NCBI GenBank assembly: GCA_021816425.1
Contig: JAKAXT010000003.1
Span: 1-51,216, forward strand
Origin: Pseudomonadota bacterium
GTDB lineage: Bacteria; Pseudomonadota; Gammaproteobacteria; Acidiferrobacterales; Acidiferrobacteraceae
Length of the DNA: 51,216 nucleotides
Reading direction: 5' to 3'
The notes beneath the pieces are model-generated. The model had not been told where the DNA came from and ran no database searches. It saw only the letters and a list, made by a program, of their open reading frames with translations. Position numbers and translations under genes: made by a program. Below, in pieces: positions 1 to 51,216 of this stretch; the first letter of the stretch is position 1, and each line of letters begins with the position of its first letter.

Positions 1-2122
1 CGACCACGTAGAGCGCCTTGCCATTATGCGCGATGGCCAGACCGTAGGCGTCCGTGAACGGTGTCGAAGAGCTGAGCGTCACGGGCGTCGGGTCCCAGTC
101 TACGCGCTGCGCGAGCGGGTCGTTGCGGGTAAAGACCTCGACTACGCCGTCGGAGCTCCCGTTCGTCCCTTCCTGGGTCGCCACATAGAGCCGGCGCCCC
201 TTGGGCCCTATCGCAAGCCCCAGGGGCTTCATACCACTCGAAAGGGCGAGGGTCGGGGTCGTGGCCGGGATCAGCGCGCCGGTCGCCGCGTCGATCCGGA
301 AGATCGAGACCTGCGCGCCGCTTGTGACGCTGTTATTGCTGACATACAGGTGCCGCCCGGCGGGTCCCGTGATCACCGTCCAGGGGTTGCTGCCGGCCGC
401 GGTGGTGGTGGGGTTCGTCAGCGCCCCGTTGACCGGGTCGATGCTAAACCCCTCGACGCTCCCGGACACATATTGGGCGACATACAGGTATTGCCCGGTG
501 GGATCCACGGTAAGCAGCATGGGATAGAGGCCGCTGGTCGGCGTGGGGCTGCCTGTCAGGGGTTGCATAGGCGGTGTGCTGGACAGGCTGAAGCCCGTGA
601 TGGATCCCGGCCCGTTATTCCCGCTCGCGTTGTCGTAGTTGCTGTTGGCCACGTACAGATAGCGGCCCGAGGGGTCGGCGCTCACCCCCATGGGGCTGCT
701 GCCGGTGGCGTACGGTCCGGCCGCCGTGCCGAGTGTCCCATCGCTATGGATCGGCAGGCTCATGACGGCCCCGACGCCGCCGCCGGACCAGTCGGAGGCA
801 TAGAAGGTCTTGCCATCGGGCGCGATCGCCCCGGCGCTCGGTCCGTTGCCGCCGGCGCCGGTGGTGGTCGGGTTACCGGTTACGGCCCCGTTGGCGCCCA
901 CGCCGTAGCCCAGGATCTGGTCGGTGCCCTGGTCCACGACATAGAGCATCTGCGGCGAGACGCCGACCGTGGCCACGAGGCCCGCGACCGCGTGCGGCGT
1001 CGGCCGCGTACGCACGGAGGCAAGCAGCGTGGGGCCCGAGCCCGCGGTCGTGGCGGTGTAGGCCAGAAGATCGTCGTGGGTCGCGTCGGTGACATAGACC
1101 GTGTGGCCGCCAGGCGACACCAGCGCCCCGCTCGGCTGCCCCGGCGATCCCAGCACCGCCGAGGTCGGACATGCGACGCCGCCGCTTATGAGCGGGAAGG
1201 TCACGAGCTCCATCCCGCCGGAGCCCTGGCCCACGACGTTGACCTGGGTTGCGCCGATCGCCAGCGCGCTCGCGGTAAGCCCCGACGGCAGCGGGACGCT
1301 GTCTTGCTGACTCAGGGAGCCGCCCGCGCCCGCATTGAAGGCGACCACGTTCCCCGACGTCAGCACGTAGAGGTTGCCCGCGCCGTTGGCGGCCCCCGCG
1401 ATGATGCCGCTCAAGGCCGTGGTGGCAAGCGCCGTCGGCGCCCCGCTGCCTGTGCTGAAGCTCGTGATGCCATCGCTCGCCAAGCCGTACAGGACCCCCG
1501 ATCCGGCGACGAGGCCCGTGAGCGCGGCCGAAGAAGGCGTGCTCGTGCCGCTCAAGGTCAGCGTGCCGCCGCTGCCGATGGTGAAGGCGGAGATCGTATC
1601 GTTGCCGCCGTTCAGGGCGTAGAGGGTGGAGCCCACCACGGCAAGCGACGTGGTTCCCGGGCCGCTCGAGATCGCGCCGCCCAGCGGTGTCAGTGTGTCG
1701 GTTGTGCTGTCCCAGGCGTAGGCCGAGATCGTTCCATCCGTGCTGCTTGCCACATACACGAAGCGGTTCGCGCTCACGGCCACCCCCGCGGCCCCCTGAC
1801 CCGTCGGCACATAGCCGCGATCCACCACGGCCCCCGTCCAGGGGTCGCGCAAATAGACGCCCAGGCTATGACTGCCCGAGGGTACCAGGATGAGCGAGGA
1901 CTGGACCGTGCCGCTCGCGGGCGGGTTGGACGGGCTTGCCGGAACGGTCGTCGTCGCCGGCAATGTCGAGACGGCCTGGCATTGCTGGAGGCCGGTAGGG
2001 GCCGGGCCGCCGGCCGTAGGCGATGTGCCTCCCGACGAGGCGCTGCTCCCACCGCCTCCGTTGCAGGCGGACAAAGCCGCGCACGCGAGCAGGGTTGCGG
2101 CGATTCTTGCCTTCCGTGGCAT
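1..2122 (-). CDS. beta-propeller (YVTN/lactonase-like) lipoprotein, 3' end outside window
   Basis: The frame is open from an ATG at 2122 to the left edge, so the C-terminus is missing (at least 707 codons). An AGGAGGT ribosome site lies about 6 bases upstream. The N-terminus is a lipoprotein signal: short basic start, hydrophobic stretch, and lipobox L17-S18-A19-C20, followed by a Gly/Ser/Pro-rich linker. The rest is a run of propeller strands with recurring cores such as FVYVAS, LYALNG, LYVANS, LYVAQY and LYVSNN, each followed by a 'DG/GSI.. F/Y' strand, as in YVTN and 6-phosphogluconolactonase-like folds. It probably sits on the outer or inner membrane facing the periplasm. No catalytic residues can be assigned, and family members are often of unknown role, so lactonase activity should not be assumed. 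It is the only long gene here that runs off the left end. Confidence 0.85.
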   Translation of the reverse strand, partial: MPRKARIAATLLACAALSACNGGGGSSASSGGTSPTAGGPAPTGLQQCQAVSTLPATTTVPASPSNPPASGTVQSSLILVPSGSHSLGVYLRDPWTGAVVDRGYVPTGQGAAGVAVSANRFVYVASSTDGTISAYAWDSTTDTLTPLGGAISSGPGTTSLAVVGSTLYALNGGNDTISAFTIGSGGTLTLSGTSTPSSAALTGLVAGSGVLYGLASDGITSFSTGSGAPTALATTALSGIIAGAANGAGNLYVLTSGNVVAFNAGAGGSLSQQDSVPLPSGLTASALAIGATQVNVVGQGSGGMELVTFPLISGGVACPTSAVLGSPGQPSGALVSPGGHTVYVTDATHDDLLAYTATTAGSGPTLLASVRTRPTPHAVAGLVATVGVSPQMLYVVDQGTDQILGYGVGANGAVTGNPTTTGAGGNGPSAGAIAPDGKTFYASDWSGGGVGAVMSLPIHSDGTLGTAAGPYATGSSPMGVSADPSGRYLYVANSNYDNASGNNGPGSITGFSLSSTPPMQPLTGSPTPTSGLYPMLLTVDPTGQYLYVAQYVSGSVEGFSIDPVNGALTNPTTTAAGSNPWTVITGPAGRHLYVSNNSVTSGAQVSIFRIDAATGALIPATTPTLALSSGMKPLGLAIGPKGRRLYVATQEGTNGSSDGVVEVFTRNDPLAQRVDWDPTPVTLSSSTPFTDAYGLAIAHNGKALYVV

Positions 2123-2773
2123 GTGTGACCTCCTTCAATAAGCGGGCTTCAAAGCGAGTCGGGGGGACCCGACCGTGCTGTACCGTTATACGGCTCGGTC
2201 CGCCGCGGGTCACGGGACTAACGTCGCTCCGACTTAGGTCTTTCGGACCAAGGGCGCGCGCGGCGCGCGCAAGGCGGCGCCCCGGCCACGCCCGCGCGAG
2301 GGCTCGTGGGTCGGCGGTTCGGGCGCTCCCGATAAGGGCGGGTGCCGGCGACGGACGTGAATTGCCCGGACCGGGCGGACGAAAATCGCGCGCATTGGCG
2401 AAGTGGACGCTCCGGGACCCCAAGAAGCGGCCCCTGCACGCGCGGGAGCGCCGCCTGTTGTCGCGTCGCTCCCGGGGCGGGGTCTTGCCGAAAGCCTTTG
2501 CTCGAGCCGCCGCAGCGGCTGCGAAATCACGAGGCGTCGGCGGCCTGCGCCAGCGGGGGTGTCGCCCAATGCCAGGCCCACCATAAAGCGCCAAGTCCGA
2601 TCTCCCCAGGAAGGCCCCGGCTCTGGCGGCCGACATTCGCCCGGCCTCCTATGGGCCCGGCCCGGTATCGAACGACGGGGAATATTTCGGAAACCACCGA
2701 CGGGATCGCCCGGTGCGTCACCGCGCGCCGTCTTGTCGCAGGCTTCCTTCCGGCAGGGGCTCGACGACTCGCG
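2123..2773. other. intergenic stretch without a recognised gene
   Basis: Between the lipoprotein gene and fnr I see only the lipoprotein promoter at 2185-2213. Open frames exist on both strands, but they are Arg/Pro/Ala-rich with no recognisable domain and overlap one another, as expected for GC-rich non-coding DNA. No RNA gene or repeat was seen. Confidence 0.5.
2185..2213 (-). promoter_or_regulatory. sigma70-like promoter of the beta-propeller lipoprotein gene
   Basis: On the minus strand, -35 GTGACC (2213-2208) and -10 TATAAC (2190-2185) are separated by exactly 17 bases. They lie about 60 bases before the ATG at 2122. Each hexamer matches consensus at 4-5 of 6 positions. Inferred from sequence only. 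Confidence 0.5.
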
Positions 2774-3517
2774 TCAGGCCCGCGGGGGGCCTTGAAGGCA
2801 AAGATCCCTCAGGGCCTTGTGGTCGAGAATTTCGGTCTTTCGTCCCTCGGTCGCTATGAGCCCGTCATCGCGCAGCTTCGAAAACATGCGACTCACCGTC
2901 TCGAGCTTAAGCCCGAGATAGTTGCCGATCTCCTCGCGGGACATGGGCAAACGGATGATGGCGCGTGGCCAGCCGCGCGCTTCGAGACGGTCGGAGAGGT
3001 TCAGAAGGAAGGCCGCCACCTTGAGTTCGGCGGTCATGGTGCCGAGCACCATCATAAGTCCGTGATCACTTGCGATCGCGCCGCTTAGAAGCTTATGAAA
3101 TTGATGTTGCAGGCGGGGGAGGTCGGACAGAAGCGCCTCGAGTCTCGTAAAGGGTATCTCGCATACCTCGCTGTCCTCGAGCGCCACCGCGTTGCCGCGG
3201 TGCGCGTCGGTGCTGATCGCGTCGAGACCCATGAGCTCGCCTTCCATGGGGAAGGCCGTGATCTGTTCGTGACCGCCCGCGCTCACCTCGTAGATCTTGA
3301 AAAATCCGGTGCGCACGGCGGCCAGCGACTGCAGGCAGTCCCCGGCGCGGAACAGGTGCTGACCCGCGAATACGCGGCGCCTGCGTTTGACGAGGTCGTC
3401 CAGCTTCCCCAACTCTTCGGCGTCGAGCCCGAGGGGGAGACAGATCTCCCGCAGGCTGCAGTTCGAACACCGTTGTCTCAGGTTGGCCTCGAAGCTCGTA
3501 ACCGCCATGCGTCGCAT
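2774..3517 (-). CDS. fnr: FNR/ANR-type oxygen-sensing transcription regulator
   Basis: 247 aa Crp/FNR-family regulator. The N-terminus holds C17, C20 and C26 and the central sensor domain C119, matching the four [4Fe-4S] ligands of E. coli FNR (20, 23, 29, 122). A cyclic-nucleotide-binding-like beta-roll spans about 30-150. The C-terminal helix-turn-helix carries ETVSR, the Glu-x-x-Ser-Arg recognition pattern of FNR that reads TTGAT half-sites. Without O2 the cluster form should dimerise and bind TTGAT-N4-ATCAA. Several good matches to this site lie in the window, one of them 87 bases before this gene, which suggests autoregulation. ATG at 3517 is chosen, with ATG 3508 as alternative. It is encoded alone, transcribed away from the hemerythrin-nnrS operon. 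Confidence 0.93.
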   Translation of the reverse strand: MRRMAVTSFEANLRQRCSNCSLREICLPLGLDAEELGKLDDLVKRRRRVFAGQHLFRAGDCLQSLAAVRTGFFKIYEVSAGGHEQITAFPMEGELMGLDAISTDAHRGNAVALEDSEVCEIPFTRLEALLSDLPRLQHQFHKLLSGAIASDHGLMMVLGTMTAELKVAAFLLNLSDRLEARGWPRAIIRLPMSREEIGNYLGLKLETVSRMFSKLRDDGLIATEGRKTEILDHKALRDLCLQGPPRA

Positions 3518-3603
3518 CGTCCTATCGTTGGGTTGGCCCCTGAGTCGAGCCAGAGGTCCGCAGCCTTCGCCCTTGCCTCATCGTATATAAGGATATGCTA
3601 CTT

Positions 3604-3617
3604 TTGACCACTATCAA
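3604..3617 (-). promoter_or_regulatory. FNR box upstream of fnr (probable autoregulation)
   Basis: TTGACCACTATCAA matches TTGAT-N4-ATCAA at 9 of 10 half-site positions. On the minus strand it is followed by an AT-rich -10 region (TATATACGAT, about 3589-3580). The box centre would fall roughly 35-41 bases before the likely start of transcription, the usual class II activator position. Confidence 0.75.
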
Positions 3618-4129
3618 GGCCGGCCGCATACGGCACGTAAGTGTACTCTCCGCGCCGAGAGCAGGGAACGGTTCGGGGGCGTTTTGCCGAGCCATTTACG
3701 CCTTTGGGGGTAGGGAACACGGGCGCACTATCTCCTAAGATACAGCGCGCAGCGCGCTTGGCGGAGACCTGAGGCGGTGCCGTGGGGTTGCGCGGCAGGA
3801 AACGCCTATCGGGGCGCGCCGGCGGCGCCATCGCGAAGCGTCCACGCCATGGTGTGGCCCCCGCGCACCTCGTGCGCCCCCGACCACGGAAGTCCGGGCT
3901 CAAGCCCGTCGCAAGGACATGCACCATCCCCTGCCATCATCACGGGTCGCACCATCCACCGAAGGGCGGCCGGATGGCCGGACCGCGCCGCGGGCCCGAG
4001 GTCCCCGCAAGCGGTCTGGTCGGGGACCCGTATGCGTCGCCCGCAAACCCTTCGATTCGTCGTCTTGCAACCCCTCGCCCGCGGCCCGAGGCGCGCTCTG
4101 CCCGGCCTGGCCTGTGTCCGTCGGCGGTC

Positions 4130-4143
4130 TTGACCTAAGGCAA
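4130..4143 (+). promoter_or_regulatory. degenerate FNR/DNR-like box before the hemerythrin-nnrS operon
   Basis: TTGACCTAAGGCAA matches the FNR consensus at 7 of 10 half-site positions. A -10-like GACAAT lies at 4167-4172. A start of transcription near 4178 would put the box centre at -41.5, and the GTG of the first gene follows 27 bases later. NnrS genes are classically controlled by FNR-family NO sensors of the DNR/NnrR type, which read the same motif. Confidence 0.5.
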
Positions 4144-4204
4144 TGGCGCGCGGGCGGCGGCGGAACGACAATGGCCGCAACGCATTTTCGAAGAGGGATG
4201 GATC

Positions 4205-4636
4205 GTGCCGGATCGAATATTGTCGAGTTTCCTGACCAACCAGCACCGTGAACTGGACAGGCTCATGGAAGACGCGGAGAACGCCTGTGGCACGCCGCGG
4301 GCCGGGGAGACGCTGGCCGCGTTCAGCGAGGCCATGGAACATCACCTGGAGATCGAGGAGCGGGTCTTGTTTCCGGAGTTCGCGCAACGCACGGGCCCCG
4401 GGGGGCCGCTCGTCGTCATGCGCGAGGAGCATGATGCGATTCGCTCGCTGCTCGCGGAGGGGCGCGGTGCCAAAGACGCGGCGTGTCGGGCGCTTTTCGA
4501 TACCCTCACCATCCTCGTGTCGCAGCATCATTTGAAAGAGGAGAACGTCCTCTACCCCATGAGCGACACTTTGCTCGCGGATTGCGCGGACGGTCTGCTT
4601 TTGGCCATGAAGGAGGCGCCGGTCGTCCATGAATGA
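4205..4636 (+). CDS. hemerythrin-like diiron protein
   Basis: 143 aa four-helix hemerythrin domain. Candidate diiron ligands are H14, H46/H47, E51, H76, H108/H109 and E113, in the family pattern (NQH, EHHLEIEE, REEHD, QHHLKEEN). It would bind O2 or NO, or protect and repair iron centres, in the cytoplasm; no signal peptide is present. The start is GTG at 4205, placed after an AGAGGG-like site. It overlaps the next gene by 8 bases, so translation is probably coupled. It heads a five-gene run ending in nnrS and a small membrane protein, which points to nitric-oxide or oxygen stress. The exact ligand is not decidable from sequence. Confidence 0.85.
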   Translation: MPDRILSSFLTNQHRELDRLMEDAENACGTPRAGETLAAFSEAMEHHLEIEERVLFPEFAQRTGPGGPLVVMREEHDAIRSLLAEGRGAKDAACRALFDTLTILVSQHHLKEENVLYPMSDTLLADCADGLLLAMKEAPVVHE

Positions 4637-4871
4637 GCCTTTCATCGATGCGAGCGATCTGCCGCCTCCGGAGCCGCTCCAGGTGGCGTTGCAGGCGGCG
4701 ACCGCCCTGGCGCCCGGAGAGCGTGTCCGGGTACGCCTGCCGCGCCAGCCGTATCCCCTGTTCGGTCTGCTGGCCGAACGCGGGTATGGCTACGAATCGG
4801 TGGCGGTCCCGCGCGGCGAGGACTGCGTCTACGACGTCGTCATAACGCGCGGCCCGGACATGGGCCCGTGA
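4629..4871 (+). CDS. DUF2249 small protein
   Basis: 80 aa protein of the DUF2249 (SirA/TusA-like fold) family: an N-terminal Asp-rich strand, a central 'GERVRVRLPRQPYPLFGLLAERGY' type segment, and a C-terminal beta strand. DUF2249 proteins frequently neighbour hemerythrins and NnrS, but their biochemical role is unknown. It starts inside the end of the hemerythrin gene and ends in a GTGA overlap with the membrane-protein gene. The same two domains occur fused in one protein at 21905-22594, which supports a functional link. Confidence 0.75.
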   Translation: MNEPFIDASDLPPPEPLQVALQAATALAPGERVRVRLPRQPYPLFGLLAERGYGYESVAVPRGEDCVYDVVITRGPDMGP

Positions 4872-6157
4872 ACACCCGCGGGCTTGTGTTTGACGAGGCG
4901 CCCCCTTTGGCGTCGATTCTGCGCTCCTTTCTCGTGGCGCCGTGGTTCCTCGTCGCAGCGGGGCTCGTGCTCATGGCGGCGGGACCCGCCGCCTTGCTGG
5001 ATCGGTATACGGGAGGCGTGCTCGCCGCCACCCATCTCGTGACCATAGGGTTTCTCATGCTGACCGCCACCGCCGCCGTTTTTCAGATGGTGCCGGTGGT
5101 GGCCGGCGTATCGTTCCCTCATGTAACGCGCCTCGCGCCGATCGTGCGCTGGGGCTTCGCCGCCGGGGCAGCGCTCCTGGCGGCCGCCTTTCTCCAGGGG
5201 CGAGCGCTCTTCTTTGGTGTGGCCGCAGCGCCCCTCGCCGTGGCGGTCTGTGCCTTCACGCTCTCGAGCGCCCGGGTCTTGTGGCGCCTGCCGGCACAAA
5301 AGACCATGACGCCCATGGCCTATGCGACCACGCTGCTTGGCATCGCCTTGGTGTTCGGCCTCGTCATGGCGGGCGAGCGGGCGAGCGGCGCGCCGGTGAC
5401 GCGGGGGCTGCTGCGCGCCCATCCCTTGTGGGCGCTCGCAGGCGGCGTCTTCCTGTTATGGGCGGCGGTCGCTGCGCAGGTATTGCCCATGTTCCAGGGC
5501 GCGCGGCCCTGGTCTGCGCGCGTCTCGCTCGTCCTGGGCCCGCTCGTCGCGGCCCTGCTCTCGGCGGCCCTGGCCGCTTATGCCTGGCCGGGGGCCGTCG
5601 TGGAGAGGGCCCTTCTCGTCGTCTTGTCGGTGGTCGTTGCCGGCTGCGCGGGATTCCTGGGCAGGCGCCTCCGGATGCGCGGGCGCCGACGGGCGGACGC
5701 CATGACGTTCTTTTGGTATATGGGGCTCGCCTGCCTGCTCGCGGCTGCCATCGTGGGCGCCCTCATGGTCGTGGATCTCCTCTCGGGCCCGCGGTGGCCG
5801 CTCGTCTTCGGTTTCCTCGCCATCATGGGGGCCGCGGTCTCCCTGATGAGCGGCATGCTCTACAAGATCGTCCCTTTCCTGGTGTGGCTCCATCTTCAGC
5901 GGCGCCCCGGGCACCCCTATGTCCTCATGACCTCCGCCCTCGGCGAGCGGCCCATGCGTGCCCACGCCCTCCTGCATCTTGCGACCCTGGCCTTCGGCCT
6001 CGCAGCGATCGCCTGGCCGCGCGCCCTTAGCGAGGCCGCCGCGCTGCTGTGGGTGGCGGATGGGGCCCTGCTCGGTGCCAACCTCCTCGCCGCGCAACTC
6101 TTTTATCGTCGCGCCTCCCGGGCGGCAACCGGGGTCCTGTCTCGTGCGGCTCTTTGA
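4868..6157 (+). CDS. polytopic membrane protein of the NnrS/hemerythrin neighbourhood
   Basis: 429 aa with about 11-12 predicted membrane segments. The start is GTG, overlapping the DUF2249 stop (GTGA). Several helices carry histidines (for example ATHLVTIGFLMLT, residues about 55-70), and a conserved-looking 'MLYKIVPFLVWLHL' segment lies near residue 335. This resembles the permease-like proteins encoded beside nnrS in denitrifiers and sulfur oxidisers, distantly similar to haem-copper oxidase subunit I in having intramembrane His residues. I cannot name a substrate. Its position between DUF2249 and nnrS suggests a role in NO or respiratory stress at the inner membrane. Confidence 0.65.
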   Translation: MNTRGLVFDEAPPLASILRSFLVAPWFLVAAGLVLMAAGPAALLDRYTGGVLAATHLVTIGFLMLTATAAVFQMVPVVAGVSFPHVTRLAPIVRWGFAAGAALLAAAFLQGRALFFGVAAAPLAVAVCAFTLSSARVLWRLPAQKTMTPMAYATTLLGIALVFGLVMAGERASGAPVTRGLLRAHPLWALAGGVFLLWAAVAAQVLPMFQGARPWSARVSLVLGPLVAALLSAALAAYAWPGAVVERALLVVLSVVVAGCAGFLGRRLRMRGRRRADAMTFFWYMGLACLLAAAIVGALMVVDLLSGPRWPLVFGFLAIMGAAVSLMSGMLYKIVPFLVWLHLQRRPGHPYVLMTSALGERPMRAHALLHLATLAFGLAAIAWPRALSEAAALLWVADGALLGANLLAAQLFYRRASRAATGVLSRAAL

Positions 6158-7349
6158 CGCCCCTCACATCGCCTATTTTCTGGGCGGCCTTCTCCAGGTG
6201 CTGCTCGCCTTGATCCTGTGGGCGCTGTGGCTGATGGGGGCCTTTGCCGGCGCCTACCCGCTCCCCGCGATGCCCGTGTCGCCCATCGCCCTGCACGGTT
6301 TCCTGATGCTCTATGGGGTCTTCCCGTTTTTCGTGTTCGGCTTTCTGGCCACCACCTTTCCGCGATGGATGCAGACGGCGCCACTCGCGCGCCGCGCCTA
6401 CCGTGACGCCTTCGTTTTGCGGGCCGCGGGGCTCGTCTTCGTTTATGCCGGCCTCCTCCTGGGTGATGGCGTGATCGTCCTTGGCGCCGTTCTCATGGCC
6501 CTGGGGGACGCGCGGCTCGTCGCCGCGCTCATGGCCGTCTATCGGCGCGCCCGCGCGGGGGCCCGCCGCGGCGTATTCCTCTTCAACGTGACCCTGGTGG
6601 CGGAGGTCGCGGGCCTCGCGCTCTATGCGGCCGCCCTCTGGCGCGGCTCGCCGATCCCGGTCGCGATCCCGATCCGTGTCGGACTCTTCGTCTTCCTCAT
6701 ACCCACGCTTTTTGGGGTGAGTTATCGCATGATCCCGTTCTTCACCACCTCGGTGCTCGCGAACTATAAGCGCCCGCCGGGCGACCCCCGGGTTCCGCTC
6801 GGCGTGTTGGCGGCCACGGCCACGCACGCCGTCCTGGCAAGCCTTGCTTGGCGCGCCCCGCTCATCTTCCTGGACGCGGGCATCGCGATCGCGGCCTGGT
6901 ATTTCCTGGTGCTCTGGTATCGGCGCGATGTCGTGCGCCACGGCCTTTTGCTCCTCCTCTACGCGGGCTACGCCTGGCTCGGAGCGGGTTTCGCGCTTTA
7001 CGCCCTGAGCGACGCCGATCTCGTCGCCTTCCACACGACCTTGGGGCGTGGTCCCTTGCATGCCCTCGGCATCGGGTTTGCCCTGAGCCTCATCGTGGCC
7101 ATGGCGACACGCGTCACCCGGGGTCATTCCGGGCGGGCGCTCGCAAGTGATGTTTTGAGCTGGGTGGCGCTTCTGGGCATAGAGACCGCGGCGATCCTGC
7201 GATTCGCCTCCGACGTTCCCATGCTGGAGCGGCTTGCCCCCTATGATCTGAGCGTGTTCGCGGCCCCCGTCGCCATTGTGACCCTGCTGCCCTGGGCGGC
7301 CCGTTACGCGGCCATGCTCGCCACGACCCGTCGAGAGGCCGCGCCATGA
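6144..7349 (+). CDS. nnrS: NnrS family membrane protein
   Basis: 401 aa from a GTG at 6144, which overlaps the previous gene by 14 bases. A longer upstream frame is open but has no membrane character, so GTG 6144 is preferred. About 12 membrane helices. NnrS features: an early 'HGFLMLYGVFPFFVFGFLATTFPRWM' helix pair (residues about 45-75), a central PTLFGVSYRMIPFF segment, and 'LHALGIGFALSLIVAMATRVTRGHSGR' near residue 305. NnrS proteins are haem- and copper-containing inner-membrane proteins that ease NO toxicity. No NO or nitrite reductase is in the window, so the NO source may be external or from elsewhere in the genome. Confidence 0.85.
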   Translation: MRLFDAPHIAYFLGGLLQVLLALILWALWLMGAFAGAYPLPAMPVSPIALHGFLMLYGVFPFFVFGFLATTFPRWMQTAPLARRAYRDAFVLRAAGLVFVYAGLLLGDGVIVLGAVLMALGDARLVAALMAVYRRARAGARRGVFLFNVTLVAEVAGLALYAAALWRGSPIPVAIPIRVGLFVFLIPTLFGVSYRMIPFFTTSVLANYKRPPGDPRVPLGVLAATATHAVLASLAWRAPLIFLDAGIAIAAWYFLVLWYRRDVVRHGLLLLLYAGYAWLGAGFALYALSDADLVAFHTTLGRGPLHALGIGFALSLIVAMATRVTRGHSGRALASDVLSWVALLGIETAAILRFASDVPMLERLAPYDLSVFAAPVAIVTLLPWAARYAAMLATTRREAAP

Positions 7350-7831
7350 CCGCCCTGGCGCACTTTCCCGTAGTGCCCGTGCTGCTTGCCTTGCATGTGC
7401 TGTCTGTGATCATCTGGGTCGGCGGCATGGCGTTCGTGACCACCGTCGTCCTCCCGGCCCTGGCGGGCTTGCCGGCCCCCGAGCGCATCCCGGCGTTTCT
7501 CGAAATCGAGCGCCGCTTTGGTCTTCAGGCGCGGATCTGGGTGTTGGTCGCAGGCGCCACCGGGGGCGCGATGTGGGCCCGATTGCGTCTCACGGCCCTG
7601 GCCGGCACGTCGCGCGGCCTCTGGCTCGACGGCATGATCGCCTTCTGGGCGTTTTTCATGCTTCTGCTTTTCGTGCTGGAGCCGATGTTCCTGCAGAGGC
7701 GGCTGCGCGCCCGCGGGGATCGCGATGGCGAGGCCGCCCGGCGCTTGCTGTTGCGAGGTCACGCCGTCCTGCTGGCGCTTGCCGTCCTGGTCGTGGTGGG
7801 TGCGGTACTCGGGGTGCAGGGCGTCGGCTAA
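7346..7831 (+). CDS. small four-helix membrane protein (CopD-like)
   Basis: 161 aa with four hydrophobic segments. The first, LHVLSVIIWVGGMAF (residues about 16-30), is the 'H-x-L-x-x-x-x-W-x-G-G' pattern of CopD-like and related integral membrane proteins that may bind haem or copper. ATGA overlap with nnrS makes it the last gene of the operon. It converges on nrdG with only 4 bases between the stops. Function unknown; a metal or haem handling role alongside NnrS is plausible. Confidence 0.6.
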   Translation: MTALAHFPVVPVLLALHVLSVIIWVGGMAFVTTVVLPALAGLPAPERIPAFLEIERRFGLQARIWVLVAGATGGAMWARLRLTALAGTSRGLWLDGMIAFWAFFMLLLFVLEPMFLQRRLRARGDRDGEAARRLLLRGHAVLLALAVLVVVGAVLGVQGVG

Positions 7832-7835
7832 GGCC

Positions 7836-8501
7836 TCAATGGTCGGACAGCACCACCCCGGGCATGATCGCGCGCAGCTCCTTTTCGAGGGCGGGCGTAA
7901 GCCATGGGCGATAGGTCGCCGACAGCTGTGCCTCCGGGCAACCGCTCGGCCGGAAGCTCTTCAAGGTCACCGAAGGCGCGCCCAGGGCGGCAAGCTCGGC
8001 CACCATGGCGAGGAGATCGTCGGCCGACAGCAGCTCGGGATGGACGGTCGTGCGCAGCTCGTGAGGTTTTCCGCTTTGCAGCAGTATCTCCACCGATTCG
8101 CGCGCGGCGCCGCCTCCTCCCTTTCTTAAGGTGATGGCGTCGTACTTCGCAAACGGCCCCTTCACGTCGAGCCCAACCCAGTCGAGATCCCCGAGCATGT
8201 CCCGGAGGCGCCGGGCGGATATGCCGGCTGTGTGTATGGCCGTTTCGAAGCCGAGCAGGCGGGCTTCGATCAGCGCTTCGCGCACCGCGGCGGCCTGAGC
8301 GAGGGGCTCGCCGCCGCTCACCACGACGGCATCCAGGAGGCCCACCCGGGTTTCGAGAAACTGGCGCACGACGGGCCAGGACAAAGTGGCCTCGGACTGC
8401 CAGAGGTGGCTGTTGTGGCAATAGGGGCAGCGCCAGGGGCAGCCGCTCGTGAACAGGACCGCGGCCTGGCGCCCGGGGTAATCGACGCTACTCCAGGGCA
8501 C
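7836..8501 (-). CDS. nrdG: anaerobic ribonucleotide reductase activating protein (radical SAM); start uncertain
   Basis: Radical SAM enzyme of the NrdG2 type. Its CPWRCPYC motif provides the three [4Fe-4S] ligands, preceded by the family's 'SSVDYPGRQAAVLFTSGC' strand and followed by VVSGGEPL and the late GLDVKGPF segment. It makes the glycyl radical on the nrdD product. The start is a problem. Family members begin about 10 residues before SSVDYPG, which here falls on ATA (8525) or CTG (8519). The only usual in-frame start nearby is GTG 8501, which trims the first beta strand and lacks a ribosome site. ATG codons further upstream would overlap the glycyl-radical gene by about 140 bases. The ATA overlaps the previous stop as ATAG, where relatives would typically have ATGA. 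Confidence 0.85.
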   Translation of the reverse strand: MPWSSVDYPGRQAAVLFTSGCPWRCPYCHNSHLWQSEATLSWPVVRQFLETRVGLLDAVVVSGGEPLAQAAAVREALIEARLLGFETAIHTAGISARRLRDMLGDLDWVGLDVKGPFAKYDAITLRKGGGGAARESVEILLQSGKPHELRTTVHPELLSADDLLAMVAELAALGAPSVTLKSFRPSGCPEAQLSATYRPWLTPALEKELRAIMPGVVLSDH

Positions 8502-8521
8502 GAGGCCGCCGAGCCGCAGGC

Positions 8522-8704
8522 CTATGCCGACAGCCTGTTCTCCACGAAGAAGCGCCGTTCGTAGTGTTCGCCCTTCTTGCCCTCGTTGAACGACGCTACC
8601 GGCCGATGGTAGCCCATGACCCTTGTCCATACTTCGCATGGCTGACGCTCCTCGGGGCGCAGGCCACAGCCCCTGTCTTCCGTATCGCCTTGCATCGCGC
8701 TCAT
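8522..8704 (-). CDS. nrdD: separate glycyl-radical domain of anaerobic ribonucleotide reductase
   Basis: 60 aa protein that is the C-terminal end of class III ribonucleotide reductase: CEVWTRVMGYHRP (residues 23-35) with G31 as the radical site, then SFNEGKKGEHYERRFF. It is in the same reading frame as the large nrdD gene but separated by TAG GGA GGA GAG GGT ATG: an in-frame amber stop, then a strong purine-rich ribosome site, then ATG 12 bases on. The domain therefore looks independently translated and would assemble with the large chain, as GrcA/YfiD does with damaged pyruvate formate-lyase. Read-through of the TAG would restore a standard one-chain NrdD. Followed directly by nrdG. Confidence 0.85.
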   Translation of the reverse strand: MSAMQGDTEDRGCGLRPEERQPCEVWTRVMGYHRPVASFNEGKKGEHYERRFFVENRLSA

Positions 8705-8716
8705 ACCCTCTCCTCC

Positions 8717-10717
8717 CTACTCGGCTTGTGCCAAAGTCCGTCGCTTCGTCCACGCTTCTTCGTCGCAGATCGGGCAATAAACATGCTCGCCCGCGAGATA
8801 ACCGTGACGCGGGCAGATGGAAAACGTCGGTGTAATCGTGATGTAGGGCAGGCGAAAGCGGGTCAGGGCCCGCCGCACCAGGTCCCTCGCCACCGAGGGA
8901 CTCGACAGTCGCTCGTTCAGATAGAGATGCAGCACCGTCCCCCCCGTGTAGCGCCTCTGCAGGTCCTCCTGGCGCTCGAGGGCCTCGAAGGGGTCATCCG
9001 TGAATCCCACCGGCAGTTGCGACGAGTTCGTGTAGTAGGGGCGCTCGGTGGTCCCGGCCTGGCAGATGCCGGGGAAGCGCTTGCGGTCGGCGCGCGCGAA
9101 TCGATAGGTCGCGCCCTCGGCCGGCGAGGCCTCGAGGTTATAGAGGTGCCCCGTCTGTTCCTGAAACTCGGTGAGCCGGGCGCGCATATGATCGAGAAGG
9201 CGGCACGCCATGGCGTGGCCTTGGGCCGCGGTGATGTCGGCCTCGTCGGCTGTGAAGTTGCGGACCATCTCGTTGATCCCGTTCACGCCTATCGTCGAGA
9301 AGTGGTTGCGCAGGGTGCCCAAATAGCGCTTGGTGTACGGGAACAGGCCCTGGTCCATATAGGTCTGTATGGTCTTGCGCTTGATCTCGAGACTCGTGCG
9401 CGCCAGTTCAAGAAGCTGGTCCAGGTTGCGGAAAAGACCCGCCTCGTCGCCCCTGTGCAGATAACCCAGGCGGGCACAATTGATGGTGACGACGCCGAGA
9501 GAACCCGTCTGTTCCGCCGACCCGAACAGCCCGTTGCCCCTCTTCAGGAGCTCCGTGAGGTCCAGTTGCAGGCGGCAGCACATGGATCGCACCATGTGGG
9601 GCTTCAGGTCGGAATTCAGGAAATTCTGGAAGTACGGAAGACCGTATTTTGCCGTGAGGGCAAACAGCCGCTCGGCGTTCTCCCCTTCCCAGTCGAAGTC
9701 GGGGGTGATGTTGTAGGTCGGTATCGGGAACGTGAACACCCGACCCTTGGCGTCCCCCGTCTCCATGACCTCGAGGTAGGCCTTGTTGATCATGGCCATT
9801 TCGGGCGCGAGGTCGCCGTAAGTAAAGGGCATCTCCTCGCCCCCTATGACCGGGACCTGATCGCGCAGGTCCACGGGACAGCTCCAGTCGAACGTCAGGT
9901 TCGTAAACGGCGTCTGCGTGCCCCAGCGCGACGGAATGTTCAGGTTGTATATGAGCTCCTGAATGCATTGCAGCACCTCTTCGTAGCGCATGCGGTCTTT
10001 ACGCACGAACGGCGCGAGATAGGTGTCGAAGGAGCTGAACGCCTGTGCGCCGGCCCATTCGTTCTGCAGTGTCCCGAGGAAGTTCACGATCTGGCCCACG
10101 GCGCTCGAAAGATGCCTCGGGGGGCTTGCCTCGACCTTGTTGGCCACCCCGTTCAGGCCCTCCATGAGCAATGTGCGCAGCGACCAGCCCGCGCAGTACC
10201 CCGACAGCATGTCGAGGTCGTGGATGTGGAGCGCGCCGTCGCGGTGGGCCTCGCCCACTTCTTTCGGGTAGACGTGATTCAGCCAGAAGTTCGCAACCAT
10301 TTTGCCGGACACGCTTAGTATGAGTCCGCCCAGGGAGTAGCCCTGGTTGGCATTGGCCTGGACGCGCCAGTCGCGGCGGTCGAGATACTCGGTGATCGCC
10401 TCCTCGACCTCGACGCGCACCTTGCCTTGTTCGCGGGTCAGGCGACGCTTCTCGCGATAGACGATATAGGCGCGGGCGGTCCGCCTGTGGCCGTGCGCGA
10501 GGAGGTTGTCCTCCACGAGGTCCTGGATCGTTTCGACATCCGGACTTCCCGCCGGGCAGCGCGCCCCGACCTGCGCCGTCATGAGCGCCGCTTCGTTCGG
10601 CCCGTACTCGCCGGTCGCAAGCCCCGCGCGCAGGAGCGCGTAGTAGATCTTGCGATCATCGAAGGATACGACGCGCCCATCGCGCTTGCGTACACTGTCA
10701 GGGTATTCTGCGGCCAT
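8717..10717 (-). CDS. nrdD: class III anaerobic ribonucleoside-triphosphate reductase, large part without the glycyl-radical domain
   Basis: 666 aa. An N-terminal ATP-cone (VRKRDGRVVSFDDRKIY, residues about 7-25) is followed by the ten-stranded barrel typical of NrdD, and the C-terminal segment FSICPRHGYLAGEHVYCPICDEE is the usual Cys-rich lead-in to the radical domain. It reduces NTPs to dNTPs without O2. The protein stops at a TAG (8719-8717) about 20 residues after that segment. The missing radical loop is the next gene. ATG 10717 is chosen (AAGGAG about 10 bases upstream; the ATP-cone begins right after); a longer frame to 10864 is open but would run through the FNR box. Transcribed from the FNR-controlled divergent region 10718-10862. 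Confidence 0.93.
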   Translation of the reverse strand: MAAEYPDSVRKRDGRVVSFDDRKIYYALLRAGLATGEYGPNEAALMTAQVGARCPAGSPDVETIQDLVEDNLLAHGHRRTARAYIVYREKRRLTREQGKVRVEVEEAITEYLDRRDWRVQANANQGYSLGGLILSVSGKMVANFWLNHVYPKEVGEAHRDGALHIHDLDMLSGYCAGWSLRTLLMEGLNGVANKVEASPPRHLSSAVGQIVNFLGTLQNEWAGAQAFSSFDTYLAPFVRKDRMRYEEVLQCIQELIYNLNIPSRWGTQTPFTNLTFDWSCPVDLRDQVPVIGGEEMPFTYGDLAPEMAMINKAYLEVMETGDAKGRVFTFPIPTYNITPDFDWEGENAERLFALTAKYGLPYFQNFLNSDLKPHMVRSMCCRLQLDLTELLKRGNGLFGSAEQTGSLGVVTINCARLGYLHRGDEAGLFRNLDQLLELARTSLEIKRKTIQTYMDQGLFPYTKRYLGTLRNHFSTIGVNGINEMVRNFTADEADITAAQGHAMACRLLDHMRARLTEFQEQTGHLYNLEASPAEGATYRFARADRKRFPGICQAGTTERPYYTNSSQLPVGFTDDPFEALERQEDLQRRYTGGTVLHLYLNERLSSPSVARDLVRRALTRFRLPYITITPTFSICPRHGYLAGEHVYCPICDEEAWTKRRTLAQAE

Positions 10718-10777
10718 AGCTACCCAACTCCTTGTGTTTCGTACCGCTACAAATACAACTCCTTGCGGTGGAACCTC

Positions 10778-10791
10778 TTGACATCCATCAA
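10778..10791. promoter_or_regulatory. FNR box shared by nrdD and the radical-SAM/ubiUV operon
   Basis: TTGACATCCATCAA matches the FNR consensus at 9 of 10 half-site positions, in the 145-base divergent region. Rightward, -10-like TAGACT at 10814-10819 puts the transcript start near 10826 with the box at -41.5. Leftward, a start near 10743 (poorer -10, TATTTG at 10755-10750) would also place it at -41.5. One site could serve both directions. Confidence 0.75.
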
Positions 10792-10862
10792 GCCGAGGGG
10801 CTGTTCCCCTGCGTAGACTGGGACCCTCGTGAAGAAGGTTACGAGCGCGGGGGCGCGGGTGC

Positions 10863-11531
10863 ATGGCAGGGGCGGTGGCATATAGGGATGGCGTCGGACG
10901 CCCGTTGCCGGTCGTCGCAGCCTACCGCCTGCGCGACGGGGTCTACCTGAACCTCACGAATCGATGCACGCTGCGCTGCAGCTTCTGCCCCAAGTTCCAC
11001 GGCCTCTGGACGGTGGCGGATGCGCGGCTGCGGCTGCGGGTCATGGACGAGCCGTCGAGCGCGGTCCTGGTGCAGGCGGCACTGGATGCGGGGCCATGCG
11101 CCGAGTATGTCTTTTGTGGCCTGGGAGAGCCCACGACCCGATGGTCGGAGCTGCTCCTCGTCGCGGCCGCGCTGCGCCCCACGGGGACGCCGATCCGGCT
11201 CAACACCGATGGGCTCGCAAGCCTCGTCCACGGCCGCGATGTGGTCCCCGAGATCGCTGGGCTCATAGACCACGTCTCCATTTCCCTCAACGCGGCGGAT
11301 GAGGCGACCTATGACCGTCTCTGTCGTCCCGGTCGCCCCGGGAGCTTCGCCGCCATGCTGGCCTTCGCCGCCCGCTGCCGAACGTACATCCCACGCGTCA
11401 CGCTGACGGCCATCGCGGGCCTGCCGGGCGTGGACATAGACGCCTGTGCGCGCATTGCCCGTGATCTCGGCGTGGATTTCCGCGCACGCCCCCTGGAGGC
11501 GACCGATGGCCGTTCTTTCCGAGTTCGTTGA
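10863..11531 (+). CDS. radical SAM protein (TatD-family-associated type)
   Basis: 222 aa. The radical SAM triad is C35, C39 and C42 (CTLRCSFC) after 'GVYLNLTNRC', with FCGLGEPTTR as the SAM-binding Gly-rich strand and later SISLNAADEATYDRLCRPGRPGSFAAM. It is shorter than most radical SAM enzymes and resembles the small proteins often found next to TatD nucleases. Substrate unknown. It is the first gene of an FNR-headed run that continues through yhcC, ubiU and ubiV. It overlaps yhcC by 26 bases, so translation is probably coupled. No tatD gene is in the window. Confidence 0.75.
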   Translation: MAGAVAYRDGVGRPLPVVAAYRLRDGVYLNLTNRCTLRCSFCPKFHGLWTVADARLRLRVMDEPSSAVLVQAALDAGPCAEYVFCGLGEPTTRWSELLLVAAALRPTGTPIRLNTDGLASLVHGRDVVPEIAGLIDHVSISLNAADEATYDRLCRPGRPGSFAAMLAFAARCRTYIPRVTLTAIAGLPGVDIDACARIARDLGVDFRARPLEATDGRSFRVR

Positions 11532-12438
11532 GACCTTCGGGCAGCAGCTTCTCCGTGAATTCGGTGAGCGCGTCCACAAGGTGACCGTGGACGCCGGCTT
11601 CACCTGCCCCAATCGCGACGGGTCGCGGGGGCGTGGCGGCTGCACATTCTGCAACAACAGATCGTTCAATCCCGCCGTCGAGGCCCGCAGCATAGGCGAT
11701 CAGGTAGGCGAGGGCATGCGCTGCGTCCGCCGCCGTACGCGCGCCCGCAAGGTCATAGCCTATTTTCAGACCTACACGAACACCTACGCCCCCTTGTCGC
11801 GCCTTAAGGCCGCCTATGAGGAGGCCTTGGCGGTGCCGGGGGTCGTGGGTCTCAGCGTGGGCACGCGCCCCGATTGTCTATCGGAGGCGGTGGTCGCCTT
11901 GATCGCCTCGTATCGGGACCAGGGGCTTTCGGTGTGGGTGGAGCTCGGCTTGCAGTCGAGCTTTGACGAGACGCTCGCGCGCGTCAACCGGGGTCACGGT
12001 TATCGCGAGTATCGCGAGGCCGTTGCCCTGCTGCAGCGCTACCGGATCCCGGTATGTACCCACCTCATCGTGGGTCTGCCGGAAGAGGGTCGCGACCATG
12101 CCCTGCGCACGCTGGCCCGGGTTCTTTCGTTGGGCGTGGCCGGCCTCAAGATCCACCCGCTGCATGTCGTGCGCGGCAGCCGCCTCGCCCACGATTTTCG
12201 GGCCGGACGGCTCAAGGCGTTGGATCTGTCGACCTACGTCGGCATCGTCGCCGATCTCGTCGAACGCACGCCCCGTCACGTCGTCTTTCATCGCCTCACC
12301 GGGACCGCCCGGGCAGGTCTGCTCCTGGCTCCGGCCTGGTGTCTCGGAAAGTGGCGGGTGTTGAACGCCATTGCCGCCGAACTGGCGCGGCGCGGTACCC
12401 GTCAGGGGGTTCTGGCCGGCGAGGGGGCTCCATGGTAG
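11506..12438 (+). CDS. yhcC: YhcC-type radical SAM protein (TIGR01212 family)
   Basis: 310 aa. ATG 11506 is chosen because of a GGAGG site and the family-typical N-terminus (FGQQLLREFGERVHKVTVDAGFTCPNRDG). Cluster cysteines are C34, C46 and C49 in the unusual C-x11-C-x2-C spacing of this family (CPNRDG...GGCTFC), then FQTYTNTYAP, VGTRPDCL and HLIVGLPEE. Homologues occur widely, including in E. coli, and their reaction is not established to my knowledge. It overlaps the preceding gene by 26 bases and ubiU by 7, so it probably belongs to the same mRNA. Confidence 0.8.
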   Translation: MAVLSEFVETFGQQLLREFGERVHKVTVDAGFTCPNRDGSRGRGGCTFCNNRSFNPAVEARSIGDQVGEGMRCVRRRTRARKVIAYFQTYTNTYAPLSRLKAAYEEALAVPGVVGLSVGTRPDCLSEAVVALIASYRDQGLSVWVELGLQSSFDETLARVNRGHGYREYREAVALLQRYRIPVCTHLIVGLPEEGRDHALRTLARVLSLGVAGLKIHPLHVVRGSRLAHDFRAGRLKALDLSTYVGIVADLVERTPRHVVFHRLTGTARAGLLLAPAWCLGKWRVLNAIAAELARRGTRQGVLAGEGAPW

Positions 12439-13439
12439 CGGTCCCCGAGCTCGTATGTCCGGCCGGGACCCTGGCGGCCCTCGAGGCGGCCATCGATCAT
12501 GGCGCCGATGCCGTCTATGTCGGCCTGCGCAACGAAACCAACGCGCGGAATTTCCCGGGCCTCAATCTGACCTCCGCGGAGCTCACCGCCGGCGTCCGTT
12601 ACGCCCACGACCGCAAGCGCAAGGTCTATCTCGCCCTCAATACCTACGCACAGCCGGGTCGCGTGGCCCTGTGGCGACGGACGGCCGACGAGGCGGCGGC
12701 CTCGGGCGTCAACGCCATCATCGTCGCCGATCTCGCGGTGCTGCGCCACTGCGCGAGCCGCCACCCGTCCGTACCGCGTCACCTTTCGGTGCAAGGGTCG
12801 GCCACGAACGCCGAGTCGCTGCGCTTCTATGTCGAGAACTTCGGGGTCACGCGCGCCATCCTGCCGCGCGTACTGGCCCTTAATCAAGTGAGCAAGCTCG
12901 CCGCCCATGCGCCGCTGGATCTCGAGGTCTTTGCATTCGGCGGTCTGTGCGTCATGGTCGAGGGGCGTTGCGCGCTGTCGTCCTATGCCACCGGCGTGTC
13001 TCCCAACACCTGCGGGGCTTGCTCGCCGGCATCCTCCGTGCGGTGGGAGGAGGAGAACGGGCGGCGGCGCGTCCGCCTGAACGGCATTTTGATTGATGCC
13101 TTCGAAAAGACCGAAAAGGCGGGCTACCCCACGATCTGCAAAGGGCGATTCAAGGTCGACGACCACGTGGCGTATGCCCTCGAAGAGCCGACCAGTCTCA
13201 ATGTCCTGCCTATCCTGGGCGATTTGGCGCAGGTTCCGGTGCGCGCGATCAAGATCGAGGGTCGCCAGCGGTCGCCGTCGTATGTTGCGCGTGTCACCGC
13301 CGTCATGCGCGAGGCCTTGGATGCATGCGCCCGCGACCCCGAAAAGTTTGCGGTGCGCCCCGAATGGGCGGAGGCGTTGACGTCGTTGTCCGAGGGCCGC
13401 CAGCAGACCTTGGGCGCCTTCCATAGGCCCTGGCGATGA
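12432..13439 (+). CDS. ubiU: UbiU, O2-independent ubiquinone hydroxylation protein
   Basis: 335 aa U32-peptidase-like protein. C173, C180, C197 and C236 match the spacing of the four [4Fe-4S] ligands of E. coli UbiU (169, 176, 193, 232). With UbiV it forms the complex that hydroxylates the ubiquinone ring without O2, aided by UbiT, probably with prephenate as oxygen donor as reported for the enterobacterial system. It overlaps yhcC by 7 bases and ubiV by an ATGA. ATG 12432 gives the standard N-terminus (PELVCPAGTLAALEAAIDHGADAVYVG). Confidence 0.92.
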   Translation: MVAVPELVCPAGTLAALEAAIDHGADAVYVGLRNETNARNFPGLNLTSAELTAGVRYAHDRKRKVYLALNTYAQPGRVALWRRTADEAAASGVNAIIVADLAVLRHCASRHPSVPRHLSVQGSATNAESLRFYVENFGVTRAILPRVLALNQVSKLAAHAPLDLEVFAFGGLCVMVEGRCALSSYATGVSPNTCGACSPASSVRWEEENGRRRVRLNGILIDAFEKTEKAGYPTICKGRFKVDDHVAYALEEPTSLNVLPILGDLAQVPVRAIKIEGRQRSPSYVARVTAVMREALDACARDPEKFAVRPEWAEALTSLSEGRQQTLGAFHRPWR

Positions 13440-14320
13440 GGCTCGCGCTCGCGCCCATACCGTTTTTCTGGCCACGGGAGGCGATCGTGGCGTTTTACGA
13501 CGCGATCGCAGACACCGCCGTCGACATCGTCTATTTGGGCGAGACGGTTTGCTATAAGCGCCGCAGCCCGGCGTTGGCCGACTGGTTGGCGATCGCAGAA
13601 AAGCTCGCCGGCCGCGGCAAAGAGGTCGTGTTGTCGAGCCTGGTGCTGGTCGACGGGGAGGCGGAGCTCAAGGCGACTCGCAGGCTCTGCGAGAATGGAC
13701 GGTTCCGCATCGAGGCCAACGACATGAGCGCGGTCTCCTTCTCGCGGGGCGCGCCCTTCGTCGCCGGGGCTACGCTGAACATCTATAACGAGGATGCCTT
13801 GGCGATCCTCGCCGACGCGGGCGCCACGCGCTTCGTGGCCTCTTTGGAATTGAGCGGCGAAGCCCTTGCCGGCATGCGCGCCGCGGGCCCGCCGGGCATC
13901 GAATGCGAGCTGCTGGCCTTCGGCCGCCCGGCGCTTGCCTACTCCGCGCGTTGTTTCAGCGCGCGCAACGCCGATCGCGGCAAGGACCACTGCGAGTGGG
14001 TCTGCGAACGCGAACCCGAGGGCATCATGGTGCGCACCCAGGAAGACGACGCCTTCCTGACACTAAATGGCCTCCAGATCCACGCCGCGCATCCTATAAA
14101 TTACCTCGCCGAGCTCGACACCATGCAGCGCGCGCGCGTCGATGTCCTGCGCATCATGCCGGAGGTCCGCGACACCGCGCTTGTGATCGACACCTTCGAG
14201 GGCGTCCTGGCGGGGCGTTACACGGTCGCGGAGGGCCAGAGCCGCCTCGCGCCCCTGACGGATGGGCAGGATGCCAATGGCTATTGGCGGGGCGCGGCCG
14301 GCCGCAGCCATATCAGCTGA
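13436..14320 (+). CDS. ubiV: UbiV, O2-independent ubiquinone hydroxylation protein
   Basis: 294 aa U32-family partner of UbiU. C39, C173, C186 and C190 reproduce the spacing of the E. coli UbiV cluster ligands (39, 180, 193, 197). N-terminal 'LALAPIPFFWPREAIVAFYDAI' and 'DIVYLGETVCYKRR' are typical. Cytoplasmic. ATGA overlap with ubiU and a TGATG overlap with the following fusion gene indicate one operon. Confidence 0.92.
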   Translation: MRLALAPIPFFWPREAIVAFYDAIADTAVDIVYLGETVCYKRRSPALADWLAIAEKLAGRGKEVVLSSLVLVDGEAELKATRRLCENGRFRIEANDMSAVSFSRGAPFVAGATLNIYNEDALAILADAGATRFVASLELSGEALAGMRAAGPPGIECELLAFGRPALAYSARCFSARNADRGKDHCEWVCEREPEGIMVRTQEDDAFLTLNGLQIHAAHPINYLAELDTMQRARVDVLRIMPEVRDTALVIDTFEGVLAGRYTVAEGQSRLAPLTDGQDANGYWRGAAGRSHIS

Positions 14321-15879
14321 TGCTCGTCTGGCACGATGTCGAGCGGCTGGAGCCCGCGCAATTCGCCGCCTACGAGGAAGGCGTGCTGCGACGGGCCATG
14401 GCCGGCGAGACCGTGCTCGGCTTCGTACGGCTGGCGCGCTGCGCCCTCATAGGGGCCTTCGAAGACCCGGGTCGCGCGCTCCGGCTCTCCTATGTGGGTG
14501 ACCGCTTCCCGATCGTGAGGCGCCAAACCGGCGGCGGGAGCCTGTCCCTCGACCCCGACACCCTCATCGCCGTACTGGCCTTGCCGGCCGGCCGTCATGC
14601 AAGCGCAGAGCCCGCAACCCTCATGTCGGCCCTGTGCGCACCGCTCCTTGCGGCCGTCCGGGGCCTCGGAGTCGACGCCGTATTCATGGCCCCCAACGAT
14701 ATCGTCACCGCAGGCCGCAAGGTGGCGAGCGCCTTCCTGACGCGCTCGCGGGGCGTGATCCTCTTCGAGGCGGCGGTGCCGCTTGCGCTGGATGTCGAGG
14801 AGCTCCTGAAGACCCTGCGCCTGCCCCTGGAGAAGCTTTCCGAAAAAGGGATCCTTGCGGCGCGCCAGAGGTTCGCGCCCCTGCGCACGTTCGTTCCTCA
14901 CCTTGCCGCGGCGGCCTTGGGCGCCCGGATCGCCGTGGCAATGGCGGAGGCCCTCGCTCTCCCGGCCCGCCAGGAGTCGCCCCCGGCCCCGGACCCCGGG
15001 AAGACCGTCGTGGACGGCCGCAAGTCGTCGCCCGACATCGCGGCCTTCCTGAAGACCCCGGGCGGGGTCCTTTATCTTGATGCGTGGCTCGATGCGAAGT
15101 CCGTCGTGCGCGAGGCGCGGCTCACGGGCGCCGTGGCCTGCCTCGATCCCGCGCTCTTTTCCAGGCTCGAGGCGTCTCTCGTATCCCGGCACGTCACGCA
15201 GCTCGAGCCCGCGCTTGCGGAGGCCCTGGGCGATGCGAGGCCCGATACCATTGGCGTGGAGACCGCGGACATCGTCTATCTGGGGCATCTGTGCGCGGCC
15301 CGCTTTCTCGTCGGCCGCGAACTCGGCCTTGGCCCGGCGACGCAGATCAGCACCTTCAGCCCCGACCGTAACGAATCGATGGACGCCATCCTCGCGTCCA
15401 TCGACGCGGTTCTCCTGCCCTATTGCGCCAAGCCGACCTGGTGCAAGTGGCGCCATCGCGATGGCTGTCCGGAGTGCGGGCGCTGCGCCGTGGGCGACGC
15501 CTATACCCTTGCGCGCGGGCGGCAGCTCGCCGTCACGACCATCACCAACTTCGAGCATCTGCGCGCGGTCTTGGCGGATCTCGGGAAAAGCGGCAAGCGG
15601 GCGTTTCTCGGCGTCTGTTGCACGGATTTCTTCCTGAAGCGCGATTACGCCTTCGTGGAGGCGGGGATTCCGGCCGTCTTTCTGGATATAGCCGGCGACA
15701 CCTGTTACACGCTGCGCCAGGAGGAGGAGGCCTATGCCGGACGCTTCGAGGCCCAGGCCTACATGGATGCCCGGCTCCTCGAGCGTGTCCTCGATTGGCG
15801 CGACCGGCTGACGACCGGTCAAAGCGCCGCACCGGAGGCGAGCGGGCCCTCCTCGGGCCTTTTACCGTCGGCCAGTTGA
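14320..15879 (+). CDS. lipoate-protein-ligase-like domain fused to DUF116 Cys-rich domain
   Basis: 519 aa from ATG 14320, overlapping the ubiV stop as TGATG. Residues about 1-215 match lipoate-protein ligase A: RRQTGGGS at 67-74, NDIV at 126-129 and GRK with K134 at the lipoyl-adenylate lysine position. Residues about 245-305 resemble the LplA C-terminal accessory domain (PGGVLYLDAWLDAKSVV, RLTG). Residues about 310-495 look like DUF116, with C369, C375, C383, C386 and C389, then GVCC (C433, C434) and C462, enough for one or two Fe-S clusters. The ligase residues look intact, so lipoate or octanoate adenylation or transfer is possible. DUF116 has no known function. Why such a protein sits in a ubiUV operon is unclear. 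Confidence 0.75.
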   Translation: MLVWHDVERLEPAQFAAYEEGVLRRAMAGETVLGFVRLARCALIGAFEDPGRALRLSYVGDRFPIVRRQTGGGSLSLDPDTLIAVLALPAGRHASAEPATLMSALCAPLLAAVRGLGVDAVFMAPNDIVTAGRKVASAFLTRSRGVILFEAAVPLALDVEELLKTLRLPLEKLSEKGILAARQRFAPLRTFVPHLAAAALGARIAVAMAEALALPARQESPPAPDPGKTVVDGRKSSPDIAAFLKTPGGVLYLDAWLDAKSVVREARLTGAVACLDPALFSRLEASLVSRHVTQLEPALAEALGDARPDTIGVETADIVYLGHLCAARFLVGRELGLGPATQISTFSPDRNESMDAILASIDAVLLPYCAKPTWCKWRHRDGCPECGRCAVGDAYTLARGRQLAVTTITNFEHLRAVLADLGKSGKRAFLGVCCTDFFLKRDYAFVEAGIPAVFLDIAGDTCYTLRQEEEAYAGRFEAQAYMDARLLERVLDWRDRLTTGQSAAPEASGPSSGLLPSAS

Positions 15880-16073
15880 GCCGCGGCGCGGCCGCGGATC
15901 CAGCCCCTCCCGATGTCGGTGGAGGCCGTCGACTACGCTGTCAGGCCGAGATCGCAAACACGCTTTGGGGCGCGCTTTCGATTCTTCCGGGCGCCCGCGC
16001 GATTTGGGGCATGGACGATGGGCTCTGTCGCCACGAGGCAGGTCCCGGTCGGGCCGCCGTCTGCGATCGCGCC

Positions 16074-16733
16074 CTAGCCTTCCCCCCACGCAAAAACGTT
16101 CACGCGCGCGGGAGGCACGTTGCGCCATATGGTGCGGGAGTGCAGACAGGTGATTTCCTGCGCCCAGTCGATGGCGCGACATCGAAGGCTGTAGGTGAAC
16201 TGAATGAATGTGGCGCCCTTCGGGAGCACGGCGTCCAAGGCCGAACCGATCTGATCCACGGTGCTTTTGGGAAGGGATTTCAGGGGGAGGCTCGATACCA
16301 CGGTCGACACGCGTTCGGCCCGCCATCCGAGAAGGTTCGCAAGGTCCGCGGCGTCACCTTCCAGGATGGTTACGTTGGGGAACCGTCCCCGCAGGTGGGC
16401 GGCAAGCAGCGCCGATTTTTCAACCACTATGAGTCGTTCGGGCGCGACCCCGTGCGCCAGCAGGGAGGCGGTCACGACGCCCGTGCCCGCGCCCAGTTCG
16501 ACGATATAACCTTTGGAGGCGGCGACGGCCTGGGATGCCATGTAGTCGGCGAGATGTCTTGAGCTCGGGCAGGCGGCGCCGACGGCCTGCGGGCCGGACC
16601 AGATGGCCCGGGCGAAAAGCCTCAGGTCCGCTGGGAGCAAGGCTTCGAAAATCCGTTTAAGCCCACCCTTCCGCCACGATGTCTGGTCTGCCGGGCTCTC
16701 CAGCTTCCCGCAGTCGGTTGTCGTCCGGTGCAT
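16074..16733 (-). CDS. class I SAM-dependent methyltransferase (PmtA/KsgA-like)
   Basis: 219 aa from ATG 16733 (GGGGGA just upstream; a longer frame to 16820 exists). SAM motif I is VELGAGTGVVTASLL (residues about 80-95), with acidic loop VVEKSALLAAHLR, then EGDAADL and the motif-IV-like 'STVVSSLPLKSLP'. The pattern and the N-terminal 'FARAIWSGPQAVGAACPSSRHLADYMA' resemble phospholipid N-methyltransferases and rRNA-adenine-dimethylase-like enzymes acting on phosphatidylethanolamine. It lies 130 bases downstream of ubiT on the same strand and may be co-transcribed. Substrate not assignable with confidence. Confidence 0.75.
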   Translation of the reverse strand: MHRTTTDCGKLESPADQTSWRKGGLKRIFEALLPADLRLFARAIWSGPQAVGAACPSSRHLADYMASQAVAASKGYIVELGAGTGVVTASLLAHGVAPERLIVVEKSALLAAHLRGRFPNVTILEGDAADLANLLGWRAERVSTVVSSLPLKSLPKSTVDQIGSALDAVLPKGATFIQFTYSLRCRAIDWAQEITCLHSRTIWRNVPPARVNVFAWGEG

Positions 16734-16862
16734 GAATTTCCCCCGTTCGTTCGCCCCCGAGAAACCGGGCACGACGTGGATTCTAGCTTTCAAGCATATC
16801 GCATGAGGCTGCGATTGCAACGCTGAATCGACGGCCGCGATGGTCGGGCGTGTCCGCCGGAC

Positions 16863-17297
16863 CTAGGGGAGTACGGCGCGCAGCCGCTTTTTGTGGCGGT
16901 ATATGGCGCTTTCGAGGGCGTGTCGTAATTGCAGTGCAATGCCGGTGTCGCCCTCCACGCACAGCCGCCGATCGAAAAACAGCGCGTCGGCGTCCTCGGT
17001 TTGCAGAAGCAGCGCGAGAAACGACCGCACATCGCCCCGTATGCACGTCTTCCAGGGGATGGGCGGCGCCGGCCAGAGGCGTCCGCCGCGGATCACGAAG
17101 CCCAGGGCGAGGCTCGGGTTCGTGATCTCAAGACAGATGCGCGTGCCCGACAGGGCCTCCAGGGAGCGGTCCGAGATGAGCAGGAGGTTGGCCATGAGCG
17201 CTCCCCCCAGGGCGATCGCCGGAGGCGGGAACAGCTTGACTCCGAGATCGAGGGCGCGGGGTGCGGCTTGCGAAACGATGTCGAATAGGCGTGGCAT
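16863..17297 (-). CDS. ubiT: UbiT, SCP2-domain accessory factor for O2-independent ubiquinone synthesis
   Basis: 144 aa with an SCP2/sterol-carrier-like domain (GTRICLEITNPSLALGFVIRGGRL, DVRSFLALLLQTEDADALFFDRRLCVEGDTGIALQLRHALE). This matches UbiT/YhbT, which binds isoprenoid quinone intermediates and works with UbiU and UbiV. The presence of ubiU and ubiV nearby and an FNR box make the call firm. ATG 17297 has no ribosome site. The FNR box centre (17338.5) lies exactly 41.5 bases from the A of this ATG, and AACAAT at 17309-17304 fits a -10, so the mRNA may be leaderless. Confidence 0.87.
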   Translation of the reverse strand: MPRLFDIVSQAAPRALDLGVKLFPPPAIALGGALMANLLLISDRSLEALSGTRICLEITNPSLALGFVIRGGRLWPAPPIPWKTCIRGDVRSFLALLLQTEDADALFFDRRLCVEGDTGIALQLRHALESAIYRHKKRLRAVLP

Positions 17298-17331
17298 GGC
17301 GCCATTGTTTGTCGTTTCGCCCGCTCAGGGA

Positions 17332-17345
17332 TTGATGCGCGTCAA
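17332..17345. promoter_or_regulatory. FNR box between divergent ubiT and ubiD
   Basis: TTGATGCGCGTCAA matches the FNR consensus at 9 of 10 half-site positions. Its centre at 17338.5 is at -41.5 for a leftward transcript starting at the ubiT ATG (17297) with -10 AACAAT. Rightward, a start near 17380 would precede the ubiD ATG at 17402, but I see no good -10 there. Confidence 0.75.
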
Positions 17346-17401
17346 AAGCTTTGCGTTCGGTCAAGGGATCGCGTCGGGCCTCACCGTATGCTGGCGCCAC
17401 G

Positions 17402-18865
17402 ATGTTTGCCGATATGCGCCAATTCCTCGGGCACCTCGAGCGCCACAAGCGTCTTGCCCGCGTGGCGTCGCCCGTGAGCGCGCGTCTGGAGATCACCGAG
17501 ATCTGTCGGCGCGCGATCATTGCGCAGGGACCGGCCTTGCTGTTCGAGTCGGTCGATGGCGGCAAGATGCCGGTCGTAGGCAACCTGTTCGGGACCCGCG
17601 ATCGTGTCTTGCAGGCCATCGGACTCGAGGACAGCGCCGCCCTGCGGTCCCTGGGGGAGCTGCTCGGGCGCATCAAGGAGCCGCGTTGGCCCCGCGACGC
17701 GCATGAGGTCGCCGGACATCTCCCGATCATTGGTCGACTGTGGGCCGCCCGCCCCCGCCTGCTGCGCGAGGCCGCGCCGGTCCAGGAGTGTGTCCACGAA
17801 GGCGCCGCCGTCGATCTGGAGGCCCTCCCGATCTCGCACTGCTGGCCCGAGGACGCGGGGCCTCTGCTCACCTTCGGGCTCGTCATCACGCGACCCGGTG
17901 CCGGGGGGCGGCACAACGTCGCCATCTATCGCCAGCAGTTGATCGGCCGCAATCGCCTCATCATGCGGTGGCTCCCCCACCGCGGCGGGGCCGGGGACTA
18001 CGCCCGATTTCGCGAGCTCCATCCGACCGAACCCTTTCCGGTGGCGGTCGCCATAGGCGCCGATCCGGCCCTGACCCTGGCCGCGGTGGCGCCCATCCCC
18101 GACACCCTTTCCGAGTACCAGTTCGCGGGCCTCTTGCGCGGCGCCCGTACCGAGCTCGTCCAGGCGGGCAACGGATTGCTGGTGCCGGCCCGCGCCGAGA
18201 TCGTGCTCGAGGGGATCATCGCCCCCGACGATACCGCGCTTGAAGGGCCCTTCGGGGACCACACCGGTTACTACAACGCCCAGGACCACTTTCCGGTGAT
18301 GACCGTCACGCGCGTCACGCACCGCCAGGCGCCGCTCTACCAGACGACCTACATGGGACGCTCGCCCCACGATGAGCCCTCGGTGCTCGCGGGCGCCCTG
18401 AACGAGGTGTTCGTGCCCTTGCTCCAGCAGCAGTTTCCCGAGATCGTCGACTTCTATCTGCCCCCCGAGGCGTGCTCCTATCGCGTCGCCGTCGTAAGCA
18501 TTCGCAAACGCTATCCGGGCCATGCGCGGCGCATCATGCTGGGGATCTGGTCCTATCTGCGGCAGTTCACCTACACTAAGTTCGTGATCGTGACGGATGA
18601 TGACATCGATATCCGCAACTGGTCCGAGGTGATATGGGCCCTGGTGACGCGCGCCGATCCGGCGCGCGATAGTGTCATATTGACGGACACGCCGATCGAC
18701 TACCTGGATTTCGCGAGCCCCGTAGCCGGTCTCGGCGGCAAAATGGGGCTGGACGCCACCTTGAAGCGTCCGCCCGAGGTGAGCCGCCCGCCCGGCCGCC
18801 CCATTCGTCCCGATGCCAGGACCCAAGCCGCGGTCGCCTCTATTTGCGAGGCGCTCGGTCTGTGA
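17402..18865 (+). CDS. ubiD: UbiD, 4-hydroxy-3-polyprenylbenzoate decarboxylase
   Basis: 487 aa prenylated-FMN-dependent decarboxylase, close to the E. coli length. Starts MFADMRQFLGHLE at 17402; a frame open to 17351 is rejected because it would begin next to the FNR box. Family segments include VGNLFGTRDRVLQAIG, YRQQLIGRNRLIMRW, EGPFGDHTGYYN (metal/prFMN region) and FTYTKFVIVTDDDIDIRNW. It removes the carboxyl group in ubiquinone synthesis, an O2-independent step. It needs prFMN from UbiX, which is not in the window. Divergent from ubiT across an FNR box, so its synthesis may rise without O2. Confidence 0.92.
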   Translation: MFADMRQFLGHLERHKRLARVASPVSARLEITEICRRAIIAQGPALLFESVDGGKMPVVGNLFGTRDRVLQAIGLEDSAALRSLGELLGRIKEPRWPRDAHEVAGHLPIIGRLWAARPRLLREAAPVQECVHEGAAVDLEALPISHCWPEDAGPLLTFGLVITRPGAGGRHNVAIYRQQLIGRNRLIMRWLPHRGGAGDYARFRELHPTEPFPVAVAIGADPALTLAAVAPIPDTLSEYQFAGLLRGARTELVQAGNGLLVPARAEIVLEGIIAPDDTALEGPFGDHTGYYNAQDHFPVMTVTRVTHRQAPLYQTTYMGRSPHDEPSVLAGALNEVFVPLLQQQFPEIVDFYLPPEACSYRVAVVSIRKRYPGHARRIMLGIWSYLRQFTYTKFVIVTDDDIDIRNWSEVIWALVTRADPARDSVILTDTPIDYLDFASPVAGLGGKMGLDATLKRPPEVSRPPGRPIRPDARTQAAVASICEALGL

Positions 18866-18871
18866 CGGTGC

Positions 18872-18885
18872 TTGATATATGTCAA
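18872..18885 (+). promoter_or_regulatory. FNR box of hemN
   Basis: TTGATATATGTCAA matches the FNR consensus at 9 of 10 half-site positions. A -10-like GATACT at 18907-18912 gives a start near 18920, with the box centre at -41.5 and the hemN ATG 14 bases downstream. The box begins 7 bases after the ubiD stop. Confidence 0.8.
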
Positions 18886-18933
18886 GGCATGCGGGCCGAC
18901 GGAAGGGATACTTTCGTGCTTTAGGGTTATCTT

Positions 18934-20307
18934 ATGAACCTGGATTTTGACGCATCCCTCATCGCCCGTTACGGCGATTCGGCGCCACGCTACACGTCCT
19001 ACCCGCCGGCCACGCAGTTCCATGGCCAGTTCGGGGCCGAGGACCTGGGGCGGGCGCTCGCGGGCCGCCCCGCGGGTCAGGCGTGGTCGCTCTATGTCCA
19101 TGTCCCGTTTTGCGAATCCGTGTGTTATTACTGCGCCTGCAACAAGACCGTGACCAAGCACCACGAGCGCGCCGAGCCCTATGTCGCCCGTGTGGCGCGC
19201 GAACTGGGGCTTCTGGCGCCCTCGCTCGGTGCGCGGCCCCCGCTGGATCAACTCCATTGGGGCGGCGGGACACCGACCTTTCTCAGTCACGACGAAATGC
19301 GCATCCTCATGTGCGCCATCGCCGAGCGCTTCGCCTTGCGGCCCGATGACAGCGGCGAGTATTCGATCGAAATCGATCCGCGCCACGCCCCGGACGCGAC
19401 CTTGGCGCTTCTAAGAACGCTCGGATTCAACCGCCTGAGCCTCGGCGTCCAGGACTTCGACCCCGCCGTGCAGCGCGCCATCAACCGCGAGCAGTCCTTC
19501 GCGCTCGTGCGCCACGTGACGCAGGAGGCGCGCTCGCTCGGATTTCGCTCGGTGAGCGTGGATCTGATCTACGGCCTTCCGCGGCAGACCCGCGACAGCT
19601 TCGCCCGCACGCTGGAGCGCCTGCTCGAGATTTCGCCGGATCGGATCTCGCTGTTCAATTACGCGCATCTTCCGCAGCGCTTCAAGCCGCAGCGGCGCAT
19701 AGACGCCTCGGAGATCCCGGATGGCCTGACCAAGATCGCGATCTTGAGCATGACGGTCGAGACGCTGATGGCCGCGGGCTACGTCTATATCGGCCTGGAT
19801 CATTTCGCCAAGGCCGATGACGAGCTTGCGCGTGCGCAGCGCGAGCGCACGCTGGCGCGGAACTTCCAGGGCTATTCGACGCGCGGGCACCTCGACGTCC
19901 TGGGCGTGGGCGCCTCCGCGGTAAGCCGCATAGGCGATGTCTACAGCCAGAACGCCTGGGACCTGAAGGAGTACGAGGACCTCGTGGACCAGGGACGGCT
20001 TCCGGTCCGTCGCGGCTTCGAACTGAGCGCCGACGATGCCTTGCGTCGCGAGGTGATCAACGACCTCCTGTGTCACATGGAGTGTGACGTGGCGGCCGTC
20101 GAGGCCCGACACGCCCTGCGGTTTGCGACCTATTTCTCTTCCGAGCTGGCGCGGCTCGAGCCCTTCGTCCGCGACGGGCTCCTGGAGGTCGACGCCGAAA
20201 GGATCGTCGTGACTGCGCGCGGCCAGATGCTGGTCCGCGCCATCTGCGCGGTGTTCGATCGCTATCTGCTGATCGCCGATCGTCGTGTCTTTTCCCGTGT
20301 CGTCTAG
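18934..20307 (+). CDS. hemN: oxygen-independent coproporphyrinogen III oxidase
   Basis: 457 aa, the same length as E. coli HemN. C60, C64, C67 and C69 (CESVCYYCAC) match E. coli 62, 66, 69 and 71: the first three bind the [4Fe-4S] cluster. N-terminal RYTSYPPATQF, then LHWGGGTPTFLS, RLSLGVQDFD, VDLIYGLPRQT and GLDHFAKADDELA are HemN signatures. It converts coproporphyrinogen III to protoporphyrinogen IX without O2 for haem synthesis. It has its own FNR box and is followed 9 bases later by a cytochrome c gene that probably shares its mRNA. Confidence 0.95.
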   Translation: MNLDFDASLIARYGDSAPRYTSYPPATQFHGQFGAEDLGRALAGRPAGQAWSLYVHVPFCESVCYYCACNKTVTKHHERAEPYVARVARELGLLAPSLGARPPLDQLHWGGGTPTFLSHDEMRILMCAIAERFALRPDDSGEYSIEIDPRHAPDATLALLRTLGFNRLSLGVQDFDPAVQRAINREQSFALVRHVTQEARSLGFRSVSVDLIYGLPRQTRDSFARTLERLLEISPDRISLFNYAHLPQRFKPQRRIDASEIPDGLTKIAILSMTVETLMAAGYVYIGLDHFAKADDELARAQRERTLARNFQGYSTRGHLDVLGVGASAVSRIGDVYSQNAWDLKEYEDLVDQGRLPVRRGFELSADDALRREVINDLLCHMECDVAAVEARHALRFATYFSSELARLEPFVRDGLLEVDAERIVVTARGQMLVRAICAVFDRYLLIADRRVFSRVV

Positions 20308-20316
20308 GAGAATCTG

Positions 20317-20667
20317 ATGCCGTGCCCGCTTCGCCCCCTGGTCCTGACCTTGGCGCTCCTCCCCGTCGTTGTCTCCGGCAAGGCGCTGACCGGCCGGCAG
20401 GTCTTCGACCAGACCTGCCACACCTGCCACTCCCGCGGCGTGGCAGGCGCGCCCAAGATCGGCGACCGCTCGGCATGGCGCCAGCATCTCGCCAAGGGAA
20501 TCAAGGTGTTGTACGCCCATGCGATCCACGGCTACTACGGCTACAGCTTCATGCCACCGAAAGGCGGAAACGAATCCCTGACCGATGGCGAGGTGCGCGC
20601 CGCGGTCCTCTATATGGTGGCCAAGGTCAGTGCGCAAGCCCCGCGGCCCCTTGATCCGCATCAATGA
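20317..20667 (+). CDS. periplasmic mono-haem c-type cytochrome (c5-like)
   Basis: 116 aa. An N-terminal hydrophobic signal peptide of about 20 residues is followed by a single haem site C34-H-T-C37-H38 and a candidate Met ligand M79 in FMPPKGGNESLTD, as in cytochrome c5/c555. It would carry electrons in the periplasm. ATG 20317 has GGAG 7 bases upstream and lies 9 bases after hemN, so it should be co-transcribed under FNR control. Its 3' end contains the next gene's FNR box (20651-20664). Confidence 0.85.
   Translation: MPCPLRPLVLTLALLPVVVSGKALTGRQVFDQTCHTCHSRGVAGAPKIGDRSAWRQHLAKGIKVLYAHAIHGYYGYSFMPPKGGNESLTDGEVRAAVLYMVAKVSAQAPRPLDPHQ
20651..20664 (+). promoter_or_regulatory. perfect FNR box upstream of the flavin oxidoreductase gene
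   Basis: TTGATCCGCATCAA matches TTGAT-N4-ATCAA at all 10 half-site positions. It lies in the last codons of the cytochrome gene. Its centre (20657.5) is exactly 41.5 bases from the A of the next ATG at 20699, and a -10-like CATAAG lies at 20684-20689. Confidence 0.8.
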
Positions 20668-20698
20668 ACCATCAGGCCGTCGGCATAAGCTCAAACTC

Positions 20699-21895
20699 AT
20701 GAAATCGACCATCGTATCGCGTCTACCGAAGCTGAGTCTGAGAGGCCGCCAGTTGTTGCCCATATTCCAGGGCGGAATGGGCGTGGCGATCTCCGCCCAT
20801 AAGCTCGCCTCGGCCGTGGCCCGCGAAGGCGCCGTCGGCACGATCGCGAGCGTCGACCTGCGTCACCTGCATCCGGACATCATGACGCGGCTGCGGCGTT
20901 GCCGGGACACCACGAAGCTGCTGGACGGGAACCTCGAGGCCCTGGATCGCGAGGTGAAGGCGGCCCGTGCGGCGGCCGGGCCCGCGGCCTTCATTGCCGT
21001 CAACGTCATGCGCGCCCTGAACCATTACGCGGACTTCGTGCGCCAGGCCTGCCAGAGCGGGGCGAACGCCATCGTGATGGGGGCCGGATTGCCGCTCGAC
21101 CTCCCGGAACTCACCGAAGGCCATGACGTGGCGCTGATCCCCATTCTTTCCGAGGAGCGCGGGATCGACGTCCTGCTGCGCAAGTGGATGCGCAAGGGGC
21201 GGCTCCCCGATGCCATCGTCATAGAGCACCCGGGACACGCGGGCGGGCATCTCGGCGCGCCCCGGCTTGCGGACGTCGACTCCTCGCGCTTCGATTTCCG
21301 TCACGTTCTCCAGGAGGCCTTGGCGCTCTTCAAGAAGCTGGGCTTGGCCGCCGAGCGCATACCGCTCATTCCGGCCGGCGGCATCGGATCGTTCCGTGCG
21401 ATCCGTGAACTGTTCGACCGCGGGGCCTCGGGGGTGCAGCTTGGGACCGCGTTCGCGGTGACCGAGGAATGCGATGCCCACCCGAACTTCAAGAAGGTGC
21501 TGGCGGAGGCCCGTCGCGAGGACATCGTGACGTTCATGAGCGCCGCGGGCCTCCCCGCGCGCGCGGTTCTGACGCCCTGGCTCAAACGCTATCTTGCGCG
21601 CGAGAACCTGCTCAAGTCTCGTGCCACCAGCCGCTGCGGGGGCTGCGCGAGCCGCCTCGAATGTCTGAGCCACTGCGGATTCAAGGACGGCAACCCCGAT
21701 GCCGGGCAGTTCTGTATCGAGACCCAGCTCGCGGCCGCGGCCAAGGGCAACGTCGAGCACGGGCTCTTCTTTCGCGGCGGGTCCAGTCTGCCCTTCGGTC
21801 ACGAGATCTGCTCCGTCCGCGACCTCCTCGAGTATCTTTTGACGGGCGTGCGTCCTGCGCTTGTGCAGGCCCCGGCCGTCTCCTTGATCGCCTGA
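20699..21895 (+). CDS. NPD/nitronate-monooxygenase-family FMN oxidoreductase with Cys-rich C-terminus
   Basis: 398 aa TIM-barrel flavoprotein: PIFQGGMGVAIS (N-terminal FMN loop), VNVMRAL, IEHPGHAGGHLG with the family histidine, IPAGGIGS, and GVQLGTAFAVTEE. Annotation pipelines usually call this nitronate monooxygenase, but the family also includes FabK/PfaD-type enoyl reductases. From about residue 312, a cysteine cluster (CGGCASRLECLSHC, then C in GQFC) could bind an Fe-S cluster. An O2-using enzyme behind a perfect FNR box would be odd, so an O2-independent redox reaction is more likely. ATG 20699 has no ribosome site and coincides with the predicted transcript start. Confidence 0.75.
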   Translation: MKSTIVSRLPKLSLRGRQLLPIFQGGMGVAISAHKLASAVAREGAVGTIASVDLRHLHPDIMTRLRRCRDTTKLLDGNLEALDREVKAARAAAGPAAFIAVNVMRALNHYADFVRQACQSGANAIVMGAGLPLDLPELTEGHDVALIPILSEERGIDVLLRKWMRKGRLPDAIVIEHPGHAGGHLGAPRLADVDSSRFDFRHVLQEALALFKKLGLAAERIPLIPAGGIGSFRAIRELFDRGASGVQLGTAFAVTEECDAHPNFKKVLAEARREDIVTFMSAAGLPARAVLTPWLKRYLARENLLKSRATSRCGGCASRLECLSHCGFKDGNPDAGQFCIETQLAAAAKGNVEHGLFFRGGSSLPFGHEICSVRDLLEYLLTGVRPALVQAPAVSLIA

Positions 21896-21904
21896 GAGGC
21901 CCTG

Positions 21905-22594
21905 ATGTCGTGCTGTTATGTCCTCGATCTGCGTCTCGCGCCCCGCGGTGTGCCGCCCGCCACATACGCGTATGCCATCCTGCGCGAGATGGGGCCCGGC
22001 GAGACCATGCGCGTCTGGAGCCCGGAAGAGCCGACGTTATTCATGGCGCAACTGCAAAACCACATGCGCAACACGCTCGTCTGGGAGGTCGCGACCGATG
22101 GGCAGGGCTACCTGATCACGCTGCATATCCGCGGTCCGCACGAGCCGCTCGCGCTCGGAGACACGCTGCGGCGTGAACACGACGACATGGACGCCTGCCT
22201 CGTGCGCTCGCTCGCCCTGGTCGGCGCCGGGCGCTGGACCGAGTCCGTCGCCGAGGTGGCCCGGCTCGACCGGACCTTGCGCGCCCATATCCTTCTCGAG
22301 AACGATCTCCTGGCGCCGCTGGCCGTGCGTGAGGCCCGGGAGCCGACGTCGCTCATGCGACGCGAACACGACGACATTCTGGTGCAGTTGGACGCCATCC
22401 AGGAGGTCTGCCAGGCCGCCGGGGAGTCGTGCGCCGAGCTCGATACGTGGCTTGGCCTGCTGGCCGCGACCCTGAACAAGCACGAGTACCGCGAAGAGGT
22501 TTCGCTGTTCGGGCTCTGGGAGCGCGCCTCCGACCGCAGGGGCGCCGCGCTCCTCGACGAGGTCCGCCGGCGGCTCTCGCCCGCGGGCTCCTGA
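21905..22594 (+). CDS. DUF2249-hemerythrin fusion protein
   Basis: 229 aa. Residues about 5-80 are a DUF2249 domain (LDLRLAPRGVPPATYAYAILREMGPGETMRV..., ending LITLHI). Residues about 90-225 are a hemerythrin domain with the pattern REHDDMD, RAHILLEND, RREHDDI and NKHEYREE supplying diiron ligands. It starts 9 bases after the flavin oxidoreductase, with GAGAGG before the ATG, so it probably shares that FNR-driven mRNA. The separate hemerythrin and DUF2249 genes at 4205-4871 are the same pair in opposite domain order. Cytoplasmic O2/NO-binding or iron-storage role likely. Confidence 0.8.
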   Translation: MSCCYVLDLRLAPRGVPPATYAYAILREMGPGETMRVWSPEEPTLFMAQLQNHMRNTLVWEVATDGQGYLITLHIRGPHEPLALGDTLRREHDDMDACLVRSLALVGAGRWTESVAEVARLDRTLRAHILLENDLLAPLAVREAREPTSLMRREHDDILVQLDAIQEVCQAAGESCAELDTWLGLLAATLNKHEYREEVSLFGLWERASDRRGAALLDEVRRRLSPAGS

Positions 22595-22643
22595 GCCATC
22601 CTCCGGCCGTCCCGGGACCCGGGGTCGGGTTGGGCCGGGCTTC

Positions 22644-23279
22644 CTAGACCACCCGCACGGGGGCGAGCCCGATGTAGAACAGCACGGCGCAATATTGCGC
22701 GACGCTCCCCGCCAGCACGAACAGATGCCAGATCTCGTGGCCGAAGCGCCATTTCTCGTCGAAGACAAAAAAGATGATGCCCACGGTATAGAGAAGCCCG
22801 CCCGCGGCGAGCCACCAGAAGCCGCCAGGCGCCAGATGGCGCATGAGCGGCTGCAGGGCGACGACGATAAGCCAGCCCATGACGACATAGAGGATCACGG
22901 ACAGGCGCCGCGATTTTTGGGGTATGAACTCCTGGACGATGCCGATGATCGCAAGGCCCCAGAGGATGCCGAACAGAGACCAGCCCCACGGCCCCCTCAA
23001 TGGTCCGAGGACGAAAGGCGTGTAGGTGCCCGCGATCAAAAGATAGATCGCGACATAGTCGAGCCTCTGGAAGACCGCGCGCGCCCGTCCATTCAATCCG
23101 TGGTAGAGGCCCGACATGGTATACAGGAACACGAGCGTGAGCCCGTAGATGCTGAAGCTCACGATCCGCCAGGGGTCCGCCTGCAGCGCCGCGAACACGA
23201 TCAAGACGACCGTTCCTATGAGCGCGAGCGCCCCGCCGACGATGTGACTTATGCTGTTGAACAACTCTTCACGACGCAT
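22644..23279 (-). CDS. yqfA: hemolysin III/YqfA family membrane protein
   Basis: 211 aa with seven membrane helices (PAQR-type fold): 'ELFNSISHIVGGALALIG', SGLYHG, FQRLDYVAIYLLIAGTYTPF, and a late RFGHEIWHLFVLAGS with conserved His residues that may bind a metal. ATG 23279 is preferred over ATG 23285 because AAGGGA then lies 6 bases upstream. Family members are linked to membrane fluidity or envelope stress; the haemolysin name is historical. Converges with the hemerythrin fusion gene. Confidence 0.85.
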   Translation of the reverse strand: MRREELFNSISHIVGGALALIGTVVLIVFAALQADPWRIVSFSIYGLTLVFLYTMSGLYHGLNGRARAVFQRLDYVAIYLLIAGTYTPFVLGPLRGPWGWSLFGILWGLAIIGIVQEFIPQKSRRLSVILYVVMGWLIVVALQPLMRHLAPGGFWWLAAGGLLYTVGIIFFVFDEKWRFGHEIWHLFVLAGSVAQYCAVLFYIGLAPVRVV

Positions 23280-23630
23280 CGGCATTCCCTTGTGGGCCGC
23301 GCGGTCCCACTCCAAGCCCCCCGCGTCCCTGCCATCGATGGCCTGTCGTCACGGCGGGCGCTGCCATCCAGTTTAGGCAGACGCCTCCCTCGGGACAAGC
23401 GGGGCCTCGGTCCGGCATCGTCCGTCGCGTCTTCGGGCAGGTGTCGCGCCAAGCCGGGGCCACGCCGCCGGATCGGGTCTTGCCATGGCGTCCGGGTCGG
23501 ACGAACGGGGGTTCGAGGGGTGGCGGGCGCGAAGTCGAGGGCGCGGCCTTGCCTCACGCGTGAGAGGGCGGGCGCATGCGGCGCCGGCGATGCGGGATCC
23601 GCGGGCCTATGTCCCACCGGAAGCGGCCCG
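23280..23630. other. intergenic stretch, no gene seen
   Basis: 351 bases between hemolysin III and the envelope operon. No convincing coding frame, RNA gene, repeat or strong promoter was recognised. Confidence 0.5.
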
Positions 23631-24101
23631 TCACGGGCGCCTGGAGGCGCCGTTTCCGAGGCCTTCGGCGATGCCCTGCGTAAGGTGGTTCAGTAGGGGT
23701 GTGGCCGCCGCGAGGAGCAGCCCCCCCAGGTTCCGTTCGTCGGCGGACTTCACGCCCGTCCAGTATTCGGGCTCGCGCGGCGGCCGCTGTTCCCGCTCGT
23801 CACTCCGCCCCTGGAGGTAGGCGCCCTCGAGCTCCCGGGACAAGGCGCTCACGCGGCGGGTTCGGGGACGGTGCAGGCGGCGGCCTAGCAACAAGCCCGC
23901 GCCCACGCCCAGGCCCACGATCGCCAGCGGGTGTTCGAGGACCCACCGGAGCGGGAACGTGACCCGACGCTCCAGGTGGTCCACAGCCCCGCCGACGCGC
24001 TCGCCCAAGGCGTCGAGCGTGTCGGCGAGGTCGCGCCTATGCCGTTCGGCCTCTTGCCGCGCCTCTTCCGAGGAAAATACCGCCACCATATCGTCGTTCA
24101 T
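23631..24101 (-). CDS. YqjK-position membrane-associated protein with amphipathic N-terminus
   Basis: 156 aa from ATG 24101, AAGGGG upstream, overlapping the preceding gene by 4 bases. A charged N-terminal helix (EEARQEAERHRRDLADTLDALGERVGGAVDHLERRV) is like the DUF3618 pattern. A membrane segment with glycine repeats (LAIVGLGVGAGLLLGRRL) is followed by an acidic, low-complexity C-terminus. It takes the third place in a yqjD-yqjE-yqjK-like operon. These proteins sit at the inner membrane and are linked to stationary phase and ribosome tethering in E. coli. Function here inferred from position only. Confidence 0.55.
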   Translation of the reverse strand: MNDDMVAVFSSEEARQEAERHRRDLADTLDALGERVGGAVDHLERRVTFPLRWVLEHPLAIVGLGVGAGLLLGRRLHRPRTRRVSALSRELEGAYLQGRSDEREQRPPREPEYWTGVKSADERNLGGLLLAAATPLLNHLTQGIAEGLGNGASRRP

Positions 24102-24568
24102 GCGGGTCCCCTTGGGTCGAATCGTTTCCACTCTTCCTTCAGGAACGCCTTGTCCGCCTCTATCTCCGACCGGATCTTCTTGAGCCGCGCGTCTTGTCCC
24201 ATGCGTTTGGCGTGACGCAGCGCCATGGCCCCGCCGACGCCCGTGAACAGCACGCCGATGATGAGGGCGCTTGCCCAAAGGCTCGTCGTGGAAGATGCGG
24301 TTCCGTTCAGGAGATCGGCAAGCCCGATCACGAGGAAGGCGAGGAGGCTCAGGAGGCCAAGCAGGGCGATGGCGCCGTAGACGGCGGTCTTCACGGCGTC
24401 CGCCATGATGGCCCGCGTGCTCTCCGCTATCTCGAGCTTTATGACATTGGCTTCGCTGCGGATGATGGCGCCCGCCTCGTCCGCGGCGTGGCGAAGAAGG
24501 GCTTTCAGGGGCATACCGTCTGCCACGGGCTGCGGCCGCGCGGTCTCGGAATTCCATTGAGTGGCCAT
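24098..24568 (-). CDS. yqjE: YqjE/phage-holin-3 superfamily membrane protein
   Basis: 156 aa from ATG 24568. Helix 'LKALLRHAADEAGAIIRSEANVIKLEIAEST' (about 21-50) precedes two membrane segments (AVYGAIALLGLLSLLAFLVIGL and WASALIIGVLFTGVGGAMAL), the layout of the YqjE (DUF1469) family. It is not a phage lysis gene by context. Starts 7 bases after the yqjD-like stop and overlaps the next gene by ATGA-type coupling. Confidence 0.7.
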   Translation of the reverse strand: MATQWNSETARPQPVADGMPLKALLRHAADEAGAIIRSEANVIKLEIAESTRAIMADAVKTAVYGAIALLGLLSLLAFLVIGLADLLNGTASSTTSLWASALIIGVLFTGVGGAMALRHAKRMGQDARLKKIRSEIEADKAFLKEEWKRFDPRGPA

Positions 24569-24575
24569 CGCGCGC

Positions 24576-24812
24576 CTACCGCTGAATGAGCTTGCCGAGG
24601 ATGACGCCGGCCGCGAATCCGATGGCGATGCTGGCGCCCGGATGTTCGCGTATGCGCCGCTCGAGCTCGCGCCGCAGGCTCTCGATGTCACGCTCGGACA
24701 CGTAAGCGCCCAGCTTGCGTAAGGCGGTCAAGGCCTCGTCCATATAGGGGGAGGGGCGTGCCCCGGAGTGCTCGGCATCCCCGTCTGTAGAGAATTGTTC
24801 GGCGACACCCAT
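24576..24812 (-). CDS. yqjD: YqjD/ElaB-like (DUF883) small protein
   Basis: 78 aa. ATG 24812 is chosen because GGAGG lies 5 bases upstream; a GTG at 24824 is the alternative. A charged helix (ESLRRELERRIREHPGASIA) leads to a C-terminal glycine-zipper membrane anchor (IGFAAGVILGKLIQR), as in YqjD/ElaB, which bind ribosomes to the inner membrane in stationary-phase E. coli. First gene of the three-gene envelope operon. Confidence 0.7.
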   Translation of the reverse strand: MGVAEQFSTDGDAEHSGARPSPYMDEALTALRKLGAYVSERDIESLRRELERRIREHPGASIAIGFAAGVILGKLIQR

Positions 24813-24888
24813 GGCGGCCTCCACACTTAAGGTTTCGGCAAGGGTAGATCGCCGAGGGGGCTCAGGAAAATCGGACCTTCAGATCGGG

Positions 24889-25683
24889 TCAGCCCTGGCT
24901 TATGAAGTGGGCCAGAGGCGCGGGGAGCAAGGCCGTCGCCCGCACCCACGCCAGGCCTATCATTTCATGGAAGATCACCGCCGTGAGGGCGAGGGCGTGG
25001 GCATTCGGGAGATAGGCCAGGATGGTCGCGCCGCGTCGCGTGCGCGTCACGAAGTCGGTCGGGGCGGGCACGACCTTGAAGCCGGCACGGCGGAATAGCG
25101 CCACGGCGCGGGGCATGTGCCAGGCCTGCGTCACGAGGAAGATGGAGCGGATGTTCTGGGATCGCAGGATCGCCCAGGAGTACTCGGCGTTTTGCGCGGT
25201 CGTCTGCGAGCTCGCCTCCACCCATTTCACCGGCGTTGCGAAGTCGCGATCCAAGACGCGCCGCATGAGCAGGGCCGAGGCGGTCCCTTTGAGCGGGGCC
25301 CGGCCCGAAGCGAGGATGGGCAGGCGGGTCTCGCGGAACAGGCGGGCGGCGTAGGCGAGGCGCGCCAGGGTGTCGATGCCGACTGTGGTATGCCCGCCGT
25401 ACTCGGGGGCGTCATGGTAGCGGCCGGCGGCCAGGACGACGATGGCGCGCGGGCCTATCGGGAGCGGGCGATGCAGGGCGGGATAGCTCTCCCAGCTTCT
25501 CGCGAGCGCGGAGCTCACGACCGGCAGGCTCGTGGCGGTAAGGCCCGCCCAGAACAGCACCGCCACGAGCGTGCCCACCCGCCGCCGACGCGCGATGATC
25601 AACGCGAGGCCCACGGCCATCGGCAGCAGAAAGAGCCCGGGTGGCGTAAGGAAGGCGTTCACAAGCCCGTGCCAGACGATCAC
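24889..25683 (-). CDS. ElyC/SanA/YdcF family protein (DUF218)
   Basis: 264 aa from a GTG at 25683 that overlaps the lipA stop (GTGA), with GGGAGG upstream. Two N-terminal membrane helices precede a DUF218 domain: [72 protein letters not shown]. ElyC-type proteins affect peptidoglycan precursor or lipid carrier use at the inner membrane. Downstream of the cell-wall elongation cluster, which fits. Confidence 0.8.
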
Positions 25684-26642
25684 GCCCCGACCGCCTCCCC
25701 CGCGGCTTGGCGGTCGGCATGATAGGACGAGCGCACGAGCGGTCCGCTCGCCACATTGGTGAAGCCGAGCCTGCGCGCCCATTCCCCGATTTCGGCGAAC
25801 TCGTCCGGGCTCACATAGCGGTCCACGGCGAGATGCGCGAGGCTCGGCCGCAGGTATTGCCCGATCGTGAGCCACTCGCAGCCGTGGGCGCGCAGATCGG
25901 CGAGCGTCTCCTCGATCTCTGCGCGGCTCTCGCCGAGTCCCACCATGAGGCCGGACTTCGTGGGGATGTCCGGGTAGCGGTCCTTGAAGGCCTTCAGGAG
26001 CGCAAGCGACCCCTGGTAGTCGGCACCGGGCCGTACCGCCTTGTAGAGGCGCGGGACGGTCTCCATGTTGTGGTTGAAGATATCGGGCGGCGCCACCGCG
26101 AGCGCCTCCAGGGCCGCCCCCACGCGCCCCCGGAAATCGGGTACCAGGGTCTCGATGCGGACCGTGGGGGCGGCCGCGCGTATGGCGCCGACACAGGACG
26201 CGAAGTGTGATCCCCCGCCGTCGCGCAGGTCATCGCGATCGACCGAGGTGATGACGACGAAGCGGAGGTTCATGGCGGCTATGGCCTGCGCCAGGTGCCG
26301 AGGCTCGTCGGGATCGAGGGGGTCCGGGCGGCCGTGCGCCACGTCGCAAAACGGGCAGCGGCGGGTGCAGAGCCGCCCCATGATCATGAAGGTCGCGGTT
26401 CCGTGCCCGAAGCATTCGCCGATGTTCGGGCACGACGCCTCCTCGCATACGCTATGAAGGGCGTGGTCGCGGAGGACGGCCTTCAGGCGCCCGACCTCGG
26501 GCGAGAGCGGCGAGCGCACGCGCAACCAGGCGGGTTTGGGCGCGGCCTTTCCGGGCTCCTGAGCCACCCGGACCTTGATCTTTTCGAGCCCCTTAAGCGC
26601 TCGAGGGGACGTTGGGCGCGGATCGGATGTCTCTGGGGGCAT
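25680..26642 (-). CDS. lipA: lipoyl synthase
   Basis: 320 aa radical SAM enzyme. C66, C71 and C77 bind the auxiliary [4Fe-4S] cluster and C92, C96 and C99 (CTRRCPFC) the SAM cluster; a C-terminal RSSYHAD supplies the family serine. It inserts two sulfurs into protein-bound octanoate. ATG 26642 lies inside the end of lipB (50-base overlap) with a weak ribosome site, so the exact start is less certain than the identity. Part of a continuous minus-strand run lipB-lipA-elyC. Confidence 0.95.
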
Positions 26643-27273
26643 GGGGGTCGGCTTCCGGGTGATGTCTCAAGCGGGTTATAAGTTCTGGTACCAGGATCGC
26701 AGCGACCCGGTCGACATCCCGGGGCCCGCCGCAGTCGGCGATCTGCGTCATGCGCAGGCCGCGGTACCCACAGGGCGCGATGGCCGTGAAAGGGCTCAGG
26801 TCCATGGCCACGTTCAAGGCGAGCCCATGATAGCTACGCCCGCTGCGGATACGCAATCCCAGGGACGCGATCTTGCGGCCTCCGACATAGACCCCGGGCG
26901 CGTCCGCACGGGTTGTCGCGCCTTCGATGTGAAGGCGCGCGAGGGTACCCTGGACGGCCGATTCCAGGGCCGATACCAGATGCCGGACGCCCATTTTGCG
27001 GCGCGCGAGATCGATCAGGGCGTATACGATGAGCTGGCCCGGACCGTGATAGGTCAGATCGCCCCCCCGATCGGTGTCCACGGTCGGGATCGGGCCGGGG
27101 GGCGCGGACTCCCGGGCATTGCGCCCGCGCGTGTAGACGGGGGCGTGTTCGAGCACCCAGATCTCGTCCGGCGTGTCGTCCGCGCGCGCCTCGCTGAACT
27201 CGCGCATCGCCTGCCAGCTTGCGTGGAAATCCACCATGCCCCGTAAGCGGCGGACCTTCGGGTCTTCGATCAT
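26593..27273 (-). CDS. lipB: octanoyl-[ACP]:protein N-octanoyltransferase
   Basis: 226 aa. K134 (GGRKIASLG) and C168 (APCGYRG) are the catalytic pair; [20 protein letters not shown] is the family signature. It moves octanoate from acyl carrier protein to apo-lipoyl domains for LipA. ATG 27273 overlaps the ybeD stop (ATGA). The C-terminal tail of about 20 residues overlaps lipA. Confidence 0.93.
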
Positions 27274-27557
27274 AGGGCCATGAGGACTTCGGGCGAGGCG
27301 CTCAAGGCCTCGTAGATGGCATCGAGCTGCGCCCGCCCCAATGCCCGGATCGTGAGCGTAATGGCGATATAATTGCCGCCACGGCTCTCGCGATGCGTGG
27401 CGGACAGGAGGTCCTGGGGGGCAATATGCCGCGAGACGATCTCATGCACCAAGGCCTCGAAGCGCGCCGACCGCTTGCCCACCGCCTTGATGTCGATCGT
27501 GCAGGGGAAGGTCAGGAGTTCGGGAGCCTTGCCGTCGTGTCCATTCGCGGTCGCCAC
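27270..27557 (-). CDS. ybeD: YbeD/DUF493 family protein
   Basis: 95 aa ferredoxin-like small domain (LTFPCTIDIKAVGKRSARFEALVHEIVSRHI, then YIAITLTIRALGRAQLDAIYEALSA). GTG 27557 overlaps the aminotransferase stop (TAGTG). Conserved between dat/dacA and lipB in many gammaproteobacteria, with a suspected regulatory role in lipoate metabolism that is not proven. Confidence 0.85.
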   Translation of the reverse strand: MATANGHDGKAPELLTFPCTIDIKAVGKRSARFEALVHEIVSRHIAPQDLLSATHRESRGGNYIAITLTIRALGRAQLDAIYEALSASPEVLMAL

Positions 27558-28414
27558 TAGGTCCTCGTACCCATTCGCACTTCCTCCTTGAAGGTCTGGA
27601 AGGCCGCGTGCAGGCGACGGAATACCGGGCCGATCCGGCCGCCCCCCACGGGTCTGTCGTCGATGCGTGTCACGGCCGCCAATTCCCGGCCGGAGCTTGT
27701 GATGAAGACTTCTTCGGCCCCCAAAAGTTCGGCGCGGGACGGCGCGCGCTCCTCGAGCGGGATGTCGAGCCCGGCCGCCAGTTCCAGCACCACGTCGCGC
27801 GTCACCCCTGCCAGTATGAGATGGCTGCGCGAGGCCGTGAGGAGCCGTCCCCCGCACACCGCGAAGACGTTGCTCACCGCGCCCTCGTTGACCCGGTCGT
27901 CCCGCACCAACAAGGTCTCTTCGGCGCCTCGCGCCACGGCCTCTTGCGCCAGCAGGACGTTGGCGATGAGCGAGGTCGTCTTGATGTCGCAGCGCGCCCA
28001 GCGGATGTCCTCGCAGAGGATCGCGCTGATCTCGTAGCCTGCTCCCGCGCCCGTTTCGGGCACGCGCGGCCTTGCGTAGGCGAAGACCGTGAGCGGGGCA
28101 TTGGCGGGAAATGCATGCTGACGGGGCGCCGCCCCGCGCGTCACCTGCAGGTAGACGATCCCTTCGCCGGAGGGCAGGGTCTCCGCGAGCCGCGCGAAGA
28201 CCGCGGGCCACGTGACGGTCAAGGCGTTCATGTCCATCCCGACCGCGGCCATGCTGGTCTTGAGGCGCGACAGATGGGCCGCCTCCCGGAACAGGCGGTG
28301 GCCGTATACCGGGATGACTTCGTAGACGCTGTCTCCGAAGACGAAGCCCCGATCGAAGACCGATACGCGCGCGTCCTCCCCGGGTATCCAATCGCCGTTC
28401 AGGTACACGAGCAT
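27557..28414 (-). CDS. dat: D-amino-acid aminotransferase (class IV PLP)
   Basis: 285 aa. Catalytic Lys K145 (DIKTTSLIANVLL) is at the same number as in the Bacillus enzyme. Other family segments: YLNGDWIPGEDARVSVFDRGFVFGDSVYE, LQVTRGAAPRQHAFP, EGAVSNVF. It makes D-amino acids (D-Glu/D-Ala) from 2-oxo acids, which fits its place between cell-wall genes. Branched-chain aminotransferase or 4-amino-4-deoxychorismate lyase are less likely alternatives. ATG 28414 has GGAGG 7 bases upstream. Confidence 0.85.
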   Translation of the reverse strand: MLVYLNGDWIPGEDARVSVFDRGFVFGDSVYEVIPVYGHRLFREAAHLSRLKTSMAAVGMDMNALTVTWPAVFARLAETLPSGEGIVYLQVTRGAAPRQHAFPANAPLTVFAYARPRVPETGAGAGYEISAILCEDIRWARCDIKTTSLIANVLLAQEAVARGAEETLLVRDDRVNEGAVSNVFAVCGGRLLTASRSHLILAGVTRDVVLELAAGLDIPLEERAPSRAELLGAEEVFITSSGRELAAVTRIDDRPVGGGRIGPVFRRLHAAFQTFKEEVRMGTRT

Positions 28415-28641
28415 GGATCGTCCTCCCACGGCGGCGCCATCTCTTCAGGTGGAGGTTGTGGGCGCCGTCCCCTCGGCCGGCCCTCACCCCGCCCACCAGG
28501 CGGCCCTCGAGAAAGCGGGCCGGGCACGGGGCAAACCGTTCAACGAGCCTTATTATAAGGGGCTTGCGGGGCGGGCGCCAGTTGATGAGGGCGTAGTGGT
28601 GTGCTTCGGCCTGAGCCGGCCGAGCCCGCCGTGGCCCTCTC

Positions 28642-29463
28642 TCAGGGGTCGATGATGAGGCCGCGCCCCACGCCTTCGCGCGACAGGCGGGCCAAGAGCG
28701 CCTGGGCGGCGCCTTTATCGGCTTCGGGCCCCAGGCGCACGAGATAGAGGCGGCGTCCCCGGGCGGCCTCGTGAAGCACGTGAAGGTTCCGGAGCCCTTT
28801 CCCTTCGAGACGCCGCTCCAGGCGTTCGGCGTCCTGTCGCCGCAGGAAGGCGCCGACCTGTACGAAAAAGGCCCGGCGCGGCGCGTGATGGGGCCCGAAG
28901 ACGTCCGGGCCGCGGCGTCGGGGAGGGGCGACGCGCTTCTCGCCCGGCGCCAAGCCCTCGACCACGACCGGCGCGGTGCCCGTGGCGAGAACGCCCAGGC
29001 GCGCGGCGGCGGCATAGGACAGGTCGATGATGCGCCCCGGGTAAAACGGCCCGCGATCGTTGATGCGCACGACGACGCTCTTGCCGTTGTCGAGGTTGCG
29101 CACGAGCGCATAGGACGGCAGCGGCAGGACCTTGCTCGCGGCCGTCATGGCGTACATGTTGTAGGTCTCCCCGTCCGAGGTCTTCTGTCCATTGAAGGGC
29201 ATGCCGTACCAGGATGCGATACCGCGCCTGCGATATCCGGCCGCGGTCTTCAGCGGGTAGTACGTTCGCCCGTCCACGGTATAGGGGCTGTTGCCGTAGG
29301 GGCTCAAGGCCACCTTGTGGGGAACGACGGCGTGGGTGGAGAGGTCCGCGGGGTTGCGATAGCCGGTGCTTGGCAGAAAGCCGCAGCCGCCGAGCGCGAG
29401 CGCGAGGCCCAGGGCCGCCAGCGGGCGCCCGCAACCGGTCTTAACGTGACAGCCGCTGCCCAT
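28642..29463 (-). CDS. rlpA: RlpA-type septal-ring lipoprotein / lytic transglycosylase
   Basis: 273 aa from ATG 29463 (AGGAGA upstream). Lipoprotein signal with lipobox LGGC. Double-psi beta-barrel domain (about 75-165: GIASWYGMPFNGQKTSDGETYNMYAMTAA, VVRINDRGPFYPGRIIDLSYAAA) and a C-terminal SPOR domain (about 200-273) that binds denuded septal glycan. Outer-membrane lipoprotein. The genes that usually flank it in gammaproteobacteria, mltB and dacA, are missing here. Confidence 0.92.
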   Translation of the reverse strand: MGSGCHVKTGCGRPLAALGLALALGGCGFLPSTGYRNPADLSTHAVVPHKVALSPYGNSPYTVDGRTYYPLKTAAGYRRRGIASWYGMPFNGQKTSDGETYNMYAMTAASKVLPLPSYALVRNLDNGKSVVVRINDRGPFYPGRIIDLSYAAAARLGVLATGTAPVVVEGLAPGEKRVAPPRRRGPDVFGPHHAPRRAFFVQVGAFLRRQDAERLERRLEGKGLRNLHVLHEAARGRRLYLVRLGPEADKGAAQALLARLSREGVGRGLIIDP

Positions 29464-29634
29464 GTCGCAGGCTCTCCTGCAATGAGTGTCCCAGGATACA
29501 ACGGCTGCGGCCTCGACAGAACTCCCGATAAGGCACGGGCCCATGCGGCCCTCCGTCTATCGGCGGATGGCGGGGCGTGGGATGGCCGGGCGGGGCCGCG
29601 AAGGGGGTCGCGCCCGCTTCGCGTCCGGCCACGG

Positions 29635-30714
29635 TCAATTGACCAGGCGACGATGGCTGTGGATGCTCATGAGCACCCCGAGGCCCGCCATGATGATGAG
29701 CAGCGAGGTGCCGCCATAGCTCAAAAGCGGCAGAGGCACGCCAACCACCGGGAGTATCCCGGCCACCATGCCCATGTTGATGAAGACGTCGAAGAAAAAC
29801 AGGATCGACAGGGAGCCGGCGAGGAGCCGGGAATAGGTGTCCTGCGCCGCAAACGCGATGCGCAGTCCGCGATAGACGATGAAGAGATACAGGGCGAGCA
29901 GCGCCAGATTCCCGACCAGGCCGAACTCCTGGCAGAAGACCGCGAACGCGAAGTCCGTCGTGCTGTCGGGCAGGAAGTGCAGGTGCGCCTGGCTGCTGTT
30001 CAGCCAGCCTTGCCCGAAAAGACCTCCGGATCCCACCGCTATCATCGCCTGAATGGCGTGGTAGCCGGCCCCCAGGGGATCGGCCTGGGGGTGGAACAGG
30101 ATATAGATCCGCTGACGTTGGTAGTGGTGCATGTGGGCCCAGAGCACGGGGGCGGCGGCCATCCCCATCGCAAGCACCGTAAGGACCGTGCGCCAGCCTA
30201 TGCCGGCCAGGAACAGGACGATGATGCCCGATAGGAGCACGATGAGCGCGGTTCCGAGATCCGGCTCCTTGGCGATCAAAAGCACGGGAACGAGCAGGAT
30301 CAAGGTCGCGCCGGCGAGACGACCGAGGCGTGGCGGAAGGTGGCCGCGCGAAAAGAACCAGGACAGGGCCATGGGCACGAAAAGCTTCATGAACTCCGAG
30401 GGCTGTATGGACAGCGGCCCAAGCGCGATCCACCGGCGCGCGCCGAAGCGCACGGCCCCGATGGCGAGCACCGCCGCCAGGGCAAGCACGCCGGCCACGA
30501 ACATCGGGACGGACCAGCGCCGGTAGGTCTCGGGCTGGATCTGTGCCACGCCGATCATGATCACAAAGCCGATCAAAAGGCGCAGGGCGTCGTCCAGCGC
30601 GAAGTGCACGCTCTCGCCGCTTGCGCTGTAGAGGACGACGAGACTGACCGCCGCCAAGACGACCAGGGCCATGAAAAGCGGCTTGTCGAGATGCCAGCGT
30701 TCGAAGCGGTTCAT
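29635..30714 (-). CDS. mrdB: RodA, rod-shape peptidoglycan glycosyltransferase (SEDS)
   Basis: 359 aa with ten membrane helices. SEDS signatures include 'GARRWIALGPLSIQPSEFMKL', 'KEPDLGTALIVLLSGIIVLFLAG', 'GGLFGQGWLNSSQAHLHFLPDSTTDFAFAVFCQEFG' and 'GVPLPLLSYGGTSLL'. It polymerises lipid II with its partner transpeptidase PBP2, encoded immediately upstream with an ATGA overlap. Confidence 0.96.
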   Translation of the reverse strand: MNRFERWHLDKPLFMALVVLAAVSLVVLYSASGESVHFALDDALRLLIGFVIMIGVAQIQPETYRRWSVPMFVAGVLALAAVLAIGAVRFGARRWIALGPLSIQPSEFMKLFVPMALSWFFSRGHLPPRLGRLAGATLILLVPVLLIAKEPDLGTALIVLLSGIIVLFLAGIGWRTVLTVLAMGMAAAPVLWAHMHHYQRQRIYILFHPQADPLGAGYHAIQAMIAVGSGGLFGQGWLNSSQAHLHFLPDSTTDFAFAVFCQEFGLVGNLALLALYLFIVYRGLRIAFAAQDTYSRLLAGSLSILFFFDVFINMGMVAGILPVVGVPLPLLSYGGTSLLIIMAGLGVLMSIHSHRRLVN

Positions 30715-32591
30715 GGCAAGGTCCTGGCCTGCGCGAGCTGCGGCCGCGACTGGTTCTGCGGTCGCGCGTGCACGTGGCCCAAGAGGTAGAAGTTCATGAG
30801 GGCGCGGGCGATCGGGGCGGCGGCGAGCGCGCCGAAGCCCGCGTGCTCGACGATGACGGCAATGGCGATGCGCGGATGCTTCACGGGCGCGAAGGCCATG
30901 AACAAGGCGTCGGAGCGGACGTGTTTGCCCTTGTAGTTGGGCACGACGCTCCAGAGCTGCGCGGTCCCGGTCTTGCCGGCGACCCGGTACGGGAGGCCGT
31001 AGGCGATGCCGCGCGCGGTCCCGTGCGGCCCTTCGACCACCTGCGTCATGTCCCGAATCAGCCGCTTCAGGCTGTTTTTACGGCGCCGCCGTATGGGCGC
31101 GTAGGCGTGGGGCTTTTTGTAGCGCACGTGGTGGGTGACCGGGTTCACGATGCCGCGCACGACCTCCGGCCGCATGCGCACGCCGTGGTTGGCGATGGTG
31201 GCGACGGCGTCGGCCAGTTGCAACGGGGTGACGAGCAGGGGCCCCTGACCGATGCCCGTGATGACCGTCTGGCCGGGGTACCAAGGTCTTCCGCTCGCCT
31301 TGATCCACGCCTTGGTGGGTACGAGTCCGCGATATTCGCCGGGCAGATCGACGCCGGTCCTATGCCCGAACCCGAAATAGGTGAGGTAACGGGTCATGCG
31401 ATTGATGCCCTGCTTGAAGGCCAGGTGATAAAAATACACGTCGCAGGACTGCTCGATGGCGTCCTTCAGGTCCACGCGGCCCATGCCAAGCGGCTTCCAG
31501 CAATGAAAGAGGTGCGAGCTGTGGGGCAGATGGTAGTAGCCGGGGCACATGACGCGCTTGTGCGGGTGGAACCAATGCGTCTGCAGGGCCGCGTAGGCGT
31601 AAAATGGCTTTATGGTCGAGCCCGGCGGGTACAGGCCGTTCAGGGCGCGGTTATCCAGGGGCCCGTTCGGGTTCGTGGCCAAGGCCCTGTAGGCCTTCTC
31701 GCGGATCCCGTCGACGAAGGGGTTGGGGTCGTAGATCGGGCTGCTTATGAGCGCAAGCACGGCGCCCGTGCGCGGATCGAGCGCCACCACGCTGCCCGGG
31801 CGGTTGGCGAGCATTTGCTCGCCGATCGCCTGCATCTGCGCGTCGATGTTCAGGTAGAGGTTATGGCCGGCGTGCGGCAAGATGCGCTTCAAAACCTTGA
31901 CGGGCCGCCCCTCCGCATCCATCTCGACGTCCTTGAAGCCGATCCGCCCCATGAGCTCCTTCTGGTAGCTCTTCTCCACCCCCAGCTGGCCGACGTGGTG
32001 GAAGCCGAAGTACCGTTCCGCCCGCTGTCCTCGCAGTTCGTTGCGCGTGATGCGGCTCACGTATCCTATGGCCGCCGTGGCAAGCCCGCCCAGGGGGTAA
32101 TAGCGACGCAGGCGGGCATGGAGGGTCGCGCCTTTCAGGCGGGTGAGGTTCACGGCCACGCGCGCCGCCTCGGCCTCGCTCAGATGCGCGCGCAGCGTGA
32201 CGTTCTGGAAGGGCTTGTGCTGCGCGAGCCGCCTGCGGAAGTCGCGTAAATCCTGCGCATTCAGCGCCACGAGAGGCTTTAGCTTGGCAAGCAGCCGCTT
32301 CATGTCGGGGACCCGGTCGGGTGTCACCTCGAGGGTGAAGACCGGGAAGTCGTCGGCCAGGACCACGCCGTTGCGGTCGAGTATGAGCCCGCGGGCCGGT
32401 GCGATGGGCAGCGGACTTACGCGGTTATTCTGGGCGAGCGTCGCGTAATAGCGGTGTTTGACGACCTGAAGATAACCCAGGCGCGTCACGAGCCCCAGAA
32501 TGAGAAGCGCGCCAAGTATCGCCGCGACAAGGATGCGCGACTCGAACAGCCTGATTTCTTGAGAGTCGTTTTTTAGGGGGATATAGCGCAT
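30711..32591 (-). CDS. mrdA: penicillin-binding protein 2
   Basis: 626 aa class B transpeptidase. One N-terminal membrane helix (about 20-40), a dimerisation/pedestal domain, and a C-terminal transpeptidase domain with active-site serine near residue 325 (PPGSTIKPF), SCD motif (EQSCDVYFYHLA) and KTGT (VAGKTGTAQLW). It crosslinks lateral wall peptidoglycan with RodA. The ATG follows the mreD stop by 3 bases. Confidence 0.96.
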   Translation of the reverse strand: MRYIPLKNDSQEIRLFESRILVAAILGALLILGLVTRLGYLQVVKHRYYATLAQNNRVSPLPIAPARGLILDRNGVVLADDFPVFTLEVTPDRVPDMKRLLAKLKPLVALNAQDLRDFRRRLAQHKPFQNVTLRAHLSEAEAARVAVNLTRLKGATLHARLRRYYPLGGLATAAIGYVSRITRNELRGQRAERYFGFHHVGQLGVEKSYQKELMGRIGFKDVEMDAEGRPVKVLKRILPHAGHNLYLNIDAQMQAIGEQMLANRPGSVVALDPRTGAVLALISSPIYDPNPFVDGIREKAYRALATNPNGPLDNRALNGLYPPGSTIKPFYAYAALQTHWFHPHKRVMCPGYYHLPHSSHLFHCWKPLGMGRVDLKDAIEQSCDVYFYHLAFKQGINRMTRYLTYFGFGHRTGVDLPGEYRGLVPTKAWIKASGRPWYPGQTVITGIGQGPLLVTPLQLADAVATIANHGVRMRPEVVRGIVNPVTHHVRYKKPHAYAPIRRRRKNSLKRLIRDMTQVVEGPHGTARGIAYGLPYRVAGKTGTAQLWSVVPNYKGKHVRSDALFMAFAPVKHPRIAIAVIVEHAGFGALAAAPIARALMNFYLLGHVHARPQNQSRPQLAQARTLP

Positions 32592-32594
32592 GGC

Positions 32595-33086
32595 TCAGCT
32601 GATCTTGGCGCGCCGGCGCACCCCCCTGAGGACGCCGAACAGGAAGGGCCATAGGATCACGTTCGCGATCATGGGCGCCGTATCGCTCCAGAGGGGCGGG
32701 TGCCCCCGGACCAGGGACTTGATCATGATAAGCATAAGGTCGCTCAGCGCGACCAAAGTTCCCACCGCGAGCGCCTGCTGCCAACGCGGGAACACGCGCA
32801 GCCTGAGCGTGAAGCGCAGCGTGAGGTAGGCGAGCAGGGCCTTGGCGAGCGCCTGTTCTCCGAGGAGCGAGCCGTAGAGGACGTCGAGAAAAAGCCCGAG
32901 GACCCAGCCGCTCCCCACGCCGATGCGCTCGGGAAGCGCCATGCACCAGTAGACGAGGACCAAGGCCACCCAGTCGGGTCGCAGCAGCCGGATGGCGCCC
33001 GGAAGCGGGACGATGGTGAGCACCATGGCCGCCACGAAGCTCGCGAGGATCAGCGCGCGCTGTTTCAGGGTGAGGGGGTTATCCAT
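32595..33086 (-). CDS. mreD: MreD, rod-shape-determining membrane protein
   Basis: 163 aa, five membrane helices, with the family segments 'RPDWVALVLVYWCMALPERIGVGSGWVLGLFLDVLYGSLLGEQAL'. Overlaps the end of mreC by 8 bases. Inner-membrane elongasome component. Confidence 0.92.
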   Translation of the reverse strand: MDNPLTLKQRALILASFVAAMVLTIVPLPGAIRLLRPDWVALVLVYWCMALPERIGVGSGWVLGLFLDVLYGSLLGEQALAKALLAYLTLRFTLRLRVFPRWQQALAVGTLVALSDLMLIMIKSLVRGHPPLWSDTAPMIANVILWPFLFGVLRGVRRRAKIS

Positions 33087-33942
33087 GCCCCGCCCCCCGG
33101 GTGTGCGGACCCTTGCGCGGCCAGAGCAGCAGGACGCGCGTATGGTAGTCCAGGCGCGCGAGCGGCACGGCGCGGATCTTCAGGAAGGCGAGATTGGGGT
33201 TGCTTGTGACCTCGGTCACGCGCGCAACCGGGTAGCCCGGCGGGTACACGCCTCCCAGCCCCGAACTCGCGAGGACGTCCCCGGGACGTATGTCCGCGGT
33301 CACGGTGAGATAAGGGATCTTCAGGCGATCCTGCGAACCCGTTCCAAAGGCGATGGCGCGCAGGCCGTTGCGCTCAGAGATCACGGGTATGCCGCTATCG
33401 GGGTCTGTGATGAGCATGACCTGGCTTGTGTCGGGGCTCACCGAGATTACTTGGCCGATTATGCCATGCACGTCGATGACGGCTTGGCCGACGAACACGT
33501 GATCGCGCGCCCCCTCGTCGAGCGTCAGTCGCTGGGAAAACGGTCCGGAGCTCACGTTCAGGATGCGCGCGAGGCTTACGCGATAGCCGGGCACGGCGGA
33601 ACCATGGAGGAGCGCCGTCATGTGGGCGACCTCGGCGCGCAGGGCGTCCAGTTGCGCCGCCTTGACCGCAAGCCTCTGGACCTCGGCCTCGAGCGCGGCG
33701 TTGTCGCGGCGCAGGCGCGCATTGGTGCGCAGGCCCTCGAAGGCCGCCTGCCCCGCCGAGAAGGGGAGCGCCGCCAGTTCCTGAAGGGGATAGCTCGCCC
33801 GCAGGACGGTGTCCCGTATGACGCGCGCGTCGTGATCGTTGTGCGAGTCCGCGACCATGAGGGCCACGGAGGCGCAGACGCACAAGATCAACTTGGTAAG
33901 ATTGGACGGTCGTCTGATAGACCAGCCGAGGAATGTGCCCAT
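33079..33942 (-). CDS. mreC: MreC, rod-shape-determining periplasmic protein
   Basis: 287 aa. An N-terminal membrane helix, a coiled coil (about 65-110: ARLRRDNAALEAEVQRLAVKAAQLDALRAEV), then the beta-barrel MreC domain (RVSLARILNVSSGPFSQRLTLDEGARDHV, VDVHGIIGQVISVSPDTSQVMLITD, SSGLGGVYPPGYPVARVTEV). Bitopic, links MreB and PBP2. Confidence 0.95.
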   Translation of the reverse strand: MGTFLGWSIRRPSNLTKLILCVCASVALMVADSHNDHDARVIRDTVLRASYPLQELAALPFSAGQAAFEGLRTNARLRRDNAALEAEVQRLAVKAAQLDALRAEVAHMTALLHGSAVPGYRVSLARILNVSSGPFSQRLTLDEGARDHVFVGQAVIDVHGIIGQVISVSPDTSQVMLITDPDSGIPVISERNGLRAIAFGTGSQDRLKIPYLTVTADIRPGDVLASSGLGGVYPPGYPVARVTEVTSNPNLAFLKIRAVPLARLDYHTRVLLLWPRKGPHTRGAGHG

Positions 33943-34005
33943 GCGTTTACCACGAATGCGGCGGCAACGCGGCGACCGCTTCAGGCGGCGCCGCCCGGCC
34001 GGGGG

Positions 34006-35085
<1,080 letters not shown>

Positions 35086-35183
35086 TTAAAATCGCGTTAC
35101 TCTATCAATCGGCCCCCATGGGTTCAACCAGAGGCCGAAATGTGGTAGCCTGCCACGGATCAACGTTGCACCGGATTCCCCTT

Positions 35184-35465
35184 TTGAACGCGGAAGATAT
35201 CGAAAAAGTAGCCCATCTTGCCCGTTTGGGTCTCACTCGGGAAGAGGGGCAGGCCTACGCGCAGGATCTGTCCCGGATACTCGGTCTCGTTTCGCAGATG
35301 AACGCCGTACCGACCGACGGAGTGGAGCCCATGACCCACCCGGACGAGGCCGGCCTCAGGTTTCGGGAGGACGTGGTGAGCGGCGAGATCGACCGCGATC
35401 GGCTGCTCGCCGTCGCCCCCAAGACCCGCGACGGGCTCTACCTGGTACCCAAGGTCATCGAGTGA
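35184..35465 (+). CDS. gatC: GatC, aspartyl/glutamyl-tRNA amidotransferase subunit C
   Basis: 93 aa from a TTG at 35184, chosen because [22 protein letters not shown] is the normal GatC start and length; the frame is open to 35055 but that extension matches nothing. No clear ribosome site is visible before the TTG. GatC wraps and stabilises GatA-GatB, which amidates mischarged Glu-tRNA(Gln)/Asp-tRNA(Asn). First gene of gatCAB. Confidence 0.88.
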
Positions 35466-35526
35466 TGCGGCGCGGGGCGCTTCTTGCGACCTCCCATTTC
35501 AGGTTTGCCATCCCAAGGACCCTCTC

Positions 35527-36972
35527 TTGACGCTCACGATCACGAAGATTGCCGAGGACCTCGCGGCCGGCCGTTGTTCCAGCCGCGAGGTCGTAGACGA
35601 CCTCCTTGCGCGCATCAAGGCCCATCGCGCGCTGAACGCCTTCATTTCGGTGGATGAAGAGGCGGCGCGCCGGGACGCCAGTGCCGCGGACCGGGCGCGG
35701 GGCGCGGGCGGCGGCGGGATCCTGGCGGGCGTGCCGATCGCGCACAAGGACATTTTCTGTACGTCGGGCGTGAAGACCACCTGCGGGTCGCGCATGCTCG
35801 CCGACTTCGTGCCCCCTTACGATGCGACCGTGGTTCAGAAGATGAAAGCCGCCGGTTGCGTCATGGTCGGCAAGACCAACATGGACGAGTTCGCCATGGG
35901 CTCGTCGAACGAGACCTCGTTTTTTGGCCCGGTACGCAATCCCTGGGACCGTGATCGCGTGCCCGGCGGGAGTTCGGGGGGCTCGGCGGCGGCGGTCGCC
36001 GCGCGCCTCGTGCCCGCCGCGACCGGTACGGACACCGGCGGCTCCATCCGGCAGCCCGCGGCCCTCTGCGGCATCACGGGTCTGAAGCCAAGCTATGGAC
36101 GCGTATCCCGTTATGGCCTGATCGCCTTCGCGTCCTCCCTCGATCAGGCGGGCCCCATGGCCCAAACCGCGGCCGACTGCGCCCATCTGCTGTCGGCCAT
36201 GGCCGGCTTCGATGAGCGCGATGCGACCTCGCTCGACGTTCCGGTCCCGGATTACGCCGCGGCGCTCGGGACGGACCTCAAGGGCCTGCGCATAGGGGTC
36301 GTGAAAGAGCATTTCGCCCAGGGGGTGGAGCCCGCGATACTGGACGTCCTGCGCGAGGCCTTGCGGGAGTACGAGCGCCAGGGCGCGGTGCTGGTGGACG
36401 TGAGCCTGCCGAACAGCAGCCATGCCGTGCCCTGCTATTACGTGCTGGCCCCGGCCGAGGCCTCCTCGAACCTCGCGCGCTACGATGGCGTGCGCTATGG
36501 CTTTCGCGCCGCCGAATACCGGGACCTCGAGGACATGTACAAGAAGACGCGCAGCGAGGGTTTCGGCCCGGAGGTCAAGCGACGCATCATGATAGGGACT
36601 TATGCGCTCTCGGCCGGCTACTACGACGCCTACTACCTGAAGGCCCTGAAGCTGCGTCGCCTCATCGCCGACGATTTTGCCCGCGCGTTCGAGCGCTGCG
36701 ACGTCCTGGCGGGCCCCGCGTCCCCATCGACGGCCTTTGCGCTCGGCGCCAAAAATACTGATCCGGTATCCATGTATCTGAACGATATTTTCACTATCCC
36801 CGTCAATCTCGCCGGGCTCCCGGCGATCTCGATGCCGGCCGGATTCGTCGGCGGTTTGCCGGTTGGAATGCAGCTCATCGGCCGCTATCTGGACGAGGCG
36901 CGCCTCCTGAATGCGGCGCACAGGTTCCAGGAAGCGACGGACTGGCACGCGCGCGTGCCGGCCGGGATCTAG
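35527..36972 (+). CDS. gatA: GatA, Glu-tRNA(Gln) amidotransferase subunit A
   Basis: 481 aa amidase. The Ser-cisSer-Lys triad is visible: K74 (IAHKDIF), S149 (PGGSSGGS) and S173 ([10 protein letters not shown]). Releases ammonia from glutamine for GatB. TTG start at 35527 with AAGGA upstream. 61 bases after gatC and 9 before gatB. Confidence 0.97.
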
Positions 36973-36981
36973 GGGGCGACC

Positions 36982-38415
36982 ATGGAATGGGAGACGGTCA
37001 TCGGGCTCGAAGTGCACGCCCAGCTGAAGACGAAGAGCAAGATCTTTTCGGGTGCGCCCACGGCCTACGGGGCGGCGCCCAACACCCAGGCGAACGTAGT
37101 CGACGCCGCGCTTCCCGGGGTCCTGCCGGTATTGAACGGCGAGGCGGCGCGCATGGCGGCGCGCTTCGGGCTTGCCGTTGGCGCGACCGTGCACAAGCGT
37201 TCGGTCTTCGCGCGCAAGAATTATTTTTACCCGGATCTGCCGAAGGGCTATCAGATCAGTCAGTACGAGCAACCCATCGTCGAGCGCGGGCGGCTCGAGA
37301 TCACGACAGCCTCCGGCGAGAAGGTCATCGGCATCACGCGCGCCCACCTCGAGGAGGACGCCGGGAAGTCGCTGCACGAGGACATGGGCGGCTTTACGGG
37401 CATCGACCTGAATCGCGCGGGCACGCCGCTGCTGGAGATCGTCTCCGAGCCGGACATGCGCTCGGCGGCCGAGGCGGTGGCCTACCTGAAGACCCTTCAC
37501 ACCCTGGTGCGCTATCTCGATATCTGCGATGGCAACATGCAGGAAGGTTCGTTCCGCTGCGACGCGAACGTCTCGGTGCGCCCCCTGGGGGAGACCCGCC
37601 TCGGGACGCGCGCGGAGTTGAAGAACATCAACTCCTTCCGGTTCGTGGAACGGGCCATCGAGTACGAGGTGCGCCGCCAGATCGCCTTGCTCTCCTCCGG
37701 CGGCCAGGTCCGCCAGGAGACCCGGCTCTATGATTCGGCGCGCGACGAGACGCGCTCCATGCGCAGCAAGGAAGAGGCGAATGATTATCGGTATTTCCCG
37801 GATCCGGACCTGCCGACGCTCGTATTGACCGACGCCTTCCTCGCTGAGGTGAAGGAGACGATGCCCGAGCTGCCGGATGCCAAGCGGCGGCGCTTCTGCG
37901 CGCAGTATGGCCTGTCCGCGTATGACGCGGGGGTGCTCACGGCGAGCCGTGAACTCGCCCGGTATTACGAGGAGGCCGTCGAGGCCGCGGCCGTCGAGCC
38001 CAAGCTCGTCGCCAATTGGGTGACCGGCGAACTCGCCGCGCGCCTGAACGAGGAGGGGCTCGACATCGCCTCCGCGAAGGTGACGGCGCAGGCGCTCGCG
38101 GGCCTCGTGCGCCGGGTCGCCGACGGCACGGTCTCCGGGAAGACCGCCAAGGATGTCTTCGAGGCCATGTGGGCGGGCGAGGGCTCCGCCGATGCGATCA
38201 TCGCCTCGCGCGGACTGCGTCAGATCTCCGATGATTCGGCGATCGAGGAGGTCGTAAGGCAGGTGATCGAGGCCAATCCGAAGCAGCTTGCCCAGTACCG
38301 GGCCGGCGAGGAGAAGGTGTTCACCTTCTTCGTGGGCCAGACGATGAAGGCGAGCCGCGGCAAGGCGAACCCCGCCAAGGTCAACGAGATCCTGAAGCGG
38401 CTCCTCGCCCCTTAG
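36982..38415 (+). CDS. gatB: GatB, Asp/Glu-tRNA amidotransferase subunit B
   Basis: 477 aa. N-terminal kinase/amidotransferase part ([67 protein letters not shown]) and C-terminal helical plus YqeY-like tail ([48 protein letters not shown]). Activates the tRNA-bound carboxylate with ATP and transfers ammonia. Confidence 0.97.
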
Positions 38416-38466
38416 GGCGCGCTTGGCACTTCCCCCGCCCGGCGCCCGATCGCCTCCAGGCGGGCC

Positions 38467-39699
38467 ATGGCCCGTCGCAGCGACTACACTCTCCTTGTGG
38501 AGCGTGAATCGAGAGTGGCACTCGTCATGTCGGGCGGCGGCGCCCACGCGGCCTATCAGGTCGGCGTGCTGCGGGCCGTCGCGCGCCTGCTGCCGTCCAC
38601 CCAGGCCAACCCCTTCAGCGTCTACTGCGGCACCTCGGCGGGCGCCATAAACGCGGCGGTTCTGGCGGCGCATGCCGACTCGCTTCGCCTGGGGGTGGGA
38701 CGCCTCACCGGCGTCTGGGGCCGATTCGCGGTGGAGGACGTCTTCGCGGTCGACTGGGGGACGCTCATGACCACCGCCTACCGGTGGCTCGCGGGCCTCG
38801 CTTTCGGGCGTCTCGGCCAGCCGTTGCCGCCGGCGCTCCTCGATCGCGCTCCGCTTGCGAGGCTGCTGGCGGAGCGCCTGTCCCTGGGCGGTATCGGCGC
38901 GGCCATCCAGAGCGGCCGGCTCCACGCCATCGGCGTCACCGCCTCGTCCTACGCAAGCGGCCAATCGGTCACGTTCTTCGAGGGTGCGCCCGAGTGCAGG
39001 CCCTGGCACCGTGCCGACCGGGCCGGTGTCGCGGGCACGCTCTCGATCGCCCACCTTCTCGCCTCTTCGGCCATCCCGTTCGTGTTCGAACCCGTGGCCG
39101 TGGGGGGCGAGTATTATGGCGACGGCGCCATGCGCCAGACCGCGCCTTTGAGTGCCGCCCTGCATCTGGGGGCGCAGCGTCTTTTCGTGATCGGCGCGCA
39201 AAGCCCGGTCTCGCAGGCCGCCCGGTTCGGGGGTCCGCCGTCCCCGGCGCGCATCGCCGCCCATGTCCTGAACAGCATCTTCCTGGAGGGTCTCGATGCC
39301 GATCTCGAGCGCCTGGAACGCGTGAATCAGACGGTGCGGGCCTTGGCCCAGCGCGGCGCGGCGGCCCCCGCCGGGCTCTCCGAGGTCGCATGCTTCGCCC
39401 TCTATCCGAGCGAGGACCTCGCGGCCCTGGCGGCCACTTACTACTCCACCTTGCCGCGCGCGCTCAGGTTCTTTCTCGGCGCCCTCGCGCGTCACGGACG
39501 ACCTGACGCCGGGCTTGCGAGCTACCTCTTGTTCGAGCGCGGCTATTGCCGTCGCCTCATGGCCCTCGGTTACGCCGATGCCCTTCGCAAGGCCGAGTCG
39601 ATTCGCGCGTTCCTCGGTGACCCGGGGCAGGGCGCGGTCGGTCGTCGAGCCGCGGAGCGCGTCGGCTCCCAGGCCCTGCGCGGACGCTCCGCGCCCTAG
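38467..39699 (+). CDS. patatin-like phospholipase
   Basis: 410 aa. Oxyanion loop SGGGAHAAYQ (22-31), nucleophile S57 in GTSAG, and the catalytic Asp in YGDGAMRQ near residue 219 form the patatin Ser-Asp dyad. No signal peptide; cytoplasmic lipid acyl hydrolase is likely. 51 bases after gatB, possibly same transcript. Converges on the ArsC-like gene with a 4-base overlap. Confidence 0.88.
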   Translation: MARRSDYTLLVERESRVALVMSGGGAHAAYQVGVLRAVARLLPSTQANPFSVYCGTSAGAINAAVLAAHADSLRLGVGRLTGVWGRFAVEDVFAVDWGTLMTTAYRWLAGLAFGRLGQPLPPALLDRAPLARLLAERLSLGGIGAAIQSGRLHAIGVTASSYASGQSVTFFEGAPECRPWHRADRAGVAGTLSIAHLLASSAIPFVFEPVAVGGEYYGDGAMRQTAPLSAALHLGAQRLFVIGAQSPVSQAARFGGPPSPARIAAHVLNSIFLEGLDADLERLERVNQTVRALAQRGAAAPAGLSEVACFALYPSEDLAALAATYYSTLPRALRFFLGALARHGRPDAGLASYLLFERGYCRRLMALGYADALRKAESIRAFLGDPGQGAVGRRAAERVGSQALRGRSAP

Positions 39700-40199
39700 G
39701 CGCGGTCGGACGAGGAGCGGTCCGGGATCTGCGCGCCGATGGCGTCGAGCTCGATCTTCAGGCGGACCGGATCTTTCGCCAGGATCGGCAGGGGGAGCGC
39801 GAGGAAGGCCTCGATACGGTGGCGGATGACGCGATAGGCGTTGCGGAAGGCCTGCTCGATCTCGAATTCGCTGCCCGCCGCCTTGGCGGGATCGGCGACC
39901 CCCCAGTGGCTGCGCACGGCAGGGCCGATATAGGCGGGGCAGGTCTCGCCCGCGGCGCTTGCGCAGAGCGTGATGACGATATCCGGCGCTATCGGCAGAT
40001 CGTCCCACGACTTGCTCGCGAGCCCCGCGGTGGACAGGCCTTCCCGTTCCAGCAGGGCGAGCGCGCGCGGATGCACGAAGCCCGCGGGGCGGCTCCCCGC
40101 GCTCATCGCGGTCAAGGGCTCCGGGGCCAGATGCCGGAATGTCGCTTCGGCGAGGACCGAGCGACACGAGTTGCCGGTACAAAGAAAAAGGAGGTTCAT
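39696..40199 (-). CDS. arsC: low-molecular-weight phosphatase-fold arsenate reductase (ArsC-like)
   Basis: 167 aa. P-loop C7-TGNSC-R13-S (C-x5-R), plus C79 and C87 (LCASAAGETCPAY) where thioredoxin-coupled ArsC of Bacillus has C82 and C89. It should reduce arsenate to arsenite using thioredoxin. ATG 40199 has GGAGA upstream. No arsB or arsR next to it, so a protein-tyrosine-phosphatase-like role remains possible. Confidence 0.82.
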   Translation of the reverse strand: MNLLFLCTGNSCRSVLAEATFRHLAPEPLTAMSAGSRPAGFVHPRALALLEREGLSTAGLASKSWDDLPIAPDIVITLCASAAGETCPAYIGPAVRSHWGVADPAKAAGSEFEIEQAFRNAYRVIRHRIEAFLALPLPILAKDPVRLKIELDAIGAQIPDRSSSDRA

Positions 40200-40415
40200 G
40201 GCGCGGATCTCCGGGGCATCGTGGTCTGTAAGGGGCGCATCATCGTTACGATCGAGGGTCCGGTCAAGGTGGGAGGAAACCCGCCCCGGCCGCGCGATTT
40301 CCGCGGCCGCGCCCGCCGGGCTTGGGACGGGTGGGCCTGCGTGCGCGCGGAGGCCCGCCACGTGGGCGGATTCGGTCATCATGCGTCGCGCCCATGACGC
40401 GCGTATGACACGGCG

Positions 40416-41063
40416 CTAGGGCCGCCTTTCGCCCGAAACCACGATCAGGGCGCCCAGGGGCAGGGCGCAGGGCAGCAGGTGTTCGGCCGCTCGCGCCACA
40501 AGGCCGCCGGAGGGCATGAAGATGGCGGAGTGGACGGCGAGATCGCGCACAGGCAGTCCCGAGAAGAGGGCCCGGGCTTCGTTCTTGTCGTGCCACCGCG
40601 CTCCTCGGTACGCGCCGCTTCCGCCATGCCGTCCTTTCTGCAGATAGAGCAGGCTTGTGCGATTCAGCAGGCCTACGGCAAAGCGCCCGCGCGTCACGCG
40701 CACGATCTCGGCGGCGGCCCGGGGCTCGTCGTCCACGAAACATAACGCGGCGACTGACGCGACGCGGTCGAAGCTTGCGTCCGGAAACGGCAGCGCGCGG
40801 GCATCCCCCGCGACCCAGCTCGACCCCGGGTCGCCGTGGCTGCGCGCAAAGTCCAGCCAGTCCTTGCGAAGATCGAGGCCCGTCGCCCGAAGCCCTTGGG
40901 CGGCGAGGAGCCGCGTAAAGAAGCCGGTGCCGCAACCGACGTCCAGCAGCGTTTCTCCCTCACGCGCGCGAAGGCGCTCGGCAAGCAGCCGATATTCGGT
41001 CGCGCCCACCCACTGTCCGCGGGCGCTCTCGTACCAGGCGTCGTAAGAAGCGGCGTCCATCAT
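40416..41063 (-). CDS. class I SAM-dependent methyltransferase (Methyltransf_11 type)
   Basis: 215 aa from ATG 41063 (second ATG at 41060), AAGGGGG upstream. SYDAWYESARGQWVGATEYRLL is a common N-terminus of UbiE-like methyltransferases. Motif I LLDVGCGTGFFTRLLA, then GLDLRKDWLDFAR, WVAGDARALPFPDASFDRVAS. The substrate cannot be read from sequence. Next to the arsC-like gene on the same strand (216 bases apart); an arsenite methyltransferase is unlikely because the conserved cysteines of ArsM are absent. Confidence 0.8.
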   Translation of the reverse strand: MMDAASYDAWYESARGQWVGATEYRLLAERLRAREGETLLDVGCGTGFFTRLLAAQGLRATGLDLRKDWLDFARSHGDPGSSWVAGDARALPFPDASFDRVASVAALCFVDDEPRAAAEIVRVTRGRFAVGLLNRTSLLYLQKGRHGGSGAYRGARWHDKNEARALFSGLPVRDLAVHSAIFMPSGGLVARAAEHLLPCALPLGALIVVSGERRP

Positions 41064-41446
41064 GGGCCCCCTTGCCCGTTCCCCGGCATCCCGTCCCCAT
41101 CCCTCGAGCGGGCGTGAGGCGTCATGGCCGGCCCGTGCTTGGCCGTGGATCGATCTTGTCCCGCCAGGGCCCGTCGCGCAAGGCCGTGGCGCCACCAGGG
41201 CGGGGAAAAGCGCCGGCGCCGGGCGAGCCGGACCGTCGACGGTTCGATGCGGCCATTGGCCCCATCGTCCCGCCGTCGCCCCCGGCCGCGCGTGACGTGG
41301 CCACGGATTCTTCGAGCGCGCTTGTTATTTGTCAATATAGCGCCCAGGCAAGGTGCCGATGATGCCCTGGGCTGCGCGGTTCCAGCCCGATACCCCTCCC
41401 CCGAACGCCATGATGAGAAAGAGACATCCAGGGGACGAGATCCTGC
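41064..41446. other. divergent intergenic region before the GGDEF-EAL gene
   Basis: 383 bases with no convincing gene. It contains the FNR-like site at 41322-41335. No repeat or RNA gene seen. Confidence 0.5.
41322..41335 (+). promoter_or_regulatory. weak FNR-like box before the GGDEF-EAL gene
   Basis: TTGTTATTTGTCAA matches 8 of 10 half-site positions of TTGAT-N4-ATCAA. A -10-like GATGAT at 41358-41363 would place it at -41.5, and the gene starts at 41447. Weaker than the other sites and could be chance. Confidence 0.4.
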
Positions 41447-43387
41447 ATGACCACCACGAAGGCGCGCCGCGCCCGGGCCCGCCAGGATGCGCTCCCGGCG
41501 ATCCTGGATCAGGGCTCGATAGACGACGAGCGCATGACGCTGTTTCGCGTCCTGCAGGAGGCCCTGGCGGAACCCGTGACCAAGGGGCGCGGCGCGGCCG
41601 ATCCCCTGCTGCGCCGGATCTGTCAGGGTCTGGTCCGCAACAGTCGGATGATCCGCGTGGCCTGTTACCTGATCGTCGACGAGGAGCGCCCGGTCTTGAC
41701 CCCCGAATTCACCGCGGGCATGGAGGCGGGGCTTCTGCGGATCCCGCGGTCGCTCGCGGGCCCCTTGCGGGAGACCTTGCGCGACCGTAGACCGAGTCTG
41801 CATGTCCTGGACGACCCGGGCGCGCCGGTGTGGTTGCGGGCCCTCCACACCCTGGTCGCCGAAGTCGTGTTATTTCCCTTCGGGGTCGCCACGCTCCGTG
41901 GCGTAGGTGTGGTCGGCGTCGCGGAGGCCGGGTTCCTGAGCCGTATCGGTCTCGATTATTTCGCGGCCTTCACCAACCTCGGGAACCTCGCCCTGAATCT
42001 GCGTGCGCAGGCCCTGCACGACGCGCTGACCGGTCTGCCGAATCGGGGCCTGTATGTCGATCGCCTCGCCCACGCCCGCGCCTCGGCGCGGCGCAGGCGC
42101 CGCCTGCTCGGGGTCGCCCTGCTCGATCTCGACGGCTTCAAGCAGATAAACGATCGCCATGGCCACGGGGCCGGGGACCTCGTCTTGGCGCGGCTAGGCC
42201 GGATCATGCGCGATGCGATGCGTCCGACGGACACCCTGGCGCGTATCGGGGGCGACGAATTTGCCCTGCTGTTCGTGGACATGCCCTGCCTCGGGGACAT
42301 CGAGGCCCTATGCGTGCGCTTGCTCGACGCCCTGCGCTCGACGCGGCTTAGCTTGGGCGAAGCCGCGGATGTGTCGCTGACCGGGAGTCTTGGGCTTACG
42401 GTCTATCCGCTGGATGAGGGCGACCCGGAAACGCTGATGCGCCACGCCGATGTCGCGCTCTACGCGGCCAAGGCCGGGGGCCGCGATCAGTACCACATCC
42501 ACAGCCTCGACTTGGATCGCGCCATCGACGCCGACTTTCGGGCCACCGAGGTCGCGCGGCGTGCCCTGGCCGAGGGCCGCATGTGCCTTTACTATCAGCC
42601 GATCGCGACTATCGATGGGGATGTGGTCGGGTTCGAGGCGCTGCTGCGTCTGGTGCGTGAGGACGGCACGGTGCTCAGGCCCGCGAGCTTCGGTGCCGCC
42701 CTGGACGCCGCCGGACTGGCCCGCCCCCTTGGGCGCTTCGTCCTGGAGGCCGCCGCCTGCCAGATGGAGGCATGGGTGCGCGCGGGCTTCGAGCTCGAGG
42801 CCCGGCGGCCGGTCCGCTGCTCCGTCAATATCAGCGCCGCCCATCTCCTGAACGCCTCGTTCCTGGAGGATCTTCGGGCGATCCTGTCCGCGCATCCGCT
42901 GGTCGACCCCGCGGCCTTCGAGATCGAGATCACCGAATCCGCCCCTCTGCGGGACCTGGAGGGCGTGCGCAGGACGCTTACCGCCTGCCAAAAGCTGCGT
43001 ATACGGACCGCCCTGGATGACTTCGGGACCGGCTACGCCTCCCTGACGCACCTGCAGCGCTTGCCGGTGGACACGATTAAGATCGACCAAAGCTTCGTGC
43101 GCGACATGGCGGACGACCCCAAGGATCATGCCATCGTGTCGGGGATCACGCATGTCGCCTACAGGCTCGGGCTGAACGTGGTCGCCGAGGGTGTGGAGAC
43201 GGCGGCCCATATCCGGATGCTGAAGGCCCTCGGATGTTCCTGCGTGCAAGGCTACGCCTTGGCCAAGGCCATGCCGGCCGCCGACATTCCGCGCTGGGTG
43301 CGCCGCTATGCGCAGCGCCGGCGCGCCTGGCCGCGAGGATCCATCGTCATGCGGGCTGATAAAGGAGGCAATAGCCGCGAGGACTGA
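41447..43387 (+). CDS. GGDEF-EAL cyclic-di-GMP protein with N-terminal sensor domain
   Basis: 646 aa. Residues about 20-180 look like a GAF-type sensor. The GGDEF domain (about 190-345) keeps an intact RIGGDEF near 268, so diguanylate cyclase activity is possible. The EAL domain (about 365-625) has GFEALLR, NISAAHL, EITES, DDFGTGYASL, KIDQSFVRDM and VAEGVET, so phosphodiesterase activity is also likely. No membrane segment. The last codons overlap the 3' end of the HiPIP gene by 41 bases on the other strand. Confidence 0.9.
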   Translation: MTTTKARRARARQDALPAILDQGSIDDERMTLFRVLQEALAEPVTKGRGAADPLLRRICQGLVRNSRMIRVACYLIVDEERPVLTPEFTAGMEAGLLRIPRSLAGPLRETLRDRRPSLHVLDDPGAPVWLRALHTLVAEVVLFPFGVATLRGVGVVGVAEAGFLSRIGLDYFAAFTNLGNLALNLRAQALHDALTGLPNRGLYVDRLAHARASARRRRRLLGVALLDLDGFKQINDRHGHGAGDLVLARLGRIMRDAMRPTDTLARIGGDEFALLFVDMPCLGDIEALCVRLLDALRSTRLSLGEAADVSLTGSLGLTVYPLDEGDPETLMRHADVALYAAKAGGRDQYHIHSLDLDRAIDADFRATEVARRALAEGRMCLYYQPIATIDGDVVGFEALLRLVREDGTVLRPASFGAALDAAGLARPLGRFVLEAAACQMEAWVRAGFELEARRPVRCSVNISAAHLLNASFLEDLRAILSAHPLVDPAAFEIEITESAPLRDLEGVRRTLTACQKLRIRTALDDFGTGYASLTHLQRLPVDTIKIDQSFVRDMADDPKDHAIVSGITHVAYRLGLNVVAEGVETAAHIRMLKALGCSCVQGYALAKAMPAADIPRWVRRYAQRRRAWPRGSIVMRADKGGNSRED

Positions 43388-43673
43388 CCTGCCCCTGCAC
43401 CACCCGGCAGTGTCCCGCCCGCATCATGCCAGGGCCCATGGCCCCCCCCATCATTCCCCGCCCGGTGACGCCGCCCGCGGGAATGAAATATCGGCATGTG
43501 CCGCACATCTTGCGGCCGACGGGGTGATCCTGGTAATGGGCGACCGCCTTCGAGACCTTGGGGGGCGCGGCCTCGGCCGCGCGTCCCAACAAAGGCAGCG
43601 CGGCCGCCCCCGAGATCGCCATGATCGTGGTCTTGAGCCAAGCGCGCCGGGACAGTCTGGACGTTGCGTTCAT
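43347..43673 (-). CDS. high-potential iron-sulfur protein with Tat signal and Met-rich insertion
   Basis: 108 aa from ATG 43673, AGGAGGT 7 bases upstream. Twin-arginine signal S-R-R-A-W-L-K (8-14) followed by a hydrophobic stretch and AEA cleavage site, as for folded Fe-S export. The mature part has four cluster cysteines C57, C60, C89 and C102 in the HiPIP order (MCGTCRYF, GHCRVVQGQVSPRGYC). Between C60 and C89 is a Met/Gly insertion with M74, M75, M79, M83 and M84. HiPIPs carry electrons in the periplasm of iron and sulfur oxidisers (Iro-like). Encoded alone. Confidence 0.88.
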   Translation of the reverse strand: MNATSRLSRRAWLKTTIMAISGAAALPLLGRAAEAAPPKVSKAVAHYQDHPVGRKMCGTCRYFIPAGGVTGRGMMGGAMGPGMMRAGHCRVVQGQVSPRGYCLLYQPA

Positions 43674-44153
43674 GTCGGGTACCTCCTGAGAGGGGCATTC
43701 CATTCTAGCCCCAGTCCGGCAAGGCGGCGAGCGCGGCCGCGGCGTTCGACGGATTCGCGGTCTGGCCACGATGCCCACCGCCCTTCCCGGCCCACCGGTC
43801 TCGTGGTTCGTTCCCCGGGCCGCCCTATCCGCCCCTTTGCCCCAGGCCGCGCCCGCGTCTTGGTGAGTCCGGCCCCATAATTCGGCGTTTCGGGCCCCGA
43901 TTCCGCGCGATATTCGGCAATTTCTCACATACTAAAATAGTCAGGTATCGAGCGGCGTCGAAGGGGTCGGGCGGTGTCCTTGGCGTGGAATGAGGCCCCG
44001 CGCCCCCGTGAGGCGCGGGCCACCAGGCGCCGGGACCGGACCAAGGCCAAGGGGCGGCCTTCGGGCGAAGGCGTTTTTCTTGGGCGGTCGGGCCGGGCGC
44101 CGCTTGCGCTCGCGCGCCCCGCTTGGGCGGTTGCCGGTCCGTGTTCCGGGCCC
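43674..44153. other. intergenic region holding an orphan rightward terminator
   Basis: 480 bases between HiPIP and cbbO. No convincing protein gene. Contains TAAAAT (43933-43938), a possible -10 with poor -35, and a hairpin plus T-run at 44057-44078 pointing right. The only rightward gene nearby ends 670 bases earlier, so a short unannotated transcript between them is possible. Confidence 0.45.
44057..44078 (+). terminator. intrinsic terminator, rightward, without an obvious upstream gene
   Basis: GCCTTC-GGGC-GAAGGC forms a perfect 6-bp stem with a 4-base loop, followed by G and TTTTT. On the opposite strand no T-run follows, so it does not serve cbbO. Confidence 0.55.
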
Positions 44154-46250
44154 TCAACTCGTCAGGTGGCGGTAGATGTCGGATATCTTGAGCGGCAGTT
44201 TGCGCACATCGTCTATCTGCGCGTAGTTGGCGGCGCCGTACATGTGCGGGAGATAGTCGCGCGCGTCGGTGTCGATGGTGATGCAGAAGGCGTGGATGCC
44301 GTCGCGCTTGGCCTCGAGAAGGGCCTGCCGCGTATCCTCGATCCCGTATTCCCCGCGGTAGCCATCATAATCGTCGGGCTTGCCGTCCGACAAAGTCACG
44401 AGCAGCTTGGTGCGCGCCTCGACGCCTTTCAACATGCCACAGAGGTGCCGGATCGCGACCCCCATGCGGGTATAGTCCTGGGGCTTGATGCCCGTGATGC
44501 GGGCCCGGACCTCCCGATTATATGGCTCATCGAAGCGCTTCACGCGGTATATCTCGCAGCGCTTGCGCGTGATGCCGGAGAACCCGTAGATCGCGTAGCG
44601 GTCGCCCAGGATCTCGAGCGCCTCGCAGAGCAGGACCAGCGACTCGCGTTCGGCGTCGTTGATCCAGCCCTTGGTCGACCCGCTCATGTCAACCATGAAC
44701 ATGACGGCGATGTTGCGCGCGAGCCGTCTGTGGCGCAGAAAGAGCCCGTCGGGAAGTTCGCGCCCCGAGCGCAGATCGGAGAAGCCCTGGATCAAGGCAT
44801 CGAAATCGACTTCGTCGCCGTGCTTCTGGCGCCTCTGCACGGCGTTTTCGCCGCGCAGGGCCTCGAATGTCTTGCGCAGTCTCGTCGACAGCCCGGCATA
44901 TTTGCGCAGGGTCTCCGCCACGAAGGGCTCTTCTGCGGGGTGCACATCGACCTCGCGCAGCACGCACCACTCCTTGCGGTAGTGCTGGCGCTTGTAGTCC
45001 CATTCGTTGTAAAGGAAGGCGCCGTCTTCGTGGTAAGTGCCCTTCCAGACATCCTCGACCTTCTTGGGGCTTTCGGGGGCGTAGTCGCCATCGCCCGCGG
45101 GTACGAGGTATTCGTCCGGGATCTCGCCCAGATCCTGCCTGATCGACTGCATCAGGGCGCGCACATCCGCCGGCGCGGTGAGCCGCTCGCCGTCGAAAAG
45201 CAGCGTAGGCTCGTTGCGGTCGGATCGTTCCTTGCCCGCGCTGAATCGTCGCCTGTCGTCACCCTCGGGCGGACTTGCCTTGCCGGCCAGGAGTTTTTTC
45301 AGGGCGGCCTGCAATGCCGCGCGCTCCTGCGCCATGCGTTCGGCCAGCGCCACGGCCACGGCGCCGCCATCGAGGATCCCCTGGTAGGGGCGGCGCTCGG
45401 GAACGGGTTCGCCGTAAAGGGCGGCCGCTGCCTCATAGGTCGTCTCCACGGTCGCGTCCGCGGCCTCGAGCCGGGCGCTCCACGATTGCCAGGCCCGGGC
45501 GGGCGGCGGCCGATTGTGCAGGGCGCGCAGTTCGCGATACAGCCCGGGAAGCTCCCGCGCAAGGCAGGCGTCCAGCCGGATGGTCTCCAGGGCATGGAAC
45601 AGCTCGCAGGCATAGTCCGGATCCCGGGAGGAGCGGCAGTGATTCATGAGGCGTTCCGGATCGCTGCCCGGAAAGGTCCCGAACCATGTTTGCGCCCAGA
45701 GGTGCGCGGCCATGGCCTTGTAGAGGCGCAAGTTCTCTTCGCGCGTCGGGCGCTCCGCGATCGACGCGGGCAGAAAGAGGCGCGTCGTATCGGTGAAGGG
45801 CCGTGCGCCGCGTTCGAGTCGAAGCGGCCTTCCGGACAGGGCTTGCAGGAACAGCTCCAGGACGGGACCCACTTCCTCGAGTGCGACGGCGCGGGCGCGC
45901 TCGGCGCGCCCGGCGGCGAAGGCCTCGACGGCCGCCAAAGCCGCGATCGCGGGATAGAGCCCCATCTTGTCGTAGACATCCATCGTCTGGATGATCCAGG
46001 CCTCCGCGTCATCCTTGGCCATGCGCTTTAGGCCATCGGCCGCATGGTTGGCGAAATGAAACGCAAGCTCGGGATTGGTTTTGGCGACGATCGCGATCCA
46101 GTGGCGTACGAAGTCCTGCTGGTCGCGGGCAAGCGAGGAGAGCGAGATCGCGGCCTGGCGGCTCGTGCGTCGCAGCGAGAGCGCCGCGTCGAGCTCTTCG
46201 TCGAGCCAGTCCTCGATCTCGGCGGCGGTCAGGGGCCGAAATTCGTCCAT
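44154..46250 (-). CDS. cbbO: CbbO/NorD-type von Willebrand A protein, MoxR partner
   Basis: 698 aa from ATG 46250 (AAGGAG 8 bases upstream). Long N-terminal region, charged middle (about 350-380) and a C-terminal VWA domain with MIDAS motif DMSGSTKG near residue 519 and later TLSDGKPDDYDGYRGEYGIEDTR. With the CbbQ AAA+ ATPase it forms a complex that reactivates inhibited RuBisCO; the paralogous NorD/NorQ pair helps NO reductase. RuBisCO genes are not in the window, so Cbb versus Nor is decided only by the lithotrophic context. Separated from cbbQ by an opposing glutaredoxin-like gene. Confidence 0.8.
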   Translation of the reverse strand: MDEFRPLTAAEIEDWLDEELDAALSLRRTSRQAAISLSSLARDQQDFVRHWIAIVAKTNPELAFHFANHAADGLKRMAKDDAEAWIIQTMDVYDKMGLYPAIAALAAVEAFAAGRAERARAVALEEVGPVLELFLQALSGRPLRLERGARPFTDTTRLFLPASIAERPTREENLRLYKAMAAHLWAQTWFGTFPGSDPERLMNHCRSSRDPDYACELFHALETIRLDACLARELPGLYRELRALHNRPPPARAWQSWSARLEAADATVETTYEAAAALYGEPVPERRPYQGILDGGAVAVALAERMAQERAALQAALKKLLAGKASPPEGDDRRRFSAGKERSDRNEPTLLFDGERLTAPADVRALMQSIRQDLGEIPDEYLVPAGDGDYAPESPKKVEDVWKGTYHEDGAFLYNEWDYKRQHYRKEWCVLREVDVHPAEEPFVAETLRKYAGLSTRLRKTFEALRGENAVQRRQKHGDEVDFDALIQGFSDLRSGRELPDGLFLRHRRLARNIAVMFMVDMSGSTKGWINDAERESLVLLCEALEILGDRYAIYGFSGITRKRCEIYRVKRFDEPYNREVRARITGIKPQDYTRMGVAIRHLCGMLKGVEARTKLLVTLSDGKPDDYDGYRGEYGIEDTRQALLEAKRDGIHAFCITIDTDARDYLPHMYGAANYAQIDDVRKLPLKISDIYRHLTS

Positions 46251-46318
46251 CACGCCCACTCCTTGCGGGCCGCCGCGCCCTTCAGCGCGCCTCCCCCCTT
46301 TCTGATATCCTGAGGCGC

Positions 46319-46567
46319 GTGGAGATCCTTCTTTATCACCGCCCCTATTGCCACCTCTGCGAGGAGATGGCCCGTGGTCTCGCGCCGCTTGCAGCCGAAC
46401 TCGGCGTCGCCGTGCGCGCGGTCGACGTCGACTCCGACCCCGCGCTCGAGGAGCGCTGGGGCCTGCTGATTCCCGTATTGGTCCACGAGGACGCCGAGAT
46501 CTGCCGCTACCACCTGGATGAGGCGGCCGTGCGCGACGCCGTGGCCGCTAAAAGAGCGAGGCGCTGA
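46319..46567 (+). CDS. glutaredoxin-like (DUF836) thiol protein
   Basis: 82 aa from a GTG at 46319. Thioredoxin-fold start [16 protein letters not shown] with a C-x-x-C (CHLC, C11 and C14) and [21 protein letters not shown] giving the cis-proline region (IPV). Probable thiol-disulfide exchange in the cytoplasm. It lies between cbbQ and cbbO but on the opposite strand, and its 3' end overlaps cbbQ by 20 bases. Confidence 0.8.
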
Positions 46568-47345
46568 GTTCATTGATGGCGGCGAGCATCTCCGGGTCGT
46601 CGGTGAGGGCCTGGGCGATCGCGCCCTGACACGCCGTCCTGGCGCCGATGCCCGAGACCATGAGTTTGGCCGCGTGCACGAGTAGCCGCGTGCTCGCGCC
46701 CTCTTCGAGGCCGCTGCCCTTCAGGTTGCGCGTCATGGCGGCGAAACGTACGAGCTTGGCGGCGATCTCGTCGCCGACCCCGCTTTCATGGTCGACGATC
46801 CGCCTCTCGAGATCGGCCGATGGGTAATCGAACTCGAGGGCGATGAAGCGCTGGCGGGTGCTCTGCTTCAAGTCCTTCAGCACGCTCTGGTAGCCGGGAT
46901 TGTAGGAGATCGCCAGGGCGAATTCGCCGGGCGCGCTCAAGACCTCTCCGGTCTTCTCGATCGGCAACACGCGCCTGTCGTCGGCCAGGGGGTGGATGAC
47001 GACCGTCGTATCCTTGCGCGCCTCCACGATTTCATCGAGATAGCAGATCCCGCCCAGGCGCACCGCATGCGCAAGCGGACCGTCGATCCATACCGTGTCG
47101 CCCGCCGTTATCAAATAGCGCCCCACGAGATCCGAGGCCGTGAGGTCGTCATGGCACGAGACCGTCACGAGCGGACGTTTGAGGCGCCACGCCATGTGTT
47201 CCATGAATCGCGTCTTGCCGCAGCCCGTCGGGCCTTTCAGGAGGACCGGTATTTTGTTGCGATACGCCCCCTCGAACAGGGCGATCTCCTCGCCCTGGGG
47301 CTCATAGTACGGCTCCTTCGTGATAAGGAGCGCTTCGGTTCGCAT
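46548..47345 (-). CDS. cbbQ: CbbQ/NorQ MoxR-type AAA+ ATPase
   Basis: 265 aa. Walker A GPTGCGKT, Walker [18 protein letters not shown], then ISYNPGYQS and [14 protein letters not shown] (sensor and arginine region). N-terminal [22 protein letters not shown] is family-typical. Works with CbbO on RuBisCO (or NorD on NO reductase). ATG 47345 is used; GTG 47360 has a better ribosome site (GAGGGATAC) and would add five residues. Divergent from qmoA. Confidence 0.87.
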
Positions 47346-47539
47346 GGCGCCTGGTTTCACGTATCCCTCTGTGGATGGCCTCGCGGAATGCCACAGTATG
47401 CCAAAATCGCCAAGCCTCCAAAAAGCGATTGACGGGTCGTGCCTCTCTCTCCACAATGAGATCGATCCTGGCTGGAACGTGGGTTCTCCCCCGCGCCGGC
47501 AGCGTCATGGGTCGCTCCGGCACTCGTCTGCTGCTCTTA

Positions 47540-47566
47540 ATGGCGCCATAGAAAGTTTCTAACTTT
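47540..47566. promoter_or_regulatory. tandem palindromes, candidate operators of qmoA/cbbQ
   Basis: ATGGCGCCAT (47540-47549) is a perfect 10-base palindrome. Two bases later AAAGTTTCTAACTTT (47552-47566) is a perfect 6-3-6 inverted repeat. Both lie between the divergent cbbQ and qmoA starts. The binding protein is not identified; a LysR-type CbbR or sulfur regulator would be candidates. Confidence 0.4.
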
Positions 47567-47573
47567 GGCTCTG

Positions 47574-47590
47574 GCCCAAGCGGGCTTTTT
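47574..47590 (+). terminator. weak hairpin and T-run before the qmo promoter
   Basis: GCCC-AAGC-GGGC plus TTTTT. The stem is only 4 bp (5 with a G-U pair), so this may be a weak terminator that insulates the qmo promoter from upstream transcription, or chance. Confidence 0.3.
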
Positions 47591-47595
47591 AAGCG

Positions 47596-47601
47596 TATAA
47601 C
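47596..47601 (+). promoter_or_regulatory. -10-like element of qmoA
   Basis: TATAAC at 47596-47601, about 69 bases before the qmoA ATG. No good -35 is present at 16-18 bases upstream, which suggests activator dependence. Confidence 0.4.
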
Positions 47602-47669
47602 GTGAACGTCCCCTACCGGCGCGAGCCGCAGCTGGCTTTGGGCGAACGCACCCCTGAGGAGGTCGCTTA

Positions 47670-48953
47670 ATGGCGGATGTAGTGGCAACACACGAGACCA
47701 TCGTCGTGGTCGGCGGCGGCATAAGCGGAATGACCGCTGCCGTGGAGGCCGCCGAGACCGGCAAGAACGTCATCCTGCTCGAACGGGCGCCCTCGCTGGG
47801 GGGGCGCGTCAGCCAACTCTATAAGTATTTCCCGAAATTGTGTCACCCAACCTGTGGCATGGAGATCAATCTCCGTCGTTTGCGAGGCAACAAGCGCATC
47901 AAGGTGGTGACGCAGGCCGAGGTCCGCAAGGTCGAAGGGCGCGCCGGCGACTACAAGCTTTCGGTCGTCCTCCATCCCCGGTACGTGAACGAAAACTGCA
48001 CGGCTTGCGGCGCATGTGGCGAGGCGGTGTCCGCCGAGGTTCCCAACCCCTTCGATTACGGCATGAGCCGCATGAAGGCCGCCTACCTGCCGTCGCTCAT
48101 GGCCTACCCCCAACGTTACGTGATCGATCCCTCGATCATCGGCACGGCCGATGCGGAGAAGGCCAAGGCCGCGTGCAGGTACGGCGCCATCGATCTCGAC
48201 ATGAAACCCGAGACCATCACCTTGAGCGCGGGCGCCGTGGTGTGGGCGACCGGCTGGCGGCCCTATGACGCGGCCAAGATTCAGCCCTACGGCTACGACC
48301 GGTTCGCCAACGTCATTACGAGCGTGGAGTTCGAGCGCCTATCGGACCCGCGCGGGCCGACGGGAGGCCGCCTCGTGCGCCCCTCGGACGGCAAGGAGGC
48401 CAAGAATGTGGCCTTCATCCAGTGCGCGGGATCCCGCGACCGCAATCATCTAAAGCACTGCTCCCGGATCTGCTGCATGGCCTCCCTGAAGCAGACGACC
48501 TATGTGCGTGAGCACTTTGGCGACAACGCCCAGTCGACCGTCTATTACATCGACATCCGCGCCATCGATCGCTTCGAGGACTTCTATCAGAAGGTGCAGG
48601 CCGATCCCACGGTCCGCTTCGTGAAGTCGAAGGTCGCCAACATAACGGAGGACGAGGCGACGGGCGATGTGATTCTGCACGGCGTCGACACGGAAGGCTA
48701 CCATCGCTACGACAATAGCCACGACCTCTGCGTGCTGGCGGTCGGCATGGAGCCTAGCGTCGACGTGCGGTCGATCGCTGACGTGCGGGTCGACGCGAGC
48801 GGCTTCATAGAGCTGGGACCGACCGACGGCGGCATATTCGGCGCCGGCTGCGCCGCCAACGCTCTCGATGTGAACCGGTCGGTGCAAAGCGCCACCGCGA
48901 GCGTCTTGCGCGCCGTGCAGGTGGTGAACCGCGTCGCTAAGGCGGAGGGTTAG
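47670..48953 (+). CDS. qmoA: QmoA, HdrA-like flavoprotein of the quinone-interacting oxidoreductase
   Basis: 427 aa. FAD-binding VVGGGISGMTAAVEAAETG (13-31). C58 and C62 (FPKLCHPTC) and C110, C113 and C116 (NCTACGAC) are cluster or cysteine ligands typical of QmoA/HdrA; a second GAVVWATGW dinucleotide strand lies near residue 195, and CAGSRDRN with CSRICC follows. It belongs to the soluble part of QmoABC, which passes electrons between APS reductase and quinone; in sulfur oxidisers it runs from APS reductase to quinone. ATG follows GAGGAGG closely. 3 bases before qmoB. Confidence 0.92.
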   Translation: MADVVATHETIVVVGGGISGMTAAVEAAETGKNVILLERAPSLGGRVSQLYKYFPKLCHPTCGMEINLRRLRGNKRIKVVTQAEVRKVEGRAGDYKLSVVLHPRYVNENCTACGACGEAVSAEVPNPFDYGMSRMKAAYLPSLMAYPQRYVIDPSIIGTADAEKAKAACRYGAIDLDMKPETITLSAGAVVWATGWRPYDAAKIQPYGYDRFANVITSVEFERLSDPRGPTGGRLVRPSDGKEAKNVAFIQCAGSRDRNHLKHCSRICCMASLKQTTYVREHFGDNAQSTVYYIDIRAIDRFEDFYQKVQADPTVRFVKSKVANITEDEATGDVILHGVDTEGYHRYDNSHDLCVLAVGMEPSVDVRSIADVRVDASGFIELGPTDGGIFGAGCAANALDVNRSVQSATASVLRAVQVVNRVAKAEG

Positions 48954-48956
48954 GAT

Positions 48957-51194
48957 ATGGCGGATATGAAGATAGGCGCGTATGTGTGCCAGGGATGCGG
49001 CCTGGGCGAGCGCCTGGATACCAAGGCCCTGGCGCTCGTCGCGCAAAAGGAAGGCAAGGCGCACGTGGTGCGGGAGCATGAGTTCCTCTGCAACGGCCAG
49101 GGCGTCGCGATGATCCAGCAGGACATCGACGAGGGCGTAAACCGGGTGGTCATCGCCGCCTGCTCGCGACGCGCCAAGGCCGAAGCCTTCAGCTTCGAGA
49201 ACGTGGCGGTCGCACGCGTGAACCTGCGCGAGCAGGTGATATGGTCTCAGCCCGCCACCGACGACGCCCGTGAACTCACCCAGGAGATGGCGGCCGATTA
49301 CGTGCGCATGGGGTGCGCCGAGGCAAAGAAGGTCGTGGCGCCCACTCCGAACCCGGAACATGGGACCAACAAGCGGGTGCTGGTGGTGGGCGGCGGCGTC
49401 ACCGGGATCACGGCGGCCCTGGAGGCGTCCCGCGCCGGCTACGACGTTCTCCTGGTGGAGAAGACCGGCGTCCTGGGCGGCTATATGGCCCGGCTCCACA
49501 GGCGGGTCCCCTACCGGGAGCCTTTTGCCGATCCGCAGGCCACCGGCATCGAGGGGCTCGTGGCCTCGGTGAACCAGGATCCCCACATTACGGTCTACCT
49601 CAATTCGACGACGACGCGGACGAGCGGGGCCCCCGGGCGCTTCAGCGTCGACATCACGACCGAAAGCGGCCAGACCGCGACCGAGAATGTCGGCGCCATC
49701 GTCATGGCGAGCGGCTTTAGTCCCTACGATGCCACCAAGCTTCCCGAGCTTGGCTATGGCAAGAGCCCGAACGTCGTCGATCAGGCAGGCCTCGAGGAGC
49801 TTGCGCGCGCGGCGGCTGCGAAGGGCGAGCCGATGCGGCGTCCATCGGACGGCAAGGAGATCAAGAGCGTCGTCTTCGTGCAGTGCGCAGGTCAGCGCGA
49901 TGCGACCGGCACCCATCTCAAGTACTGTTCCGGCCACTGCTGCAATACCAGCGTGAAGCAGGCCATGTATTTCAAGGAGCAAAACCCCGAGATAGACACG
50001 GCCATCATCTATACCGATCTCCGGACCCCCGGCAACGGCGAGGACTTCTACCGGAGCGCCCAAAGGAAGGGGGTGATCTTCACCAAGGGCAAGGTGGCGT
50101 CGGTCGACGCGGGCGGCACCGGCTCGGCCACCGTCCGCTTCCACGACCTGATCCTGGACGACAAGGCGGCGACCATGAAGGACGTCGATCTCGTGGTCCT
50201 CGCCACGGGCCAGGTCCCGAACTCGGGGGTCAATATCGACATTCCGCCGGACGCGGAGGACGTGGCGGGCGCGAAGGCGGGCGAGCACGCGGTGTCGGTG
50301 CTGAACCTCACCTACCGGCAGGGACCCGACATCCCGCAGCTGAAATACGGCTTCACCGACTCGCATTTCATATGCTTCCCCTACGAGACGCGCCGTACCG
50401 GCATCTATGCCGCGGGCCCGGTGCGCCGGCCCATGGACATCACGCAGGCGGTGGAAGACGCCACGGGCGCCGCCCTGAAGGCCATCCAGGCCCTCGAGAA
50501 CGCGGGTCTCGGGCGCGCCGCGCACCCGCGGTCGGGCGACCTGAGCTTCCCGACGTTCCGGCGCGAGGGGTGCACCCAGTGCAAGCGCTGTACGGTCGAA
50601 TGCCCGTTTGGCGCCATCGACGAGGACGAGCAGCGCTACCCGCAGTTCAACGAGGGGCGTTGCCGGCGCTGCGGGACGTGCATGGGCGCGTGCCCGGTGC
50701 GCGTCATATCCTTCGAGAATTACTCCGTGGACAGCGTCGGTTCCCAGATCAAGGCGGTCGACGTGCCCGACGAGTTTTCGGAAAAGCCGCGTATCCTCCT
50801 GCTGGCTTGCGAAAACGACGCCTACCCGGCGCTCGACATGGCCGGGGTGGCGGGACATACATCGAGCGCCTTCGTCCGTACCATACCGGTCCGATGCCTG
50901 GGGTCCGTGAATATGATATGGATCACCGATGCCTTGAATAGCGGCTATGATGGGGTCATGTTGATGGGTTGCCGACATGGCGACGAGTACCAGTGCCACT
51001 TCGTGAAGGGCTCGGAGCTCGCGAATTACCGCATGAGCAAGATCGACGACACCTTGAAGAACCTGAACCTTGAGAAAGACCGGGTTCGGGTGCTCGAGGT
51101 GGCCATCGCCGACATCGGCAGGGTTCCGGCGCTCATCAATGAATACGCCGCCAAGATCCAGGAAATCGGCATGAGTCCGTTCAAGGGCTTCTAG
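48957..51194 (+). CDS. qmoB: QmoB, HdrA-like flavoprotein with ferredoxin and MvhD domains
   Basis: 745 aa. An N-terminal Cys-containing module (YVCQGCGLGERLD, IAACSRR) precedes the FAD-binding VVGGGVTGITAALEASRAG near residue 140. Two [4Fe-4S] motifs follow: CTQCKRCTVECPFGAID near 539 and CRRCGTCMGACPVRVIS near 569. The C-terminal MvhD/FrhD-like domain (about 610-745) has LLLACENDAYPALD and LMGCRHGDEYQCHF. This is the full QmoB layout. Electrons should flow between QmoA, QmoB and the membrane QmoC. Ends 9 bases before a likely third gene. Confidence 0.93.
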   Translation: MADMKIGAYVCQGCGLGERLDTKALALVAQKEGKAHVVREHEFLCNGQGVAMIQQDIDEGVNRVVIAACSRRAKAEAFSFENVAVARVNLREQVIWSQPATDDARELTQEMAADYVRMGCAEAKKVVAPTPNPEHGTNKRVLVVGGGVTGITAALEASRAGYDVLLVEKTGVLGGYMARLHRRVPYREPFADPQATGIEGLVASVNQDPHITVYLNSTTTRTSGAPGRFSVDITTESGQTATENVGAIVMASGFSPYDATKLPELGYGKSPNVVDQAGLEELARAAAAKGEPMRRPSDGKEIKSVVFVQCAGQRDATGTHLKYCSGHCCNTSVKQAMYFKEQNPEIDTAIIYTDLRTPGNGEDFYRSAQRKGVIFTKGKVASVDAGGTGSATVRFHDLILDDKAATMKDVDLVVLATGQVPNSGVNIDIPPDAEDVAGAKAGEHAVSVLNLTYRQGPDIPQLKYGFTDSHFICFPYETRRTGIYAAGPVRRPMDITQAVEDATGAALKAIQALENAGLGRAAHPRSGDLSFPTFRREGCTQCKRCTVECPFGAIDEDEQRYPQFNEGRCRRCGTCMGACPVRVISFENYSVDSVGSQIKAVDVPDEFSEKPRILLLACENDAYPALDMAGVAGHTSSAFVRTIPVRCLGSVNMIWITDALNSGYDGVMLMGCRHGDEYQCHFVKGSELANYRMSKIDDTLKNLNLEKDRVRVLEVAIADIGRVPALINEYAAKIQEIGMSPFKGF

Positions 51195-51203
51195 GAGGCA
51201 GAA

Positions 51204-51216
51204 GTGGGAGGTCGGA
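51204..51216 (+). CDS. start of a gene after qmoB (position of qmoC), truncated by window end
   Basis: GTG at 51204 with AGGAGG 5 bases upstream; only four codons are present (M-G-G-R). By synteny this would be qmoC, the membrane haem b/Fe-S subunit, but nothing in the visible sequence proves it. Confidence 0.45.

Follow-up and report, generated by a model that had tools for sequence, protein, structure and literature searches.

The window, that is the whole stretch of DNA that was analysed (51,216 nucleotides), carries nrdD on its minus strand as two open reading frames, a large one for the NrdD chain and a small one for its glycyl-radical end, and an NrdG2-type activase adjoins them as the dedicated radical-SAM activase of a class III ribonucleotide reductase (Table 1). 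Read 5' to 3' on the minus strand, the large ORF (10864..8717) ends in CPICDEEAWTKRRTLAQAE and then in a TAG at 8719-8717, which is followed by GGAGGAGAGGGT at 8716-8705, a 12-base spacer reading GGA GGA GAG GGT, and by the ATG of the small ORF at 8704-8702. Both ORFs share one frame in the window genome. The small ORF holds the radical loop RVMGYHRP, in which the glycine of RVMGY is G31, and stops with a TAG at 8524-8522. The first-pass annotation had described this split, and its coordinates and letters (TAG 8717-8719, GGAGGAGAGGGT, 60-aa ORF, G31) were correct to the base.

Table 1. Features of the split nrdD locus, in positions of the window
Feature	Position	Strand	Remarks
NrdD large chain	8717..10864	-	ORF of 715 aa; ATP-cone and NRDD domain, glycyl-radical end absent; PF13597 positions 2-530, PF03477, NF006126 1090.3 bits
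Cys/His segment CPRHGYLAGEHVYCPIC, presumed zinc site	8765..8815	-	On the large-chain side of the split
Ribosome-binding site GGAGGAGAGGGT	8705..8716	-	Between nrdD TAG and small-gene ATG
Glycyl-radical peptide gene, 60 aa	8522..8704	-	Gly31 codon 8612-8614; core CEVWTRVMGYHRP
NrdG2-type radical-SAM activase	7836..8777	-	ORF of 313 aa, start unsure (family match from residue 89); TIGR02495 168.5 bits, cut-off 131.15
FNR/Anr-like palindrome TTGACATCCATCAA, one mismatch	10778..10791	.	61 bases upstream of the likely nrdD start; function inferred

The ATP-cone match begins at residue 57 of the large ORF, and the real nrdD start is therefore likely the ATG at 10717, which would give a chain of 666 aa. 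In the NrdG frame no ATG, GTG or TTG was seen by eye from the end of the small gene to the conserved NrdG start (window 8522-8639); the nearest in-frame ATGs, at 8639 and 8630, both lie within the small gene. NrdG would thus either overlap the small gene by more than 100 bases or have an unusual start. FNR-like palindromes (TTGATNNNNATCAA, up to 2 mismatches) number 16 in the window against 5.94 expected, with 0 of 100 shuffles reaching 16; examples stand at 3604, 10778, 17332, 18872, 20651 and 37618.

Domain searches assigned the small ORF to the last 31 positions of Pfam NRDD (532-562 of 562; E 7.3e-08) and the large ORF to positions 2-530 of 562, with bit scores of 31.9 and 571.8, respectively, both over the Pfam cut-off of 26.2. 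The two ORFs jointly rebuild the NRDD family. The cut sits in the linker, downstream of the Cys/His segment and ahead of the radical loop, so the peptide consists of that loop and its tail. The C, H, C and C columns of that segment were invariant in an alignment of 45 rows, and its zinc role is one that we presume from other NrdD. The radical loop, which a class III enzyme carries on the same chain, was found on a separate ORF and is present if the enzyme is counted as one of two chains. PF13597 was the sole Pfam family matched by the small ORF at E up to 1, and all five of its NCBIfam matches were anaerobic ribonucleotide reductases. In a sequence search of solved structures the large chain matched known NrdD structures; a profile of the small protein matched only Thermotoga maritima NrdD, at E 0.38 and 0.39, too weak to use. 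An AlphaFold model of the read-through chain (alignment A2, 45 rows, window first) had a mean pLDDT of 72.5; its last 34 of 731 residues (698-731), which form the radical loop and its tail, fell below 50 and were thus placed only at low confidence.

Translation and selection of the small gene

We collected 144 split pairs whose small ORFs differ from one another over their final 50 residues, leaving out 80 viral loci, three loci repeating the window and loci missed by the motif patterns. The small gene was offset from the frame of the large gene by 0, 1 and 2 in 35, 48 and 61 pairs, respectively, and the large chain ended in TGA in 89 pairs, TAA in 39 and TAG in 16. The gap from the large-chain stop to the first in-frame ATG had a median of 20 and a range of -59 to 298, overlaps of more than 60 bases being excluded by the pairing rule. 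Shine-Dalgarno matches of at least 4 bases were found before the first in-frame ATG in 120 of the 144 pairs and before the best ATG in 141, against a background of 21.3% of 8436 ATGs (plus strand, 80 loci, the best of at least 567 relatives). These counts bear out the earlier claim of a separate gene with its own ribosome site. When relatives were checked for both elements, as the first-pass annotation had proposed, the ribosome site before the small-gene start was kept in the window and the 21 relatives read, whereas the TAG was not conserved; the in-frame layout and the TAG are particular to the window genome.

Within the small peptide the N-terminal head is variable, and the sequence from CEVWTRVMGYHRP onward is nearly fixed. 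Values of dN/dS were calculated by NG86 over the 31-codon core for pairs with dS below 2. They were 0.039 for the small gene in the window's family (85/153 pairs), 0.019 for seven stand-alone genes (8/21 pairs) and 0.020 for seven paired genes (7/21 pairs) of the Sutterella family (so called here after its Sutterella genome G702), and 0.171 for a viral set of 63 distinct genes (336/1953 pairs). The small gene is thus under strong purifying selection in the window's family, and the viral copies are less constrained than the host ones.

Occurrence with and without the large chain

Besides the window's own genome, all 17 further members of its family that were searched have the small gene. At E 0.001 it was found in 0 of 39 genomes of the order's other families and in 5 of 39 from the rest of the class, one of these five (G069) being fused and four split. 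In a search with the whole NRDD family across 60 relatives, every one of the 18 family genomes gave a single large and a single small match, and the remaining 42 gave no NRDD match; within the family, no second small-gene copy was found (18 genomes, one each), and no fused NrdD. The uninterrupted nrdD that had been suggested as a possible counter-example in close relatives was accordingly absent, all 18 family genomes being split. Class-wide, 34 of 369 genomes matched the small-protein profile, and only one of the 34 (G321) has two copies: besides a complete split pair on contig C57, it has a stand-alone peptide on contig C3 (L173), near an SSB-like gene (by eye), RecT and a partial class I/II reductase barrel. 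When the large chain (NF006126) was used to search 299 phylum genomes, 16 matched, of which 12, the window's genome included, exceeded the cut-off; ten of these 12 are split with the genes side by side and two are fused, and the four below the cut-off are other NrdD subtypes.

Named genomes were scanned for the best 80 of at least 567 relatives, a sample that leans to close kin. The large and small chains were separate ORFs in 74 of these 80 and fused in two (L081, L099), and in four the small gene stood without a large chain in the stretch examined (L029, L058, L060, L103). By record title, the hosts among these best 80 are beta-, gamma- and alphaproteobacteria, with a few drafts labelled Elusimicrobia, Omnitrophota, Acidobacteriota and Verrucomicrobia. 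One of the four (L029, about 3029-6411) looks by eye like a degraded nrdD operon with an ATP-cone remnant, a methyltransferase, an intact radical peptide gene, a radical-SAM gene and an NrdG remnant; the same genome has a large and small match pair on another contig. Plasmid records gave 28 matches, and of the eight examined, six were split and two fused. Split genes on plasmids or replicons occur in Cupriavidus necator (pHG1), C. metallidurans, Sulfuricystis, Bradyrhizobium, Paracoccus and Sulfuricurvum, and fused genes on plasmids of Actinomyces oris and Acidithiobacillus.

On pHG1 of C. necator H16 the order is a large chain of 676 aa, a small gene of 66 aa (WP_011154154.1, named nrdD by NCBI) and NrdG. 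NCBI also gives the name nrdD to small proteins of the Sulfuricystis, Bradyrhizobium and Sulfuricurvum plasmids, in keeping with the first-pass annotation's mention of short NRDD proteins in other proteobacteria. The split marks a broad, mostly proteobacterial clade that includes the pHG1 NrdD of C. necator. It is already annotated by NCBI; what is new here is the occurrence of the peptide without the large chain. A quick tree built from 77 large chains requires a minimum of 6 switches between the split and the fused state, two of them forced by starred branches, and 0 of 500 shuffles were as low. This clustering indicates that the split is old in the clade and was followed by only a few events, either re-fusions or further fissions (the tree fits both). 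One member of the window's family (G015) was placed apart from the others, where not all supports are starred, which suggests a transfer.

In the Sutterella family the peptide was found in 38 of 67 genomes, 12 of which have two copies. In 11 of these 12, one copy is paired with a large chain and the other lies on a different contig, with no large chain in the stretch fetched; the remaining genome (G762) has two pairs. The large chain of G702 lies in two frames. Seven of the 11 stand-alone genes have ordinary chromosomal surroundings. A phosphoribosyltransferase motif lies near five of these seven (L318, stretch 2937-3989, where Pfam confirmed the neighbour; L322, L324, L326 and L327). The motifs are 219 to 324 bases apart in four of them and 2975 in the fifth, and a link to nucleotide salvage is possible. 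The other four stand-alone genes read as prophage from their neighbours, phage lysozyme being Pfam-confirmed in both loci scanned. Two genomes have no small gene beside the large chain. In G756 the large chain lies at C1:1374226 and the only small gene found at C1:64488, 1.31 Mb apart on the same 2.33 Mb contig; in G759 the large chain and the only small gene found are on two different contigs. If these large chains are functional, the peptide acts in trans. Nine of 15 Sutterella-family genomes examined, G756 and G759 among them, also have a fused NrdD of a different subtype, and the stand-alone peptide might instead serve that enzyme in those nine. Two genomes (G202 and G703) have the peptide gene and no large chain that was found; the G202 gene is cut by a contig end, and in both the absence may reflect gaps in the drafts.

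Viral records were scanned in IMG/VR, whose entries are predictions and often fragments, and 143 stretches were found to encode the peptide. In the best 80 of the 143 no large chain was found beside it, several contigs ending soon upstream. Of these 80 records, 49 were searched whole, and in 49 of 49 the sole NRDD match above the cut-off was to the end of the domain; one had a second, sub-threshold match to the same NRDD end. In 8 of 10 loci scanned the neighbours include members of tail fibre/baseplate, tape measure, endolysin, portal/head-tail, virion structural and replication initiation families, and the remaining two gave families without assigned function or weak matches. A cysteine-rich head (C..G...P.DC..CAAY or similar) precedes the radical loop in 8 of the 63 distinct viral peptides (L220, L226, L232, L238, L253/L254, L269, L277) and is perhaps a metal site. 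Named phage genomes gave one weak record with the window's peptide as query and two with a viral peptide; one named-phage match (MT835493) proved to be a fused NrdD. The other, in ANMV-1 virus from uncultured archaea (KP703175.1; L339 2186-2620), is a stand-alone 144-aa protein that ends in an NrdD radical loop and is annotated as anaerobic ribonucleoside triphosphate reductase.

A probable two-chain reductase and the possible role of its peptide

With high confidence the locus is read as encoding a two-chain class III ribonucleotide reductase with its radical glycine on a separately translated docking peptide of about 60 residues; docking, activation and catalysis are assigned by homology. 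The large chain would contribute the ATP-cone, the catalytic barrel and the presumed zinc segment, the peptide would dock into the barrel, the NrdG2-type activase encoded alongside would activate the docked peptide, and the radical would be passed from the peptide glycine to the active-site cysteine. Lacking a loop, the large chain would act only with the peptide bound. Given the unlinked and stand-alone copies, the peptide is very likely a subunit that works in trans.

A sequencing error, or decay of the gene, would fit a window taken from a draft genome of 160 contigs, but the 17 of 17 other family genomes that have the small gene differ in stops, frames and spacers, the same arrangement stands in complete replicons such as pHG1, and family conservation together with the dN/dS of 0.039 rules this explanation out; what probability it keeps is vanishingly small. 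The first-pass annotation had argued from the ribosome site for selection over decay or error, and family conservation and dN/dS uphold it. It had also raised amber read-through as a source of both forms. Under read-through a full-length NrdD would be made and the small ORF would be its C-terminus, as the window's two ORFs would allow, being in frame across one TAG and 12 bases with no further stop; however, large and small genes differ in frame in 109 of the 144 pairs, TAG closes the large chain in only 16 of them, the window and 21 relatives have a ribosome site ahead of the small gene, and the two genes of G756 are 1.31 Mb apart. Frames and stops of the 144 pairs rule out read-through as a conserved mechanism, and it is highly improbable as the explanation of the split.

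The peptide may serve as more than a subunit. Oxygen cuts glycyl radical enzymes at the radical glycine, as stated in the passages cited (PMC3019208, PMC12288474), and on this ground the peptide is proposed to be a cheap replaceable part: oxygen damage would cost a 60-residue peptide, and renewal would follow naturally. An oxygen-cut copy would then be replaced instead of the whole enzyme, the unlinked host genes and viral copies would be spares, and with theirs viruses would revive or boost host dNTP synthesis; by analogy with GrcA such renewal of NrdD is plausible, and we consider exchange to have an even chance. For the swappable part first proposed by analogy with GrcA, the stand-alone copies in hosts and viruses speak in favour, and the missing radical loop of the large chain, unlike pyruvate formate-lyase, against. 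Renewal is further weighed against by the 18 family genomes, with one copy each and no spare, by the fused NrdD of another subtype that nine of 15 Sutterella-family genomes offer as an alternative partner, and by the viral dN/dS of 0.171, and the unlinked copies point to action in trans, not to repair as such. The peptide could instead be an obligate but permanent subunit, its fission neutral or aiding folding or dosage, with no renewal, and with viral copies raising dNTP supply by dosage; this we take seriously, at somewhat below an even chance. In 18 of 18 family genomes and 10 of 12 phylum genomes over the cut-off the two genes are direct neighbours, a large chain without its own loop explains the gene without a repair function, and split class II NrdJa/NrdJb offers a precedent in the passage cited (PMC9669993). 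Second copies on other contigs in genomes that already have an intact pair (11 of the 12 with two copies) and viral copies without a large chain (49 of 49 records searched whole) are, however, easier to explain by exchange. Among 44 chosen genomes, a COX1-family oxidase was found in 37 of the 39 with a split NrdD and in 2 of the 5 with a fused one (Fisher 0.007), a suggestive difference that is confounded by kinship, with one fused genome (G315) having another NrdD subtype and COX1 including NO reductases.

The split proved wider than the first-pass annotation had supposed, and the copies that stand alone in hosts and viruses justify a direct test of the swappable part. Should exchange of the peptide be real, this would be, as far as could be found, the first case of spare parts among glycyl radical enzymes outside pyruvate formate-lyase, and here the large enzyme would have given up its own radical domain. 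A natural two-chain class III reductase would make radical loading, docking and exchange directly measurable. A function is also suggested for a viral family now listed as unknown (phrog_4132), and 'NrdDG' annotations without the small gene may be incomplete.

Comparison with known systems

In openly licensed PubMed Central literature no description was found of an NrdD radical domain on its own chain, or of NrdD radical peptides in viruses; a 1999 paper on the pHG1 reductase, outside that scope, may mention the split. NrdDG of C. necator H16 is described as essential for complete denitrification in a passage that is silent on the small gene (PMC2864759), and the pHG1 case suggests that NrdD can function in vivo when split. 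The relevant passage of the CH34 genome paper gives NrdDG as Rmet_5137 and Rmet_5139 and passes over 5138; we infer that Rmet_5138 is the small radical-peptide gene.

The window's enzyme resembles fused NrdD (PF13597; NF006126/PRK08270 subtype) in its domains, their order and the radical loop, with the NrdG2 activase adjacent, and differs in having the radical domain on a separate chain, where in the fused L081, L099, L188 and L189 the linker runs unbroken from the Cys segment to the loop. The phage-type split of nrdD by an intron, intein or homing gene, as described in the passage cited (PMC3653736), was rejected, only 12 bases lying between stop and start. Viral family phrog_4132 is matched at positions about 117-166 of 179 by five viral stand-alone peptides and by the window's peptide; its profile has an extra N-terminal part, and PHROGs lists its function as unknown. 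Split NrdJa/NrdJb is B12-dependent, unlike class III. It shares with the window's enzyme the division of a reductase into two chains (PMC9669993, in the part cited).

Similar in kind are GrcA/YfiD of E. coli and Y06I of phage T4, small stand-alone glycyl-radical proteins of a bacterium and a phage that complete a large enzyme. As stated in the part of PMC8683613 (2021) cited, only YfiD and Y06I are validated spare parts, and others may exist for other glycyl radical enzymes. Membership of the GrcA family in the strict sense was ruled out by sequence, the matches being only to PF13597 and anaerobic reductase NCBIfams. A partner that keeps its own radical domain, as GrcA has, was not found: none of 18 genomes of the window's family had a fused NrdD. 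YfiD and Y06I serve pyruvate formate-lyase, which keeps its own radical loop, whereas the large NrdD chain of the window is without one, so that its peptide would be first of all a needed subunit.
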